From positions 2,046,001 through 2,110,000 of the forward strand of contig NZ_CP115960.1 in assembly GCF_027941955.1 (NCBI RefSeq): a stretch of 64,000 nucleotides of DNA. Reading direction: 5' to 3'. Of the stretch, positions 1 to 64,000 are shown piece after piece. The DNA is from Sphingomonas sp. 7/4-4. Its GTDB lineage: Bacteria > Pseudomonadota > Alphaproteobacteria > Sphingomonadales > Sphingomonadaceae. The notes under the pieces are model-generated. The model did not search any database. It saw nothing but the letters and a program-made list of their open reading frames with translations, and was not told where the DNA came from. Both the position numbers and the translations under genes were made by a program. Position 1 is the first letter of the stretch, and each line of letters begins with the position of its first letter.

Positions 1-1407
1 ATCGTCATCCTCAACGACAACGATATGTCGATCGCGCCGCCGGTGGGCGGTCTTTCGGCCTATCTCGCGCGGACGGTTTCCTCTTCCAATTATCTGGGCC
101 TGCGCAACTTCGCTAAGCGGGCCATCCGCCGCATATCGCGCCGCGCCCATAACGCCGCCGAGAAGGCCGAGGAGTTTGCGCGGGGCTGGCCACGGGCGGC
201 ACCCTCTTCGAGGAGCTCGGTTTCTATTATGTCGGCCCGATCGACGGCCATAATCTCGACCATCTGATCCCGGTGCTCGAGAATGTCCGCGACAGCGAGC
301 ACGGCCCGATCCTCGTCCATGTCGTCACCCGGAAGGGCAAGGGCTATGCCCCGGCCGAAGCGGCGGCGGACAAATATCACGGCGTCCAGAAGTTCGACGT
401 GATCACCGGTGCGCAGGCCAAGGCACTGCCGGGGCCGCCGGCATACCAGAACGTCTTCGCCGATCAGCTGATCAAGGAAGCCGACGCGGATCCGCGAGAT
501 CGTCGCGATCACCGCCGCGATGCCCTCGGGCACCGGGCTCGACCGTTTCGGCAAGGCGCATCCGGACCGCACCTTCGATGTCGGCATCGCCGAGCAGCAC
601 GCCGTCACCTTCGCGGCAGGCCTCGCCGCGCAGGGCATGCGGCCGTTCTGCGCGATCTACTCGACCTTCCTCCAGCGCGCCTACGACCAGGTCGTCCACG
701 ACGTCGCGATCCAGAACCTGCCGGTCCGCTTCGCGATCGATCGCGCGGGCCTTGTCGGCGCCGACGGCGCGACGCACGCCGGCAGCTTCGACGTCACCTA
801 TCTGGCGACGCTTCCCAATTTTATCGTGATGGCCGCGGCCGACGAAGCCGAGCTGGTGCATATGACGCACACCGCGGCGCTTCATGACGACGGCCCGATC
901 GCGGTGCGCTATCCGCGCGGCAACGGGGTGGGCGTCGAGCTTCCCGCGGTTCCCGAGCGACTCGAGATCGGCAAGGGCCGCATGGTGCGCGAGGGCAAGA
1001 CGGTGGCGATCCTGTCGCTGGGGACAAGGCTGGCGGAAGCGCTCAAGGCGGCCGATGCACTGGAGGCCAAGGGCCTTTCAACCAGCGTCGCCGACCTGCG
1101 CTTCGCCAAGCCGCTCGACGAGGCGCTGATCCGCAAGCTGCTCACCAGCCACGAAGTGGCAGTGACGGTCGAGGAAGGTGCAGTCGGCGGCCTCGGCGCG
1201 CATGTGCTGACGATGGCGAGCGACCAGGGCCTGATCGATGCCGGTCTCAAGCTCCGCACGATGCGGCTGCCCGACATTTTCCAGGACCAGGACAAGCCCG
1301 ACCTCCAATATGCCGAAGCGGGCCTGAACGCCGAGAACATCGTCGACACGGTGCTGAAGGCGCTGCGCTACAACGAAGCCGCCGTAGCGGATGGGGCGCG
1401 TGCCTAA
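1..1407 (+). CDS. dxs: 1-deoxy-D-xylulose-5-phosphate synthase, 3' part, two frame breaks
   Basis: DXS condenses pyruvate and glyceraldehyde-3-phosphate with thiamine diphosphate in the first step of the cytosolic MEP isoprenoid pathway. The window opens inside the gene in frame 1; roughly 170 N-terminal residues are missing. Visible hallmarks are [47 protein letters not shown] and [16 protein letters not shown] (pyrimidine-binding domain), then the C-terminal transketolase domain ending at TAA 1405. The frame changes near 187 (one base lost in GGGGCTGG) and near 495-498 (two bases lost from a CG repeat, or one gained); the net change is a multiple of three and the family sequence is continuous across both. 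This is an essential pathway gene, so sequencing error is more likely than decay. Confidence 0.93.
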
Positions 1408-1419
1408 GGCCGCGGCCGG

Positions 1420-1459
1420 TTGAAAATCCACCATGTGCATGTTATGTACATGCACATGG
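1420..1459 (+). promoter_or_regulatory. Core promoter overlapped by a perfect 12-bp inverted repeat (putative operator)
   Basis: CCATGTGCATGT (1431-1442) and its exact reverse complement ACATGCACATGG (1448-1459) flank TATGT. A -35-like TTGAAA (1420-1425) and -10-like TATGTA (1443-1448) are spaced by 17 bp, so the palindrome covers the spacer, the -10 and the ATG at 1456. A start about 7 nt after the -10 would fall at 1455-1456, predicting a leaderless or nearly leaderless mRNA. The likely ligand is the ribbon-helix-helix protein encoded just downstream (inference). Confidence 0.7.
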
Positions 1460-1827
1460 CAACACAGCTCTCCGATCCTCGCTCCAGCCGCGTCGTCGTG
1501 CTGGTATCTCCGGCGGAGAAACGCCGGATCGCAGCCAATGCCGAGGCGGCGGACATGAGCGTGAGCGACTTCATGCGCACGGCTGCCGAGCGCTATAGCG
1601 AGCCCACGCCCGCCGAACAGGCGCTGATGCGCGACTTGCTCGCGCAGCTCGAGACGGCGAATGCACGCACCGAGACAGCGATGAACGAACTCGAGGCGGC
1701 TCGCGCATCGGCGGCCGCGTTCGACGAAGAGGCTTATCGTGCGAAGGTGCGTGAGGAACTGCTGGCGCGCACCGACATCGATTGGAACGCCTTGTCCGCC
1801 ATGCTCGCCGGCGGCGCGCGCCAATGA
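1456..1827 (+). CDS. Ribbon-helix-helix-like protein with coiled-coil tail
   Basis: A 123-residue protein with no family I can name securely. Residues about 10-45 (SRVVVLVSPAEKRRI, then two short helices with SVSDFMRTAAERY) look like a ribbon-helix-helix DNA-binding fold of the CopG/Arc kind; the rest is Ala/Glu/Leu-rich predicted coiled coil. I chose ATG 1456 over an upstream TTG at 1420 because the TTG lies in the -35 element and the intervening residues are encoded by the palindrome. The stop overlaps the next gene as ATGA, so the two are translationally coupled. Autoregulation through the overlapping palindrome is plausible. It could instead be the DNA-binding half of an addiction-like pair, but no recognisable toxin is present. 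Confidence 0.72.
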   Translation: MATQLSDPRSSRVVVLVSPAEKRRIAANAEAADMSVSDFMRTAAERYSEPTPAEQALMRDLLAQLETANARTETAMNELEAARASAAAFDEEAYRAKVREELLARTDIDWNALSAMLAGGARQ

Positions 1828-2024
1828 GCTTCTGGACCGACGCGCTCCGCGCGCTCCAGCAAGTCACATTGCTTCAGCACAAGGTCGAGCAGGCGCTGAC
1901 TACGGCCGAGGAAGCCCGCCGCCATTCGATCGAGACGCGCGAGCGGCTGATCAGGCTCGAAACGCTGATCGACATCGCGATGAAGCGCAACGTTGCGCCG
2001 CCCCTCCAGCTTCCCGAAAACTGA
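1824..2024 (+). CDS. Small coiled-coil protein, function unknown
   Basis: A 66-residue protein starting at the ATG that overlaps the stop of the ribbon-helix-helix gene (ATGA, 1824-1827). It begins MSFWTDALRALQQV and is almost wholly amphipathic helix rich in Gln, Glu, Arg and Leu, predicted to form a coiled coil, with a short Pro-rich tail. No signal peptide, membrane segment or catalytic motif is visible. Overlap and matching coiled-coil character suggest it partners the upstream protein, perhaps modulating its DNA binding; this is inference only. Confidence 0.6.
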   Translation: MSFWTDALRALQQVTLLQHKVEQALTTAEEARRHSIETRERLIRLETLIDIAMKRNVAPPLQLPEN

Positions 2025-2100
2025 GCGCCGGCGCAACGGCGATGCCTTCGGGCGCCTAGCTTTTGGGCGGGGCAGCGCCTAAACCGGCGCCGTGCTCCAG

Positions 2101-3122
2101 ATGCCCTCGCCCCCTCCTCCGCCCGCCCCCGCGCTCTTGCCACCTGGCTCTATTTCGTCGCGGCGTTGATCGTGCTGATGGTCGTGATCGGCGGAATCAC
2201 CAGGCTCACCGAATCCGGCCTCTCGATCACCCAGTGGAAGCCGATCTCGGGGATCGTGCCGCCGCTCAATGATGCGCAATGGCAGGCCGAGTTCGCCAAT
2301 TACAAGCGCATCCCCGAATATCAGCAGCTCAACCAGGGCATGACGCTCGCCGGGTTCAAGGCGATCTTCTTCTGGGAATATTTCCATCGATTGCTCGGCC
2401 GGCTGATCGGCCTCGCATTCGCGGTGCCGCTCATCTGGTTCGCGGTCCGCCGACAAATCCCGCGCGGCTATGGCTGGCGGCTGGTGGCGCTGCTCGCATT
2501 GGGCGGGCTGCAGGGCGCGATCGGCTGGTGGATGGTCAAGTCGGGGCTGAGCGTCCGCACCGATGTCAGCCATGTCCGCCTCGCGGTGCACTTGCTCGTG
2601 GCGCTGTTCACACTGGCGGGCGTCGTCTGGACCGCGCTCGATCTGCGCACGCTTGCCCGAAATCCGCAGGCCCGCCCGGCGCGTTTGACCGAATTGGCCG
2701 CCATCACCGGCGCAATCCTGTTCGTCCAGTTGCTGTTCGGCGCGCTAGTTGCCGGGCTAAATGCCGGGTTGGTGACCGATCAATGGCCGCTGATGAACGG
2801 CCGCTTCTTCCCCGGTGCGACAGTCGCCGGCCGGCCATTCCTCGACGCGTTGTTCAACGATCCCGCGATCGTCCATTTCGTCCATCGCTGGTGGGCATGG
2901 GTGACGGTCGCCGCGCTGATCGTGCTGGCCCGCGCCACCCGCGCCATGGATCGCCGCGCCTCGATCGCGATCCACACCGCGTTCGGTCTCCAGATCCTGC
3001 TCGGCATCGCGACGGTGATGTCGGGCATGAACATCACGCTCGCCGCCCTCCATCAGCTCACCGGCGCATTGCTCGTCATCGCCACGACATGGGGCGCACA
3101 CGCAGTCGGCCGGCGCGGATGA
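2101..3122 (+). CDS. ctaA: Heme A synthase (COX15/CtaA), start region frameshifted
   Basis: CtaA oxidises the C8 methyl of heme O to give heme A for aa3-type cytochrome oxidase, in the inner membrane. Recognisable blocks are GGITRLTESGLSITQW, WEYFHRLLGRLIG, a DVSHVRLAVH block (His heme ligands) and a second-half LIGALVAGLNAG-like block, with about eight hydrophobic segments. Read as printed, the frame opens only at TTG 2166, after the first transmembrane segment has begun. Restoring one C in the CCCCC at 2126-2130 joins ATG 2101 to RALATWLYFVAAL and gives 340 residues, the normal size, so I start there. The stop overlaps cutA (ATGA). Confidence 0.9.
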
Positions 3123-3433
3123 GCGATATCGCGCTCCTGTTCTCGACCTTTCCCAGCCGGGTCGAGGCAGCGCGCGTCGCCGAGACCGTGCTGACCGAGC
3201 GGCTTGCCGCCTGTGTGAACATCCTCGGCCCCTGTCATTCGATCTATCGCTGGCAGGGCGCCGTCGAGCGGAGCGACGAAGTCCCCGCATTGTTCAAGAC
3301 GACCTCGCAGCTCGCCGGCCAATTGCGCGACCGTATCGCCGCGCTCCATCCCTATGACCTTCCGACCATCGAAGCCTGGCCGGTGAGCGCCGCCGCGGCG
3401 GTGAGCGACTGGATCGCCGCGGAGACCGGCTGA
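3119..3433 (+). CDS. cutA: Divalent-cation tolerance protein CutA
   Basis: A 104-residue protein of the small trimeric CutA1 family, known for copper tolerance and signalling-like ferredoxin folds. The N-terminal ALLFSTFPSRVEAARVAETVLTERLAACVNI block, the IYRWQGAVE strand and the HPYDLPTIEAWPV block are diagnostic. ATG 3119 overlaps the ctaA stop and its own TGA is immediately followed by the ATG of the next gene, indicating a three-gene operon. The biochemical role of CutA is poorly defined even in well-studied bacteria, so linkage to ctaA, a gene for the copper-containing oxidase, is suggestive only. Confidence 0.93.
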   Translation: MSDIALLFSTFPSRVEAARVAETVLTERLAACVNILGPCHSIYRWQGAVERSDEVPALFKTTSQLAGQLRDRIAALHPYDLPTIEAWPVSAAAAVSDWIAAETG

Positions 3434-4273
3434 ATGCTGCTCGCGGCCGTCCTGCTCCAGGCGAGCATCGCCGCGCCCGCCTTCGCGCCGCCATTGGGCA
3501 CGCCGCTGCGCATCGTCACCGAACGGATCGAGACCTCACCGGCCGAGCGGCGCTATCGGCTCGAGCGGCTGGTCCGCTTCAGCAGGGAGGGTGCCGGCTA
3601 TCGCGCCGAAGCGGTGTTGCTCACCAATGCCAGCGCCGCGCCGGAAGCCTTGGGCAATCTTGTCGAGCGCGGCCTTTCGGCACTCGCCGGCCGCACTATC
3701 GTACTGCACCTCGACGAACGCGGACAGGTAACGACGGTCGACGAGATGGCGGCTTTGTGGGAACGCGTCTGCCAGCGCATCGCCGAGGCCGCCGCCACCC
3801 GGCCCGGCCTTTCTGCCGACGCGGCATCCGCCAAGCTTGTCGCGCCGTTACGCGCGCTTCCGCCCGAACGGCAGCGCGCGCTCCTCGCCACGCTCGTCAC
3901 CGCGGCGATCATGACCGACCCTCGGGAGCCCCCGGGCAGCTTTATCCCGGTCCGGCTGCCTGGCGCCTCCCCGTTCGGCACCCCCGTCACGCTCGAAGGC
4001 ACGCGCCGTACTGCCACTGCCGATAACGGACTGATCCGGGCTTCCACCACTGCGTCGGCGACCATCGATCTGCCCGCACAGGCCGGCGCGCCGGCGCGCA
4101 CCGGCTCGGTGTCGCTCGATCGGCAGCGTGCGTTCGATCCGCGGACCGGGATGCTCAGCACGGCCACCGATACCATTCGCAACGTCAACGGAACCGGGCC
4201 GGCGGCGCGCGAAACGCTGCTCGTCACGCGCATCCGCATCGAGAATGCGGACTCCGCCGCCTGGCCGGATTAA
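3434..4273 (+). CDS. Exported protein of unknown function
   Basis: A 279-residue protein starting directly after the cutA stop. Residues 1 to about 17 form a signal peptide (MLLAAVLLQASIAAPAFA, cleavage after AFA). The mature part has a beta-rich N-terminal region, a central helical region around residues 95-165 and a C-terminal beta-rich part with several Thr/Ala-rich strands. The pattern resembles periplasmic lipid- or polymer-interacting proteins but I recognise no family or catalytic motif. Context with ctaA and cutA would fit a periplasmic accessory, without direct support. Confidence 0.75.
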   Translation: MLLAAVLLQASIAAPAFAPPLGTPLRIVTERIETSPAERRYRLERLVRFSREGAGYRAEAVLLTNASAAPEALGNLVERGLSALAGRTIVLHLDERGQVTTVDEMAALWERVCQRIAEAAATRPGLSADAASAKLVAPLRALPPERQRALLATLVTAAIMTDPREPPGSFIPVRLPGASPFGTPVTLEGTRRTATADNGLIRASTTASATIDLPAQAGAPARTGSVSLDRQRAFDPRTGMLSTATDTIRNVNGTGPAARETLLVTRIRIENADSAAWPD

Positions 4274-4278
4274 TTGAT

Positions 4279-4292
4279 GGTATTATAATACC
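4279..4292. promoter_or_regulatory. Perfect AT-rich 14-bp palindrome
   Basis: GGTATTATAATACC is its own reverse complement and stands out as AT-rich in a GC-rich gap between the exported-protein stop (4273) and rplM. It contains a consensus TATAAT, but no TTGACA-like element at 16-18 bp upstream. It could be an operator or an AT-rich promoter core. Confidence 0.5.
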
Positions 4293-4315
4293 CGTCAGCA
4301 AACGCCCCGATTTGC

Positions 4316-4344
4316 TTGACTTTCGGGAGCACCTCAGCCAAATG
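4316..4344 (+). promoter_or_regulatory. Candidate rplM-rpsI promoter
   Basis: TTGACT (4316-4321) followed after 17 bp by CAAATG (4339-4344), about 65 bp before the rplM start. The -35 is close to consensus while the -10 is weak, which is common in GC-rich alphaproteobacteria. Confidence 0.4.
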
Positions 4345-4409
4345 CCCGCCAGACCGCGCTGGCCGGAAGGCTGGCGCGCTTGCATTTAAACCTCGAAAGG
4401 TCACAGGCC

Positions 4410-4889
4410 ATGAAGGCGCTGATGAAGACCACAAAGTCGGTGAAGCCGGCCGAAGTGGAGAAGAAGTGGCACATCGTCGATGCCGACGGCCTGGTGGTCG
4501 GTCGTGCAGCGACGATCATCGCCAACGTGCTGCGCGGCAAGCACAAGACGAGCTTCACCCCGCACGTCGATTGCGGCGACAATGTCGTCGTCATCAACGC
4601 CGACAAGATCCGTTTCACCGGCAAGAAGCTGGCGAACAAGGTCTATTACAAGCACACCGGCTATGCCGGCGGCATCAAGGAAATCACCGCGGGCAAGGTG
4701 CTCGAGGGTCGTTTCCCGGAGCGCGTGCTCGAAAAGGCCGTTGAGCGCATGATCCCGCGCGGCCCGCTCGGCCGCCAGCAGATGCGCAACCTGCGCATCT
4801 TCGCCGGCACCGAGCATCCGCACGCCGCGCAGAACCCCGAAGTCCTCGACATCGCGTCGATGAACCGCAAGAACAAGGTGGGCGCATAA
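4410..4889 (+). CDS. rplM: 50S ribosomal protein L13
   Basis: L13 is an early-assembling large-subunit protein that contacts 23S rRNA. The 159-residue product carries the family blocks [40 protein letters not shown] and [20 protein letters not shown], ending in a basic HPHAAQNP segment. I use ATG 4410 ([13 protein letters not shown]) rather than an in-frame upstream ATG because family members start near KT-x-S. The TAA overlaps the rpsI start by one base (TAATG), the usual rplM-rpsI operon. Confidence 0.97.
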
Positions 4890-5428
4890 TGTCCGACAAC
4901 CGCCAGTCCCTTTCCGATCTCGGCGCCATCGCCGCCGGTGAAGCGCCCGCGGGCGTTCCGGCCAGCGCCGACGACTATCTGAACGCACCGGCCGCTGCGC
5001 CCGTGTCGACCACGCCGCTGCGCGAGAAGATCATCGACAGCCTCGGCCGCGCTTATGCGACCGGCCGCCGCAAGGACGCCGTCGCCCGCGTGTGGATCAA
5101 GCCGGGCACCGGCAAGATCACGATCAACGGCCGCGATCAGGAAGTCTATTTCGCGCGTCCGACGCTGCGCCTCGTCATCAACCAGCCGTTCGGCGTCGCC
5201 GAGCGCGTGGGCCAGTATGACGTGGTTTGCACCGTCAAGGGCGGCGGGCTTTCGGGCCAGGCCGGCGCAGTCAAGCACGGCATCAGCCAGGCGCTGACCC
5301 GCTTCGAGCCGGTGCTCCGCGCGCCGGTCAAGGCCGCCGGCTTCCTGACCCGCGACAGCCGCACCGTCGAGCGCAAGAAGTACGGCCGCGCCAAGGCGCG
5401 TCGCAGCTTCCAGTTCTCGAAGCGCTAA
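4889..5428 (+). CDS. rpsI: 30S ribosomal protein S9 with N-terminal extension
   Basis: S9 lies in the small-subunit head and its C-terminal tail reaches the P-site tRNA. The conserved part starts near residue 54 ([17 protein letters not shown]) and ends with the canonical basic tail SFQFSKR. Length is 179 residues against about 130 in E. coli; the additional 50 N-terminal residues are Ala/Pro/Ser-rich and acidic, as in other sphingomonads. ATG 4889 overlaps the rplM stop. A bidirectional hairpin terminator follows at 5453. Confidence 0.97.
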
Positions 5429-5924
5429 GCTTCAAGCTCAGGCAAAACGATGGGGCGGTCCGGCAACGGGCCGCCCTTTCTCTTGCGCGCTCGCCCAGGA
5501 CGAGGACCGTGTTGAAGACCAAGCCGCCCACGGCGCCGTAGCCACCGGCATAGCCGGCGAGCCGAGCGATCTCCCGAATATCATCGGCGTTCTGGGCAGT
5601 GGCGATCGTGAAGCCACCGAACAGCAGCGCGAACGGTGTCGCTCCTATCAAGAACCCCCAAATGATCGCGCTTACCCACCCAACGCGCCAGTGCGGTACC
5701 AGCGCCAGATACAAAGGCACGCCCATTAAAAGCATATGGGCGAATGCAATCGGAAGAGCGAACACAGCGACCAGCAGGAACATCGCGGGATTGAGTGGCA
5801 AAGGCGACGCGTCACCCGTGAGCGCCACCGCGACCACTACCGAACCGAGGAGCCCCGATATGAGGGACGACATCAGGAACGCCCCCAAAAGATAGCGCGG
5901 AGACTTGGTATCCGGATCCGTCAT
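5328..5924 (-). CDS. Polytopic membrane protein, last gene of the DUF4166 operon; C-terminus uncertain
   Basis: The first 150 residues hold about four to five hydrophobic segments (for example [71 protein letters not shown]). I recognise no family. ATG 5924 overlaps the stop of the saccharopine-dehydrogenase-like gene (ATGA), so it is translationally coupled to that operon. As printed, the frame runs on through the rpsI terminator and about 100 bp antisense to rpsI with a Cys/Arg/Ser-rich tail. A two-base loss in the GCGCGC near 5490 would instead give a stop near 5447. I trust the N-terminal 150 residues only. Confidence 0.6.
5453..5480 (+). terminator. Rho-independent terminator of rplM-rpsI
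   Basis: GGGCGGTCC (5453-5461), six-base loop, GGGCCGCCC (5468-5476), then TTTCTCTT. It lies 25 bp after the rpsI stop and may also act on the convergent minus-strand gene. Confidence 0.8.
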
Positions 5925-7530
5925 GCGAGGTGCTCCAGCCAGCCGGTGTAATTAATGACGGGGCCGATCAGCGGCAGCGCGACCTGAACCTCGAAGTGGA
6001 AGCGTCCAGCCTCGTCCCATTCGCGCGCTTCGATGCGTGGTCCGAGCACGCGCGGCATGGGGATGCTGAATGCAGTCCAGCCCCGCAACCCCATCCGCAG
6101 CCCGGTTTCATCCGCAGGGAGATCGAAGACGAAGCGCAGCGGGCCAAATCGCTCGGCGACACCTTCTCCGGCTTGCGAAAGTTCGCTGGCGAAGCGGTGC
6201 CCGCCAAAGTCCCGGTCCAGCGTTCCTTGCCGCCGCGTTCCGCAAAGCCGACATGGACCGGATAGTCCCCTCCGGTGGAAAGCGCATGATGCCGCCGATC
6301 AGCCGTGCGAGCGGATGGTTGCCGCGCTTCACCCTCCCTCGCCCGCCGCGCCGCCGTCGCCATTCACTTCATGCATCGCGCGAACCGCGGCCGGCAGCGC
6401 GTCGAAGCGTGGTCCCATCGCGCGGGCATAAAGCGGGGACACTTCGCGCTCGCGCGTCTCGTGGCGCATCGCGAGTGGTGCGAAGAGAGGTTCGAACTGG
6501 TCAAGCGTCAACAGCCCGGCTGCATCACGCGCACCGGGCGCGACGCGGCCTGCCAATATCTCCTCGGCCAGGATCAGGGCCGCAAAAATCGGGATCTCCG
6601 GCCCGTCGCCGCGGCTGGCGACCAGGGTCCACTGCCGCTCGACTCGCCCCCGCGCAGCGTGACCGACATCGCCGAGCAATCGCTGCCGATTCGCCGCGTC
6701 AGCCGCTGGAGCGGGATCAGCCAGCGTGCGGCGCGATCGAGCGAGGCGGCCCAGCCCCAGCGCGCCGGCCAGCTGGCCAGCCACAATGCCAGCATCTGAA
6801 AGCCCAGCTCGGTCCCCGCGCGAAAGGTCACCGCCGGGCGTCCGGGCAGCATCGCAGGCAGCAGGTCATGCGCCGGCACGTCGGCCAGTGCTACCCAGCG
6901 ACGCAGCACCGGCTGACCCGCCACTGCGAAGCGCACCCGGCGCAGCTCCTGCCAGCCATATCCCACGCTCCAGCGCCGTCCGCGCCACAGCCGCAGCGGC
7001 TTGCCGACATAGCTCAGGATCGCACGCGCCACCGATGCGCCGCCCACCGCGCGGTTCGACGCGCTGATTACGATCTCGACCTGTGCGACCGATTCCATGC
7101 CGTCCGCCAGCCTGCGCGCCACCGCGCCGGACAGTGCCGGCTCGCTGGAAGCGCCGGCGATCACTGCGATCCCGGCCGCCTTCGCCGCCTTGTCCAGCCC
7201 GCCGATCCCCGTGACGAATCCGCGTGCGTCGGCGAGGTCGAGATAGGATATCCGCATCGCGACACAGGCTTCGGGAACGGTGTAGCCACTGTTCTGGAAC
7301 GGGCCCGCAGCGTCGATCACCAGATCGGGCCGGATGCGCGCCATCGCCATCCCGATGCCGTTGGTGCGATCGGCCACCACGGCCTCGCAACCGACGAGCC
7401 CCGCGCAGAACGCGGCGCCCTTCTCCGCGCTGCGCCCGGCGACCACCACTTCGTGCCCGGCCGCGAGCAGCCGCCGCGTCAGCCGCGCGCCGAAGCCGCC
7501 ATAGCCGCCGATGACGAGGATGCGGCTCAC
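5921..7530 (-). CDS. Saccharopine-dehydrogenase-like NAD(P)-binding protein fused to DUF4166, four frame breaks
   Basis: The GTG start at 7530 leads into SRILVIGGYGGFGARLTRRLL, a Rossmann nucleotide-binding site as in saccharopine dehydrogenase-like oxidoreductases (residues 1 to about 120). About residues 370-537 form a DUF4166 domain (HEVNGDGGAAGEG, KERWTRDFGG, SELSQAGEGVAERFGPL, LRGWTAFSIPMP, LPLIGPVINYTGWLE). One base is missing at each of 6647-6651 (CCCCC), 6331-6338, 6267-6270 (CCCC) and 6214-6215; with them restored the protein is 537 residues. The start overlaps the DCC gene (GTGA) and the stop overlaps the membrane-protein gene (ATGA). Substrate unknown; a redox enzyme acting on a small carbonyl compound is a reasonable guess. 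Confidence 0.82.
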
Positions 7531-7922
7531 AGGATGCGGCTCCGCTGCGCCGCGTCGGGCAGCCAGCAAGTCTCGCGGCGCCCGAACAGCCGGTAGCGAT
7601 GCCGCGCCACCCACCGATAGCCCGGATCGCGCCACGCCCTGGGGACGATGCCGAATACTCCTGCGGCGCGCCACGGCCAGCCCAGCGCCCGCCAGATCGC
7701 GAGGATCGCATCGCTGTCGCGCAGCGCCCGATCGCCCTCGACGAGGATCAGCGTGTCGGGGTCGGCCGGATCTATCCCGAACGAGCGATAGATCGCCACG
7801 CCAGCTTCGCTCTGCATCGAGGCGAGCAGGAAGTGTCCGGCACGATCATGGCGCAGCACGAACTGTGCATGGCCTGAGCACAATACGCACATCGCGTCGA
7901 AGACGATGACCCGCCGGGTCAC
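7527..7922 (-). CDS. DCC-family thiol-disulfide oxidoreductase-like protein
   Basis: A 131-residue protein of the DCC family (DUF393), named for the N-terminal Asp-x-x-Cys-x-x-Cys motif, here VIVFDAMCVLCSGHAQFV near residues 5-20. Later family features are DTLILVEGDRALRDSDAIL and a C-terminal WVARHRYRLFGRRETCWLP. The thioredoxin-like fold suggests a redox role but no member has a well-established substrate. The GTG start overlaps the DUF4166 stop and the stop overlaps the next GTG, so it sits in the middle of a coupled operon. Confidence 0.88.
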   Translation of the reverse strand: MTRRVIVFDAMCVLCSGHAQFVLRHDRAGHFLLASMQSEAGVAIYRSFGIDPADPDTLILVEGDRALRDSDAILAIWRALGWPWRAAGVFGIVPRAWRDPGYRWVARHRYRLFGRRETCWLPDAAQRSRIL

Positions 7923-8602
7923 GCGGCTTCCTGCGGATCGGCGAATATCGCGAGCTGGTGAACGAGTTCGCCCAGCCACGGATGGACGAGATCGAGCGTG
8001 AAGGCGAAATGGCCGCGCCCCAGATCGGTGTGGCCGACGACCAGATGCCCCAGCACCGCATTCGGGATGCGCAGCCGCACCGGGCCGAGCCGCACGAAAT
8101 AATGGTCGCTGACGAACAGCAACGCACCGCCCGCTTCCTCGAGCCGCAGTGCGATGCCGAGCCCGAGCCCCAGATACTCCTCGAGCCCCGTTGGTCCTGC
8201 GAACCTTTTCGCACTGTGGATAACCTGTGGAAAACCGTGGCGCCGGCCATATTGGCGAGTCCAATACTGGTTCCAGCCGTCTTCGTCCGCAGTCACGCTG
8301 ACGCTCGCCGCGACGCCGGTATCGGTGCCGAGCGGCAGCGGTGCCCCCACCAGCCGGGCGAGCTGGGCGAACAGCCAGCCCGCCCGGCTCATCCGGCACT
8401 CGGCGACTTCGCCGACATAGGTCACGCAAGCGCCCTCCCCGATCTTGCGGAGGAAACGCCGGCGCACCGCGGGCGGGAGGAACAGCCAGCGCGTGCCCAG
8501 CAACCGCGCGAACGGGCTGTCGCCCTCGGCCCGCACCGGCGCGACAGGCGGCTGCCACGCCGCATAACGCGCCATTCCTGCGACTTCGACTGCGATCCCC
8601 AT
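7919..8602 (-). CDS. Stand-alone DUF4166 protein
   Basis: A 227-residue protein matching the DUF4166 pattern: SPFARLLGTRW, LPPAVRRRFLRKI, VYVGEVAECRMSRAGWL-type block, PLPLGTDTGVAASVSV, WTRQYGRRHGFPQVIHSAKRF, GPTGLEEYLGLGLGIAL and a C-terminal TLDLVHPWLGELVHQLAIF. No signal peptide or membrane segment is visible. It lies two bases after the corrected stop of the regulator gene and overlaps the DCC gene by four bases. A second DUF4166 copy is fused to the oxidoreductase in the same operon, implying two related binding modules that work together or on successive intermediates. Confidence 0.86.
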   Translation of the reverse strand: MGIAVEVAGMARYAAWQPPVAPVRAEGDSPFARLLGTRWLFLPPAVRRRFLRKIGEGACVTYVGEVAECRMSRAGWLFAQLARLVGAPLPLGTDTGVAASVSVTADEDGWNQYWTRQYGRRHGFPQVIHSAKRFAGPTGLEEYLGLGLGIALRLEEAGGALLFVSDHYFVRLGPVRLRIPNAVLGHLVVGHTDLGRGHFAFTLDLVHPWLGELVHQLAIFADPQEAA

Positions 8603-8604
8603 TG

Positions 8605-9229
8605 TCAGCTCTTTCTGTAGAAACCGAAATTACCGGGCGCGACGATGCCACCCGCTTCTCGACTCAGCTCTCCTTCGAACGTCCCCCGGCAGGAACGACA
8701 GCACCCGCTTGCCCATCTTGATCAAGAGCATCAGCCGGTTCGGCGGGATCGCGATCATCTGCTGGTACCAGTCGTCGACCGTCACCACGAAATCGTGCAT
8801 CGCCGAGATCCGCTCGCGTGCGACCCGGCTGATCCGCGGATCGGCCTTGGCCTCGTCGGTGCATATGCGGAGCGCGGCAACGGCAGGATCGATCTCGCGC
8901 TCCTTGCGGCCCTGCGCGATCCGGGTGAGCATCTGCATCAGGTCCACCTCGGCCTCATAATGATCGCGGCGCTCGCCCATCACCGGCACCCGCCGGATCA
9001 GCTTCCAGCCGAGCAGTTCCTTGAGGCTGTTCGAGGTGTTGCTCCGCGCGATCCGCAGCGTGTCGCTGATCTCCTCGGCATTGAGCGGACGATCGCTCAG
9101 ATAGAGCAGCGCATGGATCTGCGCGACCGAGCGATTGACGCCCCATTGCCCACCCATCTCGCCCCAGTGCAGCACGAACTGCTGGACCGCCGTGGGGAGC
9201 ATCGCACTTTCGTCTGTTATTTCTGTCAT
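8605..9229 (-). CDS. GbsR/MarR-family transcriptional regulator, C-terminal frame break
   Basis: A winged-helix regulator of about 207 residues. Key segments are VQQFVLHWGEMGGQWGVNRSVAQIHALLYLSDRPLNAEEI and the recognition-helix region LRIARSNTSNSLKELLGWKLI, typical of GbsR-like MarR relatives, followed by a helical dimerisation region. As printed, the frame passes into a basic tail near 8687. Shifting frame at CCCCC 8683-8687 gives TFEGELSREAGG...GNFGFYRKS and a stop at 8605, two bases before the DUF4166 ATG, so I prefer that end. The ATG lies inside a perfect 20-bp palindrome, which points to autoregulation of the whole operon. Confidence 0.85.
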
Positions 9230-9238
9230 GACAGAAAT
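9219..9238 (-). promoter_or_regulatory. 20-bp perfect palindrome over the regulator start codon (operator)
   Basis: ATTTCTGTCATGACAGAAAT is exactly self-complementary; the regulator ATG (9229-9227 on the minus strand) lies at its centre. MarR-type proteins bind such 16-20-bp palindromes, so this is the likely autoregulatory operator. Confidence 0.75.
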
Positions 9239-9302
9239 TTACGACGAACGCGGAAGCGAGTCAATATGAGTCCGGCGCAGCCGCAACCTGCATGCCGACC
9301 AC

Positions 9303-9345
9303 GTAGAAATGAAGCTTCGGCTAAGATTTCCTTAGGTATTTCTAC
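9303..9345. promoter_or_regulatory. Spaced inverted repeat GTAGAAAT...ATTTCTAC
   Basis: GTAGAAAT (9303-9310) and ATTTCTAC (9338-9345) lie in the divergent gap between the regulator and the DUF1800 gene. The half-site ATTTCT is shared with the 20-bp palindrome at 9219, so these may be secondary regulator sites. Confidence 0.45.
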
Positions 9346-9372
9346 ATGTTGTCCGGCTAGCCGCTGCTTTCT

Positions 9373-11109
9373 ATGCATAAGGATGCAGGCTGCGCGCGCG
9401 CAGCGGCGGGGATCCATCCGGTGTTCAGAACAAGCATATCCACTGCGCTCGGCGTAGCGCTCCTCACTGCCCTTGCCGGCTGCGACGGCGGTGGCGGCAG
9501 TAGCGCAGGCGCGCCTGCGGGCGGCGGCGTGGTCTCGGTCGCGCCTGCGCCCACGCCCGCGCCGACCTTTACCGAAGGCGATGCCGCGCGCCTCGCCAAA
9601 CAGGCGAGCTTTGGCCCGACGCCGGCCTTGGTCTCGCGGATCAAGGAGCTCGGCGCCAACGGCTGGCTCGACGAGCAGTTCGCCGCCACCGGCAGCACCT
9701 ATTCCGACCTCGCCGCCGAAGTCCGCCGCGATTTCTGCACCAGCGGCGACACCGTCTGCACACGCCAGCATTTCTCGCGCACGCCCATTGCCATGCGCTT
9801 CTACGCCGATGCCGTGATGGCGCCCGATCAGCTCCGCCAGCGCGTCGCCTTCGCGCTCGGCCAGATGATCGTCGCGTCGGAACAGGAAGTGAATTCGGCC
9901 GCCGGCATCGCCGTGTTCAACCAGATCTTCCTCGACAACACCTTCGGCAATTTCCGCGACATTCTCGCCCGCGTGACGATGCTGGGATATATGGGCGACT
10001 ATCTCGACATGGCCGACAGCAACAAATCGGCGCCGTCGGAGAATTATGCCCGCGAGTTCCTCCAGCTCTTCTCGATGGGCCCTGACCAGCTCAACATGGA
10101 CGGAACGCCGAAGCTCGACAGCACCGGCGCGCGCCAGGCCAATTACACGCCCGAGGACATTCGCGGCGTCGCCCGCGCGCTGACCGGCTGGACCTATGCC
10201 CGGGTCGGCGGCGCCGCGACCACCGACGGCAATGCCCGCGACTATTCGAGCCCGATGATTCCGGTCCCGACGCGCTACGACACCACCGCCAAGTCGTTCC
10301 TCGGCACTTCGGTCGCCGCCGGCGCGACGCAGGAGGCGAGTGTCGCCGCCGTGGTCGATGCGGCGTTCAACAACGCCTCCACCGCGCCCTTCGTCTCGAA
10401 ATTCCTGATCACCCACCTCGTCACGCCCAACCCGACGCCAGCCTATGTCGGCCGCGTGGCTGCCGTGTTCGCCAACAGTGGCAACGGCGTGCGCGGCGAC
10501 CTCAAGGCCGTGGTCCGCGCGATCCTGACCGACGCGGAGGCGCGTGCCGCACCCGGCGCCGCCTCGGGCAAGGTCAAGGAGCCGATCCTGCTGATGACCG
10601 GCCTCGCACGCGCGATCGGCTTCACCACCGACGGCTATGTCTTCGTCAATCGCGACACCGGCATGGGCCAGCCGGTGATGCGCGCGCCGTCGGTGTTCAA
10701 TTTCTACCCGACCGATTATCCGCTGCCCGGCAGCACCACGCTGAAGAGCCCCGCGTCGAAGCTGCTCAACACTTCGAACGTGCTGCGCTGGCACAATTTC
10801 GTCTATGACTGGACGATCGGCGGCGATGCCACGCGTTCCGAGTTCACGCTCGACTCCGGCCTGCCCAATTCGTCCCTGACCCAGCCGCTGTGGAGCGGGT
10901 GGGAAGCGTTCGGCACCGATCTCGACGCGATGGTCGCGCGGATCGACCTGCTGATGTTCGCGAGCACACTGACCCAGCCGCAAAAGGACGCGCTCAAGGC
11001 CGCGGCCACTGCGATCACCCATGCCGATCCTCTGATACAGGCTCGCAAGCGCGCCCAGATGATGCTCTATGTCGCGGCGTCGAGCCCGCTCTTCCTCGTC
11101 GACCGGTAA
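9373..11109 (+). CDS. DUF1800 lipoprotein
   Basis: A 578-residue DUF1800 protein. A lipoprotein signal (ALGVALLTALAGC, then DGGGGSS) predicts membrane anchoring. Family blocks include RLAKQASFGPT, WLDEQF, RQRVAFALGQMIVAS, DILARVTMLGYMGDYLDM, PSENYAREFLQLFSMG, YTPEDIRGVARALTGWT, VKEPILLMTGLARA and APSVFNFYPTDY. ATG 9373 precedes the signal peptide by 16 residues; GTG 9421 would give a more typical lipoprotein start. It lies 9 bp before a DUF1501 gene, a pairing widespread in proteobacteria and planctomycetes. Molecular function is not established. Confidence 0.9.
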   Translation: MHKDAGCARAAAGIHPVFRTSISTALGVALLTALAGCDGGGGSSAGAPAGGGVVSVAPAPTPAPTFTEGDAARLAKQASFGPTPALVSRIKELGANGWLDEQFAATGSTYSDLAAEVRRDFCTSGDTVCTRQHFSRTPIAMRFYADAVMAPDQLRQRVAFALGQMIVASEQEVNSAAGIAVFNQIFLDNTFGNFRDILARVTMLGYMGDYLDMADSNKSAPSENYAREFLQLFSMGPDQLNMDGTPKLDSTGARQANYTPEDIRGVARALTGWTYARVGGAATTDGNARDYSSPMIPVPTRYDTTAKSFLGTSVAAGATQEASVAAVVDAAFNNASTAPFVSKFLITHLVTPNPTPAYVGRVAAVFANSGNGVRGDLKAVVRAILTDAEARAAPGAASGKVKEPILLMTGLARAIGFTTDGYVFVNRDTGMGQPVMRAPSVFNFYPTDYPLPGSTTLKSPASKLLNTSNVLRWHNFVYDWTIGGDATRSEFTLDSGLPNSSLTQPLWSGWEAFGTDLDAMVARIDLLMFASTLTQPQKDALKAAATAITHADPLIQARKRAQMMLYVAASSPLFLVDR

Positions 11110-11118
11110 GGAAACCAG

Positions 11119-12498
11119 ATGACCCTTTCCCGCCGCAATTTCGTCCGCCTCGTCGCCGGCACCGGCGCGATGGCCGCCATAAGCCAGCTCGGCCGCACCA
11201 GCGCGATGGCCGCGCCCAATGGCAATTACCGCGCGATGGTCGGCGTGTTCCTGTTCGGGGGCAATGACGGCTGGAACATGGTGATCCCCACCGATGCCCG
11301 GCACGCCACCTATCTCGCTTCGCGCGGCTCGGTCGGCATCAAGGCGCCCGCGCTGACTCCGCTCACCAACGCAGCCTATGCGCTGCACCCGTCGATGGCG
11401 GCGCTGCGCCCGCTCTGGGACGAAGGCAGCCTCGCGCTGGTGCTCAACGCCGGCACCCTGTTCGCGCCGCTCACCAAGTCGACTTTTCAGTCGCGTCCCG
11501 ATCTGCGCCCGACCAATCTGATGAGCCACGCCGACGAGCAGGCGCACTGGCAGGGCCTGCGCGCCCGCGACGTCAGCATCGACGGCTTCATGGGCCGCAT
11601 GACCGATCGCATGGCCGCGACCGGCACGCCCTCGATGATCTCGCTCGCCGGCTCGAACCTCGCGACGATCGGCCGGACCAGCGCGGCGCTCGTTCTCCCG
11701 TCCACCGGCACGCTGGCCCGCAGCGGCTATTCCGCCGGCGGCAACGTGGCCAACCAGGCCAAGAACGCCGCAATCGACGCCCTCGCCAATGGCGCCGGTT
11801 ATGGCGCGATGACCGATGCCACTGCCCGCGACATCGTGAGCTCGTACGGCCAGGCAGGGACCGCCAACGCGATCATCGGCGCGACCAGTGCGATGGACGG
11901 CTATTTCGTCAACCCGGATACCAATGCGGCGCTGACCAGCGACGTCGCCCGCCAGCTGATGCGCGTCGCCCGGATGATCGCCGCGCGCTCGACGCTCGGC
12001 CATGATCGCCAGACCTTCATGGTCAGCCAGGGCGGCTTCGACAATCATTCGGGCCAGGTCGGCGGCGGCAACAATGATACCGGCACGCACGCCAATCTGC
12101 TGCGCGACCTCGCCATGGCGCTCGCCGGCTTCCACCGCGCGATGCAGTCGATCGGCATGGCCGAGAATGTCACGGCGTTCACGATGAGCGACTTCGGCCG
12201 CACCTTCAAAGGCAATGCCCAGAACGGCACCGATCATGCCTGGGGCAGCAATCACCTCGTCGTCGGCGGCAATGTCACGCCGGGCGGCATCTTCGGCGCC
12301 TATCCGGACCCCGTGATCGGCGGCGCGCACGACGTCAGCAACGAGGGCCGCTTCGTCCCCGCGGTCGCGCAGGAGGAATATATCGGCGCGATCGCCCGCT
12401 GGCACGGCGTCGGCGATGCCGACATGCCCTATGTCTTCCCCAATTGGTCGACCTGGAGCACCGGTGGCCGCAGCCCCTTAGGGTTGTTCCGCACTTAA
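11119..12498 (+). CDS. DUF1501 protein, Tat-exported
   Basis: A 459-residue DUF1501 protein, distantly related to the sulfatase/alkaline-phosphatase superfamily. The N-terminus carries a twin-arginine signal (SRRNFVRLVAGTGAMAAISQ) with a likely cut near AMA-AP. Family motifs are FLFGGNDGWNMV, ALHPSMAALRPLWDEG, FQSRPDLRPTNLMSHADEQ, MVSQGGFDNHSGQ, FTMSDFGRTFKGN, GTDHAWGSNHLVVGG and GAYPDP. A TAAGGAAACCAG Shine-Dalgarno region precedes the start and it follows the DUF1800 gene by 9 bp. The pair is probably co-exported and acts in the periplasm; no substrate is known. Confidence 0.92.
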   Translation: MTLSRRNFVRLVAGTGAMAAISQLGRTSAMAAPNGNYRAMVGVFLFGGNDGWNMVIPTDARHATYLASRGSVGIKAPALTPLTNAAYALHPSMAALRPLWDEGSLALVLNAGTLFAPLTKSTFQSRPDLRPTNLMSHADEQAHWQGLRARDVSIDGFMGRMTDRMAATGTPSMISLAGSNLATIGRTSAALVLPSTGTLARSGYSAGGNVANQAKNAAIDALANGAGYGAMTDATARDIVSSYGQAGTANAIIGATSAMDGYFVNPDTNAALTSDVARQLMRVARMIAARSTLGHDRQTFMVSQGGFDNHSGQVGGGNNDTGTHANLLRDLAMALAGFHRAMQSIGMAENVTAFTMSDFGRTFKGNAQNGTDHAWGSNHLVVGGNVTPGGIFGAYPDPVIGGAHDVSNEGRFVPAVAQEEYIGAIARWHGVGDADMPYVFPNWSTWSTGGRSPLGLFRT

Positions 12499-12558
12499 CG
12501 GCGTTCCTCCACCTTTCCTTCCCCATCGCATCCTATCGTGCGTCGGAGGGAGCAAGGC

Positions 12559-12999
12559 ATGGAACTTCAGTACCGCCGCATGACGGGCTCGGATATTGTC
12601 GACGCGGGAGGAACTCCGGTGTCGAATCTCTTTCGCATCACCCCGTTCATGCATGTGCCCGATATCGATGCGGCAGTGCTGTTCTTCACCGATATTCTCG
12701 GCTTTGAATGCCGCTTCCGCCAGGGCAGCTATGCCTATGTCCAGCGCGAGACCGCGGCGTTCCGCTTGAAGGAGAATGCCGGTGACGACGGCGCTCCGCC
12801 GGGCAATCGCCGCTTCTGTTATTATGTCGACGTCCGCGACGTCGACGCGATCGCCGAGGAGCTGCGGCCGAAGATCCCGCTGCTCAACGACGGCGACATC
12901 CATGGCCCAATCAACCAGATCTACGGCCAGCGCGAGCTGATGGTGGTCGCGCCCGACGGGAATTTGCTGGTATTCGGGCAGGATCTGACGCGCGGTTAG
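12559..12999 (+). CDS. VOC-family (glyoxalase/bleomycin-resistance fold) protein
   Basis: A 146-residue protein with the paired beta-alpha-beta modules of the vicinal-oxygen-chelate superfamily: ITPFMHVPDIDAAVLFFTDILGFE at residues about 27-50 and RRFCYYVDVRDVDAIAEEL near 90, ending MVVAPDGNLLVFGQDL. His and Glu positions suit a metal-site fold, though catalytic identity cannot be assigned. I chose ATG 12559 because GGAGGGAGC lies about 8 bp upstream; an in-frame upstream start at 12538 lacks this. It may be a lyase, dioxygenase or resistance protein. Confidence 0.85.
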   Translation: MELQYRRMTGSDIVDAGGTPVSNLFRITPFMHVPDIDAAVLFFTDILGFECRFRQGSYAYVQRETAAFRLKENAGDDGAPPGNRRFCYYVDVRDVDAIAEELRPKIPLLNDGDIHGPINQIYGQRELMVVAPDGNLLVFGQDLTRG

Positions 13000-13879
13000 T
13001 CGTAGCCCGCGCGAGCCCGCAAAACCCGTTCGTGCTGAGCTTGTCGAAGCACGGCTTCCGGCAGCGCATCGCTCGCGGCGACGCGCCCTTCGACAGGCTC
13101 AGGGCGAACGGAGCAGAACAGGCGCACGGTAAATTAAAGCGCCACGCTCCCTCGCCCTTGAACCGCGCCACCGTCTCGAAGCTGGCCCCGTCGATCCGGA
13201 TCTCGTTGAACGACGGCGGTTTCGCCCGCACGCGCTCGGACAGCGTGCCCGCCCCGATCAGCCGCATTGTACGCCCGTTCACTTCATGGGCCACGTCGAA
13301 CGGATCGTGGACATGTCCCGTGAGCACGGCATGCGCGCCCGCGGTCGCCAGCGCTTCCAGCGCTTGCCGCCCGTGCCGCGTCATCGACGTCGCCATCGTC
13401 CCCGCCTCGACCAATGGATGGTGCGCGGCGACGAATATCAAATCGTCCCTGGGCGCCGCTTCGACCAGAGCGAGCGATTCCTGCAGCGCGCGCGTGCTGA
13501 CATAGCCTTTCGCCCAATTGAGCCGCCACTGGAAGCGCGCGGTAGTCTTGAGCGGCACCACGCTCACGCCCTTCACGTCGAGCGGCCTCTCGATCATGTG
13601 CTCGAGCGCCCGGTAACGCTTGTACGGCGTGAAGAAGCGCGCCCACAGATTGAAATAGGGCAGATCGTGATTGCCGACCTCGACCGTTACCGGCCGCCCG
13701 AGGCTCTCCAGCCACTTCGCGGCGGCGGTGAATTCATGCGCCCGCGCGCGCATCGTCAGGTCGCCGGTCATGATCACCGCGTCGGGCTGTTCTTCCTTCA
13801 CCTTGCGGCCGAACCAGTCGATCGCCTCGCGATCCTCACGCCCGAAATGGACGTCGCTGACGTGGAACAGACGCGTCAT
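12911..13879 (-). CDS. Metallophosphoesterase with a REP-derived C-terminal tail
   Basis: A calcineurin-like phosphoesterase. Metal-binding motifs are LFHVSDVHFGRED (residues 3-15), VIMTGDLTMRA, VEVGNHDLPYF, VAAHHPLVE and VLTGHVHDPFD, the full D-x-H/GD/GNHD/H/GHxH set. The genuine domain ends near WRFNLP at about residue 254. After that the frame translates a REP palindrome (FALSLSKGASP...) and overlaps the 3' end of the VOC gene antisense before stopping at 12911. Either the REP removed the original stop or a small indel masks a nearby TAA. The ATG overlaps the lipid-kinase stop (ATGA), suggesting a coupled lipid or phosphate function. Confidence 0.88.
   Translation of the reverse strand: MTRLFHVSDVHFGREDREAIDWFGRKVKEEQPDAVIMTGDLTMRARAHEFTAAAKWLESLGRPVTVEVGNHDLPYFNLWARFFTPYKRYRALEHMIERPLDVKGVSVVPLKTTARFQWRLNWAKGYVSTRALQESLALVEAAPRDDLIFVAAHHPLVEAGTMATSMTRHGRQALEALATAGAHAVLTGHVHDPFDVAHEVNGRTMRLIGAGTLSERVRAKPPSFNEIRIDGASFETVARFKGEGAWRFNLPCACSAPFALSLSKGASPRAMRCRKPCFDKLSTNGFCGLARATTNRASDPARIPANSRRARPPSARAGRRSG
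13025..13111. repeat. REP-type inverted repeat pair
   Basis: CCCGTTCGTGCTGAGCTTG... (13025-13054) and CGCCCTTCGACAGGCTCAG... (13084-13111) are imperfect reverse complements of about 28 bp around a 29-bp spacer. The same element recurs at 52779-52866. The arms lie inside the 3' end of the metallophosphoesterase reading frame. Confidence 0.85.
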
Positions 13880-14723
13880 GCCGCCGGCACCTCCTCGTCC
13901 TTGCGGGTGGCGATGAACGTCTCGAGGCTCTTGCCGGCCTTGATCGGTTCGCGCGGTTCGAGCGTCACCGGTTCGCCGTCGAACAATGCCAATACCGGCC
14001 GGTGCCCTCGCACCCGCAATTCCTTCGTTGCCGCCTCGCTCACCGCATGGGCCGCGACCCAGTCGCCGTTCAGCCATTCCCAGCCGAGCTGGACGATCGA
14101 CTTCCAGTCGCGGGCATCGACTGCGGCGACCTCGAGCCCGTGCAGATCGGGCGTGACGAACACCGCCTGATAATGATCGCCGAGCCCCTTGCCCCCACTA
14201 CGCGGATGCCGCGCTCGCCGAAGGTCTTGCGAAGGGCACCGCGCGCCGCGGCCATGAGCCGCCGAAACCTGCCGTTGCGCACTGCCTCCCTTGCGCGGAA
14301 CCACGACGCCGCCGGTCCCAGGATCAGCCCGACAAAGGCGCGATGCTCGCCCGCGATCACATAAGGCAGCGACACGCGGCGGTCGCTCGCGCGCGCCGCA
14401 TGGACGATCTTGTGCGGATCGGTCTCGCTGTGCAGCCCCTTGGCGAGCAGGTTCATCGTGCCGCCGGGCAGGATCAGGAACGCGCCTTCCCATTTCTCCA
14501 GCGCACAAAGCGCCGCGTTGATCGTCCCGTCGCCTGCGAACAGCACGACGGTATCGACCCCCGCGCTATCGAGTTCCCCGGCTTCGGGCAGCTTCTGCTC
14601 GGGAAACTCGGTCCGGCCGGCGAGCTTGAGCCCGCTTTCCTCGAACACTGCTTCGAGCGCCTCGCATTTGGCGCGGGTGGCGGTGCCGGAATTGGGATTG
14701 GTGATGAACCAGAGCGTTTCCAT
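13876..14723 (-). CDS. Diacylglycerol/lipid kinase family protein, one frame break
   Basis: A 282-residue member of the LCB5/YegS lipid-kinase family. The catalytic-domain motifs are ITNPNSGTAT (residues about 6-15), VVLFAGDGTINAAL (the GDGT nucleotide loop) and ILPGGTMNLLAKGL. The C-terminal domain continues as DHYQAVFVTPDLHGLEVAAVDARDW and LFDGEPVTLEPREPIKAGKSL. The frame breaks at the CCCCC 14192-14196; one added base joins the two parts. Start ATG 14723 (METLWFITNPNSG) fits the family; an upstream in-frame start adds a basic non-homologous stretch. Stop overlaps the metallophosphoesterase start. Confidence 0.9.
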
Positions 14724-14760
14724 GCCCGCCGCAACGCGCGAGCCGGCTTTTGGTCGCTTC

Positions 14761-16247
14761 TCAGCCGTAACGATATAGCCGCACGCGCTGGACGCCCTGC
14801 GCGTCGGGCGGCAGGCGGACATGGCGTCCCTGATGGGTCTGGTCGCCGTTGAGCAACCGCCCCGGCACCCATTTCCCGTCGACGAACCTGCCCTCCTCCA
14901 CCCGGTCGAGCTCCGCCCGTCCCTTGCCGTCCGCCGGCTCGACGGTGACGGTGATCCCGGTGCCCGCGATCAGATAGTCCTCGCCGCCCAGCCACAGGAT
15001 CATGCCGCCATGTTCGGCAGGCACCTGCTTGTCCTTCGGCGTCCACGGATCGACGAAGCTCACCGTGAAGCGATAATCGCCGAGCGTCCGCACCTGCGGC
15101 GCCTGGTCCACCGCTCCCTCGAACGTGACCGGCGGAGAGAAGCCGAGGATTCGCCCGGCCGCCTGCGCGCGGAGGATCTCGGGCGCCATGCTGTCCAGCA
15201 GCCCATAGAGCTCGCCCAGCTTCGCCGCGCCCGCACTGTCGATCCCCTCGATGGAGAACGGACTGAAACCGATCCCGCGATGTCTGGCGATCACGCCGAA
15301 GGCATTGGCCGCTGCGCGCGGATCGCCGGCATTGTTGGCCTCGGGAACGAACAGCGGATTGCCCGGCCGCGCATAGCCCGCAACGATGCCGGCGAAGTTC
15401 GGGAAATAGATGTCGGGCGCGAGGAAATCGATCGACGGCGCGCCCTTGCGCCACACCTCCATCAGATGCGCCAGCGGCCCGCCGCTCGGATATTCGCCCG
15501 GCAGCTTGCCCGGACGCCCCTGCGCGCCGTTGACGTACATCGGCAGCGGATATTCGCGCTTGCCCGCACGCGTTACGGCTTCGGTGAAGCGCGCATAGGC
15601 ATCGGCGGTGAATGCCTCTTCCGATCCCTTGAACTTCGCGAATGCCGCATCGGCCACCGGTCCATGCTCACGCGCGGTGGGAAGAAAGCCGATCTCGTTC
15701 TCGACCTGGATCATGATCACGGTGTGTCGGGCGCCGTCGACTTGCTTAAGATGCGCCATCAGCGCCGCGAACGCTTTGGCATCGGCATCGCGGGTCGCGG
15801 TGCCGAAGGCGGAGAGGATCTCCTGCGCCTTGCCGTCCGCGCCGACCGTTCGGGGAAAGCGCCGCTCGTCGCGTTTCACCCATGCCGGCACATAGGTCGA
15901 CATCGAGTTCTTCCAGCTGCCGAACCACAGGAACACTAGCCGGAGATCGTTCGCCCGGGCATCCTCGATCAGCCAGTCGACGGTCGAAAAGTCGAACCGG
16001 CCTTCCTGCGGCTCGATCAGCTCCCAGCTTACCGGCGCCAGCACGGTATTGAGGTGCATCGCCTTGAGCCGCGCCCAATGCGGCTGGAGCCATTCGCGCT
16101 CGGACGCGCTCGAATTGCCGAGTTCGCCCCCAGCACCAGAAACGGCTTGCCGTCGACGATCAACTGGCCGTCCTTCAGATGCGGTGTTTGCGCGAAGGCG
16201 GGGACTGCGGCGAACACAAGGGCGAGCGAAAGGAGCAGGCGAAGCAT
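14761..16247 (-). CDS. Exported GH35-like beta-galactosidase with DUF5597-type C-terminus, one frame break
   Basis: A 495-residue secreted glycosidase. A signal peptide (MLRLLLSLALVFAAVPAFAQ) leads to LIVDGKPFLVLGGELGNSS, the GH35-type N-terminal strand. Further blocks are HLNTVLAPVSWELIEPQEGRFDF, VFLWFGSWKNS, VIMIQVENEIG (acid/base-type NE motif) and LFVPEANN (second Glu). The C-terminal part (GGMILWLGGEDYLIAGTGITV) resembles DUF5597. One base is missing in CCCCC at 16127-16131, right after VLG. It likely releases galactose or related sugars from plant or microbial polymers in the periplasm; the exact substrate is not readable. Confidence 0.85.
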
Positions 16248-16425
16248 GTCCCTTCCATCCCGCGCAGGGAGGGAGCGCGTCAAGCGACGAAACCTGCGCG
16301 GCGGCATCGGATGTCGTCCTCGGCATTGATCTCGATCGCCGGATGCGCAACCTTCCCTGCCGGGCAAATGCAGAAGGCGACTCATCGCACGACAATCGGC
16401 CGGACGGACCAGGGAGAGGAAAGCG

Positions 16426-16821
16426 ATGCTGAGCAGACGCGATTTCGGCCGGGGAGCGGCGACGAGTCTTGGCGCAATGGCGGTCATGTCGTCCGGGGCA
16501 GCGGGCGCTACATCGGAGCCGAAGGTGAGCCTGAACATTCTCTATCCGAACCGGGAAGGCGCGCGTTTCGACCTCGCTTATTACCGCTCCGTCCACATCC
16601 CGTTGGCCATGAAGGTCATGGGGGCCGCCGATGTCATGCTGATCGAGGGTGTACCGATGGGAAATGCCGCACCGCCCTATGTAATGATCGCGCATTTCCA
16701 GTTTGCATCGTCCGCAGCGCTGGAGAAGGGGCTCGCTAATCCCGCAATAGCCGATGTCCGGGCCGATATCGCCAAGTTCACTGATATCAAACCAACGGTC
16801 ATGCGCGGGAGCTCCGCATAG
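16426..16821 (+). CDS. EthD-like protein with Tat signal
   Basis: A 131-residue protein. Residues 1 to about 28 are a twin-arginine signal (SRRDFGRGAATSLGAMAVMSS). The mature part begins VSLNILYPNREGARFDLAYYRSVHIPLAMKVMG, the characteristic dimeric alpha-beta-barrel EthD motif (tyrosine and histidine in YYRSVHIPL), and ends with ALEKGLANPAIADVRADIAKFTDI. EthD proteins are associated with ether or polyketide degradation but lack a defined reaction in most cases. GGGAGAGGAAAGCG precedes the start. It is divergent from the glycosidase. Confidence 0.85.
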   Translation: MLSRRDFGRGAATSLGAMAVMSSGAAGATSEPKVSLNILYPNREGARFDLAYYRSVHIPLAMKVMGAADVMLIEGVPMGNAAPPYVMIAHFQFASSAALEKGLANPAIADVRADIAKFTDIKPTVMRGSSA

Positions 16822-16825
16822 GGCT

Positions 16826-16839
16826 GTCGGAATTCCGAC
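16826..16839. repeat. 14-bp perfect palindrome with an adjacent half-site
   Basis: GTCGGAATTCCGAC follows the EthD-like gene by four bases, and a third GTCGGAAT copy occurs at 16849-16856. It may be a processing or binding site; no terminator T-run follows. Confidence 0.4.
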
Positions 16840-16862
16840 TGGAACAGTGTCGGAATGCCCGC

Positions 16863-16891
16863 TTGACAGGAGTTAGGAAACCTAGGATTTC
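16863..16891 (+). promoter_or_regulatory. Probable tRNA-Gly promoter
   Basis: A perfect -35 TTGACA (16863-16868) lies 33 bp before the tRNA. The -10 is weak: GATTTC at 17-bp spacing (16886-16891), or TAGGAT at 14 bp. Confidence 0.5.
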
Positions 16892-16901
16892 CGCGGCTCG
16901 C

Positions 16902-16975
16902 GCGGGTGTAGCTCAATGGCAGAGCAGAAGCTTCCCAAGCTTACGACGAGGGTTCGATTCCCTTCACCCGCTCCA
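16902..16975 (+). tRNA. tRNA-Gly (anticodon CCC), CCA encoded
   Basis: GCGGGTG pairs with CACCCGC as the acceptor stem. D arm GCTC/GAGC, anticodon loop TTCCCAA giving CCC, T arm GAGGGTTCGATTCCCTT, discriminator T and genome-encoded CCA are all present in 74 nt. It reads GGG codons. An M20 peptidase gene begins 25 bp downstream. Confidence 0.93.
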
Positions 16976-17000
16976 GCCTCTTGATCGGAGCCCCCGCCTT

Positions 17001-18392
17001 ATGCGCCACGTCGCGGTTTTCCTCGCAGTGGCGCTCGCCGCCGGTTCGGCGCAGGCGCAGAACAATCCGCAGGCCGAGGCGCAGGCGCTCGAATTGCTCA
17101 AGCGCGGCGTCGCCTTCCGCAGCGTCGCGGGCCCGGGCAACCAGACTTTCGATTATGCGACCTATCTCAAGGCCCAGCTGGTGGCGGGCGGGTTCGCCGA
17201 CGCCGATGTCCGCATCGAGAAGCTCGGCGACACCGCCTTTCTGGTCGCGCGCTATCGCGGCACCGGCAAGGCGAAGAACGGCGCCAAGCCGATCCTGATC
17301 TCCGGGCATATGGACGTGGTGGAGGCGAAGCCGGCCGATTGGGAGCGCGATCCGTTCACGCCGGTGGTCGAGAACGGCTATCTGTTCGGCCGCGGGGCAA
17401 GCGATAACAAGTTCGACGTCTCGACCTTTGTCGCCTCGATGATCCAGCTCAAGCGCGAAGGCTTCAAGCCCGGCCGCGATATCGTGATGCTGTTCTCGGG
17501 CGACGAGGAGACGGCGATGAAGACCACCGCCGTGCTCGCCGGCGAGTTCCACGACGCCGAATTGCTGCTCAACATCGACGGCGGCGGCGGCGATCTCGAC
17601 GAGAGCGGCAAGCCGATGATGTTCGGCGTGCAGGGTGCCGAGAAGAGCTATGCCGATTTCGAGCTGAGCGTCACCAATCCCGGCGGCCATTCGAGCGCGC
17701 CGCGCAAGCCCAATGCGATCTACCAGCTCGCCGCCGCGCTGCAGAAGATCGAGGCATACGAGTTCCCCGGCCAGGTCAACGAGATCACCAAGGCGAGCTG
17801 GGCGGCGACCGCCGCGCGCACCGCGGACCCGAAGCTCGCCGACGCAATGCGCCGCTTCGCCGCCAATCCCGAGGATGCCGGTGCCCGCGCCATCCTGCGC
17901 GCCGATCCGGGCTATGTCGGCCAGACCGGCACCACCTGCGTCGCGACGATGGCCAATGCGGGCCACGCCACCAACGCACTGCCGCAGCGCGCGACTGCCA
18001 ACATCAATTGCCGGATCTTCCCCGGCACGCCGATCGCCGAAGTTCAGGCGAAGCTCGCCGAACTGGTCGCCGATCCGACGGTGAAGGTGACCAAGGTCGA
18101 GAGCGGATCGGTGCCGAGCGACGCCTCGCCACTGCGCCCCGACCTGATGAAGGTGATCACCAAAGCGGTGCACGCGCGCTTCCCCGAAGCGCCGGTGGTG
18201 CCGGTGATGTCCGCGGGCGCGACCGACAGCATGTGGTTCCGGGGCCGCGGCGTGGCGAGCTACGGCGTCAGCCCGCTGTTCATGAAGTCGAGCGACAGCT
18301 TCGCGCACGGTCTCAACGAACGGATCCCGGTGGGCGAAATCGCGCCAGCGGTGACTTTCTACAAAGCGGTGATCACCGAGCTCGCGAAATAG
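17001..18392 (+). CDS. M20-family zinc peptidase, exported
   Basis: A 463-residue M20 metallopeptidase with a signal peptide (MRHVAVFLAVALAAGSAQA). Zinc-site motifs are ISGHMDVVEA, FGRGASDNKFDVS (bridging Asp), MLFSGDEETAM (Glu pair) and a late FAHGLNERIP His. SVTNPGGHSSAPRKPNAIY marks the dimerisation lid domain. Such proteins are exported dipeptidases or aminoacyl hydrolases feeding amino-acid uptake. ATG 17001 begins a clean signal peptide; longer in-frame starts run back through the tRNA. A related M20 gene lies at 26949. Confidence 0.92.
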   Translation: MRHVAVFLAVALAAGSAQAQNNPQAEAQALELLKRGVAFRSVAGPGNQTFDYATYLKAQLVAGGFADADVRIEKLGDTAFLVARYRGTGKAKNGAKPILISGHMDVVEAKPADWERDPFTPVVENGYLFGRGASDNKFDVSTFVASMIQLKREGFKPGRDIVMLFSGDEETAMKTTAVLAGEFHDAELLLNIDGGGGDLDESGKPMMFGVQGAEKSYADFELSVTNPGGHSSAPRKPNAIYQLAAALQKIEAYEFPGQVNEITKASWAATAARTADPKLADAMRRFAANPEDAGARAILRADPGYVGQTGTTCVATMANAGHATNALPQRATANINCRIFPGTPIAEVQAKLAELVADPTVKVTKVESGSVPSDASPLRPDLMKVITKAVHARFPEAPVVPVMSAGATDSMWFRGRGVASYGVSPLFMKSSDSFAHGLNERIPVGEIAPAVTFYKAVITELAK

Positions 18393-18414
18393 CCCCGACG
18401 CGGCGCCGTGATGC

Positions 18415-18447
18415 GCCGACCATCGGCGGCTGATCCGCGCCTTTTTT
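18415..18447 (+). terminator. Probable terminator of the M20 peptidase gene
   Basis: GGCGG-CTGAT-CCGCGCC forms a short, bulged stem directly followed by six T residues (18442-18447). A second small hairpin CGCCGA/TCGGCG lies just before it. Confidence 0.5.
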
Positions 18448-18462
18448 GTCTGCCAGCTACTG

Positions 18463-18476
18463 GCAATGTAGGATTT
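18463..18476 (+). repeat. Dispersed repeat GCAATGTAGGATTT, copy 1
   Basis: Exact 14-bp match to 62958-62971, also in non-coding DNA. Both have nearby CTGGCA or CTGCCAG words. Confidence 0.6.
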
Positions 18477-18545
18477 GCCGTGCTTCCGTCCGAACATGGG
18501 CAAGCAGGATCCTGGCGCCGTCGCAACCTGTCAGAGACCGTTGAC

Positions 18546-18577
18546 GCTTGACACGCGAATACGAAAACGCGTCAAGC
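18546..18577. repeat. Bulged inverted repeat
   Basis: GCTTGACACGCG (18546-18557) pairs with CGCGTCAAGC (18568-18577) with one bulged A and a 10-nt loop. Confidence 0.5.
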
Positions 18578-18675
18578 ACCGGACGGCCGGCGCAGCGTGT
18601 ATTTTGCGATATCAATCTGAAAAACAAAGATTTTCTGAACCAACCAAAGGCTGGAAGCCGACCGCGACGCCGCCC

Positions 18676-18697
18676 TTGCCAACCATCCGGTTGGCAA
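18676..18697. repeat. 9-bp perfect inverted repeat TTGCCAACC/GGTTGGCAA
   Basis: Arms separated by ATCC, eight bases past the CinA-like gene stop (minus strand). No T-run follows on either strand. A similar TGCCAACC/GGTTGGCA pair occurs upstream of petA at 43067-43092. Confidence 0.55.
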
Positions 18698-18704
18698 CGA
18701 ATGC

Positions 18705-19460
18705 CTAGATCCCGCCGTCGATCACGTCATGGCCTGCGGCGTGCAATGCGTCGATCAGCGCGGTCACGCAGCGATCCACCAGTTCCTGCCCGGTCGCCCG
18801 GACGACGAAGTTCGCGCCCGTCCGCCCGTCGCGGAAGAAGGGGTAGCTGCCGATCGCCACGCCTTCATGCGCGCGCTCGATATCGCCGAGCAGGTCGGCG
18901 ATCTCGCTCTCCGCGACCCAGGCGCCGACGGTGCGCGACAGTACCGGCAGTCCTCCTTCGAGCGTGCCAGTGAGCGCGTCGAGCATGCCGGCGGTGATAT
19001 GCGGCACGCCGGCGAGGATGAAGACATTGCCCCAGCGGATGCCGGGCGCGCCCGACATGCGATTGGGGATCAGATCGGCGCCTTCGGGCACCCGCGCCAT
19101 GCGCAGCCGCGCATCGGTGAGACCGCCGCGTGTCTCGTAATAACGCTCGAGCACGGCCCGCGCTTCCGGATGCACGATCACCGGCACGCCCAAAGCCGCG
19201 GCGATCGCATCCACGGTGATGTCGTCGTGCGTCGGGCCGATCCCGCCGGTGGTGAACAGATAGTCGTTGCGTGCCCTGAGCGCGTTGACCGCCTCGACGA
19301 TCGCGCCCTCGACATCGGGCACGATCCGCACTTCGCCCAGCCTTATGCCCTGCACGTTGAGCCAGCTGGCGAGCTGCGCGACATTCTTGTCCTGGGTGCG
19401 TCCCGAAAGGATTTCGTCGCCGATCACCACCAGCGCCGCGGTCCAGACGCGCCCGTTCAC
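18705..19460 (-). CDS. CinA N-terminal-type molybdopterin-binding domain protein
   Basis: A 251-residue protein of the MoaB/MogA-like fold of the CinA/COG1058 group. Motifs are AALVVIGDEILSGRTQDKN, FTTGGIGPTHDDITVDAIA (the GGxGPTxDD signature), RMARVPEGADLIPN and VFILAGVPHI. The C-terminal nicotinamide-mononucleotide deamidase domain of full CinA is absent. The family is linked to ADP-ribose or NAD metabolite turnover. A GTG start at 19460 overlaps the GFA stop (GTGA), so the two are coupled. Confidence 0.88.
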   Translation of the reverse strand: MNGRVWTAALVVIGDEILSGRTQDKNVAQLASWLNVQGIRLGEVRIVPDVEGAIVEAVNALRARNDYLFTTGGIGPTHDDITVDAIAAALGVPVIVHPEARAVLERYYETRGGLTDARLRMARVPEGADLIPNRMSGAPGIRWGNVFILAGVPHITAGMLDALTGTLEGGLPVLSRTVGAWVAESEIADLLGDIERAHEGVAIGSYPFFRDGRTGANFVVRATGQELVDRCVTALIDALHAAGHDVIDGGI

Positions 19461-19963
19461 GCGGCAGTGCTCCGCTCCGCCGCGCGCCGCTCGATCAGCG
19501 CGCGGAGCCGCGCCATCCGCTCGGGCGGCAACAGCTCGGCCGGATTGTAGGTGGTATCGAAATGCGGAACCCCTTCGGGCAGAGTCACCCAGGGCATCCG
19601 GCTGGCGACGAAGATCGCCGCATCGGGCCGGACCGCGCCGGGATCGTCGAGCGTCCCTGCGCGTACTCCCGCGCCGAGTTCGCCCAGCCGCGGATAGTGG
19701 CTCCACAGCGCGGTGCCGCAGGTCGCGCATCGCACGATCACCTGATCGCCGCCGCTGCCCGTCTTGACGACATGGCGCACCGTCTCGCCCGAAAGCTGCG
19801 TGATCGCATCGGTCTCGAAGAACGCATTCACCACCGAAGTGGAGCCGGTCTGATGCTGGCACAGCCTGCAGTGGCAGTTGTTCACGTAGATCGGCTCGCC
19901 CTCGATCCGATAGCGCACCGCGCCGCAAGCGCAGCCGCCGTCCAACAGGGTCGCGCCGCTCAT
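19457..19963 (-). CDS. GFA-family zinc-binding protein
   Basis: A 168-residue protein of the glutathione-dependent formaldehyde-activating (GFA/CENP-V) family. The zinc cysteines are visible in LDGGCACGAVRYRI, NCHCRLCQHQTG and RCATCGTALW. Most members are not demonstrated formaldehyde enzymes, so I keep the family name only. I chose ATG 19963 (MSGATLLDGGC); an in-frame start five codons earlier is possible. The stop overlaps the CinA-like gene. Confidence 0.9.
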   Translation of the reverse strand: MSGATLLDGGCACGAVRYRIEGEPIYVNNCHCRLCQHQTGSTSVVNAFFETDAITQLSGETVRHVVKTGSGGDQVIVRCATCGTALWSHYPRLGELGAGVRAGTLDDPGAVRPDAAIFVASRMPWVTLPEGVPHFDTTYNPAELLPPERMARLRALIERRAAERSTAA

Positions 19964-20026
19964 TCCGCCAACTCCCAAGCCATATGCCCCTCGTCACTTG
20001 GACTCGGATGCCCTATATCGCAAGCC

Positions 20027-20851
20027 ATGACCGAATATGTCACCGTCACTGAAGACATGCCGCAGGCGCGCGACGGCGCGATCAAGCTCCATGGGCCCGC
20101 AGGCTTCGAAGGCATGCGCCAGGCCGGCCGCCTCGCCGCCGAGATCCTCGACGCGCTGGTGCCGCATGTCGTCCCCGGCGTCTCGACCGAAGAGCTCGAC
20201 GACATCGTCCGCAACATGACGATCGCGGGCGGCGGCGTGCCCGCGACGCTCGGCTATCGCGGCTACACGCACAGCTGCTGCATCTCGATCAACCATGTCG
20301 TCTGCCACGGCATCCCGTCCGAGCGCACGCTCAAGGACGGCGACATCGTCAACATCGACGTCACGCCGATGCTCGGCGGCTGGCATGGCGATACCAGCCG
20401 CATGTATCTGGTCGGCGACGTGCCGATCAAGGCGCGCCGACTGGTCGATGTGACCTATGAATGCCTGATGCTCGGGCTCGAACAGGCGAAGCCGGGCAAC
20501 CATCTCGGCGACATCAGCAACGCCATCCAGCGCCACGCCGAGAAGCATCGCTACGGCGTCGTCCGCGATTTCTGCGGGCACGGCCTCGGCCAGGTTTTCC
20601 ACGACGCGCCCGAAGTGGTCCATGTCGGCCGCCCCGGCACCGGCCCCGAACTGCGCCCGGGCATGTTCTTCACCGTCGAGCCGATGATCAATATCGGCCG
20701 TCCCGACGTGAAATTGCTCGACGACGGCTGGACCGCCGTGACGCGCGACCGCTCGCTCTCGGCGCAGTTCGAACATTCGGTCGGCATCACCGAGACCGGC
20801 TGCGAGATCTTCACCACGAGTCCCAAGGGGCTGCACAACCCGCCTTATTGA
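20027..20851 (+). CDS. map: Methionine aminopeptidase, type I
   Basis: Removes the initiator methionine from nascent proteins. The five metal ligands of type I enzymes are visible: the Asp pair in VNIDVTPMLGGWHGDTSRM, His in DFCGHGLGQVFHDAPEVVH, Glu in FTVEPMINIG and Glu in LSAQFEHSVGITE. Length 274 residues is normal, including an N-terminal GPAGFEGMRQAGRLAAEILD helix. ATG 20027 is the first start that preserves the family N-terminus. Confidence 0.97.
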   Translation: MTEYVTVTEDMPQARDGAIKLHGPAGFEGMRQAGRLAAEILDALVPHVVPGVSTEELDDIVRNMTIAGGGVPATLGYRGYTHSCCISINHVVCHGIPSERTLKDGDIVNIDVTPMLGGWHGDTSRMYLVGDVPIKARRLVDVTYECLMLGLEQAKPGNHLGDISNAIQRHAEKHRYGVVRDFCGHGLGQVFHDAPEVVHVGRPGTGPELRPGMFFTVEPMINIGRPDVKLLDDGWTAVTRDRSLSAQFEHSVGITETGCEIFTTSPKGLHNPPY

Positions 20852-20968
20852 GGCGGGTTCGCGGTTCTTGCCCTCGAATAAGGCAGCCGGGCCGCCGCTG
20901 CCCATTTGGCAGGCACTTGTTAAGCCTTGCGCAGCGTGCGACCCGAGGGGCATCCCCGACTCCGCCTC

Positions 20969-20984
20969 TGGCACGGATGTTGCC
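20969..20984 (+). promoter_or_regulatory. Sigma-54 (RpoN) -24/-12 promoter of glnB-glnA
   Basis: TGGCACGGATGTTGCC fits the consensus TGGCAC-N5-TTGC with GG and GC exactly 12 bp apart, ending about 44 bp before the glnB GTG. Nitrogen-regulated transcription through NtrC is established for glnB-glnA in alphaproteobacteria; the NtrC sites themselves are not clear to me. Confidence 0.75.
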
Positions 20985-20997
20985 AGACGCGCGATAG

Positions 20998-21366
<369 letters not shown>

Positions 21367-21459
21367 CGCAGCGCAGCAACCTTCTAGTGCTGCGCCCGTA
21401 AAAGTAATTTTATTGCCCGATTCGGCGGGCAGACGAAAGAGAGCGAAAGGGCTTTAACG

Positions 21460-22872
21460 ATGGCGAATTCGGCCAATGATGTTCTGAAGATGGTGAAGGA
21501 GCACGAGATCGAATGGATCGACCTCCGCTTCACCGATCCCAAGGGCAAGTGGCAGCACCTCACCATGGTCGCCAAGGTGATCGGCGAGGACGAGCTTACC
21601 GACGGCCTGATGTTCGACGGTTCGTCGATCGAAGGCTGGAAGGCGATCAACGAATCGGACATGATCCTGAAGCCGGATCTGGACGCCGTGTGGATCGATC
21701 CGTTCTCGGCCACCCCGATGCTGATCCTCGTCTGCGACATCGTCGAGCCCTCGACCGGCGAGCTCTACAGCCGCGATCCGCGCAGCACTGCGAAGCGTTC
21801 CGAAGCGTATCTCAAGACGCTCGGCATCGGCGACACCGTCTATGTCGGCCCCGAGGCCGAGTTCTTCATGTTCGACGACGTCCGTTTCGAGAACAGCTAT
21901 GCGACGTCGTATTACGCGATCGATGACATCGAGCTGCCGGGCAATTCGGGCAAGGAATATGAAGCCGGCAATCTCGGCCACCGCCCGCGCGCCAAGGGCG
22001 GCTATTTCCCGGTCGCCCCCGTCGACAGCGCCGTCGACATCCGCGGCGAAATGGTCGCAACGATGCTCGAAATGGGCCTGCCCTGCGACAAGCATCACCA
22101 CGAAGTCGCCGCCGCGCAGCACGAGCTCGGCCTGACCTACGGCACGCTGGTCGAGACCGCCGACCGCATGCAGATCTACAAGTACGTCGTGCACCAGGTC
22201 GCGCATGCATACGGCAAGACCGCGACCTTCATGCCCAAGCCGATCAAGGAAGATAATGGCAGCGGCATGCACACCCACATTTCGATCTGGGACAAGGGCA
22301 ACCCGCTGTTTGCCGGCAACGGCTATGCAGGCCTCAGCGACATGTGCCTCTACTTCATCGGCGGCGTGATCAAGCACGCCAAGGCACTCAACGCCTTCAC
22401 CAACCCGTCGACCAACAGCTACAAGCGTCTGGTCCCGGGCTATGAAGCGCCGGTGCTGCTGGCCTATTCGTCGCGCAACCGTTCGGCCTCGTGCCGCATC
22501 CCTTATGGTGCGGGCAGCAAGGCCAAGCGCGTCGAGTTCCGTTTCCCGGACGCGCTCGCCAATCCGTATCTTTGCTATGCGGCCTTGCTGATGGCCGGCC
22601 TCGACGGCATCCAGAACAAGATCCACCCGGGCGATCCGATGGACAAGAACCTGTACGATCTGCCGCCGGCCGAGCTGGAGAAGGTGCCGACGGTGTGCGG
22701 GTCGCTCCGCGAAGCGCTCGACAGCCTTGAGGCGGACATGGACTTCCTGCTCAAGGGCGACGTGTTCACCAAGGATCAGATCGCGGCCTATGTCGAGATC
22801 AAGCGCGCCGACGTCGCCCGCTGGGAGATGACGCCGAGCCCGGTCGAATACGACATGTACTACAGCTCGTAA
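21460..22872 (+). CDS. glnA: Glutamine synthetase, type I
   Basis: Forms glutamine from glutamate, ammonia and ATP in a cytosolic dodecamer. The 470-residue product has the family blocks [66 protein letters not shown] and [22 protein letters not shown] holds the conserved adenylylation tyrosine, so GlnE control is expected. ATG 21460 follows GAAAGGG at a good spacing, and a strong terminator follows. Confidence 0.98.
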
Positions 22873-22891
22873 GCGCGAGCGTCAGACCGAC

Positions 22892-22926
22892 AAAAGGGGC
22901 GTCCGGAGCGATCCGGGCGCCCTTTT
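22892..22926 (+). terminator. Strong rho-independent terminator after glnA
   Basis: AAAAGGGGCGTCCGGA, loop GCGA, then TCCGGGCGCCCTTTT: a long near-perfect GC stem ending in a T-run. Confidence 0.9.
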
Positions 22927-22983
22927 CGTTCGACATCGGCGCCTTGCGTCGTGCGGCGTGGCGAACTCGTCACGCCTTCGTAA

Positions 22984-23031
22984 TGTCATTTCCACGACGT
23001 CAAACTGTCACTGAAACCGAGCCGAACTGAC
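22984..23031 (+). promoter_or_regulatory. Cluster of TGTCA half-sites upstream of the TonB-phytase genes
   Basis: TGTCA at 22984, CGTCA at 22998, CTGTCAC at 23005 and inverted TGACA near 23028. PhoB boxes in alphaproteobacteria are built of CTGTCA-type repeats at an 11-bp period; the spacing here (14 and 8) does not match well, so PhoB control is only a hypothesis. Confidence 0.3.
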
Positions 23032-23075
23032 ATTCGGCGAGGTTACGGCGCCCTCACCATCAGGGGGATCCTTCA

Positions 23076-25858
23076 ATGACCAGCCGATTCGTCCGCAATT
23101 TCGCGGGCGCCAGCGCTTTGCGCTCAGCTTTGCACTTGCCGCGCCGGCAATAGCACAGGATGCTCCGGCTGCGTCCCCGGACGAAGCTGAAATCATCGTC
23201 ACCGGATTGCGCCCGATCGCCGAATCCGAAGCATCCGCGCTCAACGTGCAGAAGAATTCGGACTCGCTGATCACCGTCGCCGCGGCGGACGGCGTCGGCC
23301 GCCTGCCCGACCAGAACATCGCCCAGGCAACCGGTCGCCTGCCGGGTGTCGCAGTCGAACGCGATCAGGGCCAGGCCCGCTATATCTCGTTGCGCGGCGC
23401 GCCGAACTATTGGACCACGCTCTCGTTCGACGGGATCAACGTGGTCAGCCCCGAAGGCCGCGACGCGCGCTTCGATTCGATCCCCTCGGCGATCGCTTCG
23501 CAGATCGTCGTTTCGAAGGCGGTCACGCCGGAAATGCCGGGCGAGACGGTGGCGGGCAACGTCAACGTGATCACGCGCTCGGCTTTCGACTACAGCGGCT
23601 TCCACTTCGCCGGCAAGGCGGGGATCGGCATCGCCGAACTGGGCGACCGCAAGCAATATGAAGGCTCGGCTGTGGTCTCGGATCGCTTCGCCGTAGGGGG
23701 CGGCGAGATCGGCGTGCTCGTCTCGGGCAGCTATTATCAGCGCGCGATGATCACCGACAATTTCGAGACCGACTACGAGCGGGTCGCCCAGGATCAGCGC
23801 CCCGGCAACCAGACGCGCTTCTGGGCGCATGAGGCCGAGAACAAGCTCTATCGCCTCACCCGCCGCAACTGGTCGGTATCGGGCCGGCTCGATTATAAGC
23901 CGGACGCGGACAACACGATCTCGCTGCGGTCGATCTACACGATCTTCAAGGACGACGAGGCCCGCGACAATTACCGCTTCGATCTCGACGACCGCCAGAA
24001 CGATCTGGTGGCGAACACCGCGGCCTGCTCGACGACGGTGAACCCCACGCCCACCACCAGCGGCTATGCCGATGTCTGCATCGGCAATACGCCGCAAAAG
24101 GGCACGATCTACGGCATCGACATCCGCCAGCGCTCGACGCTGCGCGCGTTCCGCCAGTCGATCTTCACCAACACGCTGGCCGGCGACCACGACTTCGCCG
24201 AGGGCTGGCACCTGAGCTGGCTCGGCAACTACACCGAGTCGAAGGACGACCGCTCGGTCGTCGGCGAGGTCGCCTGGGACAGCCCCTCCACGCGGACTTT
24301 GCGCCCCACGGTCAGCTATGATTTCAGCGACCGCAACTTCTCGCGCCTCGCGCTCTTCACCACCACCCAGCTGACCGGCCCGACTCGCTTCCAGGCAGGC
24401 ACCCCGGTGACCAATATCGACAGCTTCACCAAGCCGCCTTCGTCGCTCACCGTGCTCGACGCGATCGATACGACCAAGGCCTATACCGGCAAGCTGGTGC
24501 TTTCGCGCGAAACCGGCTTCCTGGGCAGCGAAGCGGTTTTCAAAGCGGGCTTCCAGTTCGACCAGCGCACCAAAATCGCGGACGAGAAGCAGATCCTGCT
24601 CAACACCGCGGCGCAGTTCACCACCGTTGGCCTGCCCCAGGATTTCAACCTCTTCTCGCTCGACCAGTCGTTCCTCGGCAAGATCCCGATGGGCTACACC
24701 TTCCACTATTTCGACACTGACAAGATGCGCGCGGTGTCCGATGCGGCGCGCGCCAATTTCGCCTTCACGCCCAACACTGACAACAATTACGAGGTGCGCG
24801 AACAGGTCTATGCCGGCTTCGCGATGGCTACCCTGAAATATGGCTGGGGCTCGATCCTCGGCGGCGTCCGCGTCGAGCATCTGAAGAACAGCGGCGAAGC
24901 CATTGCCACAGTCGGCACGATCAAGGGTCCGGTGAGCGCAACGTCCAGCCAGACGCTCGCTTTCCCCAGCCTGCACGTCAATTACAATCTGGACGATACC
25001 AAGAAGCTGCGCCTATCGTTCAATTCGGGCGCGGCGCGCGCCGATTATGATCAGCTTCGCCCCAATGTCGTCGTCAACGACACCAACCAGTCGATCTCGG
25101 GCGGCAATCCCGCGGTGAAGCCCGAGCGCGCATACGGGGTCGACGGCTATTTCGAATGGTATGTCCGACCGCAGGGCTATCTGATGGCTGGCCTGTTCTA
25201 CAAAAAGGTCAAGGACGTGCTCTATCGTCAGACGCGCACCTTCGGATCAGGCGCATTGGACAGCAACGGCATCGACCGCTCGTCCTATACCTTCTCGGGC
25301 ATCACCAATGGCGGTGACGGGCGCGTGTTCGGCGCGGAAGCCGCGGCGCAGTTCCAGCTCGAACCCTGGACCGACGATCTCGGCCTGCCCGGCTGGATGG
25401 GCGGCTTCGGCATCACCGCGAACGTCACGTTGAACGACAGCGAAGTGACCAAGCCTGCTCTGGGCGCGGTGCTCGCACGCAAGGTGCGGCTGCCCGGCAC
25501 ATCGGACCTCGTCTATAATATCGGCGGCTATTACGAGAAATACGGCCTGTCGCTGCGCGTCCAGTATCAGCGCCGCAGCACCTGGCTCGACGGCATCGCC
25601 GATGATCTCACCGACGGTGGCGACACCTATTGGGCGGCCGACGACGAGATGGACATCTCCGCGCGCTACGCGGTCAATCGGAATTTCGAGATTTTCCTCG
25701 ACGCGTCGAACGTGCTCAACAAACCCGGCCGCCGCTATTCGGAGCCGGGCAATTTGCTGAACGCCACCGGCGTAGCGAGCCCGCGCAGCGACATCCAGAC
25801 CATCGAATGGGAGCAATTCGGCCGCCGCTATTCTGGTGGCATCCGGGTGACCTTCTGA
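23076..25858 (+). CDS. TonB-dependent receptor, signal-peptide frame break
   Basis: A 927-residue outer-membrane receptor. From 23076 MTSRFVRNFAGASA breaks frame near 23114-23119; restoring one base gives FALSFALAAPAIAQD and a normal signal peptide. The plug follows: EIIVTGLRPIAES, ADGVGRLPDQNIAQATGRLPGVAVERDQGQA-type block, SLRGAPNYWTTLSFDGINV, NVNVITRSAFD. The beta-barrel ends in aromatic F (GGIRVTF). The stop overlaps the phytase start (TGATG). Pairing with a beta-propeller phytase suggests import of inositol phosphates or of phosphate-linked ligands. Confidence 0.93.
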
Positions 25859-26906
25859 TGCGCAACACGATTCAGACGACTCTGCTCGGCCTGCTGTCTT
25901 TGGCGACGGGCTGCACCGCCGCCGAGAAGCGCCCAGCCTTCTCTCCCGCGCCCACCGCTTCGGTGCAGGCGCGCGGCGAGACGGCGGCGGTGGGCACCGC
26001 CAATGCCGATGCGGCGGACGATCCCGCGATCTGGCGCAATCCGGTCGATCCGGCCGCGAGCCTGATCGTCGGGACCGACAAGAAGGCCGGGCTCTACGTC
26101 TATGACCTGGCGGGCAAGCAGCTGTCGTTCATCGACGCGGGCCGCGTGAACAATGTCGACCTGCGCGACATGGGTGCGGCCGGGATCATTGTGGGGGCGA
26201 GCGACCGTAACGATCCGCTGCGCGCCCAGCTCGCGCTTTTCCGGCTTGATCCGGTGACCCGGAAACTGACCGCGCTCGGCAAGGTCGCCGTGGGTGCGGG
26301 CGAGGCCTATGGCGTGTGCCTCTATCGCGAGGGCGACGCGCTTCAGGCTTTCAATGTCCTCAAGGACGGCACCATCAACCAGCTGGCGCTCGATCTTTCG
26401 AGCGCGGCGCCCGCGGGCAAGATCGTCCGCACCATGAAGCTCGCCACGCAGTCCGAAGGCTGCGCGGTGGATGAACGCACCCACCGGCTCTACGTCGCCG
26501 AGGAGGATGTCGGCATGTGGCACTTTGATGCGCGCGCCACCGGCAGCACCACGCCGGCGAAGATCGCCGCGGCCGATGGGATCCAGATCGTCGCCGATAC
26601 CGAAGGCGTCGCGCTGGCGACTGAAGGCGACGGGAACGGTGGCTATCTGCTGGTGTCGAGCCAGGGCGACAATGCCTATGCCGTCTATCGGCTGAGCGAC
26701 GAATCCTATGTCGGCCGGTTCCGGATCGGCGCAGGCAAGTTCGGCGCGACCGAGGAGACCGACGGCATCGACGTGGTGGCGGGCGATTTCGGCGTCGACT
26801 ATCCCGGCGGACTGTTCGTCGCGCAGGACGGGCACAACACCCCTCGGCGCAGAACTTCAAGCTCGTCGCCTGGGCTGACATCAAGACAGCGCTCGGGCTG
26901 AACTAG
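25858..26906 (+). CDS. Beta-propeller phytase lipoprotein, C-terminal frame break
   Basis: A 349-residue 3-phytase-like protein; the family releases phosphate from phytate using calcium. The lipoprotein signal is LLGLLSLATGC. Family blocks are DDPAIWRNPVDPAASLIVGTDKKAGLYVYDL, GRVNNVDLRD, GEAYGVCLYR, SEGCAVDERTHRLYVAEED and DTEGVALA near VSSQGDNAYAVYRL. The frame breaks at CCCC 26840-26843 after AQDGHNTP; one added base gives SAQNFKLVAWADIKTALGLN and a stop at 26906. ATG 25858 overlaps the receptor stop, so the two are one transcript. Confidence 0.93.
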
Positions 26907-26948
26907 CGGGCATTGCGCCGAGGCGGTTCGGAACCTAGCCTCGGCGTC

Positions 26949-28247
26949 ATGCTTCGTCCCCTGCTCTGCGCGCTCGCACTCACCGCCGCCCTGCCCGCCT
27001 CCGCCCAGCTCAGCAGCGCCGAGCGCAAGATCGCCGCGGCGGTCGATAGCGATGCGGAAGGCACGCTCGCCTTGCTCGAGCGAATGGTGAACCAGAATAG
27101 CGGCACGCTGAATCTCGCGGGCGTACGCGCGATGGGCGAGATGCTGCGTCCCGAATTCGAAGCGCTCGGCTTCGAGGTGACATGGATCGACCTGCCCGAA
27201 ACCCAGCGCGCCGGCCACTTCGTCGCCATCCATAAAGGCAATGGCCGCGGCAAGCGGATGCTGCTGATCGCGCATATCGACACGGTGTTCGAAGCGAACT
27301 CGCCCTTCCAGAAATTCCATCGCGAGGGCGACAAGGCGATCGGCCCCGGCGTGGTCGACGACAAGGGCGGGATCGCGGTCATCCTCGCCGCGCTCCGTGC
27401 GATGGACAAGGCCGGCACGCTCAAACAGGCCGACATCCAGGTGATACTCACCGGCGACGAGGAGAAGACCGGCGATCCAATCCCGCTCGCGCGGCGCGAC
27501 CTGATCGAGGCGGGCAAATGGGCCGATGTCGCGCTCGAATTCGAGAATCTCGCGCGCGAAAACGGCCAGGATTTCGGCACCGTCGCACGGCGCAGCGCCA
27601 ATGGCTGGACGCTCACCACCACCGGCAAGACCGGGCATGGCGGCGGTATCTTCAACGCCGAGACCGGCTATGGCGCAATCTACGAGATTGCCCGCATCCT
27701 CGATTCGTGGCGCAGCGGATTGATCGAGGAGAACCTCACCTTCAATGTCGGCGTGATCGGCGGCGGCACGCCCGCGACGATCGACAAGGACGGCGTGCGC
27801 ATCGAAGCATCGGGCAAGACCAACGTGGTGCCCGCCACCGCGATCGCGCGCGGCGACCTGCGCAGCCTCACCCCCGAGCAGGACGCAGCCGCGCGCGCGA
27901 AGATGCAGGCAATCGTCGAGAAGCATCTGCCTGGCACCACGGCCACGCTCGACTTCCAGGACAACACGCCACCGATGGCCCCCACCGAGGGCAATCGCGC
28001 ATTGCTCGCCCGGCTCAACAAGGCCAACCGCGACCTCGGCCTGCCCGAGATGGCCGAATTCCCGCCCGCCAAGCGCGGCGCGGCGGATTCGAGTTTCGTC
28101 GCGGCTTATGCCGACACGCTCGCGGGCATGGGCCCGAGCGGCGGCACGCTGCACGCCGAAGGCGAGTGGCTCGACATCCCCAGCATCGCGCTCCAGGCCA
28201 AGCGCAGCGCGATCCTGATAAGCCGGCTGGCACGCGAGAGGCGCTGA
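26949..28247 (+). CDS. M20-family metallopeptidase (glutamate carboxypeptidase-like)
   Basis: A 432-residue exported enzyme with signal peptide MLRPLLCALALTAALPASAQ. Zinc-site motifs are LLIAHIDTVFE, IGPGVVDDKGG, VILTGDEEKTGD (catalytic Glu pair) and a C-terminal GGTLHAEGEWLD His. The lid domain has TTTGKTGHGGGIF and KTNVVPATAIARGDLR. It belongs to the carboxypeptidase G2-like subgroup that removes C-terminal glutamate. ATG 26949 follows the phytase by 42 bp and could share its transcript. Confidence 0.9.
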   Translation: MLRPLLCALALTAALPASAQLSSAERKIAAAVDSDAEGTLALLERMVNQNSGTLNLAGVRAMGEMLRPEFEALGFEVTWIDLPETQRAGHFVAIHKGNGRGKRMLLIAHIDTVFEANSPFQKFHREGDKAIGPGVVDDKGGIAVILAALRAMDKAGTLKQADIQVILTGDEEKTGDPIPLARRDLIEAGKWADVALEFENLARENGQDFGTVARRSANGWTLTTTGKTGHGGGIFNAETGYGAIYEIARILDSWRSGLIEENLTFNVGVIGGGTPATIDKDGVRIEASGKTNVVPATAIARGDLRSLTPEQDAAARAKMQAIVEKHLPGTTATLDFQDNTPPMAPTEGNRALLARLNKANRDLGLPEMAEFPPAKRGAADSSFVAAYADTLAGMGPSGGTLHAEGEWLDIPSIALQAKRSAILISRLARERR

Positions 28248-28304
28248 CCCGGAACGAACCGGGCATTTGTCGCGTTCGACGCTCGCGTCGAGAGGAGAGC
28301 GGTC

Positions 28305-29763
28305 ATGCGTCGTGCGGTGTTCGGCTCACTCCTCTTCCTCGCCGCCTGCAGCAGCGACGGCAATGGCGACGGCGCCACCCCCACGCCAACCCCGGGCCCC
28401 AATAGCCCGCCGAGCTTTACTTCGGCCGCCACGGCCAGCGTCGCCGAAAATACGGCGCTTGCCTATCAGGCCAGCGCGACCGATCCGGAGGGCAATCCAA
28501 TCACCTTCTCGATCACCGGCGGCGCCGATCAGGCGCGCTTTACGATCAGCGCCGCCGGCGCACTGAGTTTCGCCGCCAACCCCAATTTCGAGCTTCCCGC
28601 CGATGCCGACGGCAACAATATCTACGCCGTCCAGCTGCGTGCCAGCGACGGCACCGCCAACGCGACGCTGGACTTGCAGGTCACAGTCACCAACAGCCGT
28701 GAAGGCATCGCCGTCCGCCGCGTGGGCACCGGCTTCGACCAGCCGATCGACGTGGCGGCGGTGCCGGGCGACAACAGCCGTGTGCTCGTCGCGGAGAAGA
28801 CCGGCGGCGTCTGGTTCCTGACTCCATCCACCGGCGCGAAGGCGCTTGCCTTCCGCGTGACGGGTCTCACCACCGAAAACGAACGGGGGCTGCTCGGAAT
28901 CGCGCCGTCGCCCAACTATGCCACCACCGGCGAGGTCATGGTTCATATGACCGGTACCGCAGGCACGATCTTCATCCGCCAGTGCTTCGTGCCGGGCGGA
29001 GCGTGCAACGACGTGCTGTCGATTCCGCACCCGACCAACAGCAACCATAATGGCGGCTGGATCGCGTGGGGTCCTGACGGCAATCTCTATGTCGCGGCCG
29101 GCGACGGCGGCGGAGGGGCGATCCGAACAACAATGCGCAGAATCCCAATTCGCGGCTCGGCAAGATCCTGCGGCTGGCGCGGGGCGGCGCGGGGGCTTCG
29201 TCGCGGCGCCCGGCAATCCATTCGCAGCGGGGGGCGGCGATCCCTATGTCTTCGCGCTCGGCCTCAGGAATCCCTTCCGCAATTCGTTCGACGGCAACCG
29301 GATCATCATCGCCGATGTCGGCCAGAGCGCGATCGAAGAGCTTGATCTGGCGCGCACCGATCAGCCAGGCCTCAATTTCGGCTGGCGCTTCCTCGAAGGG
29401 ACCCAGCCTTTCTCCGGCACCGCGCCGGCCGGGCTGACCGCACCGGTATCGCAATATGGCCATGGCAGCGGCCCGCGCGAAGGCGGATCGATCATCGGCG
29501 GCTATGTCTATCGCGGCCCGATCACGTCGCTGCAGGGCGCCTATGTCTTCGGCGACTTCATCAGCGGCAATATCTGGACCCTTCCCGCCGCCTCGCTCGT
29601 GCAGGGATCGCTGTTCCCCGCGTCGAGCTACGAACGCCGCAATCAGGATTTCACGCCGGACGCCGGCACGATCGATCAGCTCGTATCGTTCGGTCTCGAT
29701 GGCGTGGGCAACCTCTACATCGTCGATATCGCGGGCGAGATATTCGAGGTGGTTCCGGCGTAA
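28305..29763 (+). CDS. PQQ-dependent sugar dehydrogenase-like lipoprotein with cadherin-like domain, two frame breaks
   Basis: A 486-residue protein with lipobox LFLAACSSD and a Thr/Pro linker. Residues about 38-135 are a cadherin-like repeat (SVAENTALAYQASATDPEGNPI, SDGTANATLDLQVTV). The C-terminal region is a glucose/sorbosone-dehydrogenase beta-propeller: GFDQPIDVAAVPGDNSRVLVAEK, NERGLLGIAPSPNY, NSNHNGGWIAWGPDGNLYVAAGDGG, PYVFALGLRNPFRNSFD, VGQSAIEELDL, GGYVYRGP and GDFISGNIW. Two single-base losses in G runs (29115-29118 and 29191-29195) interrupt the middle. It likely oxidises sugars in the periplasm with PQQ supplied elsewhere. Confidence 0.87.
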
Positions 29764-29855
29764 AGCCGCGCTTCGCGCAAATGCGTTGCAGCTTGCAACC
29801 GCTGACGCCGGCCGCCATCTAGTGCGCCATACCGGAAGTTCGAATCGGAGTCGGG

Positions 29856-31280
29856 ATGCGCAGCTATCTGAAGCACTATATCGACGGTGCCTGGGTCGAG
29901 AGCGACGGCGGCATGCGCCACGAGGTCATCAATCCGGCGACCGAGGCACCCGTCACCGAGATCACGCTCGGCTCGACGGCCGATGTCGACAAGGCGGTCA
30001 CCGCCGCCAGACGCGCCTTCGAAAGCTTCTCGCGCACCAGTGTCGACGAACGCATCGCCCTGATCGAACGGGTTCTCGAAGCCTATAAGACACGTGCTGC
30101 CGACATGGCGGAAGCGATCAGCCTCGAAATGGGCGCGCCGCTCAGCCTCGCCAAATCCGCGCAGGTCGGGTCGGGAATCGGCCACCTGCTGTCCGCCGCC
30201 CGCGCGCTCGGGGAATTCCAGTTCGAGGAGCAGATCGGCAACAGCCTCGTCGTGCACGAGCCCATCGGCGTGGTGGCCATGATCACGCCGTGGAACTGGC
30301 CGCTCAACCAGGTCCTCTCAAAGGTCGCGCCCGCGCTCGCCGCGGGCTGCACGATGGTGCTCAAGCCGTCCGAGGAGGCGCCGGGCTGCGCCGCGATCTT
30401 CGCCGAAGTGATGGATGCGGCAGGCGTGCCGGCCGGCGTGTTCAATCTCGTCAACGGCGACGGCCCCGGCGTCGGCACCGCGCTTTCGCAGCACAAAGGC
30501 GTCGACATGGTGAGCTTCACCGGCTCGACCCGCGCCGGCATCCTCGTCGCGAAGAACGCCGCCGACACCGTCAAGCGCGTCCATCAGGAGCTCGGCGGCA
30601 AATCGCCATCGCTCGTCCTCGAGGGCGCCGATCTCGGCAAGGCAGTCCCGGGCACTCTGTTCAGCGTGCTGATGAATTCGGGGCAGAGCTGCATCGCTCC
30701 CGCACGCCTGCTCGTGCCAAGGTCCCTGCAGGAGCAGGCTGCTGCGATCGCCGCCGCGAATATGAAGGCCGTTCAATGCGGCGATCCTTCCGAAGAGGGC
30801 CGCCACATCGGGCCCGTCGTCAACAAGACCCAATGGGACAAGATCCAGGGCCTGATCGCCAAGGGTCTTGAGGAAGGCGCCAAGCTCGAAATTGGTGGCC
30901 TCGGCCGCCCCGACGGGATCGAGACCGGCTATTTCGTCAAGCCGACCCTGTTCTCGAACGTCCGCAACGACATGACGATCGCGCGCGAAGAGATCTTCGG
31001 CCCCGTCGTCACGATCATCCCCTATGAGGATGAGGAAGACGCGATCCGCATCGCCAACGACACCGATTACGGACTGTCGGCAGTGGTGTTCGGCGATGCC
31101 GAAAGCGTCAAGCGCGTCGCCCCGCGGCTGCGCGCGGGCATGGTCTATGTGAATGGCGGCCAGCCCGATCCGAACCTTCCGTTCGGCGGCTACAAGCAAT
31201 CGGGCAACGGCCGCGAGCATGGCAAGTTCGGACTCGCCGAGTTCCTCGAGGTCAAATCGGTGGTCGGGGTCTTCGCGTAG
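29856..31280 (+). CDS. NAD(P)-dependent aldehyde dehydrogenase
   Basis: A 474-residue class 3-like ALDH. Catalytic Cys lies in NSGQSCIAPARLLV and the general-base Glu in VHQELGGKSPSLVLEGAD; cofactor-site blocks are ITPWNWPLNQ, VLKPSEEAPG and FTGSTRAG. The C-terminal GYKQSGNGREHGKFGLAEFLEVKSV is typical. ATG 29856 gives MRSYLKHYIDGAWV, the family N-terminus. Substrate cannot be read; broad carbon-source aldehydes are possible. No partner gene is obvious. Confidence 0.93.
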   Translation: MRSYLKHYIDGAWVESDGGMRHEVINPATEAPVTEITLGSTADVDKAVTAARRAFESFSRTSVDERIALIERVLEAYKTRAADMAEAISLEMGAPLSLAKSAQVGSGIGHLLSAARALGEFQFEEQIGNSLVVHEPIGVVAMITPWNWPLNQVLSKVAPALAAGCTMVLKPSEEAPGCAAIFAEVMDAAGVPAGVFNLVNGDGPGVGTALSQHKGVDMVSFTGSTRAGILVAKNAADTVKRVHQELGGKSPSLVLEGADLGKAVPGTLFSVLMNSGQSCIAPARLLVPRSLQEQAAAIAAANMKAVQCGDPSEEGRHIGPVVNKTQWDKIQGLIAKGLEEGAKLEIGGLGRPDGIETGYFVKPTLFSNVRNDMTIAREEIFGPVVTIIPYEDEEDAIRIANDTDYGLSAVVFGDAESVKRVAPRLRAGMVYVNGGQPDPNLPFGGYKQSGNGREHGKFGLAEFLEVKSVVGVFA

Positions 31281-31319
31281 AAAGTCCCGGTACCGGCGAT
31301 CAGGCGGCAGCCCGATTGG

Positions 31320-32057
31320 TCAGTGCGAAGCTTCGGCATTCGAAATGAGCACGAAACTGATATTGTCGCTGCCGTCCTTCAGGAGCGCCTCGGCGAGCAA
31401 CTGATCGGCCTCGCCGGCGCGCACCGGATCCAGCGAGCGGCTGAGCCCATCCGAGCAGAGCAGAATCGCTTCGCCCGCGATGATCGGGAAGGATGTGCAG
31501 GCGATCTCAACCGTGGCATCGACGCCGAGCGCGCGGGTGATGACGTGCGCGCGCGGATGATGCACGGCGTCGCTCGCATCGATCAGGCCCTGGTCGAGCA
31601 ATTCCTGGACGAGGCTGTGATCGCGGGTCACCTGTTCCCAGACACCGTGCGCTGCCCGATAGGCGCGGCTGTCTCCGGCCCAGAAGATATGCGCCTCGCC
31701 CCGCGCGATGTGCAGGGCGACGATCGTCGATCCGATGACGCCTCCCGCCACGGCGCTGCGGGCGAATATCTCGTCATTTGCGCGCGCCAGGGCCACCCGG
31801 ATCGCGTCGTTCGTGATCGGGGCCGGATCGTCGGCGAGATCGTGGAGCGCGGCCACGGCGAGCTCGGCGGCGATGTCGCCCCCGCGATGCCCGCCCATGC
31901 CGTCGGCGACTGCCCAGAGCGCGCGATCGGGACGATTGAGGATCCGGTCCTCATTGACCTTGCGCACGCGCCCGACATGCGTTCGCGCCGTCGACTGGTA
32001 TCCGGTGGCGGCCGGTTCTCCGTGAGCGGGAGCGGACGGCACAATAGTCGCGTTCAC
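31320..32057 (-). CDS. PP2C-type Ser/Thr phosphatase (PppA/Stp1-like)
   Basis: A 245-residue PPM phosphatase. Metal motifs are VGRVRKVNEDR (first Asp region), WAVADGMGGHRGGDIAA, IFWAGDSRAYR, VTRDHSLVQELLDQG, LLCSDGLSRSLD and KDGSDNISFVLI. It removes phosphate from Ser/Thr targets and in type VI secretion systems (PppA) opposes PpkA. The GTG start at 32057 overlaps the TagH-like stop (GTGA). Located last in the kinase-FHA-phosphatase triad, it is expected to reset the same circuit. Confidence 0.92.
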   Translation of the reverse strand: MNATIVPSAPAHGEPAATGYQSTARTHVGRVRKVNEDRILNRPDRALWAVADGMGGHRGGDIAAELAVAALHDLADDPAPITNDAIRVALARANDEIFARSAVAGGVIGSTIVALHIARGEAHIFWAGDSRAYRAAHGVWEQVTRDHSLVQELLDQGLIDASDAVHHPRAHVITRALGVDATVEIACTSFPIIAGEAILLCSDGLSRSLDPVRAGEADQLLAEALLKDGSDNISFVLISNAEASH

Positions 32058-33045
32058 TTGCTCTGCTCGGCCGCGGCATAAGCCTGGACGAAAGCACGAT
32101 CGAGCGTCCCTTCCTCCCCTCGAGTTGCCGCGACAGATCGGCATGCCGCGCGGCGATCTCCGCAGATTGCAGCACATGCTTGCTCTTGAGCAGCGAGCCC
32201 TTCGCCGAAACCGCCGCGTCTATTTGGGCAGGATCGAAACTGGTCACCGCCTGGCGGAGCGAGGCCTGCAGCCCGGCAAAGGTCGCGATCAGATGGCGCT
32301 TGACGTCCTGCAGCGAGCCGCTGATCGCCGCGGGCCCTGACAGGAAGCCGCCGACGCCCGAGAGCAGCAAGTCGATCGCGAGGCGCTGGGTGGGCGCCCA
32401 TTTGAACGGGTTGTTGCCCGAACCGCCGATCGTCGTGCGGCTGAGATTGTAGCGGCCGCGCGCGCGGTCGCGCTCGATCATCAAATCGGCGATCCCCAGC
32501 ACCATTTGGCGATAGACCGCGCCCGCGCGCTCCATCACTTCGGCGGGCTCTTCGCTCGACAGCAAGGAGGCATCGAGGCCGGCGCCGCGGCAAAACGCTT
32601 CGAGCAGTGATTCGCCGTCCGACGCGGCGATCGGTTGCGCATCGGTCCAATCGGTCAGGATCGCAGTGGAGGCGCCTAGCGGTGGCGTCAGCACCATGGT
32701 CTTGCCGGTATCGGTGTCTTCGTCGTCGAGCGGCGCGCGGCTCGCGGCGATCCGGAACCGGCCCATGCGCAGCGTGAAGGGAACGCTGATCGGCACGTCG
32801 ACCAGATCGGGCAGCCGATCACCGGTCTCGTCGTCGAACACGCCGTTGGTGCCGATCGGGCGGACGATCAGGCCGTCGGCCGACGCCGCGACCTCGCAAT
32901 GCTCGCGCGAGAGCGCGCGGTCGGGATCGGCGATCGGCCAGTCGCACTTGGTGTCGCGGCCGATGCTGATCGCGCCGTCGCGCAACAGCCGGGCGTCGAT
33001 CGGCTGGACCGAATCGTCGACATCGAAGAGCTGGAGCATGTACAT
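32054..33045 (-). CDS. tagH: FHA-domain protein TagH (type VI secretion-associated), one frame break
   Basis: A 330-residue protein. Residues 1 to about 95 are an FHA phosphothreonine-binding domain (SIGRDTKCDWPI with G29-R30, LSREHCEV, TNG at 66-68). After a linker, residues about 175-330 match the TagH C-terminal domain: NPFKWAPTQRLAIDLLL, GFLSGPAAISGSLQDVKRHLIATFAGLQASL. One base is lost in CCCC 32115-32118; restoring it gives EGEEGTLDRAFVQAYAAAEQSK and the stop at 32054. In Pseudomonas, Fha1 phosphorylated by PpkA licenses secretion assembly. It starts one base after the kinase stop. Confidence 0.85.
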
Positions 33046-33046
33046 T

Positions 33047-34711
33047 TTACGCCGCCCGCTTCGGCGCGATCTGGATGCAGGTCGCGTCCAGCGCGGGCTC
33101 CTCGGCCGCCTGCGCGCCGTTCAGCCGCGGCTCCATCTCGCTTGCCAGCCTATTGAAACCGTCGAACAGCGCGCCGATCTCGTCGCGCCGCCGGTGCGAG
33201 ATGCGGGAAGCGAAACCGTTCGCGCGCGCCTCATCGAAGCTCTGCTGCAGCCGGCGCAACGGCCGCACGACCATCGCGCCACTCATATAGCCGATCACCA
33301 GCACGACGAGCATGATGATCGAGGCGAGCACGAGCAGCCAGGTTCGCGCATTCATCATCGCCGCATCGAGCGAAGTGCGCGGCAGCAGGATGTCGACCGA
33401 ACCGAAATCGGCCCCGGCGTAGCGGATCGGCCGGATGAAGCGCAGCGCGCCGCCCTTGCCGTCCGGCGCGTTGGTGACGGCCGGACCGGTCGCCGCGCTC
33501 AGCCGCTGTTCGTCCATCGGCGCGGAATAATGCCGCCCGATGCGCTCGCCATCGCTCGCCGCGCGGATCGTGCCGCTCGCGTCGGTCACGACAATCCCGC
33601 GTACGCCACCGCCCTGGCTAGCCGCCGCCACGAAGGCCTGCAAAGCCGCCCAGTCCTGCTGCTCCGGCGGAAGCCCGGCATTGTCGGCGAGCAGGACTGC
33701 CGCATTCTGGGTAACGAAGGTGGCGATCGTCTCGCCCGATGTGGTTGCCATATGCTCCAACGCGCGCTGCTGACGCGTCAGGATCGTCGAGATGCTCAGC
33801 AGCAGCGCGACGAGCGTGATCGTCACCAAAGCGAGCGGCAGCTTGACCCGGATGGAAAGGCCGCGACGGACCACTGCGTCCTCGGCGTTCAACGCCGCGC
33901 CCTCGCGCTCGAGCGCCTGCACGAGTTGCGCACCGTCGGCGAAGCGCTGATCCGGCTTCTTGGCGAGCAATTTCTCGATGATCTGACGCAGCCCCGGCGG
34001 GCAATCGGCGGCGGAGCGCTCGATCGGCGCGACCTTCTCCTGCGCGATCTGCAGCGCGAGCGTGGCGAGCCCGGTGGCGTCGAATGCGCTCTTGCCGGTG
34101 AGCATCTCGTAGAGCACCGCGCCGAGCGAAAACAGATCGGAGCGCGGGTCCACGGGCAGGCCCAGCGCCTGTTCGGGGCTCATGTAGCGCGGCGTACCGA
34201 TCATCTGCCCCGCCTGCGTCCGGGCCAGTTGGCCCTCGCTCTCGCCGATGCGCGCGACGCCGAAGTCCAGCAGCTTCGCGGTCTTGCCGTCCGCGGAGAG
34301 CAGGATGTTCGACGGCTTCACGTCGCGGTGCACGATCCCCAGCGAATGGGCGTAAGCGAGCGCGCCGCTGAGCTGCACGCCCAGCGCCAACACGCGCTCG
34401 AACGGCATGCGCCCCTGCGCCTGCAGCACCGCGTCGATCGGCAGCCCCTCTATGAGCTCCATTGCGATGTACGGCACGCCATCGGCCTCGCCGACGTCGT
34501 AGATGGTGGCGATATTGGGATGATTGAGCGCGCCCGCGGCACGTGCCTCGCGCAGGAAGCGGGCGCCGAGTTCCGGATCGCGGCGATAATCAGGCTTGAG
34601 CGCCTTGATCGCCACCACGCGCCCGATGTCCGGATCATGCGCGCGAAAAACGTCCGCCATCGCGCCTTCGCCGATGCGTGCTTCGATCCTGTATCGGCCC
34701 AGCTTTTCCAT
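33047..34711 (-). CDS. Membrane Ser/Thr protein kinase (PpkA-like)
   Basis: A 554-residue eukaryotic-type kinase. Residues 7-260 are the kinase domain: IGEGAMADVF P-loop, catalytic K36, HRDVKPSN (D130), DFG at 149-151, GTPRYMSPEQ. A transmembrane helix near residue 285 (LPLALVTITLVALLLSISTIL) leads to a periplasmic double-beta sensor-like region (VTDASGTIRAASDGERIG), a second helix (LLVLASIIMLVVLVIGYM) and a HAMP-like segment ending in the cytoplasm. This topology matches PpkA. It likely senses an envelope signal and phosphorylates TagH. An LysM lipoprotein gene lies upstream with a 67-bp gap. Confidence 0.92.
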   Translation of the reverse strand: MEKLGRYRIEARIGEGAMADVFRAHDPDIGRVVAIKALKPDYRRDPELGARFLREARAAGALNHPNIATIYDVGEADGVPYIAMELIEGLPIDAVLQAQGRMPFERVLALGVQLSGALAYAHSLGIVHRDVKPSNILLSADGKTAKLLDFGVARIGESEGQLARTQAGQMIGTPRYMSPEQALGLPVDPRSDLFSLGAVLYEMLTGKSAFDATGLATLALQIAQEKVAPIERSAADCPPGLRQIIEKLLAKKPDQRFADGAQLVQALEREGAALNAEDAVVRRGLSIRVKLPLALVTITLVALLLSISTILTRQQRALEHMATTSGETIATFVTQNAAVLLADNAGLPPEQQDWAALQAFVAAASQGGGVRGIVVTDASGTIRAASDGERIGRHYSAPMDEQRLSAATGPAVTNAPDGKGGALRFIRPIRYAGADFGSVDILLPRTSLDAAMMNARTWLLVLASIIMLVVLVIGYMSGAMVVRPLRRLQQSFDEARANGFASRISHRRRDEIGALFDGFNRLASEMEPRLNGAQAAEEPALDATCIQIAPKRAA

Positions 34712-34778
34712 AACGCCTTCCGGCTCCGCCCGACCTGTGGCTTAGCGGCGGAGACTTAAGGATTTATTGTGCGCAGCC

Positions 34779-35503
34779 TCATTGTCGCGCGCGCACGGTG
34801 GCGGCGATCCGCTGGGCGCGCTGGAGATCGCGCAGGATCATCGCATTGCCCGGATCCAGCGCATTAGCACGCTGAAGCTGCGTCACTGCCTCTTTCACTG
34901 CCCCCGGTTGAGCGCCGCCAGCCCCGCAGAGCGCGCGCGCTGAGCCGCAGCCGGGTTCGCGGCGGGCTTTGCAGGCACAGAGGCCGGGGCGGCAGGCTTC
35001 GACCTGGGCGCCGCGGGTGCGGACCGCGACGGCCGCTCCGGCGCCGGCTGCACCTTGGGACGCGGTGGCGTTCCCGGGATGCGGATGGCCTGCCCGGCTG
35101 CCAGCGCCGAAGGGTTGACCAAGCCATTGTAGCGCGCGAGCTGGTACGCTTTCAGGCGATTGCCGAGCAGACGCTCGGCCAATTGCTCGATCGTCTCGCC
35201 GGGCCGCACGACATAGGGATAGCTGACCGGTCCCAGTTGCTCCTGCGGATCGCCCGCGATCGAATCGCGCAGCAACAGCAGTTGCGGGTTCATCGGCTCG
35301 CGCTTCAGCAATGGCTCCAGCTGCTCCCCGGCGCCCTTGGAGTCGCCCTGCATCAGCAGCGCCTGGACGCCATCGATGTCGCTTTCCGCCACTGCAACCG
35401 GCACCGGCACCGGCGCGGTCTTTGGCGGCGGCGCTTTCGAACAGGCGGCGAGCGCGAGTGCGCCTGCCAGCGCGGCAAGGCGCAGGATCGATCGGTGCTT
35501 CAT
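34779..35503 (-). CDS. LysM lipoprotein with TPR-like tail, one frame break
   Basis: A 241-residue lipoprotein (LALAACSK lipobox). Residues about 95-145 form a LysM peptidoglycan-binding motif (YVVRPGETIEQLAERLLG...LARYNGLVNPSALAAGQAIRIP). A Pro/Ala-rich linker follows. One base is missing in CCCCC 34901-34905; with it the tail AVKEAVTQLQRANALDPGNAMILRD reads as a TPR-like repeat, and the stop is at 34779. The ATG overlaps the GGDEF/EAL stop (ATGA), linking envelope binding with c-di-GMP turnover and possibly with the kinase just downstream. Confidence 0.87.
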
Positions 35504-37203
35504 GTTGCGAGCCTCTTGGAAAGGTTCATCTGGACCTGCCGCGCATCGAGTACGAGCAATGCGCGCAAGCTGGCCGGATTACGGACGAATGCCTGGAACT
35601 CCGCCCCGGTGAGCGGCGGCGAGAAATAAAAGCCCTGGAATTCCGAACAGCCGTGGCGCCGGAGCCAGAGATATTCCTCCTGCCGCTCGACGCCCTCGGC
35701 GAGGACGCGGATGCCGAGCCCGCGCGCGAGCGCGATGATGCTCTGGCAGATCGCCTGGCTGTCGCGGCGGCGCTCGACTTCGGTCACGAACTGCCGGTCG
35801 ATCTTGATCTTGTCGAACGCCAAAGCCCGCAACGCCGAAAGGCTCGAAAAGCCGGTTCCGAAATCATCGATCGCGATGTGGATGCCGAGCGCGTGAAGCG
35901 CCTCGAACAGCCGATCCGCGCGATCGATATCCGCGGCAGCGGCGCTTTCGGTGAGCTCGATCTCGAGCATTCCGGCGCGCAGCGAATGCCGTTCGAGCGT
36001 ACGCTTGATCAGCGTGTGGAGATCGGCACGATCGAGCTGGTGTGCCGAAACGTTCACCGCCACCGAGAGCGGGCTCTTCGCGATCCTGTGCCACTTCTTC
36101 GCTTCACGGCACGCGGCGTTGAGCGCCCAGAGCCCAACTTCCTCGATCATGCCGGCATTTTCGAGGATCGGGATGAACAATGTGGGCGAGACCATCCCAC
36201 GCGCCGGGCTGTTCCAGCGCAGCAGCGCCTCGGCGCCGATTATGCGGCCGTTCGCGGCATCGACTTGCGGCTGATATCGCAATTCGAACGCGTCGTTGTT
36301 CAGCGCACCGCGCAGATCCTGCTCCAGTGCATAGCGTTCGCGCTCCGCGGCCGCCGAAATCTCATCGATCCGCTGGACTTGCAGCGGACCTTCGGTGACC
36401 GCGCAGGCCGCCAGTACACGAGCAAGCGTCGCCTGCGAGGCTTCCTCGTCAGCCGACCAGGATGCATGGTGAACGCGAACCTCGGGCAACAGCTCGCGCC
36501 CTTCGTCGTGCATCGTTCCACTAAGCGCATAGCTGATCGCGACAAGCTGCTGCCCAACCTCTTGCGCAGTCGTCTGCGGGCCGAACCAAAGCGCGAAATG
36601 CGCGCGATCGACATGCGCTACCATCCGGTCGCCCCCGATCATCCGCGTGATCCTTTCGGCGAACTGCTTGAGCGTGCGATCGGCAAGTGCAGGATCGAAG
36701 GCGCACAATCGATCGAAGTCGCTCAGCGCGATCAGCCCCAGCGTCCCCGCGCCATCGGCTTCCATGCGCGCCAGCAGCGGTTCGCGGGTCGGCAAGCGAG
36801 TCAGCGCATGGCGCTGGTCCAGACGGTCGTCATTGCTCCGAAGTCTGTCTTCAATGCAGTCGGTCGCGGAGGCCAGGATCGTCCATGCCGAGCCCTGCTT
36901 TGGTATCCTCGCGAGCTTTGCGAGCCGATCCGCCACCGCCGCCAATCGGCTGCGCACCACGAGATGCGCGCAGAGCCCCGCTGCGGCCAGTAGGCCGATC
37001 GGCCAAAGCGGCTGCCGAAACACCGCTCCAGCGACGAGCGCAGTGCCCGCCAGCAGCAAGCTGCCGGCGCGCAAAAGGGATATCGGACCGCTCCCCCGGG
37101 CAGATAACCACGGCGCATACGCGGCTTGATACCGCTGCGACTCATACGAAGGAGTTAAGGAAACACCCTTCGCACAAGCGTTTAACATAGATTTATTTAC
37201 CAT
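35500..37203 (-). CDS. Membrane GGDEF/EAL protein, degenerate GGDEF, intact EAL (c-di-GMP phosphodiesterase)
   Basis: A 567-residue protein with two hydrophobic helices near residues 43-90 (LLRAGSLLLAGTALVAGAVF, LLAAAGLCAHLVV). The GGDEF-like region has LTRLPTREPLLARME but HVDRAHFALWF where the signature should be, so cyclase activity is unlikely. The EAL domain keeps the catalytic set: GAEALLRW, VNVSAHQLD, IELTESAAAAD, IDDFGTGFSSL, KIKIDRQFV, EGVERQEEY, FQGFYFSPPL. It should hydrolyse c-di-GMP. Start ATG 37203 (MVNKSML) or 37188; the stop overlaps the LysM lipoprotein start. Confidence 0.9.
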   Translation of the reverse strand: MVNKSMLNACAKGVSLTPSYESQRYQAAYAPWLSARGSGPISLLRAGSLLLAGTALVAGAVFRQPLWPIGLLAAAGLCAHLVVRSRLAAVADRLAKLARIPKQGSAWTILASATDCIEDRLRSNDDRLDQRHALTRLPTREPLLARMEADGAGTLGLIALSDFDRLCAFDPALADRTLKQFAERITRMIGGDRMVAHVDRAHFALWFGPQTTAQEVGQQLVAISYALSGTMHDEGRELLPEVRVHHASWSADEEASQATLARVLAACAVTEGPLQVQRIDEISAAAERERYALEQDLRGALNNDAFELRYQPQVDAANGRIIGAEALLRWNSPARGMVSPTLFIPILENAGMIEEVGLWALNAACREAKKWHRIAKSPLSVAVNVSAHQLDRADLHTLIKRTLERHSLRAGMLEIELTESAAAADIDRADRLFEALHALGIHIAIDDFGTGFSSLSALRALAFDKIKIDRQFVTEVERRRDSQAICQSIIALARGLGIRVLAEGVERQEEYLWLRRHGCSEFQGFYFSPPLTGAEFQAFVRNPASLRALLVLDARQVQMNLSKRLAT

Positions 37204-37263
37204 CCGGAACGGTGGCGCGCCAATGGACTTTCCGCCGCAACATGCGCGTGGCAAGGATCCGCG

Positions 37264-38526
37264 ATGCGTTCGATCTTCAAGCTCGGCCTCGCCGTTCTCG
37301 CCGCCCTCCAGACCTGCACGCTCCCGATGCCCGCCGCGGCACAGACCGCGACGACGGTCGAAACGCGCGCGCCGGTGACGATCCTCATCTCGATCGACGG
37401 GTTCCGGCCGGACTATCTCGAAAAGGGCGTGACGCCGGTGCTGTCGCGGCTCGCCGCGGAAGGCGCGTTTGCGGCGATGCGGCCGAGCTTCCCGAGCAAG
37501 ACCTACCCCAATCACTGGACTTTGGTGACCGGCCTGCGCCCCGATCGCCACGGCATCGTCGCCAACAAGATGGAGGATCCGAAGCGTCCCGACGAAACCT
37601 TCAATATGGCGACCGACGACCCTTTCTGGTGGAACGCCGCCGAGCCGATCTGGCTCGATGCCGAGCATGCGGGCATCCGCACCGGAACCCAGTTCTGGCC
37701 CGGCTCGAACGTCGCGATCGGCGGCCACAAGGAAAAGCCGAAGGACTGGGAGACGATCGGCGGCGAGCGGCCCTCGGACTGGCAGCAGTTCAACCAGTCG
37801 ATCACCGGCGAGCAGCGCGTCAACGGCATCCTCGACTGGCTGCGGCGCCCCGCGGCGATCCGCCCCCTGTTCCTGACGCTCTATTTCGACGTCGTCGATA
37901 CGGCGGGACACAAGTTCGGTCCGGGCGACGCGAGGACGCTCGAAGCCGTGGCGCAGGTCGACAAATGGATGGGCCAGCTGGTCGACGGGCTCGGCGAACT
38001 GCGCCAGCCCGCCAATCTGGTGATCGTCTCGGATCACGGCATGGCGCCGACCCAAAGCAGCCGCGTCATCGCATTGAACCAGATCGTGCCGCTCGACGAT
38101 TTGGAACTGTTCGAATCGGGTACCTATGCCAGCCTGACGCCGATGCCGGGCAAGGTGGCAGCGGTCGAAAAGGCACTGCTGGGCAAGCACGCGCATTACG
38201 AATGCTGGCGCAAGAGCGAGATTCCGGCGCGCTTCCATTACGGCACCAACCTGCGGATTCCGCCGATAGTCTGCCTCGCCGAGACCGGCTGGCTGATCAA
38301 CGCGAAGCCGTCCGAGAAGCGCTTCGCTGGGGGCGAGCACGGCTATGACAATTTCGCGCCCGATATGGCGGCATTGTTCATCGGCCATGGCCCGGCCTTC
38401 CGGCCGGCAAAGCTCGCGCCGTTCGACAATGTCGACGTCTATCCACTGCTGCGCGACCTGCTGAAGCTGCCCGCCAAGCCCGACATCGACGGCACCGACG
38501 CGCCGTTCAGGGATGCGCTCCGCTAG
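37264..38526 (+). CDS. Exported NPP-type nucleotide pyrophosphatase/phosphodiesterase
   Basis: A 420-residue alkaline-phosphatase-superfamily enzyme. Signal peptide to about AAAQT. Metal and catalytic motifs are ILISIDGFRPDYL (Asp), RPSFPSKTYPNHWTLVTG (nucleophile Thr), FDVVDTAGHKFGP (Asp/His), IVSDHGMAP (Asp-His) and GGEHGYDN (His). This matches bacterial homologues such as the Xanthomonas NPP that cleave nucleotide phosphodiesters. It is divergent from the GGDEF/EAL gene with a 60-bp gap. Confidence 0.93.
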   Translation: MRSIFKLGLAVLAALQTCTLPMPAAAQTATTVETRAPVTILISIDGFRPDYLEKGVTPVLSRLAAEGAFAAMRPSFPSKTYPNHWTLVTGLRPDRHGIVANKMEDPKRPDETFNMATDDPFWWNAAEPIWLDAEHAGIRTGTQFWPGSNVAIGGHKEKPKDWETIGGERPSDWQQFNQSITGEQRVNGILDWLRRPAAIRPLFLTLYFDVVDTAGHKFGPGDARTLEAVAQVDKWMGQLVDGLGELRQPANLVIVSDHGMAPTQSSRVIALNQIVPLDDLELFESGTYASLTPMPGKVAAVEKALLGKHAHYECWRKSEIPARFHYGTNLRIPPIVCLAETGWLINAKPSEKRFAGGEHGYDNFAPDMAALFIGHGPAFRPAKLAPFDNVDVYPLLRDLLKLPAKPDIDGTDAPFRDALR

Positions 38527-38564
38527 GGCTTGCCAAGTTTCGGTTTTCATCCGAAACTCATATC

Positions 38565-39017
38565 ATGCTGTATCTGGACGATATCGAAGTGGGCATGACG
38601 CGCAGCTTCGGCCGCTATGAAGTCACCCGCGAGGAAGTGCTGGAGTTCGCCGGGAAATACGATCCCCAGCCCTTCCATCTCTCCGACGAGGCGGCCGCGC
38701 AGACCCATTTCGGGCGGCTGGCGGCGAGCGGCTGGCACACTTGCGCGATGACCATGTCGATGTTCGTCGCCGAGATGAAGGTCCATCCGCAGGCGAGCCT
38801 CGGCGCCGCCGGCGTCGACGAGCTGCGCTGGCTCAAGCCGGTCTATCCGGGCGACGTGCTGCGTTGCGAGAGCGAAGTGCTCGAAGTGCGTCCCTCACAG
38901 AGCCGCCCGGAAATGGGCAGCGTCCGCAACCGGATGACCACCTTCAACCAGAAGGACGAACCGGTGCTGAGCTTCACTGCCCTCGCGCTGATGCGGCGGC
39001 GGCCGCCGAGCGCCTAG
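38565..39017 (+). CDS. MaoC-family dehydratase
   Basis: A 150-residue hot-dog-fold protein. The (R)-hydratase catalytic dyad is seen in FAGKYDPQPFHLSDEAAAQTHFG (Asp and His, with HFG loop), followed by ASGWHTCAMTMSM and a C-terminal VRNRMTTFNQKDEPVLSFTA strand. It probably hydrates enoyl-CoA thioesters; specificity is not readable. ATG 38565 is the natural start. Its stop overlaps the convergent lipoprotein stop. Confidence 0.9.
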   Translation: MLYLDDIEVGMTRSFGRYEVTREEVLEFAGKYDPQPFHLSDEAAAQTHFGRLAASGWHTCAMTMSMFVAEMKVHPQASLGAAGVDELRWLKPVYPGDVLRCESEVLEVRPSQSRPEMGSVRNRMTTFNQKDEPVLSFTALALMRRRPPSA

Positions 39018-39421
39018 TTGCGCCGATAGCGACGCTCGCCGCGGTCGGGGCGACGGTTACCGCGGTCCCAGTCGCGCCGCTCGCCGCGCCGGTTACCGAA
39101 GCTGCCCCAATTCTCCCGCCGATCACCGCGCCACTCGCGGCCGCGATCATACCAATAGCGCTGCTGCCCGTTGTTCCAGCGATGCGGACGGCGGTAGCGA
39201 TCATAGACGTAATAGCCGGTGCCCGGATAGTAATAGTCCCCGTACCAGCCGAAATAGGAGCTCGGCCCGTAGCTGTAATAAGGGTCGTAATCGTCGTAAT
39301 AGCCGCCGCTCGAATAACCGACCGAGACGCCCGAATAGCCATAGCCGTCTTCGGTGCAGGCGGCGGCGGTCAAGCCCAGCGCGATGGCCAGGCCGGCGGC
39401 GGAAATGCGGTGAATCAGCAT
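39014..39421 (-). CDS. Tyr/Gly/Arg-rich lipoprotein, unknown function
   Basis: A 135-residue protein with a lipoprotein signal (LAIALGLTAAACTEDG). The mature part is a Tyr/Gly/Ser-rich tract (YGYSGVSVGYSSGGYYDDYDPYYSYG) with a Trp/Tyr segment, then an Arg-rich tail with RRGERRDWDRGNRRPDRGERR. No catalytic motif. Such low-complexity aromatic and arginine tracts suggest a surface, adhesive or nucleic-acid-binding role, but this is speculation. Confidence 0.75.
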   Translation of the reverse strand: MLIHRISAAGLAIALGLTAAACTEDGYGYSGVSVGYSSGGYYDDYDPYYSYGPSSYFGWYGDYYYPGTGYYVYDRYRRPHRWNNGQQRYWYDRGREWRGDRRENWGSFGNRRGERRDWDRGNRRPDRGERRYRRN

Positions 39422-39512
39422 GTGCGTCTCTCCGGCACCGTCATGGCGCTCTGGAGACGCCTGAAGGACGGCTAACCAGTTTAGAACGTCGCGGGCGGGC
39501 CGATGTTCCGGC

Positions 39513-40052
39513 TCAGTGGTCGTCGAACGCCACCAGCGCGTTCACGGCGATGCCGTCGCCGCGCAGCGCGTCCGCACCGCCCAGTTCGGGCAAGTCGACC
39601 ACGAATGCCGCCTGGACCACTTCGGCCCCGGCTTTATGGAGCAGCCGCACCGCGGCACGCGCAGTGCCGCCGGTGGCGATGAGGTCGTCAACCAGCAGTA
39701 CCCGCGCGCCGGGCGCACAGGCATCGGCGTGGATGGCGATGCGATCGGTACCGTATTCGAGTGCATAATCCTCGGCGATCGTCGCGCCGGGCAGCTTGCC
39801 GTCCTTGCGGATCAGCAGCACCCCGGTGCCCAGCTTCACTGCCAGCGCCGCGCCGAACAGGAAGCCGCGTGCCTCCACCCCGGCGACGAGATCGACCTTC
39901 CCGCCGACCGCTTCGGCCATGCGGTCGATCGTCAGCCGCAGCCCCTCTGCGTCGAGCAGCAGCGTCGTGATGTCGCGGAACAGGATCCCCGGCTTGGGGA
40001 AATCGGGGATGGTGCGGATGCGCCGCCGGATGTCGTCATTGTCGTTCGCCAT
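39513..40052 (-). CDS. apt: Adenine phosphoribosyltransferase
   Basis: Salvages adenine to AMP using PRPP. The 179-residue product has IRTIPDFPKPGILFRDITTLL, GVEARGFLFGAALA and the PRPP loop VLLVDDLIATGGTARAA, all diagnostic. ATG 40052 gives MANDNDDIRRRIRTIPDFP. It lies 85 bp downstream of petC in the same direction and may be read from the petABC promoter. Confidence 0.96.
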   Translation of the reverse strand: MANDNDDIRRRIRTIPDFPKPGILFRDITTLLLDAEGLRLTIDRMAEAVGGKVDLVAGVEARGFLFGAALAVKLGTGVLLIRKDGKLPGATIAEDYALEYGTDRIAIHADACAPGARVLLVDDLIATGGTARAAVRLLHKAGAEVVQAAFVVDLPELGGADALRGDGIAVNALVAFDDH

Positions 40053-40137
40053 GTCGTCGGCTCTCGGTTCCCAAAGGAAATCCCGCCGGGCTGGGCCGCG
40101 GCGGGACTTCGTCAGTTCGGCGATGGGGCGGGCAGCC

Positions 40138-40971
40138 TCAGTGCTTCACGCCCCGCCACACGGTGAGATACGCGCCATAAGCGAGGCCCGTCGCGATCAG
40201 CAGGAAGATCACCACGGCGAGGCCGGCCGCGTGGCGACGCTCCATCGTCGGCTCGGCCGTCCAGACGAGGAACGCCGAAACGTCCTTCGCCATATTCTCC
40301 ACAGTCGCCGCGGTGCCGTCCGAATAGGTGACCTGATCGGCGGCGGTCAGCGGCGGGGGCATCGCGATGTTGAGGTTGGCGAAATAGGGATTGTAGTGCG
40401 AACCGTCAGGCGTCTTGGCGCCCGGGAACTTCGCCAGCAGCTCGGCAGGCTGCTTCTCCTCATACCCCGTCAGCAGCGAGTGGACATATGCCGCGCCACC
40501 ATGCCGTGCCTTGGTGATCAGGCTGAGATCGGGCGGCGTGCCCGTGCCCGGATAATAGACCTTGGGGAAGCGATCCGACGGCAGATTGTCGCGCTCGCCC
40601 CACGTGCCCGCCTTGGCATCCTGCACCGGCTGCTTGAACGGCCAGTCCTTGGCGATCTTCTTCACCTCGGCTTCGTTATAGCCGATCTGCTGAAGGTCGC
40701 GGAACGAGACGAGGTTCAGCGAGTGACAGGCCGCGCAGACCTTCTCGAAGACCAGGAAGCCGCGCTGCAGCTGCTGGTTGTCGAACTTGCCGAAGGGGCC
40801 ATCCGACTTGAGCGCGAGCTCCTTGGGATGGTGATGGAATTCCTCCTCGGCGGTCGGCTGCGGCGGATCGGTGATCCAGCTCGAGACGGTACCGAACAGC
40901 GCGAGCGCCAGGACGAAGATGAAGGCGCCACCGACAAGGAATTTGATCGAGCGCAGGAACAGCGGAAGCAT
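40138..40971 (-). CDS. petC: Cytochrome c1 of the bc1 complex
   Basis: The 277-residue heme protein of ubiquinol-cytochrome c reductase. It has a hydrophobic N-terminal segment, the CxxCH heme site in VFEKVCAACHSLNL, a Met axial-ligand region (NLNIAMPPPL), and a C-terminal membrane anchor (AAGLAVVIFLLIATGLAYGAYL). It passes electrons to soluble or membrane cytochrome c on the periplasmic side. It is the last pet gene, 15 bp after petB. Confidence 0.96.
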   Translation of the reverse strand: MLPLFLRSIKFLVGGAFIFVLALALFGTVSSWITDPPQPTAEEEFHHHPKELALKSDGPFGKFDNQQLQRGFLVFEKVCAACHSLNLVSFRDLQQIGYNEAEVKKIAKDWPFKQPVQDAKAGTWGERDNLPSDRFPKVYYPGTGTPPDLSLITKARHGGAAYVHSLLTGYEEKQPAELLAKFPGAKTPDGSHYNPYFANLNIAMPPPLTAADQVTYSDGTAATVENMAKDVSAFLVWTAEPTMERRHAAGLAVVIFLLIATGLAYGAYLTVWRGVKH

Positions 40972-40986
40972 GTTTTCGATACCCCT

Positions 40987-42275
40987 TTACGCGCTCAGCG
41001 CCGTTTCGCTCATCCGCGAGCCGCTCTTGTCGCCCAGCACTGCCTCGGTGATCGAGTTGGGCAGCGGCTTTGGGCGCTCGAGGCGCGAGATGATCGGCAC
41101 GATGATCAGGAAGTGCGCGAAATAATACATCGCGGTGATCTGGCTGAGCAGCACGATCCCCGGCGTCGCGGCCGAACCGCCGCAATAGCCCAGCACCAGC
41201 ACGTCCACCACGAGCACCCAGAAGGCGACGCGATAGGCCGGGCGGAAGTTCGCCGAGCGCACCGGCGACTTGTCGAGCCAGGGCAGGAAGAACAGCAGCA
41301 GGATCGAGCCGAACATCGCGACCACGCCCCACAGCTTCGCCGGGATGATGAAGTCCGCGGTGAAGGCGCGCAGGATCGCGTAGAACGGCCAGAAATACCA
41401 TTCGGGGACGATGTGCGCGGGGGTCGAGAGCGGGTTGGCCGGGATGTAATTGTCCGGATGGCCCAGATAATCGGGGAAGAAGAAGATCAGCGTCGCGAAC
41501 ACGATCATGAACACGCCGACGCCGAAGCCGTCCTTCGCGGTGTAGTAAGGATGGAACGGAACGGTGTCCTGCTCGCCCTTCACTTCCACGCCGGTCGGGT
41601 TGCCCGAGCCGGGGATGTGCAGCGCCCAGATGTGGAGGATCACGGCGCCCGCGATCACGAAGGGCAGCAGATAATGGAGCGAGAAGAAGCGGTTGAGCGC
41701 GGCGTCGTCCGGCGCATAGCCGCCGAGCAGCCAGATCCGGATCCAGTCGCCGACCACGGGAATCGCCGAGAAGAAGCCGGTGATCACCTGCGCGCCCCAG
41801 AAGCTCATCTGCCCCCAGGGAAGCACATAGCCCATGAACGCCGTGGCCATCAGCAGCAGGAAGATCACCACGCCGATCAGCCACACCATCTCGCGCGGCG
41901 CCTTGTACGATCCGTAATATAGGCCGCGGAAGATGTGGATATAGACCACGGTTAGGAACATGCTGGCGCCGTTGGCGTGCGCGAAACGCAGGAACCAGCC
42001 CGCATTCACGTCACGCATGATGCCTACGTTGACGCTCTCGAACGCGCCGGCGGCCGAGGAGTGGAAATGCATCGCGAGCACGATGCCGGTGACGATCTGG
42101 ACGACCAGCGCCACGCCGGCGAGCACGCCGAAGTTCCAGAAATAATTGAGGTTGCGCGGCACCGGATAGCCGGCGCCGACCGCGTTATAGACGAAGCGCG
42201 GCAGCGGAAGACGGCTGTCGATCCACTGCGTCAGCGGGTTCTTGGGTTCGTAATGGCGTGCCCAGGGAAGCTCAT
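40987..42275 (-). CDS. petB: Cytochrome b of the bc1 complex, frame break near the start
   Basis: The 429-residue eight-helix subunit holding both b hemes and the quinol sites. Blocks include [60 protein letters not shown], the Qo [15 protein letters not shown] and [11 protein letters not shown]. As printed the frame runs upstream to 42291 without a proper start. Adding one C to the run at 42265-42267 joins ATG 42275 into [18 protein letters not shown], the family N-terminus, with GAGGATAG upstream. The next base upstream begins petA's stop region, a 12-bp gap. Confidence 0.95.
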
Positions 42276-42287
42276 CTGCGTCTATCC

Positions 42288-42872
42288 TCAACCGACCACG
42301 ACGACAGTGTCGGACGTGAATGCATATTCGGGAACCTCGAGGTTCTTCGGCGCGGGACCCTGACGGATGCGGCCCGCGGTATCATAGGCCGAGCCGTGGC
42401 AGGGGCAGAAATAGCCGCCGAAGGGGCCGCGATTCTCGCCCTCGCCCGCACCCAGCGGCACGCAGCCGAGATGGGTGCACACGCCCAAGGTGATCAGCCA
42501 GTTGGTATGGCCTTCCTTGGTGCGCTGCTCCAGCGTCTGCGGATCGCGCAGGCTCGACACGGGGACCGCGTCGGCCGCGGCGATCTCTGCCGGCATGAGA
42601 TTGCGCACGAACAAGGGCTGCTTGCGGAAGCTCGCCTTGATCGCCATTCCGGGATCGATCTTGGAGAGATCGATCTCTGTGGTCGACTGCGCGAGCACGT
42701 CGGCGGAGGGGTTCATCGAATTGATCAGCGGCAGCACGGTGACGCCCGCGCCTACGCCTGCGAACGAAACGGCGGCGATCGTGAGATAATCGCGGCGGCG
42801 CGGGTTCTCGATCACTTCGCCTGGTGGGACCACGGTCTGGGTCGGGGAAACACCGTCTTCAAGCGTTGCCAT
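42288..42872 (-). CDS. petA: Rieske iron-sulfur subunit of the bc1 complex
   Basis: The 194-residue [2Fe-2S] protein. A Tat-type N-terminus with [20 protein letters not shown] and a membrane anchor precedes the cluster-binding pair [14 protein letters not shown] and [11 protein letters not shown], with the [12 protein letters not shown] loop. It shuttles electrons from quinol at the Qo site to cytochrome c1. First gene of petABC; 500 bp of upstream non-coding DNA probably holds the promoter. Confidence 0.97.
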
Positions 42873-43066
42873 GCTTCAGCCCTTGCACTTCGAACAATCC
42901 GCGAGGAACGCGCGGCTTAAGAGGACGCAGGCGCATACGCGCCCAGAGCCGCCCGGTGCCCCCGGTGGCTTGGGCGGCCTGATAGACGCGGGGAAGCTGC
43001 TTTGCCAACAGGGATTTTGAACCGCGGGTGACTGCAAGGTGTCGGGGAGCCGATAGCCCACCGAAA

Positions 43067-43102
43067 GGTTGGCAGGAATCGCGATGCCAACCGTTTGGTT
43101 GG
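43067..43102. repeat. Overlapping inverted repeats of GGTTGG
   Basis: GGTTGGCA (43067-43074) faces TGCCAACC (43085-43092), and CCAACC (43087-43092) faces GGTTGG (43097-43102) across GTTT. The same 8-bp unit occurs at 18676-18697. Confidence 0.55.
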
Positions 43103-43165
43103 TTTCGAAAAGAGCGGATTTGCGCGGTTTCGGGCTTTTCCGGCACCGCGCAGGTTGACACTAGC

Positions 43166-43193
43166 TTGACTCGTTTGCGCATGTGTGAGTCAA
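43166..43193. promoter_or_regulatory. Inverted repeat TTGACTC...GAGTCAA
   Basis: 7-bp perfect arms, 14-bp spacer. Each arm contains a GANTC, the methylation site of CcrM in alphaproteobacteria. It lies about 300 bp upstream of petA; a second TTGACA precedes it at 43155-43160. Confidence 0.4.
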
Positions 43194-43256
43194 CCGACGT
43201 GCGGAGATGCGGTTCGAAATCCGGCCCAGCCGTATCGACTTCAACAAACTTACGCC

Positions 43257-43273
43257 CCTCCCTGCGAGGGAGG
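43257..43273 (-). terminator. Hairpin downstream of the hydrolase gene
   Basis: CCTCCCT, loop GCG, AGGGAGG, about 100 bp after the hydrolase stop on the minus strand. No strong T-run, so the terminator call is weak. Confidence 0.3.
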
Positions 43274-43374
43274 AGGAAGAGTCGAATGTCGATGCGGCTC
43301 AGGTCCATGTGCGGACGAGAGCAGAGCAAATCCTACATTACCAGTGCTCGTCGCAGATTGACCCGCTCCCCGGC

Positions 43375-44250
43375 TCAATCGCCCTGCACGTTCAGGATGA
43401 ACTCGCACATCAGGGCGGCGCATTCCTGAGCGTGCGTCTCCAGCAGCAAGTGCGCCGCGTCGTAGATGTGCATGTCCAGGCGATCGAGCTCGCGGGCATA
43501 AGCGAGCACCTCCTCGATTTCGAAATACGGGTCGTGCCGCCCCCAGAGCAGGAGCGCGGGCGGCTGATGATCGCGATGATAGGCCGATATCTCCGGAAAG
43601 CGGGCGACGTGGCGGCCATAATCGGCGAAGATCCGGAACTGTATCTCGACCAGCCCCGGCCGGCGCATCCGTTCCCAATCGAGATGCCAGCCCTCGGGCG
43701 GGAAAAGCGGCTCGAGCCGATCCGGGATGTCACCGACATAGGTGTGCCGCACACCCTCGAAATCCAGCCATTCGGGAAGTTTCGCGCGATTCTCCGGCGT
43801 GGGATCCGCCCAATAGGCCTTGCTCGCGTCCCAGGTCGGGCCGAGGCCCTCCTGATGGGCATTGCCGTTCTGGATGACGAGTCCAAGCACCCGATCGGGC
43901 CGCGCCAGCGCCAGATAATAAGCGACCGGTGCGCCGAAATCGTGGACGTAGAGGAAGAACCGATCGAGCCCGATCTTGCGCGTCAGGGCGTCGATCGTCC
44001 GCGCCATGGCCTCGAACGTGTACGGATAGTCTTCGGGCGCCTCCGTGAAGCCGAACCCGGGCAGATCGGGCGCGACGACCCGCGCCACTTCCGCCAGCGG
44101 GCTGATCACGTCGCGGAAGCCGTACGATGAGCTGGGCTGGCCGTGGAGCAGCAGGACACCGGGCGCATCGCGCCGTCCCGCCTCGCGATAGAACAGGTTC
44201 ACGCTGTCGACTTCGACCGTGCGGTGCCTGCCCTTCTGGATATTCAGCAT
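43375..44250 (-). CDS. Alpha/beta hydrolase, haloalkane dehalogenase/epoxide hydrolase-like
   Basis: A 291-residue hydrolase. LLLHGQPSSSYGFRDVI is the oxyanion-hole HGxP motif and VHDFGAPVAYYLAL places an Asp nucleophile, as in dehalogenases and epoxide hydrolases rather than Ser esterases. Acid residue LLLWGRHDPYF and catalytic His near YDAAHLLLETH complete the triad. ATG 44250 (MLNIQKGRHRTVEVD) has GGAAGG upstream; a start ten codons earlier is less likely. True substrate is unknown. Confidence 0.87.
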   Translation of the reverse strand: MLNIQKGRHRTVEVDSVNLFYREAGRRDAPGVLLLHGQPSSSYGFRDVISPLAEVARVVAPDLPGFGFTEAPEDYPYTFEAMARTIDALTRKIGLDRFFLYVHDFGAPVAYYLALARPDRVLGLVIQNGNAHQEGLGPTWDASKAYWADPTPENRAKLPEWLDFEGVRHTYVGDIPDRLEPLFPPEGWHLDWERMRRPGLVEIQFRIFADYGRHVARFPEISAYHRDHQPPALLLWGRHDPYFEIEEVLAYARELDRLDMHIYDAAHLLLETHAQECAALMCEFILNVQGD

Positions 44251-44343
44251 GCCGCCTTCCTTTCGCGGCGGGGAACGCACGGGAAGGTATAAGGATCATG
44301 ACAGGGTGACGCGCGCAGCCGTGGCCGCTAACTCCGGCCGACC

Positions 44344-44793
44344 ATGCGCATCGCTTTGTTCCAGCCCGATATCGCCGGCAATGTCGGCACGATTCTCCGC
44401 CTCGGCGCGTGCGTGAACGTGCCCGTGGACCTGATCGAGCCGATGGGCTTCCCGTGGAGCGATCGCGCATTGGCACGCGCGGGCATGGACTATGCCGCGC
44501 AGGCCGAAGTCCGGCGCCATGCCGACTGGGACGCATTTGTGGCGCAGGTCCCGGGCCGAATCATCCTGCTCACCACCCGGGGCGGCACACGGCTCGACGA
44601 GGCGCGGTTCGCGCCCGGCGACACGCTCCTGCTCGGATCGGAAAGCGCGGGCGCGCCCGATTTCGTCCATGCCCGCGCCGATCTCGCGCTGCGCATTCCG
44701 CTCGCGCCGGGATTCCGCTCGCTCAACGTCGCGATCGCAGCAGGCATGGCGCTGGGCGAGGCGCTGCGCCAGACCAGCGGCTGGCCCGCCTGA
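44344..44793 (+). CDS. trmL: tRNA (cytidine/uridine-34-2'-O)-methyltransferase
   Basis: A 149-residue SPOUT methyltransferase of the TrmL type that 2'-O-methylates the wobble nucleotide of leucine tRNAs using SAM. Blocks are ALFQPDIAGNVGTILRLGACV, DLIEPMGFPWSDRALARAGMDY, LLLGSESAGAPDFV and LRIPLAPGFRSLNVAIAAGMALGEALRQT (the knotted SAM site). Complete and of family length. Confidence 0.95.
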   Translation: MRIALFQPDIAGNVGTILRLGACVNVPVDLIEPMGFPWSDRALARAGMDYAAQAEVRRHADWDAFVAQVPGRIILLTTRGGTRLDEARFAPGDTLLLGSESAGAPDFVHARADLALRIPLAPGFRSLNVAIAAGMALGEALRQTSGWPA

Positions 44794-44854
44794 GTCTCAG
44801 AAGTACAATCTGTCCACTCGACACGCTTCCCCGCCCCCGCTTACTAGGCCGGCC

Positions 44855-45697
44855 ATGCAAGAGCTCGACCCCCAGCAGCAAGCCGCCCGAACCTGGTTCG
44901 AAAGCCTGCGCACATCGATCTGCGCAGAGTTCGAGGCGATCGAGGCTGAGGCGGGATCCGACGCGCGCTTCGAGTATCTCGCCTGGGACCGCACCGATCC
45001 CAGCGGCCAACCGGGCGGTGGCGGCGTGCGCGGCGTGATGAAGGGCAAGGTGTTCGAGAAGGTCGGCGTCAATGTCTCGACCGTCGGCGGCAGCTTCGAA
45101 GGCGATTTCGCAAAGACGATCCACGGCGCGGGCGAGGACCCCAGCTTCTTCGCCACGGGGATCAGCCTCGTCGCGCACATGGCCAATCCACACGTGCCCG
45201 CGGTCCATATGAACACGCGCTTCCTGTGCACCACGAAACGCTGGTTCGGCGGCGGCGCCGATCTCAACCCGCCGATCCCGGTGGAGGAGGACACCGCCGA
45301 GTTCCATGCGGTGCTGAAGGCGGCGTGCGACAAGCACGATCCGGACTATTATCCGCGCTTCAGGAAATGGGCCGACGACTATTTCTACATCCCGCACCGG
45401 AAAGTGCATCGCGGCGTCGGCGGGATCTTCTACGATCATGTCGAGGCCGATTGGGAGGCGGATTTCGCGTTCACCCAGGACGTCGGCCGCGCGTTCCTCG
45501 ACGTATTTCCGCGCATCGTCCGCCGGCGGATGGATGCACCCTTCACCGAAGCCGACAAGGCCCGGCAGCTCGAATGGCGCGGGCGCTATGCCGAGTTCAA
45601 CCTGATCTACGATCGCGGCACCCTGTTCGGGCTCAAGACCGGCGGCAATGTCGACGCGATCCTGATGAGCCTGCCCCCGATGGCGGCATGGGCCTGA
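44855..45697 (+). CDS. hemF: Oxygen-dependent coproporphyrinogen III oxidase
   Basis: Converts coproporphyrinogen III to protoporphyrinogen IX with oxygen in heme biosynthesis. The 280-residue protein shows GGGGVRGVMKGKVFEKVGVNVSTV, PAVHMNTRFLCT, RWFGGGADLNPPIPVEED, HRKVHRGVGGIFYD and EFNLIYDRGTLFGLKTGGNVDAILMSLPPMAAW, all diagnostic. ATG 44855. The last 10 bp overlap the GNAT gene. Confidence 0.96.
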   Translation: MQELDPQQQAARTWFESLRTSICAEFEAIEAEAGSDARFEYLAWDRTDPSGQPGGGGVRGVMKGKVFEKVGVNVSTVGGSFEGDFAKTIHGAGEDPSFFATGISLVAHMANPHVPAVHMNTRFLCTTKRWFGGGADLNPPIPVEEDTAEFHAVLKAACDKHDPDYYPRFRKWADDYFYIPHRKVHRGVGGIFYDHVEADWEADFAFTQDVGRAFLDVFPRIVRRRMDAPFTEADKARQLEWRGRYAEFNLIYDRGTLFGLKTGGNVDAILMSLPPMAAWA

Positions 45698-46296
45698 CGC
45701 CCGTCCCCGACGGCGAGATCGCGACGGTCGTCACCTCGCTGGAGATGCGGAAGAAGCCGCCGCTGCGGCCGGCCCCGCCCTCGCCGCTCAAGCTCACGCA
45801 CTGGCCCGCGCCGGCGAGCGACAAATATCGCGCGCTGTTCCGCCGCGTCGGCGAGCCCTGGCTGTGGTTCTCGCGGCTGGTGATCCCCGAGGAGGCACTG
45901 CGCCGCATCCTCGATGACGCGCGGATCGAAGTCTATGCCGCCACCGACCGGGCCGGGATCGAGCTCGGCATGATCGAGCTCGACTTCCGTGTCGAGGGGA
46001 CCTGCGAATTATCCTATTTCGGGCTGGTCCCCGAACTCACCGGCAAGGGCAATGGCGGCTGGCTGATGGCGCAGGCGCTGGGCCTGGCGTGGCGCAAAGG
46101 CGTGGAGCGCGTCTGGGTGCATACCTGCACGCTCGATCATCCGGCGGCGCTCGGCTTCTACCGCCGCCACGGCTTCGTTCCCTACAAGCGCACGGTGGAG
46201 ACCTTCGCCGATCCGCGGATCGCCGGGATCCTCGTGCCCGACGCCGCGCCTCACATTCCCTGTTTGGGCCCCTGTCCGGACGCGGCCCGCAAATAA
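45688..46296 (+). CDS. GNAT-family acetyltransferase
   Basis: A 202-residue GNAT enzyme. The acetyl-CoA region is FGLVPELTGKGNGGWLMAQALGLAW with the GKGNGG pyrophosphate loop, followed by VWVHTCTLDHPAALGFYRRHGFVPYKRT. Start ATG 45688 overlaps the hemF 3' end and the 3' end overlaps the convergent membrane gene by 46 bp. Substrate not readable. Confidence 0.9.
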   Translation: MGLTPVPDGEIATVVTSLEMRKKPPLRPAPPSPLKLTHWPAPASDKYRALFRRVGEPWLWFSRLVIPEEALRRILDDARIEVYAATDRAGIELGMIELDFRVEGTCELSYFGLVPELTGKGNGGWLMAQALGLAWRKGVERVWVHTCTLDHPAALGFYRRHGFVPYKRTVETFADPRIAGILVPDAAPHIPCLGPCPDAARK

Positions 46297-47000
46297 GCGG
46301 CGACGCGAAGCACCGCGAGTGTCGACCAGGCAAATCCACCGATCAAGGCCGTGACGACATAGCCGATCGCCACCACGACCTGCGCATCCCCGACCGCAGC
46401 GCCGAGCCCCGCGAGCACGCTGGTAGAGACCACCACCAGCATCATCGCGCCAAGCAGCACGAACCCCGCCGCCGCCAGCAGTACGATCCAGCCGAAGCCG
46501 GCGCTGCTCCGCCAGCCTTGCCGGAATGCCGCGATCACGCCGCGCTCGGGCGCGGCGGCAAAGGCCGGGCCGGCAAGCCAGGTCCGCCCGAAGGCGAACA
46601 GCCCGGGCAGCAGCAGGAGCGAGGAGCCGAAGCTGAACAGCAATGCCGCGATAATGTCGATCGCCAGCCAGGGCAGCAGCCGCCGGAGCGTGAGCGCCAG
46701 CACTTCGCCCAGCGTGCGTCCGCCGCCCTGCAGGTATAGGTTGAGCATGGCGAAGGTGCCGAAGTCGATCGCGAGATTGGCGAGCAGGATCGGCAGTAGA
46801 TTGGCGGTGTAGAACGCCATCACCGCCTCGCGCAACTTCTCCGGCGGGACGTCGCCCGGGAAGCCGCTGCCGGCGAGCAGGAGGATGATCCCGAGCATCG
46901 GCACGACGAAGAACATGCCCGCGATCGGCAGGAGCAGTTCGCGCTCGCGGCGCCAGAGCGTTCGGGCGTCGGCGAGCACGCCGGCGAGGCTGAGCGTCAT
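46251..47000 (-). CDS. Polytopic membrane protein, unknown
   Basis: A 249-residue protein with about six hydrophobic helices (LPIAGMFFVVPMLGIILLLAG, LLPWLAIDIIAALLFSFGSS, FGWIVLLAAAGFVLLGAMMLVV). It resembles the DUF/glycerophosphodiesterase-membrane type proteins by topology but I assign no function. Its ATG 47000 overlaps the stop of the next gene (ATGA), and the two probably form a heteromeric membrane complex. Confidence 0.7.
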   Translation of the reverse strand: MTLSLAGVLADARTLWRRERELLLPIAGMFFVVPMLGIILLLAGSGFPGDVPPEKLREAVMAFYTANLLPILLANLAIDFGTFAMLNLYLQGGGRTLGEVLALTLRRLLPWLAIDIIAALLFSFGSSLLLLPGLFAFGRTWLAGPAFAAAPERGVIAAFRQGWRSSAGFGWIVLLAAAGFVLLGAMMLVVVSTSVLAGLGAAVGDAQVVVAIGYVVTALIGGFAWSTLAVLRVAAYLRAASGQGPKQGM

Positions 47001-47821
47001 GCGTCGGCTTCGTGGCGGAAGCGCGCGGCGGTCAGCGCGAGATACAGTTTGGCGGTGAAGACCGGCGGAATGACCATGAAGGCCGATTGCACCGCCGCGA
47101 CGACGATCGAGGTCATCACGCCCGACAGCGTCACCCCGTCGCCCCGCCCCGCGACCAGCGCGAAGATGCTGCCGAACACGGTCATGGCGGCAAGCATGGC
47201 CACCCAGCTCACGATCACGAAGAGGATGATCACGCCGACGATGCGCAGCCCCACGCCGCGCGTCAGCCGCCATGATTCGCCGAGCGCGCTCAGCACGCGG
47301 CTCTCGCGGACCAGCACAGGCGTAGCGACCACGAACCGCGCGATCAGCCAGACGATGAGGAACACCAATGCAAGCAGATAGAGGACGATGAATACCGCCA
47401 CGCTCATGCTCAAATTGACCTCTTCGTCCCGCGCCATCGCCGCCATGTCATAGCCGTTGAACGCCAGCACGCCCGGCACCGGAAGCACCAGCGCCGAGGC
47501 GACCACGATCATCACGATCGAGACCACCAGCGCGGGGAGCAAGCGCCGCGTGGCGATGCTCGCCGCGCTGCGCTCGCCGGCGATGTCGAGCGCCATCGCA
47601 GTGATCGCCAGCGATCCCCAGACCGAAAGGATCGCGAACAGGACCTGGAGCACGGTGAGCAGGATCTTCAGTTCCTCGCTCGCTCCGGTCATCGCCGCGG
47701 TGAAATTGCCCTTGATCGACGCGGGCACGAAGAAGGTGAGCAACGCGATCGGCAGGACGGCAGCAAGGTTGTCGCTCAGGAACTCGGCCGTCCGATCCCA
47801 GACTCCAGCCATCTTCACCAT
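46997..47821 (-). CDS. Polytopic membrane protein, unknown
   Basis: A 274-residue multi-helix protein (LLTVLQVLFAILSVWGSLAITAMAL, FIVLYLLALVFLIVWLIARFVV, IVGVIILFVIVSWVAMLAAMTVFG). The central LVRESRVLSALGESWRLTRG and the similar AFRQGWRSSAGFG motif of the neighbouring protein suggest relatedness of the two. Start ATG 47821 (MVKMAGVWD) or 47812. It lies divergently from lipB and upstream of its partner. Confidence 0.7.
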   Translation of the reverse strand: MVKMAGVWDRTAEFLSDNLAAVLPIALLTFFVPASIKGNFTAAMTGASEELKILLTVLQVLFAILSVWGSLAITAMALDIAGERSAASIATRRLLPALVVSIVMIVVASALVLPVPGVLAFNGYDMAAMARDEEVNLSMSVAVFIVLYLLALVFLIVWLIARFVVATPVLVRESRVLSALGESWRLTRGVGLRIVGVIILFVIVSWVAMLAAMTVFGSIFALVAGRGDGVTLSGVMTSIVVAAVQSAFMVIPPVFTAKLYLALTAARFRHEADA

Positions 47822-47913
47822 GACGCGCACATCCCCTTCGCCTCCTCGAGCCTCGTGTTAGCCGTCGGCCGGAGGCTTGCCAATGGCTGCGCAAATCCCT
47901 TTATCGGCGGGAC

Positions 47914-48576
47914 ATGACATCCGAAATCGAATGGCGCGTCGAACCCGGGCGGATCGACTATGGCGCGGCACTGGCGGAAATGGAGGCGCGCGCCGCCGCC
48001 GTGACGCGCGGGGACGCACGCGAATTGGTGTGGCTGCTCGAGCATCCGCCGGTCTATACCGCGGGCACCAGCGCGACCGACGCCGCCGAATTGCTCGATC
48101 CGCGCTTCCCCGTGCACAAGACCGGCCGCGGCGGACGCTACACCTATCACGGCCCCGGCCAGCGGATCGGCTATGTCGTGCTCGATCTGCGCGAGCGCCG
48201 CCGCGACGTGCGCTGTTATGTCCATGCGCTCGAAGGCTGGGTGATCGCCGCATTGGCCGAATGCGGGATCGAGGCGTTCCGCGCCCAGGGCCGGATCGGC
48301 ATCTGGACGCGCGACGCGGCCGGCCGCGAGGCGAAAATCGGCGCGATCGGCGTCCGCATCCGGCAATGGGTGACGCTCCACGGCTTCGCAGTGAACCTTT
48401 CCCCCGATCTCAGCCACTTCACCGGCATCGTACCCTGCGGCATCGCCGAATTCCCGGTGACGAGCGCCGCGGCCCTGGGCAAGCAGGTGAGCATCGAGCG
48501 CTTCGATTCCGCGCTCTCCGCCACATTCCTGCCATTTTTGACGGCTCTCTCTACTGGCGGGCAAATCGAGTCTTGA
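47914..48576 (+). CDS. lipB: Octanoyltransferase (lipoate-protein ligase B)
   Basis: Transfers octanoyl from acyl carrier protein to lipoyl domains. Diagnostic motifs are [56 protein letters not shown] (catalytic Lys region) and [14 protein letters not shown] with catalytic Cys. 220 residues, ATG 47914, complete. Confidence 0.95.
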
Positions 48577-48584
48577 GGGCTTGC

Positions 48585-48616
48585 CCCAAACCGACTAATG
48601 TCCACGTCGGTTTGGG
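48585..48616. terminator. Perfect 11-bp inverted repeat after lipB
   Basis: CCCAAACCGAC (48585-48595) and GTCGGTTTGGG (48606-48616) with a 10-nt loop, then TATTAA. It may be a terminator for lipB or an operator for the following gene. Confidence 0.45.
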
Positions 48617-48665
48617 TATTAACGGCGTATCCGCTGTCCAAATCCATTATCTAGGGAGCTATTAC

Positions 48666-48908
48666 ATGCGTGCAGTCCTTTCCAAGATCGTTGCAGGTTC
48701 GATGATCGCCGGTGCGGCCCTTCTGGCCTCGGCGTGCACCAGCAACGAGTCTTCGACCAACGTCACCAACACCACCGAAGTCGTTCCGACCGAGAACGTC
48801 ACCACGACCGACACGATGGTCACGAACATCGATGCGGCTGCTCCGATGGACAACATGGGCGCCGAGGCGAACACCACGGTTACCGAGAACACCGCGAACG
48901 CGATGTAA
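48666..48908 (+). CDS. Small Thr/Asn-rich lipoprotein
   Basis: An 80-residue protein with a lipoprotein signal (IAGAALLASACTSNES). The mature part is low complexity, rich in Thr, Asn, Val and Met (TNVTNTTEVVPTENVTTTDTMVTN). No domain. It has its own strong terminator, so it is monocistronic and possibly highly expressed; a role as an abundant envelope lipoprotein is plausible. Confidence 0.75.
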   Translation: MRAVLSKIVAGSMIAGAALLASACTSNESSTNVTNTTEVVPTENVTTTDTMVTNIDAAAPMDNMGAEANTTVTENTANAM

Positions 48909-48932
48909 TCATCGCGCGTCAGCGTGTTTGAT

Positions 48933-48963
48933 AGGGCCGCCCGGGCAACCGGGCGGCCCTTTT
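48933..48963 (+). terminator. Strong rho-independent terminator
   Basis: AGGGCCGCCCGG, loop GCAA, CCGGGCGGCCCT, then TTTT: 12-bp perfect stem. Confidence 0.93.
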
Positions 48964-49061
48964 CGTTGGGCCCGGGGCCGCTCCGCAAGCGGCGAAAAAA
49001 GGGCTTGGGCACGGAGTCGAAAAGCCCTAACCACGCGTGGGACCAGCAAAAAGAGGGCGTG

Positions 49062-49745
49062 ATGCCAGTTCCGCGTTTCGTTTCCGTACTTGCCGTAGCG
49101 GCCGGCTTTCTCTCCGCCGCCCCCGCATCGGCGCAGTTTTTTCTGAAGTCCGCGGCGATGCCGAGCGGCCGCGTGACCGGCACCGAGCCGGGCATGACAG
49201 GCCCCGCGCTGCCCGACGCCAGCCCTGCCGAGCTCCGCGCCGCCCTGGTGTGGAATCTGCGAGCCGCGCTCAACGTTGCCGCGCTCCAATGCCAGTTCGA
49301 GCCGACGCTGCTGACGCTCGGCAATTACAATGCGATCCTCAAAGATCACGAAGTCGAACTGCGTGAATCCTATGGAACGCTCGAGAAATATTTTACACGC
49401 CAGAACAAGACCAAGAAGGCCGGACAAACCGAACTCGACAGGTTCGGAACTCGCGTCTATTCGGGCTTTTCAACTGTCTCTGGCCAGCTATCTTTCTGCC
49501 AGACGGCCGCCGCAATCGGCCATGAAGCGCTGTTCGCCCGGCGCGGTACTTTCGGTGAGGTCGCGCAGGAACGGATACGCGAGCTTCGCGCCAGCCTTAC
49601 GCCATGGGGCGAGCAGTTGCGCCGCAGCCTGAGCTATCGGGGCCTGGCCACCGCATCGCTCCCTCCCTTCTTCAGCAACGACAAATGCTGGCGCAAGGGC
49701 ACGTACCAGGTGAAGAAATGCGGCGCGCTGCTCGCGACGCGTTAG
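49062..49745 (+). CDS. Exported protein of unknown function
   Basis: A 227-residue protein with a signal peptide (FVSVLAVAAGFLSAAPASAQ). The mature part is helical with conserved-looking Cys residues (LQCQFEPTLLTLGNYNAILKDHE, LSFCQTAAAIG, NDKCWRKG, KKCGALL), perhaps two disulfides. I recognise no family. ATG 49062; a GTG one codon earlier is possible. Confidence 0.75.
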   Translation: MPVPRFVSVLAVAAGFLSAAPASAQFFLKSAAMPSGRVTGTEPGMTGPALPDASPAELRAALVWNLRAALNVAALQCQFEPTLLTLGNYNAILKDHEVELRESYGTLEKYFTRQNKTKKAGQTELDRFGTRVYSGFSTVSGQLSFCQTAAAIGHEALFARRGTFGEVAQERIRELRASLTPWGEQLRRSLSYRGLATASLPPFFSNDKCWRKGTYQVKKCGALLATR

Positions 49746-49774
49746 GCGCCCGGAATCTGATGCCTTCACTCTGA

Positions 49775-49852
49775 TCCGTTCGTTTCGAGCGCAGTCGAGA
49801 AACCGAGCCAGGCGTGACGCCATGTTTCTCGACTACGCTCGAAACGAACGGA
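49775..49852. repeat. REP-type inverted repeat pair, second sequence class
   Basis: TCCGTTCGTTTCGAGCGCAG... (49775-49803) faces its near-perfect reverse complement (49824-49852), 20-bp spacer. Shares the CCGTTCG/CGAACGG ends with the elements at 13025 and 52779 but a different core. Confidence 0.85.
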
Positions 49853-49875
49853 GAAGGTAAGCTAGCCATCCCGTT

Positions 49876-50507
49876 CTAGCGCAAGCCTAGTAGCTTGTGC
49901 GTCTGGAGCGATAGCCGCCAGCGCGGCCGCTCCATCGCCAGCACGACTGCGGCGCGGGTGTTCGCCTCGGCTTCGGCGCTGTCCATCGGCTGGACGAGGA
50001 AGTGGCGGAAGTCCCAGGTCTCCAGCGTATCGAGATCCGTCCCCGCCTGTGGCCATACCAGCTTGAGCTCGTCGCCCGAGCGCTGGATCACTTCGCTTCC
50101 GGCCTTTGGGCTGATGCACACCCAGTCGATCCCGGGATGCACGGGCAGCGTGCCATTGCTCTCGATCGCGATCCGGAAGCCGCGCATGTGGAGTGCATCG
50201 ACCAGTGCATCGTCGACCTGCAGCATCGGCTCGCCACCGGTCAGGACGACGAAGCGAGCGAGCGGCTCCGCTCCCCAATGCCCGACGACCGCATCCGCCA
50301 GCGCGTCCGCGTCGGCAAACTTGCCCCCGCCCAGACCATCGGTTCCTACGAAATCGGTGTCGCAGAACCGGCAGACCGCCGTCGCGCGATCCTGCTCGCG
50401 CCCCGACCAGAGGTTGCACCCGGCGAATCGCACGAACACCGCGCGCGCGCCCGCGTTCACCCCTCGCCCTGGAGCGTGAGGAACATCTCCTTGACGGCGT
50501 AGCTCAT
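49876..50507 (-). CDS. queE: 7-carboxy-7-deazaguanine synthase, frame break near start
   Basis: A radical-SAM enzyme making the 7-deazaguanine core of queuosine. [16 protein letters not shown] starts at 50507; a lost base in the C run at 50460-50463 breaks frame, then [18 protein letters not shown] resumes. The cluster motif is a long C-x14-C-x2-C (GCNLW... [10 protein letters not shown]) rather than CX3CX2C, known from some proteobacterial QueE. Later blocks are [11 protein letters not shown] and [12 protein letters not shown]. Restored length 210. Start overlaps the queC stop. Confidence 0.93.
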
Positions 50508-51185
50508 GGAACGGTCGCGTAGCGCGTCGGATCGGGAATGCCGGCCTCCTCGAAACCTTTCGAACGCAGCCGGCAGCTGTCGCACAGCCCGCAATGCAGG
50601 CTGCCGGGCGCGGGATCGTAGCACGACCAGCTCATGCCCGCGTCGAGCCCGAGCCGTGCCGCCTCGCGGACGATGTCGGCCTTGGTCATCTCCTGCAACG
50701 GCGCGCGGATCCGGAACGGTGCGCCCTCGACGCCCGCCTTGGTCGCGATTTCGGCGAGCTTCTCGAACCCGGCGATGAATTCGGGGCGGCAATCGGGATA
50801 GCCCGAATAATCCAGCGCATTGACGCCGATATAGATGTCACGCGCGCCCGCCGCCTCCGCCCAGCCGAGCGCGAGGCTGAGGAAGATGGTGTTGCGCGCA
50901 GGCACATAGGTCACCGGGATGTCGTCGCCGACACCCTGCTTGGGAACGTCGATCTCGGCAGTCAGCGCCGATCCGCCGAACGCGCGCAGATCCAGCGGCA
51001 GTACCACGTGGCGCTCGGCGCCGAGCACCTGCGCGATGCGGCGCGCCGCGGCAAGTTCGACATGGTGGCGCTGGTTATAGTCGATCGAGAGTGCGAGCAG
51101 CCGGTGCCCGTCCTCGCGCGCGCGCGGCCGAAACCATCGAATCCAACCCGCCCGAGATCAGGGCAACTGCTACGCTGTCGGTCAT
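50504..51185 (-). CDS. queC: 7-cyano-7-deazaguanine synthase, one frame break
   Basis: Makes preQ0 from 7-carboxy-7-deazaguanine and ammonia with ATP. The N-terminal PP-loop [14 protein letters not shown] starts at ATG 51185. A two-base loss in the CGCGCG run near 51120 breaks frame; restored, [17 protein letters not shown] follows. Downstream blocks are [26 protein letters not shown] and the zinc site [21 protein letters not shown]. Restored length 227. The TGA overlaps queE ATG. Confidence 0.93.
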
Positions 51186-51233
51186 GGCCCAGCCGCTAGC
51201 CGCTTTCGCGTGCTGAATCAAAACAGGCTGAAT

Positions 51234-51258
51234 CAAAATGGGCCGCCGAAGCGGCCCA
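51234..51258 (-). terminator. Terminator of the DUF3617-like gene
   Basis: On the minus strand TGGGCCGC-TTCG-GCGGCCCA is followed by TTTTG. The UUCG tetraloop makes it stable. A 12-nt direct repeat GCTGAATCAAAA lies just past it. Confidence 0.75.
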
Positions 51259-51348
51259 GTTAGGGATGTTGCCAGAGAGGAAAATGCTCTCGAAGGAGCA
51301 GCCCAAATCTAACCGACAAGGGTTAACGAAACGTATCCCTGGCCGGGA

Positions 51349-51753
51349 TCAGTTGCAGACGCCTGTCCGCCGCCCCTCGAAGCGCTCGGAGAAAGGCGCA
51401 CCGTCCGCAACTCCCTGGGTCTCGAGATTGATCACGCGCGGCGTGTCGATCGAGATGGCGGTGCGGCCATGACCGTGGCTGGGGCAGGTATAGCGGATGG
51501 TGGCGCCGCGCGCGCTGCTGTCCATCACGAAATGCTCGCACTGGGTATTGCCGTGCATGATCTGGAGCAAGTCGGCGGGGCTGCGCACGCAAAGCTGCCG
51601 CAAGCCGCCGTCCACGGACTTGAGCTGCCATTGGCCGCGCTCGATCCCGTTGAGCGCGTTCGGCACAGGGTCGCGCTGCGCAGTCGCGCCCGCGGCTCCG
51701 AACAGGAGCAACGCACCGGCAATCATCGGGCGCATCAAACGCTTAAGCACCAT
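51349..51753 (-). CDS. Exported DUF3617-like protein
   Basis: A 134-residue protein with a signal peptide (MIAGALLLFGAAGATAQ). The mature part matches DUF3617: QWQLKSVDGGLRQLCVRSPADLLQIMHG, CEHFVMDSS, IRYTCPSHGHGRTAISIDTPR and VADGAPFSERFEGRRTGVC, with the family's four cysteines. Function unknown. Start ATG 51753 (MVLKRLMRPM) fits a signal peptide. Confidence 0.82.
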   Translation of the reverse strand: MVLKRLMRPMIAGALLLFGAAGATAQRDPVPNALNGIERGQWQLKSVDGGLRQLCVRSPADLLQIMHGNTQCEHFVMDSSARGATIRYTCPSHGHGRTAISIDTPRVINLETQGVADGAPFSERFEGRRTGVCN

Positions 51754-51842
51754 ATCAACTCCCCGCCCCAGGCCGCATATTCCGGCGCCCCAATCGAGAT
51801 CTGCGTCCCGGTTCGAGGAAGATATGGAAATCGGCACCACAA

Positions 51843-52769
51843 TTACAACGGCGGCGAAACAAAATCCGCGAGCTGCACGGGAAACTTCGTGGAGCAGAAG
51901 GCACAATCCACGCTGATCACGCCTTCTTCGTCGGCCATCGCCGCGCGTTCTTCGGCGGGGAACTTGCCGAGCACCTGCGTGATGTACGCAGCGTCGCATC
52001 GGCAGCCGCGCGAGAGCTGGGTCCCGCCCAGCAGCCGCACCTCGGGCTCCTCGTTGAACAGCCGCCAGACGAGGTTCTCGAGCGGGATCGCTGCATCGGC
52101 CAGCTCATCGGCGCCCATGGTCGAGCCGAGCGCCTCGACATGCTGCCATTCGGGATGATCGAGCCGGGTGTGCAGCCGCTCGCGACCCACTTCACCCTCC
52201 GGCAGATGCTGGAGGAAGATGCCGCCCGTGATCAGCTGGCCACCGGCGTCGCGCCGGACGCCGAGCCGCACCAGGCTGGGGATCTGCTCGGATTGCAGGA
52301 AATAGCTCTCCGCCGCCGCGCTCAGCGAATCGCCGTCGAGCGGCACGATGCCCTGGTAACGCTCCTTCGTTGTCGACTGATCGAAGGTGATCGCCAGATA
52401 GCCCTGATTGAACAGCGCATAGAGCGACGGGTTCTTGCCGAGCCGGGCGAGCCGCTCGGCGTCGAACTGGACATAGCCGCGCAGCTCGCCATTCTTGTAG
52501 TCGCACACCAGCAGGCTGACGATGCCGCCCTTGGTCTGCGCCTGCAGCGTCATCTGCCCCTCGGCATTCTTGAGCGTCGCGCCCAGCAATGCAGTCAGGG
52601 TCAGCGCCTCGGCGAGCAGTTTCTCGATGACCGGCGGATAGGCATGTGCCGACAGGATCTCGTTCAGTACCGGCCCCAGCCGCGTGATGCGGCCACGGGC
52701 ATGGCGGCCTGGAATGGTGAAACCGACGACGCGGTCGAGATCGGTAGTGGGGGCGGTGTTGGTCATCAT
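51843..52769 (-). CDS. hslO: Redox-regulated chaperonin Hsp33
   Basis: A 308-residue cytosolic holdase activated by oxidation. The N-terminal domain has FTIPGRHARGRITRLGPVLNEIL and the zinc centre is intact in the C-terminus: RGCRCDAAY (CxC) and VISVDCAFCSTKF (CxxC). ATG 52769 has GGAGAG upstream. Lies after argF, as often in alphaproteobacteria, separated by a REP element. Confidence 0.95.
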   Translation of the reverse strand: MMTNTAPTTDLDRVVGFTIPGRHARGRITRLGPVLNEILSAHAYPPVIEKLLAEALTLTALLGATLKNAEGQMTLQAQTKGGIVSLLVCDYKNGELRGYVQFDAERLARLGKNPSLYALFNQGYLAITFDQSTTKERYQGIVPLDGDSLSAAAESYFLQSEQIPSLVRLGVRRDAGGQLITGGIFLQHLPEGEVGRERLHTRLDHPEWQHVEALGSTMGADELADAAIPLENLVWRLFNEEPEVRLLGGTQLSRGCRCDAAYITQVLGKFPAEERAAMADEEGVISVDCAFCSTKFPVQLADFVSPPL

Positions 52770-52778
52770 ATCTCTCCA

Positions 52779-52866
52779 CCCGTTCGCCCTGAGCCTGTCG
52801 AAGGGCGCGTTGCCACGAGCGTCACGCTGGTGGCGGACGCCCTTCGACAGGCTCAGGGCGAACGGG
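52779..52866. repeat. REP-type inverted repeat pair
   Basis: CCCGTTCGCCCTGAGCCTGT... (52779-52807) and its perfect complement (52838-52866) with a 30-bp spacer, between argF and hslO. Same class as 13025-13111. Confidence 0.88.
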
Positions 52867-52914
52867 GAATTTCGGGTTCCGGGCCTAGATAGTAACCGGA
52901 ACCACCAAAGCAAC

Positions 52915-53838
<924 letters not shown>

Positions 53839-53854
53839 GGAATTCACCCTCACC

Positions 53855-53888
53855 CCGTTCGCGTCTCGACTATGCTCGACACGAACGG
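53855..53888. repeat. Single short REP-like palindrome
   Basis: CCGTTCGCGTCTCGACTATG... ends CGAACGG; imperfectly self-complementary, between argD and argF. Confidence 0.6.
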
Positions 53889-53916
53889 AGGGTTTTAGTT
53901 CTGCCAACGCAGTGGT

Positions 53917-55113
53917 TCAATCATCGCTCGGCGGCGCATAGGCGCGGGCGCCCGCGCTCATCCGCTCGACGCACTCGGCGATATGGCTCTCGTCGATCAC
54001 CAGCGGCGGCAGCACGCGGAACACGTTCTCGCCCGCCGCCACGGTCAGCAGCCCGTGATTGTCGCGCAGATGCGCCACGAAGTCGCGCGCCACCGCCGGC
54101 TCCTTGAGCTTGATGCCGAGCATCAGCCCCTTGCCGCGGATCTCCTCGAACAGGTGATCGTGATTGGGGATCATCTGTTCGAATGCCTGGCGCAGCCGAT
54201 CGCCCATCTTGACGACATGTTCGAAAAAGCCGGGCTCGAGCATCACGTCGAGGATCGCCTGCCCTGCCGCCATGCCGAGCGGGTTGCCGCCATAGGTCGA
54301 GCCGTGCGTGCCGATCACCATTCCCTTGGCCGCCTCCTCGGTGGCGAGGCACGCGCCGAGCGGGAAACCGCCACCGATGCCCTTGGCCGCGGTCAGGATG
54401 TCGGGGGTGATGCCGTAATGCTCGTACGCCCACATCTTGCCGGTCCGGCCATAGCCGCACTGGATCTCGTCGAGAATCAGCAGCAGGCCGTGCTCGTCGC
54501 AGGCCTTGCGCAGGCCCTGGATGAACTCGGGCGTGCCGGCGGTCATCCCGCCCTCGCCCTGCACCGTCTCGACGAGGAAGCCCGCGGTCTCGTCGTCGAT
54601 CGCGGCGAGCGCGCCTTCGAGATCGTTGAACTTCACATAGTCGAACCCGGGCAGCAGCGGCTCGAAGCCGTCGCGCATCTTGGGCTGGTCGGTGGCCGAG
54701 ATCGCCCCGATCGAACGGCCGTGAAAGGCGTTCTTGAAGGTGATGAGCTTGTGGCGCTGCGGGTTGCCGTTGACGTAATGATAGCGGCGCGCGGTCTTGA
54801 TCGCGCACTCGATCGCCTCGACTCCGGAATTGGTGAAGAACACCGTGTCGGCGAAGCTGTTGTCGACGATCCGCTGCGCCAGCGCCTCGCCCTGCGGCGA
54901 GCCGTAGAGGTTGGAGACGTGCATCAGCGTCGCCGCCTGCTCCTGGATCGCCTTGGTCAGATGCGGGTGGCCATGGCCCAGCGCGTTGACGGCGATCCCG
55001 GCGGCGAAATCGAGATACTTCTCGCCGCGCTCGCCATAGAGGTACACGCCCTCGCCTCGCACCGGCCGCACACCGCACCGCGGGTAAACGGGCATCAGCG
55101 GAGTGATAGGCAT
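53917..55113 (-). CDS. argD: Acetylornithine/succinylornithine aminotransferase
   Basis: A class III PLP aminotransferase of arginine (and lysine) synthesis. 398 residues. Family blocks are YLDFAAGIAVNALGHGHPHL, FFTNSGVEAIECAIKTAR, FHGRSIGAISAT, LLILDEIQCGYGRTGKMW, ILTAAKGIGGGFPLGACLAT (Schiff-base Lys) and HGSTYGGNPLG. ATG 55113 (MPITPLMPVYPR) fits; longer frames run back through a terminator. Confidence 0.97.
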   Translation of the reverse strand: MPITPLMPVYPRCGVRPVRGEGVYLYGERGEKYLDFAAGIAVNALGHGHPHLTKAIQEQAATLMHVSNLYGSPQGEALAQRIVDNSFADTVFFTNSGVEAIECAIKTARRYHYVNGNPQRHKLITFKNAFHGRSIGAISATDQPKMRDGFEPLLPGFDYVKFNDLEGALAAIDDETAGFLVETVQGEGGMTAGTPEFIQGLRKACDEHGLLLILDEIQCGYGRTGKMWAYEHYGITPDILTAAKGIGGGFPLGACLATEEAAKGMVIGTHGSTYGGNPLGMAAGQAILDVMLEPGFFEHVVKMGDRLRQAFEQMIPNHDHLFEEIRGKGLMLGIKLKEPAVARDFVAHLRDNHGLLTVAAGENVFRVLPPLVIDESHIAECVERMSAGARAYAPPSDD

Positions 55114-55160
55114 GGGAACGGTACCTCCTCGAGAAAAGCTGGGTTGAGCTCCAGAAACGC

Positions 55161-55185
55161 AAAAGGGCGGCCAACCGGACCGCCC
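55161..55185 (-). terminator. Terminator between the ABC permease and argD
   Basis: On the minus strand CCGCCC-type stem ... CCGCCC complement: GGGCGG (55180-55185 complement) pairs with CCGCCC (55165-55170 complement), then TTTT. Confidence 0.7.
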
Positions 55186-55270
55186 GGAGCGGGTGTTTAC
55201 GAGCAGCGCCACACCTGCGTCAATATTCGTTTGGGCGGAGCCCCATGCATCGCCGCCATGCGACGGGCAT

Positions 55271-56126
55271 CTAGTTCTTGAGCTTCCAGCCCTTGCGCAG
55301 CAGCCAGTAGCACAACAACCCCAATGCGGCATCGAGCGCGAGGATGATTCCGCTGCCGGTCAGGATCGGCGAGATCCGCGACGCCGAGAAAGCCGTAGCG
55401 GAAGCCCGAGATGATGTAGAAGAACGGGTTGAGATGGCTGATCGTCTGGAACACCGGCGAGAGCCTGTCGACCGAGTAGAAGGTGCCCGACAGCAGCGAC
55501 AGCGGCGCCACGACGAAGTTGCTCACCGCCGCGGCGTGATCGAACTTCTCCGCCCAGATCGAAGTGAGCACGCCGAGCAGCGACAGGAACAGTGCGCCGA
55601 GGAAACCGAACCACAGGATCGCCCAGAAATGCCGCGGCGTCACGTCGACGCCTGGCCACAACGCCATTGCCAGCCACACCGTCGCGCCGACGCAGAAGGC
55701 GCGGGTCACCGCGCCGCCGCACAGGCCCGCAAGCAGCTCGCCGGTCGAAAGCGGCGGCATCAGATAGTCGACGATCGTCCCCTGGATCTTGCCGACGAGC
55801 AATGAGAAGCTCGAATTGGCGAAGGCATTTTGCAACATGCCCATCACGATCAGCCCGGGCGCGATGAAATCGGCGAAGTGGATGCTGTGCCCCTGCAGCT
55901 CGATCGTGCGCCCGCCGCCGCCCAGTGCGACGGTGAAAATCACCAGAAACAGCAAGGTCGTGACCGCTGGTGCCCAGATCGTCTGGAGCTGCACCTTGAA
56001 GAAACGGCGCACCTCCTTGATATAGAGGGTACGCAGTCCTCCCCAATTCACGTTGCGAATCACCGGAACGCCGGGTTCGGGGAGACTATGGCTGATTTTG
56101 GGGCCGGATTCCGGGTAGCTGCTCAT
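55271..56126 (-). CDS. ABC-2 type transporter permease, one frame break
   Basis: A membrane permease of about 285 residues. Six hydrophobic helices, for example TIWAPAVTTLLFLVIFTVALG, FADFIAPGLIVMGMLQNAFAN, AILWFGFLGALFLSLLGVL, and the family loop GTIVDYLMPPLSTGELL. A shift by one (or two missing) near 55383 after FGFRYGFLGVAD restores SPILTGSGIILALDAALGL and ends KGWKLKN. The ATPase partner is not in the window. It may export polysaccharide, lipid or a drug. Confidence 0.88.
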
Positions 56127-56178
56127 CGCATGTTCGCGTAAACGCTGCCCGCGCCGCCCGCAAGTTGAAGGAAGATAA

Positions 56179-56841
56179 GTGAGCTGGACCGAAGAGCGTA
56201 TCGATACGCTGAAGAAGATGTGGGACAGCGGCCTGACCGCGACCCAGATCGCCGAGGAGCTCGGCGGCGTGTCACGCAATGCCGTGATCGGCAAGGCGCA
56301 CCGGCTGGGTCTCCAGTCGCGCCCGTCGCCGGTCAAGCCCAACGAGCCGAAGGCCGAGGCCGCGCCCGCAGCGCCCAGGCCAGCCGCGCCTGTTGCTGCG
56401 CCGGCCCCCAGAGCGCCCGTAGCGCCCGCCCCCAAGGCGCCGGTCGAGGCCGCCGCTCCCGGCGCCGCGGCACCGGCTGCCGAGCCCAAGCCCGAATCGA
56501 ACGCGCCCGTGCTGCGCTCGGTCGGTCCCGGCGGCTTCCTCCGCCAGAATCCCGGCGAGCAGTCCGCACCGATCACGCCGGCCCCGCCGCGCCGTCTGGT
56601 CCCGGCCAAGCCGAGCGACGCGATCGCGGGCAAGACCAGCCTGCTCGATCTCAACGACCGCATCTGCAAATGGCCGCTCGGCCATCCGGGCGAGCCCGAC
56701 TTCCATTTCTGCGGCGAAAAGGTGAATCCGGGCTTCCCGTATTGCGTCGCGCATTGCGGCCACGCCTATCAGGCGCAGCTCCCCCGCCGCGATCGCCGTC
56801 CCCCGCCGCCTTTGCCCTTCGGCGGCCCGCGGGTGCGCTGA
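56179..56841 (+). CDS. gcrA: GcrA cell-cycle regulator
   Basis: GcrA binds sigma-70 and methylated GANTC-containing promoters to activate cell-cycle genes in alphaproteobacteria. Residues 1-50 (SWTEERIDTLKKMW...LGGVSRNAVIGKAHRLGL) are the helix-turn-helix DNA domain; an Ala/Pro-rich linker follows, then the conserved C-terminus CKWPLGHPGEPDFHFCGEKVNPGFPYCVAHCGHAYQ. 220 residues, longer than Caulobacter because of the linker. A GTG start at 56179 follows GAAGGAAGAT. Confidence 0.96.
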   Translation: MSWTEERIDTLKKMWDSGLTATQIAEELGGVSRNAVIGKAHRLGLQSRPSPVKPNEPKAEAAPAAPRPAAPVAAPAPRAPVAPAPKAPVEAAAPGAAAPAAEPKPESNAPVLRSVGPGGFLRQNPGEQSAPITPAPPRRLVPAKPSDAIAGKTSLLDLNDRICKWPLGHPGEPDFHFCGEKVNPGFPYCVAHCGHAYQAQLPRRDRRPPPPLPFGGPRVR

Positions 56842-56859
56842 TCCGATCCTGAAGTTCGC

Positions 56860-56888
56860 ATCGCCCCGGAACCCGGTTCCGGGGCGAT
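56860..56888 (+). terminator. Terminator after gcrA
   Basis: ATCGCCCCGGAACC pairs exactly with GGTTCCGGGGCGAT, then TGCTTTG. Confidence 0.8.
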
Positions 56889-56948
56889 TGCTTTGGGATG
56901 TCGATGTTGGCTTCTATAGCCGCCGCCCCGGATATAAATGCCGGCGCG

Positions 56949-58115
56949 TCAGGGCCGATGGAATTGGTCGGGATATTCCCAGCGCCACGGCAGGCCCATC
57001 TCGCCGAGCACCGCCTTCACCAGCTCGGGGAACGCCGCTTCGGCGCGCACATCGTTCGACAGGAGAACGATGCAGCGCTTTCCGCGCTCGATGCACACGA
57101 GGTTGTTGCCGGTCGAGATCATTGTGTCCGCTCTTGAAGAAGCCGGGGCCCTGCGGCCCGGTAAACGCTATCACTCCCAGTCCAGCCGCGAACCCCTTCG
57201 GCCGGGAGGCCGGGGCAGATCGGGCTGCAGCGTCGGGAATTGCGAGGACGTGGTGATCGGCAATTGCCCGCGCACCATCTCGCGGCGCGCCTTCGCGCTC
57301 AGCCCGTCGCCGCGCGCCAGCCCGGCCGCGAAGCGCGCCATGTCGGCGATGGTCGTGTCCATCGAACCCGCCGCGCGGACCCGGCTGCGCTCGTCGTGCG
57401 GCTCGACCTTGCCCTCCGCGGTCCAGCCGTCCGCCAGGTTGCGCGCAAAATCGGCGCGCCATTTCATGCTGGTGTTGGTCATGCCGAAGCGATCGAACAC
57501 GCGGCGCTGCATCTCGGCGCCGAGGTCGAGGTCCAAGCCCTTCTCGATTGCGAACTGGAGCAGGAGGATGCCCTCGCCCGAATAGGCGTAGCGGCTGCCG
57601 GGCTCGAAATGGATGCGCAGTTTCTCGTCGGGCTCGAGAAACGCGAAATTGGCGAAACCGGTGCTGTGGGTCAGCACCATCCGCGGCGTGATCTTGCGCC
57701 AGCGCGGATCGCCGGCGAGATCACCCCAATTCCCGTAAGCTTCGAGATTGCCATAATCGGGCAGCGGTTTCGGCAGCATGTCGGCGATCGGCTTGTCGAG
57801 GTCGATCTTCCCCTCATCGACCAATTGCATCACCGTGTAGGCGAACACGGCCTTGGTCAGCGACGCGCCGTACATCACCGTGTCGGTATCGAGCGATGCG
57901 CCCGCGGCGTTGCGCGCGCCGAAGCTTCGCACGACCACCGGCTTCCCGTCCTCGATCGTCGCTATCGCGAGCCCTTTGGCGCCGGTGCGCGCCATCGCAG
58001 CCTTGACCGCCGCATCGATCGCCGCGGCGTCCCGGGTTTGTGCCTGGCCGGCATTGGGAAGAGTCGCGGCGAGCAATGCCGCGATCGTTGCTGCCCGCTT
58101 GACGATCCGCATCAT
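56949..58115 (-). CDS. Exported serine beta-lactamase-family hydrolase, two frame breaks
   Basis: About 388 residues with a signal peptide (AATIAALLAATLPNAGQAQ). YGASLTKAVFAYTVMQ carries the SxxK nucleophile, YAYSGEG a Tyr of class C type and KSGHN the third motif. The frame is lost at GGGG 57212-57215 and again near 57120; read through, PASRPKGFAAGLGVIAFTGPQGPGFFKSGHN and CIERGKRCIVLLSNDVRAEAAF follow, stopping at 56949. It is probably a class C-like esterase, peptidase or lactamase. ATG 58115 has GGGGAGAG upstream. Confidence 0.87.
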
Positions 58116-58250
58116 CTCTCCCCGTTCGATTCCCGGCGAGAGCGTAAAAGCGGCGCCCAAGCCACGCAACCGCGCATAAGTTCTCTTTTTGTTCTTTTCT
58201 GCCGCGATGCGTTCTGATATGCAGTCGCGCAAGCGAAGGAGATCGACGCC

Positions 58251-58412
58251 ATGTATTTGCAGCCAGCCGAATGGTCGAACGCCGGCATCGCCCGCGCCAC
58301 CGGGCCGCGCAGCATCGGCAGCATCCTGAGCGCGATGCCCGAAGTGGCCGCGCTCCGCGCCGCGAAGGACGGTCGTTTGCGCAACCTTGCCTTGCGCCGC
58401 AATTCGGCGTGA
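58251..58412 (+). CDS. Small 53-residue protein
   Basis: A short gene starting ATG 58251 with AAGGAG ideally spaced upstream and ending TGA 58410-58412, 15 bp before parE. The sequence MYLQPAEWSNAGIARATG... is basic with an Ala/Arg-rich helix (EVAALRAAKDGRLRNLALRR). No known family. The strong Shine-Dalgarno sequence favours a real gene. Confidence 0.55.
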   Translation: MYLQPAEWSNAGIARATGPRSIGSILSAMPEVAALRAAKDGRLRNLALRRNSA

Positions 58413-58427
58413 CCCTATACCCTTTGC

Positions 58428-60407
58428 ATGTCTGAAGACCTGTTTGCCGCGCCGGGCGTTCCCTCCGGCACTTATGACGCCTCCTCGATCGAAGTGCTGG
58501 AAGGGCTCGAGCCTGTCCGGCGGCGCCCCGGCATGTATATCGGTGGCACCGACGAGCGCGCGCTCCATCACCTCGCCGCCGAAGTGCTCGACAATGCGAT
58601 GGACGAGGCGGTGGCGGGCCACGCCAACCGCATCGAGATCGTGCTCGAGGTCGGCAACCGGCTGACCATCGTCGACAATGGCCGCGGCATGCCGATCGAT
58701 CCGCACCCCAAATTCCCCGACAAGTCGGCGCTCGAAGTGATCCTCTCGATGCTCCATTCGGGCGGCAAATTCTCGGGCAAGGCGTACGCCACCTCTGGCG
58801 GCCTCCACGGCGTCGGCATCAGCGTCGTCAACGCGCTGTCGGTCGACACGGTCGTGGAAGTGGCGCGCGACAAGCAGCTCTATCGCCAGCGCTTCAGCCA
58901 GGGCCAGACGCTCGGGCCGCTCGAGCATCTCGGCGGCACGCCCAACCGGCGCGGCACATCGGTGGCATTCACTCCCGACACCGAGATTTTCGGTGAGATG
59001 CTGTTCAAGCCCGCCCGGCTCTACAAGCTGGCGCGCTCCAAGGCGTATCTATTTGCGGGCGTCGAAATCCGCTGGAAATGCGATCCCTCGCTGATTTCCG
59101 ACGAAACGCCACCTGAAGCGGTGTTCCAGTTCCCCGGCGGCCTTGCCGATCACCTCAAGGAGCAGATCGCCGGCCGCGAATGCGCCACCGCGGAGTTCTT
59201 CGTCGGGCAACAGGACTTTCCCGGCGAGGATCAGGGCCGCGTCGAATGGGCAGTCGCCTGGCCGCTGTGGAGCGACGGCAGCTACAGCTGGTATTGCAAC
59301 ACCATCCCGACGCCCGATGGCGGCAGCCACGAGCAGGGCCTGCGCCAGGCGCTCACGCGCGGCATCCGCGCGTTCGGCGAGCTGGTCGGCCAGAAAAAGG
59401 CCAAGGACATCACCGCCGACGACGTGATGGTCGGCTCCGAGCTGATGCTCTCGGTGTTCATCCGCGAGCCGCAATTCCAGTCGCAGACCAAGGACCGGCT
59501 GACTTCGCCCGAAGCGACCGCCTTGGTCGAACGCGCGGTGCGTGATCATTTCGACCATTTCCTCTCGGACCATATGGACCGCGGCAAGGCCTTGCTCGGC
59601 TATGTGCTCGATCGCATGGACGAGCGCCTGCGCCGCAAGCAGGAGCGCGAGGTCAAGCGCAAGACCGCGACTTCGGCGCGCAAGCTGCGCCTCCCCGGCA
59701 AGCTCACCGATTGCGCCGCCGACAGCCCGGAGGGCACCGAGCTGTTCATCGTCGAAGGCGATTCGGCCGGCGGCTCGGCCAAGCAGGCGCGCGACCGCAA
59801 GACGCAGGCAATCCTCCCCATTCGCGGCAAGATCCTCAACGTCGCATCGGCCACCGCCGCCAAGATTCTCGCCAATCAGGAGATCGCCGACCTGGTCCTC
59901 GCGATGGGCTGCGGCACGCGGAAGGACTGCATCCCCGAGAATCTGCGCTACGAACGCATCATCATCATGACCGACGCCGATGTCGACGGCGCACACATCG
60001 CGACCTTGCTGATGACCTTCTTCTTCCAGGAGATGCCCGAGCTCGTCCGGCAGGGGCATCTCTATCTCGCCCAGCCGCCGCTCTATCGCCTGACCGTGGG
60101 CTCGAAGAGCCTCTATGCCCGCGACGACGCGCACCGGCTCGAGATCGAGACCACGGCATTCAAGGGCAAGAAGGTCGAGGTCAGCCGCTTCAAGGGCCTT
60201 GGCGAGATGAACCCCAACCAGCTCAAGGAAACCACGATGGACCCGAAGACGCGCGGGCTGCTGCGCGTCACGCTGCCGCAGGAATATGAGGAGCGCGCGG
60301 GCGTGAAGGATCTGGTCGACCGGCTGATGGGCAACAATCCCGCGCACCGCTTCGCCTTCATCCAGGAAAATGCCGCGCGGCTCGACGAGGAAGTCATCGA
60401 CGCCTGA
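58428..60407 (+). CDS. parE: DNA topoisomerase IV subunit B
   Basis: A 659-residue ATPase subunit that decatenates chromosomes. The GHKL ATP site is VLDNAMDEAVAG, VDNGRGMPID and GGLHGVGISVVNAL; the TOPRIM domain has LFIVEGDSAGGSAKQARDRKTQAILPIRGKILN and MTDADVDGAHIATLLMTFFF. FKGLGEMNPNQLKETTMDP ends the core. ParE rather than GyrB is favoured by the short length lacking the GyrB insert. Confidence 0.96.
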   Translation: MSEDLFAAPGVPSGTYDASSIEVLEGLEPVRRRPGMYIGGTDERALHHLAAEVLDNAMDEAVAGHANRIEIVLEVGNRLTIVDNGRGMPIDPHPKFPDKSALEVILSMLHSGGKFSGKAYATSGGLHGVGISVVNALSVDTVVEVARDKQLYRQRFSQGQTLGPLEHLGGTPNRRGTSVAFTPDTEIFGEMLFKPARLYKLARSKAYLFAGVEIRWKCDPSLISDETPPEAVFQFPGGLADHLKEQIAGRECATAEFFVGQQDFPGEDQGRVEWAVAWPLWSDGSYSWYCNTIPTPDGGSHEQGLRQALTRGIRAFGELVGQKKAKDITADDVMVGSELMLSVFIREPQFQSQTKDRLTSPEATALVERAVRDHFDHFLSDHMDRGKALLGYVLDRMDERLRRKQEREVKRKTATSARKLRLPGKLTDCAADSPEGTELFIVEGDSAGGSAKQARDRKTQAILPIRGKILNVASATAAKILANQEIADLVLAMGCGTRKDCIPENLRYERIIIMTDADVDGAHIATLLMTFFFQEMPELVRQGHLYLAQPPLYRLTVGSKSLYARDDAHRLEIETTAFKGKKVEVSRFKGLGEMNPNQLKETTMDPKTRGLLRVTLPQEYEERAGVKDLVDRLMGNNPAHRFAFIQENAARLDEEVIDA

Positions 60408-60477
60408 TTTCTCGGCGCCCCCTGTAAGAAATCCCGCCCTTCCCCGACTAAAGCTGTGAACGGGAGGGTAGCGCAGA

Positions 60478-60996
60478 ATGCACGGCGATCGGACAAGGCA
60501 GGACGCGCTCTACGCCGAGGCCGGCGCCGCGCACGCGCCGGCGATCGCCCGCCTCGCCCGCTCGGTTGAGGCCAATCCCGATCAGGCGCGCGATCTCGAG
60601 CAGGAAATCCACCTCGCTTTGTGGCGCAGCCTCGCCGGATTCGACGGCCGCTGCGCGGTCGCGACCTGGGTCTATCGTGTCGCGCACAATGTCGCTGCCA
60701 GCCACGCCGCCCGCGGGGCGCGCGCAGCCAAGCTCGTCGCGCTCGACGACGAGGCCTTGCTCTCCGGGAACGATCCCGAGGCCGAAATCGGCCACGCCCG
60801 CACGATCGAGCGCCTCAATGCGCTGATCCGCCGGCTCCAGCCGCCCGATCGCGAAGTGATGCTGCTCTATCTGGAGGGGCTCGACGCGCGCGCGATCGCC
60901 GAAATCACCGGCCTCGCCGCGAACCACGTCGCAGTGAAGGTCCATCGCATCAAGGCGCTGCTCGCGGCGCGTTTCCAAGCCGGAGAAGCGGCATGA
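60478..60996 (+). CDS. ECF-type sigma factor
   Basis: A 172-residue sigma-70-family protein. Region 2 is LEQEIHLALWRSLAGFDGRCAVATWVYRVAHNVAASHAAR; region 4 is LNALIRRLQPPDREVMLLYLEGLDARAIAEITGLAANHVAVKVHRIKALL. It probably directs a small stress or envelope regulon. The stop overlaps the following membrane protein ATG (ATGA), the usual layout for a sigma/anti-sigma pair. Confidence 0.93.
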   Translation: MHGDRTRQDALYAEAGAAHAPAIARLARSVEANPDQARDLEQEIHLALWRSLAGFDGRCAVATWVYRVAHNVAASHAARGARAAKLVALDDEALLSGNDPEAEIGHARTIERLNALIRRLQPPDREVMLLYLEGLDARAIAEITGLAANHVAVKVHRIKALLAARFQAGEAA

Positions 60997-61566
60997 CCGA
61001 CTCCATCACCGCACTCTGGGCGCAGCAGCACACAGACGCCGCACCACTCGACGCCGAAGCGCTCGCCCTCGCCGACACGCGCTTTCGCCGCCGTATCCGC
61101 CGGCGCGATACGATCGAGTATGTCGCCGGGCTGCTCGCGTCGGGCGTGTTCGTCAACACCGCCGTGCGCACCCCGGACTGGGGCGTCCGCATCGCCTGTG
61201 CCGCGATCATCCTCGGCGCGCTGATCGTGCTGTACAATTTGTGGCGTCGTCGTCCGGCCGCACACGATGCCGCACTGGGGGCTCCCAGCCTTGCCTTTCA
61301 TCGCGCGAGATCTAGTCACACAACGTGACGCGCTCACCACCGTCTGGCGCTGGTATCTCGCGCCGGTCGTCCCCGGCATGGTGCTGTTCCTGCTCGCCGT
61401 GCTGCGCGCCTCGGCCCAGCACATGCCCTTCTGGGCGGCGTTGCTCGCGATCACCGGGGTGGCCCTACCCGTCGTCGGGATCTTCTGGGGCATCCACCGC
61501 CTCAATCGTATCGGCGCGCGCCGCCTCCAGGCAATGATCGACGCGCTCGACCGCGGCGAAGTGTGA
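60993..61566 (+). CDS. Membrane protein, putative anti-sigma factor, one frame break
   Basis: A 191-residue protein after restoring a two-base loss in the CGCG repeat near 61303-61310. An N-terminal soluble segment (MTDSITALWAQQHTDAAPLDAE) precedes four hydrophobic segments (YVAGLLASGVF, IACAAIILGALIVLYNLW, YLAPVVPGMVLFLLAVL, LLAITGVALPVVGIFWGI). Overlap with the sigma gene suggests an anti-sigma or regulator, though no zinc-binding HxxxCxxC motif is visible. Confidence 0.7.
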
Positions 61567-61597
61567 CGGCTACACTCAATCCACGGGAGATTTCGAA

Positions 61598-62913
61598 ATG
61601 CGCCTGCTGCTGTCATGTCTGCTCGCTCTCGTCCCCGTCGCGGCGCACGCGCAAACCCCGCCCGCCGCACGGGCAGCGGCGCCGACACCCGCCTCCGCCT
61701 TCGAGGCACGCGCGAAGGAGCTCGCTACGCTGCTCGCGGACGCCGCCGGCTATGACAGCTTCTTCTCGCCGGGCTTCCGCGCCGCTGTACCCCGCGACAA
61801 ATTCGAGCCTACCCGTGCCAGCCTGCAGGAAGCCAATGGCCCGGTCACGGGCGTGCGCATCCGGGCGATGACCTCTCCTTGGGCGGGCACGCTCGAAGTC
61901 GATTACCGCGATGCAGTCGCGACCGTAGAGATGGTGGTCGACGCCACCGAACCGCATCAGGTCTCCGGTCTGCGCATCACCAACGTCAGCGGACGCGAGA
62001 AGAGCACGGACGAAGTCGCCGCCGCGATCCGTACGCTCCACGGCACTACCGGCTTCGCTCTCGCCAGGCTCGGCAACGGCGCACCCGAGCTGTTGATCCA
62101 ACACCAGCCGGACCGCCCCTTCGCGATCGGCTCCGCATTCAAGCTGATCATCCTCGCCGAACTGGTCCGCGCCACCAATGCCGGCGAGCGCAAATGGAAC
62201 GACATGGTCACGCTGGACGGCACACCGCTGCCGGGCGGCGGCTATTTCATGAAGCCCAAGGGCACGCAGGTCTCGCTGCGCGAGCTTGCGACGCAGATGA
62301 TCTCGATCAGCGATAACAGCGCCACCGACATCCTGCTGCACACGCTGGGCCGCGAGAAGGTCGAGGCGATGCTCCCGGTGGTCGGCGTCAAGGACCCGGT
62401 GCGCAACCGTCCGTTCCTCGGCGCGCTTGAATTGTTCAAATTGAAGGGGATCGAGGCGAACAATCTCGCCACGCGCTATCTCGCCGAGAACGAAGCCGGC
62501 CGGCGCCGCATGCTCGACGGGGAGATCGCCGGGCTGCCGCTGCTGCTGATCAAGCCGACGCTGTTCCGCGACGGCAAGCCGGTGCTGATCGAGCAGCTCG
62601 AATGGTTCCTCTCCCCGCCGACCTGGTGCGCGTAATGGACTGGCTCCGCCGCAACACCGAAGGCCCTAAGGGCGCCGATGCCCGCGCGGTGCTGTCGAAG
62701 AATCCCGGGATCGGCCCCGTTGCCGGCAAGTGGCAATGGGTCGGCTACAAGGGCGGCTCAGAGCCCGGCGTGATGAACATGACCCTGCTGCTCCAGGCAA
62801 AGGCCGGTGGCTGGTATGCTCTCACCGGAAGCTGGAACGACCCCGCACAGGCCGTGAGCGAAGGCCGCTTCGCTGCGCTGGTCACCCGCGCGGCGGAACT
62901 GGCGGCGCCATAG
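61598..62913 (+). CDS. Class A beta-lactamase-like serine hydrolase, one frame break
   Basis: A 438-residue exported protein with signal peptide (LLLSCLLALVPVAAHAQ). The active-site triad of class A enzymes is visible: FAIGSAFKLIIL (SxxK), MISISDNSATD (SDN) and VGYKGGSEPG (KGG in place of KTG). An N-terminal immunoglobulin/DUF-like domain (residues about 30-135) precedes it. One base missing in CCCC 62613-62616. May be an esterase or peptidase rather than an antibiotic lactamase. Confidence 0.87.
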
Positions 62914-62957
62914 CGGTACGACCACTGGCAGCTAACGCCCCACTAGCAGACATGCTT

Positions 62958-62971
62958 GCAATGTAGGATTT
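62958..62971 (+). repeat. Dispersed repeat GCAATGTAGGATTT, copy 2
   Basis: Exact match to 18463-18476. The surrounding gap 62914-63178 holds no gene that I can support. Confidence 0.6.
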
Positions 62972-63178
62972 CGTCTGACAGCCTCATCTAGCTCTTTGAC
63001 ATCGTAACGCCCCTCTCCTCCTGGTCGTGCGAAAGCAGGAGCATAGCGCCGCTTGGTCCACACCATCCTGGATTGCCTGCGCAGGAACAGGCCAGAACCA
63101 TGCAGGCAGTGTGACCCTAGTGTGACCTTTCGCGGCTAACCACCAATAGCCGACATTCGCCGCGCAAGGACTCGCGCC

Positions 63179-63433
63179 CTATCCCCGCATCCGCAGCCGA
63201 TGATACGCCGCCCGCGTCGAGATCGCCGCGATCGTCACCAGCACGCCGATCCCGAGCACGCCCACGCCCAACCAGAGCGGCACTGTCTCCACGCCCTTGC
63301 GATGAAGCAGCACCAGCAGCGCGCCCGCCAGTGACACGCCGATGCCTGCGCGCCGCAGCCGCAGCGCCACGCCGCGCAGCTCGCGATGATAGGCCGCGCG
63401 CTCGGCCGGGTCCTTCAGGTCAGGCGGCGCCAC
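63179..63433 (-). CDS. Small two-helix membrane protein
   Basis: An 84-residue protein from GTG 63433 with two hydrophobic helices (IGVSLAGALLVLL, LWLGVGVLGIGVLVTIAAI) and a basic end. Overlaps the 3' end of the GNAT gene by 14 bp. No family identified; a longer start at 63472 would overlap the GNAT gene more. Confidence 0.6.
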   Translation of the reverse strand: MAPPDLKDPAERAAYHRELRGVALRLRRAGIGVSLAGALLVLLHRKGVETVPLWLGVGVLGIGVLVTIAAISTRAAYHRLRMRG

Positions 63434-63938
63434 GCCATTCGTCCCGCAGCAACCCGTAGAGCGCAGTGTCACGCACGCCGATATGCGTCTCCCATTCGCC
63501 GCGTAATATGCCCTCGAGCTTGAAGCCGAGCTTTTCGAGCAGCCCGCGCGACGCCGCGTTCTCCGGATCGGTATCGGCGAACACGCGCCGCTGTCCTTCC
63601 GCGAAAAGCCGGTCGATCACGCCGCTGACCGCCTCGGCAGCGATCCCGCCGCCCCAATGCGCGCGCAGCGGCATATAGCCGATCTCGCTGACATTGCCCT
63701 GCCGCTTCTCGCCCGCCGCGACGAAACCGATCGCGGTGTCGTCACCCTTCAGCGTGATCGCCCAGCAGCGCCATTCGGGCGCTTCCTTCGCGAGATGCGC
63801 GCGCGTCTGTTCGATCCGGTCGTGCGGACCGCTCGACCACCAGCGCATCAGTTCCGCATCGGCATAGGCCGGGTGCAGCGCCTCGGCGTCAGCGAGGATG
63901 CGCGGCCGCAACCGCAGGCGCGCGGTCTCCAGCACCAT
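63420..63938 (-). CDS. GNAT acetyltransferase, RimJ/RimL-like
   Basis: A 172-residue N-acetyltransferase of the RimJ/RimL type. Blocks are LETARLRLRPRILADAEAL, WAITLKGDDTAIGFVAAGEK, VSEIGYMPLRAHWGGGIAAEAVSGVIDRLF, VFADTDPENAASRGLLEKLGFKLEGILRG. ATG 63938 chosen; a GTG at 63956 overlaps the preceding stop (GTGA) and is an alternative. Confidence 0.9.
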   Translation of the reverse strand: MVLETARLRLRPRILADAEALHPAYADAELMRWWSSGPHDRIEQTRAHLAKEAPEWRCWAITLKGDDTAIGFVAAGEKRQGNVSEIGYMPLRAHWGGGIAAEAVSGVIDRLFAEGQRRVFADTDPENAASRGLLEKLGFKLEGILRGEWETHIGVRDTALYGLLRDEWRGAA

Positions 63939-63952
63939 TGTTTCCCGCGCGA

Positions 63953-64000
63953 TCACGCCGCCAGCGCGTCGACGAGCGACTTCACCTTCTTCTGCCGCCA
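63953..64000 (-). CDS. 3' tip of an unidentified gene
   Basis: Only 15 C-terminal residues (RQKKVKSLVDALAA) and the TGA at 63953 are inside the window. The tail is basic and helical. Overlap with the GNAT alternative GTG suggests operon coupling. Too short to name. Confidence 0.5.
   Translation of the reverse strand, partial: WRQKKVKSLVDALAA

Follow-up and report, generated by a model that had tools for sequence, protein, structure and literature searches.

The minus strand of a 64,000-nucleotide stretch of Sphingomonas sp. 7/4-4 DNA (the window) encodes, from position 37203 to 31320 and in this order, an EAL protein, a LysM lipoprotein, a Ser/Thr kinase, a TagH-type FHA protein and a PP2C-type phosphatase. 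We find that these five genes form a conserved and tightly coupled cassette that is accompanied by none of the type VI secretion system (T6SS) markers searched and that keeps the conserved residues of kinase, phosphothreonine reader, phosphatase and EAL enzyme. The observation is real and larger than the initial annotation described, in that the same order recurs in dozens of loci, and our literature searches found no paper on the five-gene cassette. With slightly more confidence than doubt, we propose that the cassette is a self-contained, T6SS-independent Thr-phosphorylation module at the inner membrane, in which an envelope signal would be passed to a Thr in the kinase tail, from there to TagH and on to the EAL protein, with the PP2C phosphatase resetting the switch. 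If this proposal works, Ser/Thr phosphorylation and c-di-GMP would be joined in a single gene block, the function of the T6SS_FHA_C domain could be asked without a secretion machine, and short testable predictions, concerning one Thr and two Ala, would be at hand.

Conservation and spread of the five-gene cassette

Of the 56 loci with room on either side, 50 hold all five genes in order, and both Sphingomonadales and Caulobacterales are represented; the cassette is present in 20 of 347 Sphingomonadaceae genomes, in 14 of which it was seen complete. The loci are related to one another, and these counts are not independent events. The PP2C gene was not found in L094, L122 and L136 among the 56 loci, nor in the family-sample loci L041, L049, L055 and L057, whose genomes are partly the same as those of the former set. 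Within the flanks covered, no other neighbour recurred at more than 7 of 71 loci.

The EAL and LysM genes overlap or lie at most 20 nt apart at 53 of 55 loci, and in the window the ATGA overlap claimed by the initial annotation is present at 35503-35500 (minus strand). The same close spacing applies to kinase and TagH at 61 of 64 loci and to TagH and PP2C at 41 of 44. On the minus strand of the window, the kinase ORF (34711-33047) and the TagH ATG at 33045 leave the 1-bp gap described earlier, and the proposed GTGA overlap does occur at 32057-32054, but the TagH frame, as assembled, misses this junction. Taken together, conserved order and overlaps strongly support the earlier assignment of the LysM and EAL genes to the group. 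Fused cassette genes, which would argue for contact between the products, were absent among the loci output. In the Sphingobium plasmid pTomTYG65a each of the five genes overlaps its neighbour by 1-4 nt; the annotation of this plasmid lists four of the five simply as 'hypothetical protein'. Phage cargo was considered and rejected: no phage match was obtained, while kinase and TagH each matched a plasmid once.

Two genes of the window copy have broken frames. The LysM frame, as assembled, ends at 34895, and homology spans two frames, 35503-34901 and 34904-34782; the continuation in the second frame implies a gene end at 34779. Similarly, the TagH frame, as assembled, extends to 31951 with the usual C-terminus of the family in a different frame, and tblastn with relatives places the end of TagH homology at 32107. 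Because both breaks lie in G-rich runs, the single-contig genome is listed at 88.82% completeness and the relatives are intact, this suggests indel errors of the assembly.

Absence of T6SS markers and comparison with the T6SS pathway

Because the name TagH denotes a T6SS component, the cassette invites mis-annotation as a T6SS. The initial annotation had noted that no Tss genes lie within 30 kb and had proposed a genome search for TssB, TssC and TssM. This search was run and found none: PF05943, PF06744, PF05936, PF05638 and PF05591 (TssC, TssM, TssK, Hcp and TssB) gave 0 matches in the whole 4.42 Mb genome, which extends the earlier statement to the genome for these five markers. Moreover, TssC, TssM and TssK are all missing from 17 of the 20 Sphingomonadaceae genomes with a cassette, and the remaining three carry a T6SS together with its own separate TagH. 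Among 398 Pseudomonadota genomes, 70 carry TagH and just 2 of these lack TssC, both of them cassette carriers; a TssC-like stretch was not seen beside loci L072-L142 within the flanks covered. These results bear on the two options raised before, a stand-alone system or a regulator detached from its T6SS, which would lie elsewhere, and they favour the first. The detached regulator draws on TagH family membership and on the three T6SS-bearing carriers, but it is refuted for the markers searched, both by the window's own genome and by the separate TagH of those carriers; a divergent apparatus, or the loss of all five marker genes to assembly indels, would be needed to rescue it, and we regard it as very improbable.

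Decay of a former T6SS locus, with the cassette as its remnant, would agree with the two broken frames in the window copy and with the TagH tree, in which TagH of the T6SS genomes L019 and L025, and that of L137, L141 and L142, which lie outside the genome-level T6SS survey, fall on the cassette side. However, dozens of species from more than one order conserve the cassette, which also occurs on a plasmid, and its added EAL and LysM genes and different kinase architecture also speak against decay, which leaves this explanation with little probability.

The T6SS pathway (PpkA-Fha/TagH-PppA, with TagQRST or RtkS) resembles the cassette in its Ser/Thr kinase, its FHA protein with T6SS_FHA_C and its PP2C phosphatase. 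In P. aeruginosa, TagQ is an outer-membrane lipoprotein encoded upstream of the kinase according to the portions consulted of PMC10482370, so that, going by these, a lipoprotein gene upstream of the kinase (LysM or TagQ) is common to both. Unlike the T6SS pathway, the cassette comes with no detected T6SS and has a LysM lipoprotein and an EAL enzyme added. In addition, the cassette kinase has a Cache-like sensor, a second membrane span, a HAMP domain and a tail, and the family's T6SS-type kinases differ: HAMP is missing from all three scanned (L061, L065 and L071), and EMVWF stands near the end of six of eight, with DILWF in L071 and neither in L060. The label 'PpkA-like' in the initial annotation therefore holds for the kinase domain and not for the overall architecture.

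The kinase, its candidate reader and its phosphatase

The Hanks-type Ser/Thr kinase (33047..34711, minus strand) consists of a kinase domain, a transmembrane segment, a Cache-like periplasmic sensor, a second transmembrane segment, HAMP and a short tail. Pfam scores for Pkinase and HAMP are 163.2 and 34.8 bits, sCache_3_2 scores 26.1 (cut-off 28.4), and the kinases of relatives L072, L124 and L144 have no Pfam match to a Cache domain. A model of the sensor (pLDDT 81.5) matches the sensors of WalK, DctB, DcuS and CitA. Pfam finds no PASTA repeats in the window kinase, and NF033483 matches it over the kinase domain only, with 303.1 bits against a cut-off of 450, which sets it apart from PASTA kinases (PknB/Stk1). 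The catalytic residues are invariant in 18 of 18 sequences. In our proposal, the Cache-like domain would sense envelope state, perhaps aided by the LysM lipoprotein in the way TagQ and TagR help PpkA, and HAMP would relay the signal to the tail, where the kinase would phosphorylate a conserved Thr-x-[IVL]. An anti-phage defence system, which the patchy distribution might also suggest, appears improbable in the extreme: in PADLOC, kinase models hit the kinase domain (PD-T4-6, reaching 320.5 bits) and a single weak model hits PP2C (31.1 bits), but the kinase matches cover a generic kinase domain, and no model was matched by EAL, LysM or TagH.

The predicted site of autophosphorylation and FHA docking is Thr544 (codon 33080..33082, minus strand). 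The aligned column is Thr in 62 of 64 kinases, the exceptions being L124 and L125, and I, V or L follows at +2 in 63 of 64; the count comprises 63 rows plus the window (65 rows are listed, 64 with a clean start, and L139, cut or broken, was dropped). The kinase also ends in a degron-like Ala-Ala (33050..33055, minus strand), which is found in 45 of 66 kinases, and thus not in 21, vs 10 of 248 background ORFs. Two terminal alanines are the class I ClpXP C-terminal motif in the parts of PMC4432633 and PMC4433202 consulted, and this end might permit ClpXP turnover of the kinase unless it is covered by TagH.

The TagH-type protein (32054..33045, minus strand; frame broken near 32107) has an FHA domain (PF00498) and T6SS_FHA_C (PF20232), and TIGR03354 (VI_FHA) scores 159.7 bits, above its cut-off of 120.25. 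With Pfam and NCBIfam giving FHA plus T6SS_FHA_C, PP2C and LysM, the earlier domain calls for TagH, phosphatase and LysM were borne out. The phosphothreonine-pocket residues R30, S46, H49 and N67 are kept in 56 of 56 TagH relatives, which is only consistent with phosphothreonine-dependent signalling. We propose that the FHA domain would dock on the phosphorylated tail and that Thr116 in the TagH linker (32698..32700, minus strand) may be phosphorylated too; in the alignment this column is Thr in 51 of 56 relatives, with I, V or L at +2 in 49 of 56. Alignment A6 holds 56 of 68 TagH rows and alignment A7 holds 59 of 64 rows available.

Of 385 PDB matches, 50 are listed; their titles, as far as these tell, point to FHA or FHA-like proteins, and they therefore teach nothing about the C-terminal domain of TagH. 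By profile, the FHA switches OdhI and GarA are the nearest FHA relatives of known structure (E 4.9e-07 and 3.4e-06). They have a phosphosite of the Thr-x-V type and work with PknB-type kinases, and their partner domains and pathway differ from those of the cassette. The matches include FHA structures 6hc0 and 6hc1 of Bdellovibrio DgcB, in which phospho-reading by FHA is tied to c-di-GMP; DgcB carries FHA and cyclase in a single chain, unlike the cassette, in which the EAL enzyme is a separate protein. In A. tumefaciens, Fha docks on phosphothreonine 14 of TssL, and docking is lost in the Fha R30A S46A mutant, as stated in the portions of PMC3953482 consulted. The R30 and S46 needed there, by the same portions, are invariant in cassette TagH too; unlike in the PpkA-TssL-Fha pathway, the candidate docking Thr sits on the kinase itself and there is no TssL context.

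The PP2C-type phosphatase (31320..32057, minus strand), with a GTG start within the GTGA overlap, matches PF13672 with 41.8 bits and NF033484 (Stp1-like) with 179 bits, under the cut-off of 230, and its DGMGG, GD, SDG and DN motifs are invariant in 14 of 14 sequences. It would reset the switch. The rows of alignments A1-A5 (19, 18, 12, 16 and 14) are a selection out of L039-L058, L068 and the window, excluding rows cut by contig ends, near-copies and doubtful starts. With a kinase, a phospho-reader and a phosphatase, and no His-Asp transfer domains seen in Pfam scans, 'phosphorelay' was the wrong word for this system.

EAL and LysM proteins, upstream elements and possible outputs

The membrane EAL protein (35500..37203, minus strand; Pfam EAL 246.8 bits) is a predicted c-di-GMP phosphodiesterase. 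Motifs E.L.[RK], E[LI]TE, DDFG, K[IML]D and AEG each occur in 57 of 57 relatives, [FY]QG in 55 and VN[LVI]S in 48. Of the earlier 'GGDEF/EAL' call the EAL part stands; GGDEF has no Pfam match in the window protein, GG[DE]EF occurs in 0 of 57 relatives, and a relaxed GGDEF-like pattern was present anywhere in only 4 of 57. From these motifs, the EAL domain looks active and GGDEF degenerate. The LysM lipoprotein (34779..35503, minus strand; PF01476, 33 bits; frame broken near 34901-34904) has a lipobox Cys that all 12 aligned rows share and a C-terminal TPR-like stretch, and weak TPR matches were obtained for the protein of the plasmid relative.

The gene neighbourhood leads us to propose that docked TagH would control the membrane EAL phosphodiesterase and so shift local c-di-GMP; 'envelope-sensing' and 'meets c-di-GMP', as worded in the initial annotation, are plausible from domain content and neighbourhood alone. 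Only 13 of 62 loci have a LysM-kinase gap of 20 nt or less, the median being 67. In the window this gap holds a promoter-like element, CTTAAG-N8-GCTAAG (34741..34760, minus strand). Of the LysM-kinase gaps measuring 20-140 nt, 34 of 48 contain TTAA (mean 6.2 and at most 14 after mononucleotide shuffling), and CTTAA in 24 of 64 kinase upstreams vs 12 of 246 control upstreams. Because these gaps are longer, many with a promoter-like element, the EAL-LysM half and the kinase-TagH-PP2C half may also be transcribed apart. This frequent split, a LysM lipoprotein about as constant as the EAL protein and the resemblance of the sensor model to WalK, among others, are what one would expect if the output of the same stand-alone kinase/TagH/PP2C module were a cell-wall or envelope machine, with the EAL protein merely co-regulated or upstream. 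However, the exact 4-nt overlap joins EAL to LysM at 36 of 55 loci and LysM to kinase at 8 of 62, and the Caulobacterales locus L132, in which the LysM gene is missing, keeps EAL beside TagH, with the two genes overlapping. We rate an envelope machine as unlikely, if a serious candidate.

In extending the c-di-GMP proposal, we tentatively suggest, while doubting it on balance, a distinct class of alphaproteobacterial signalling, in which a Cache-HAMP Ser/Thr kinase uses its own C-terminal phosphothreonine to dock a T6SS-free TagH and thereby acts on a membrane c-di-GMP phosphodiesterase, undocked kinase goes to ClpXP via Ala-Ala, and an older membrane phospho-switch gave rise to two lines, one of them the T6SS pathway.

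Several candidate regulators were rejected. CtrA control, suggested by TTAAC elements, is not borne out, as TTAA-N7-TTAA is missing from all 64 kinase and all 58 EAL upstream stretches, and the stress-sigma promoter GGAAC-N15..18-CGTT was found in 0 of 57. A recurrent element, TTAA-N7-GTAT (37144..37159, minus strand), a pattern picked after viewing the EAL upstream stretches, is shared by 19 of 58 of them vs 7 of 5729 control windows. As for a regulon sharing this element, the strict pattern YTTAASNNNNNCGTAT matches the genome once, at this site, and the reversed pattern four times; such a count is no more than chance would give and therefore means only that no regulon is visible. Since the element sits inside the EAL ORF, the start at 37203 is doubtful, and the true start probably lies downstream of 37144.

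Gene order of the cassette

We show that the five minus-strand cassette genes (EAL, LysM lipoprotein, Ser/Thr kinase, TagH-type FHA and PP2C phosphatase) form a module that retains conserved residues and whose carriers in most cases lack T6SS markers. When 84,980 species genomes were searched by a pattern-based scan with a TagH alignment, 71 loci were returned; these partly overlap the genomes of the family and phylum samples, and the counts are not additive. All five genes were present in 50 of the 56 loci with sufficient flanking sequence on both sides. PP2C was not found in three of the 56 (L094, L122 and L136), two more (L137 and L142) have TagH without the cassette kinase, LysM or EAL genes, and at one (L132) TagH is overlapped by an EAL gene and a different kinase lies on the opposite strand. 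Neighbouring genes overlap or are at most 20 nt apart at 53 of 55 EAL-LysM, 61 of 64 kinase-TagH and 41 of 44 TagH-PP2C junctions, and at 13 of 62 LysM-kinase junctions. The most frequent other neighbour family occurs at 7 of the 71 loci.

Upstream of the EAL gene, TTAA-N7-GTAT, a pattern picked after viewing the same stretches, occurs at 19 of 58 loci versus 7 of 5729 control windows, and TTAA is found in 34 of 48 LysM-kinase gaps versus a shuffled mean of 6.2; these counts are not independent because the loci are related. A CtrA box, with the consensus as given in PMC11264516, was absent from the cassette upstream stretches.

On the 1.28 Mb Sphingobium plasmid pTomTYG65a, a complete cassette (L144; AP027331.1, 968850-979821), annotated as four hypothetical proteins and one protein phosphatase, overlaps by 1-4 nt at every junction. 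At the Caulobacterales locus L132 (4422-8981), the EAL gene overlapping TagH has a detectable GGDEF, the opposite strand bears a PP2C gene besides the different kinase, and the LysM gene is absent. L041 (6837-9218) and L050 (6356-8428) have a further EAL-protein gene just past the downstream end of the cassette, on the other strand.

T6SS genes in carriers and the TagH tree

The initial annotation had described a kinase-FHA-phosphatase triad without secretion genes, and a search of the window's whole genome (G000) gave no match for TssC, TssM, TssK, Hcp or TssB. Of the 347 genomes in the family sample, 41 have TagH (PF20232); 19 of these, and no others, also have TssC. TagH neighbourhoods were inspected in every one of the 22 genomes that have TagH but no TssC, and in 10 of the 19 that have both; in the remaining 9, no TagH is more than 25 kb from a TssC of its own contig. 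A cassette-type kinase and TagH stand side by side in 20 genomes, and all five cassette genes are visible in 14 of these. Contig ends cut off the cassette at L039, L049 and L053, and PP2C was not found in cassettes L041, L049, L055 and L057. In 17 of the 20 genomes TssC, TssM and TssK were all searched for and none was found; G043, G123 and G084 combine the cassette with a T6SS that is served by separate TagH genes. The other five TagH genomes without TssC are G149, with an interrupted TagH, G231, with TssK plus TssM on the contig bearing TagH, and G186, G266 and G320, whose TagH is T6SS-type and, in G186 and G266, adjoins an opposite-strand PppA-PpkA pair. In the phylum sample of 398 genomes (TagH in 70, TssC in 87), only G000 and G205 hold TagH without TssC, and both carry the cassette.

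T6SS-type TagH (E about 1e-49) occurs at L059, L061, L062 and L063 (G186, G266, G297:C4 and G320) in genomes without TssC, TssM and TssK, adjoined by the opposite-strand PppA-PpkA pair at three of the four loci; it may represent either a second kind of TagH outside the T6SS or recent T6SS loss.

In the TagH tree, Phenylobacterium rows cluster with Sphingomonas rows and L072, from Erythrobacteraceae, is placed amid the latter, which suggests that the cassette spread by horizontal transfer. The cassette side also takes in L019 and L025, from T6SS genomes, and the loci L137, L141 and L142; one clean cassette TagH clade is therefore not shown, and the label changes three times on the tree. The cassette rows closest to that of the window come from Sphingomonas naasensis, Sphingomonas sp. 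DG1-23 and S. gei.

Conserved residues and a proposed signalling route

The kinase consists of a kinase domain, a membrane span, a periplasmic domain, a second membrane span, HAMP and a tail, the spans being read off sequence and model. The periplasmic domain model (pLDDT 81.5) matches the WalK, DctB, DcuS and CitA sensors; the window's domain scores slightly below the sCache_3_2 cut-off, and those of L072, L124 and L144 gave no Cache match in Pfam. In contrast to the cassette kinase, all three T6SS-type kinases of the same family that were scanned lack HAMP, and 6 of 8 carry EMVWF close to the end. Past HAMP the tail is poorly conserved, except that 62 of 64 kinases share one Thr and 63 of 64 have I/V/L at +2 from this position; at this place L124 and L125 read DRTRL and DRTII, and L097 has Thr-His-Tyr.

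In TagH, the FHA residues R30, S46, H49 and N67 are invariant (56 of 56), a linker Thr is present in 51 of 56 with I/V/L at +2 in 49 of 56, the nearest solved chains to the FHA are OdhI and GarA, and a model of the L072 protein (pLDDT 83.2) comprises FHA and a helical domain. Of seven EAL motifs, five are kept in all 57 relatives of the EAL protein, one in 55 and one in 48, and GG[DE]EF was found in none of the 57; a Pfam GGDEF remnant scores 39.2 bits in L132 and falls below the cut-off in L144. PP2C motifs (14 of 14 rows) and the LysM lipobox Cys (12 of 12) are invariant.

We propose a mechanism patterned on the T6SS pathway, in which an outer-membrane and a periplasmic protein activate the kinase, Fha is phosphorylated and PppA resets (PMC10482370), and FHA docks on a phosphothreonine (PMC3953482). 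The cassette kinase would sense a signal and its tail would autophosphorylate, FHA docking on the phosphorylated tail would follow and lead to control of EAL, and the kinase would be turned over by ClpXP. Kinases end in Ala-Ala in 45 of 66 cases; the frequency is 1/70 for TagH, 0/54 for LysM, 1/63 for EAL, 2/61 for PP2C and 10/248 among background ORFs. By analogy with the class I ClpXP motif of two terminal alanines, exemplified by MopJ of Caulobacter (PMC4432633), and with CtrA, which is stabilised when its C-terminal alanines are changed (PMC4433202), the kinase alanines may act as a ClpXP motif. A literature search judged largely by titles and abstract starts found no paper on the cassette; because subscription journals lie mostly outside its coverage, the cassette may already be described elsewhere in print.

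Reading frames in the window

The gene junctions proposed in the initial annotation are present in the sequence, but the LysM and TagH frames are broken, and the recurrent upstream element at 37144-37159 makes an EAL start at 37203 uncertain. Homology of LysM to the relatives' protein spans 35503-34901 and then a different frame (34904-34782); that of TagH ends at 32107, the usual C-terminus of the family being encoded in a second frame. The two breaks lie in G-rich stretches. Indel errors in the assembly are suspected, because the completeness listed for this one-contig genome of 4.42 Mb is low (88.82%). Two ORFs whose frames overlap (28305-29763) resemble a single broken gene, presumably a sugar dehydrogenase, and strengthen this suspicion.
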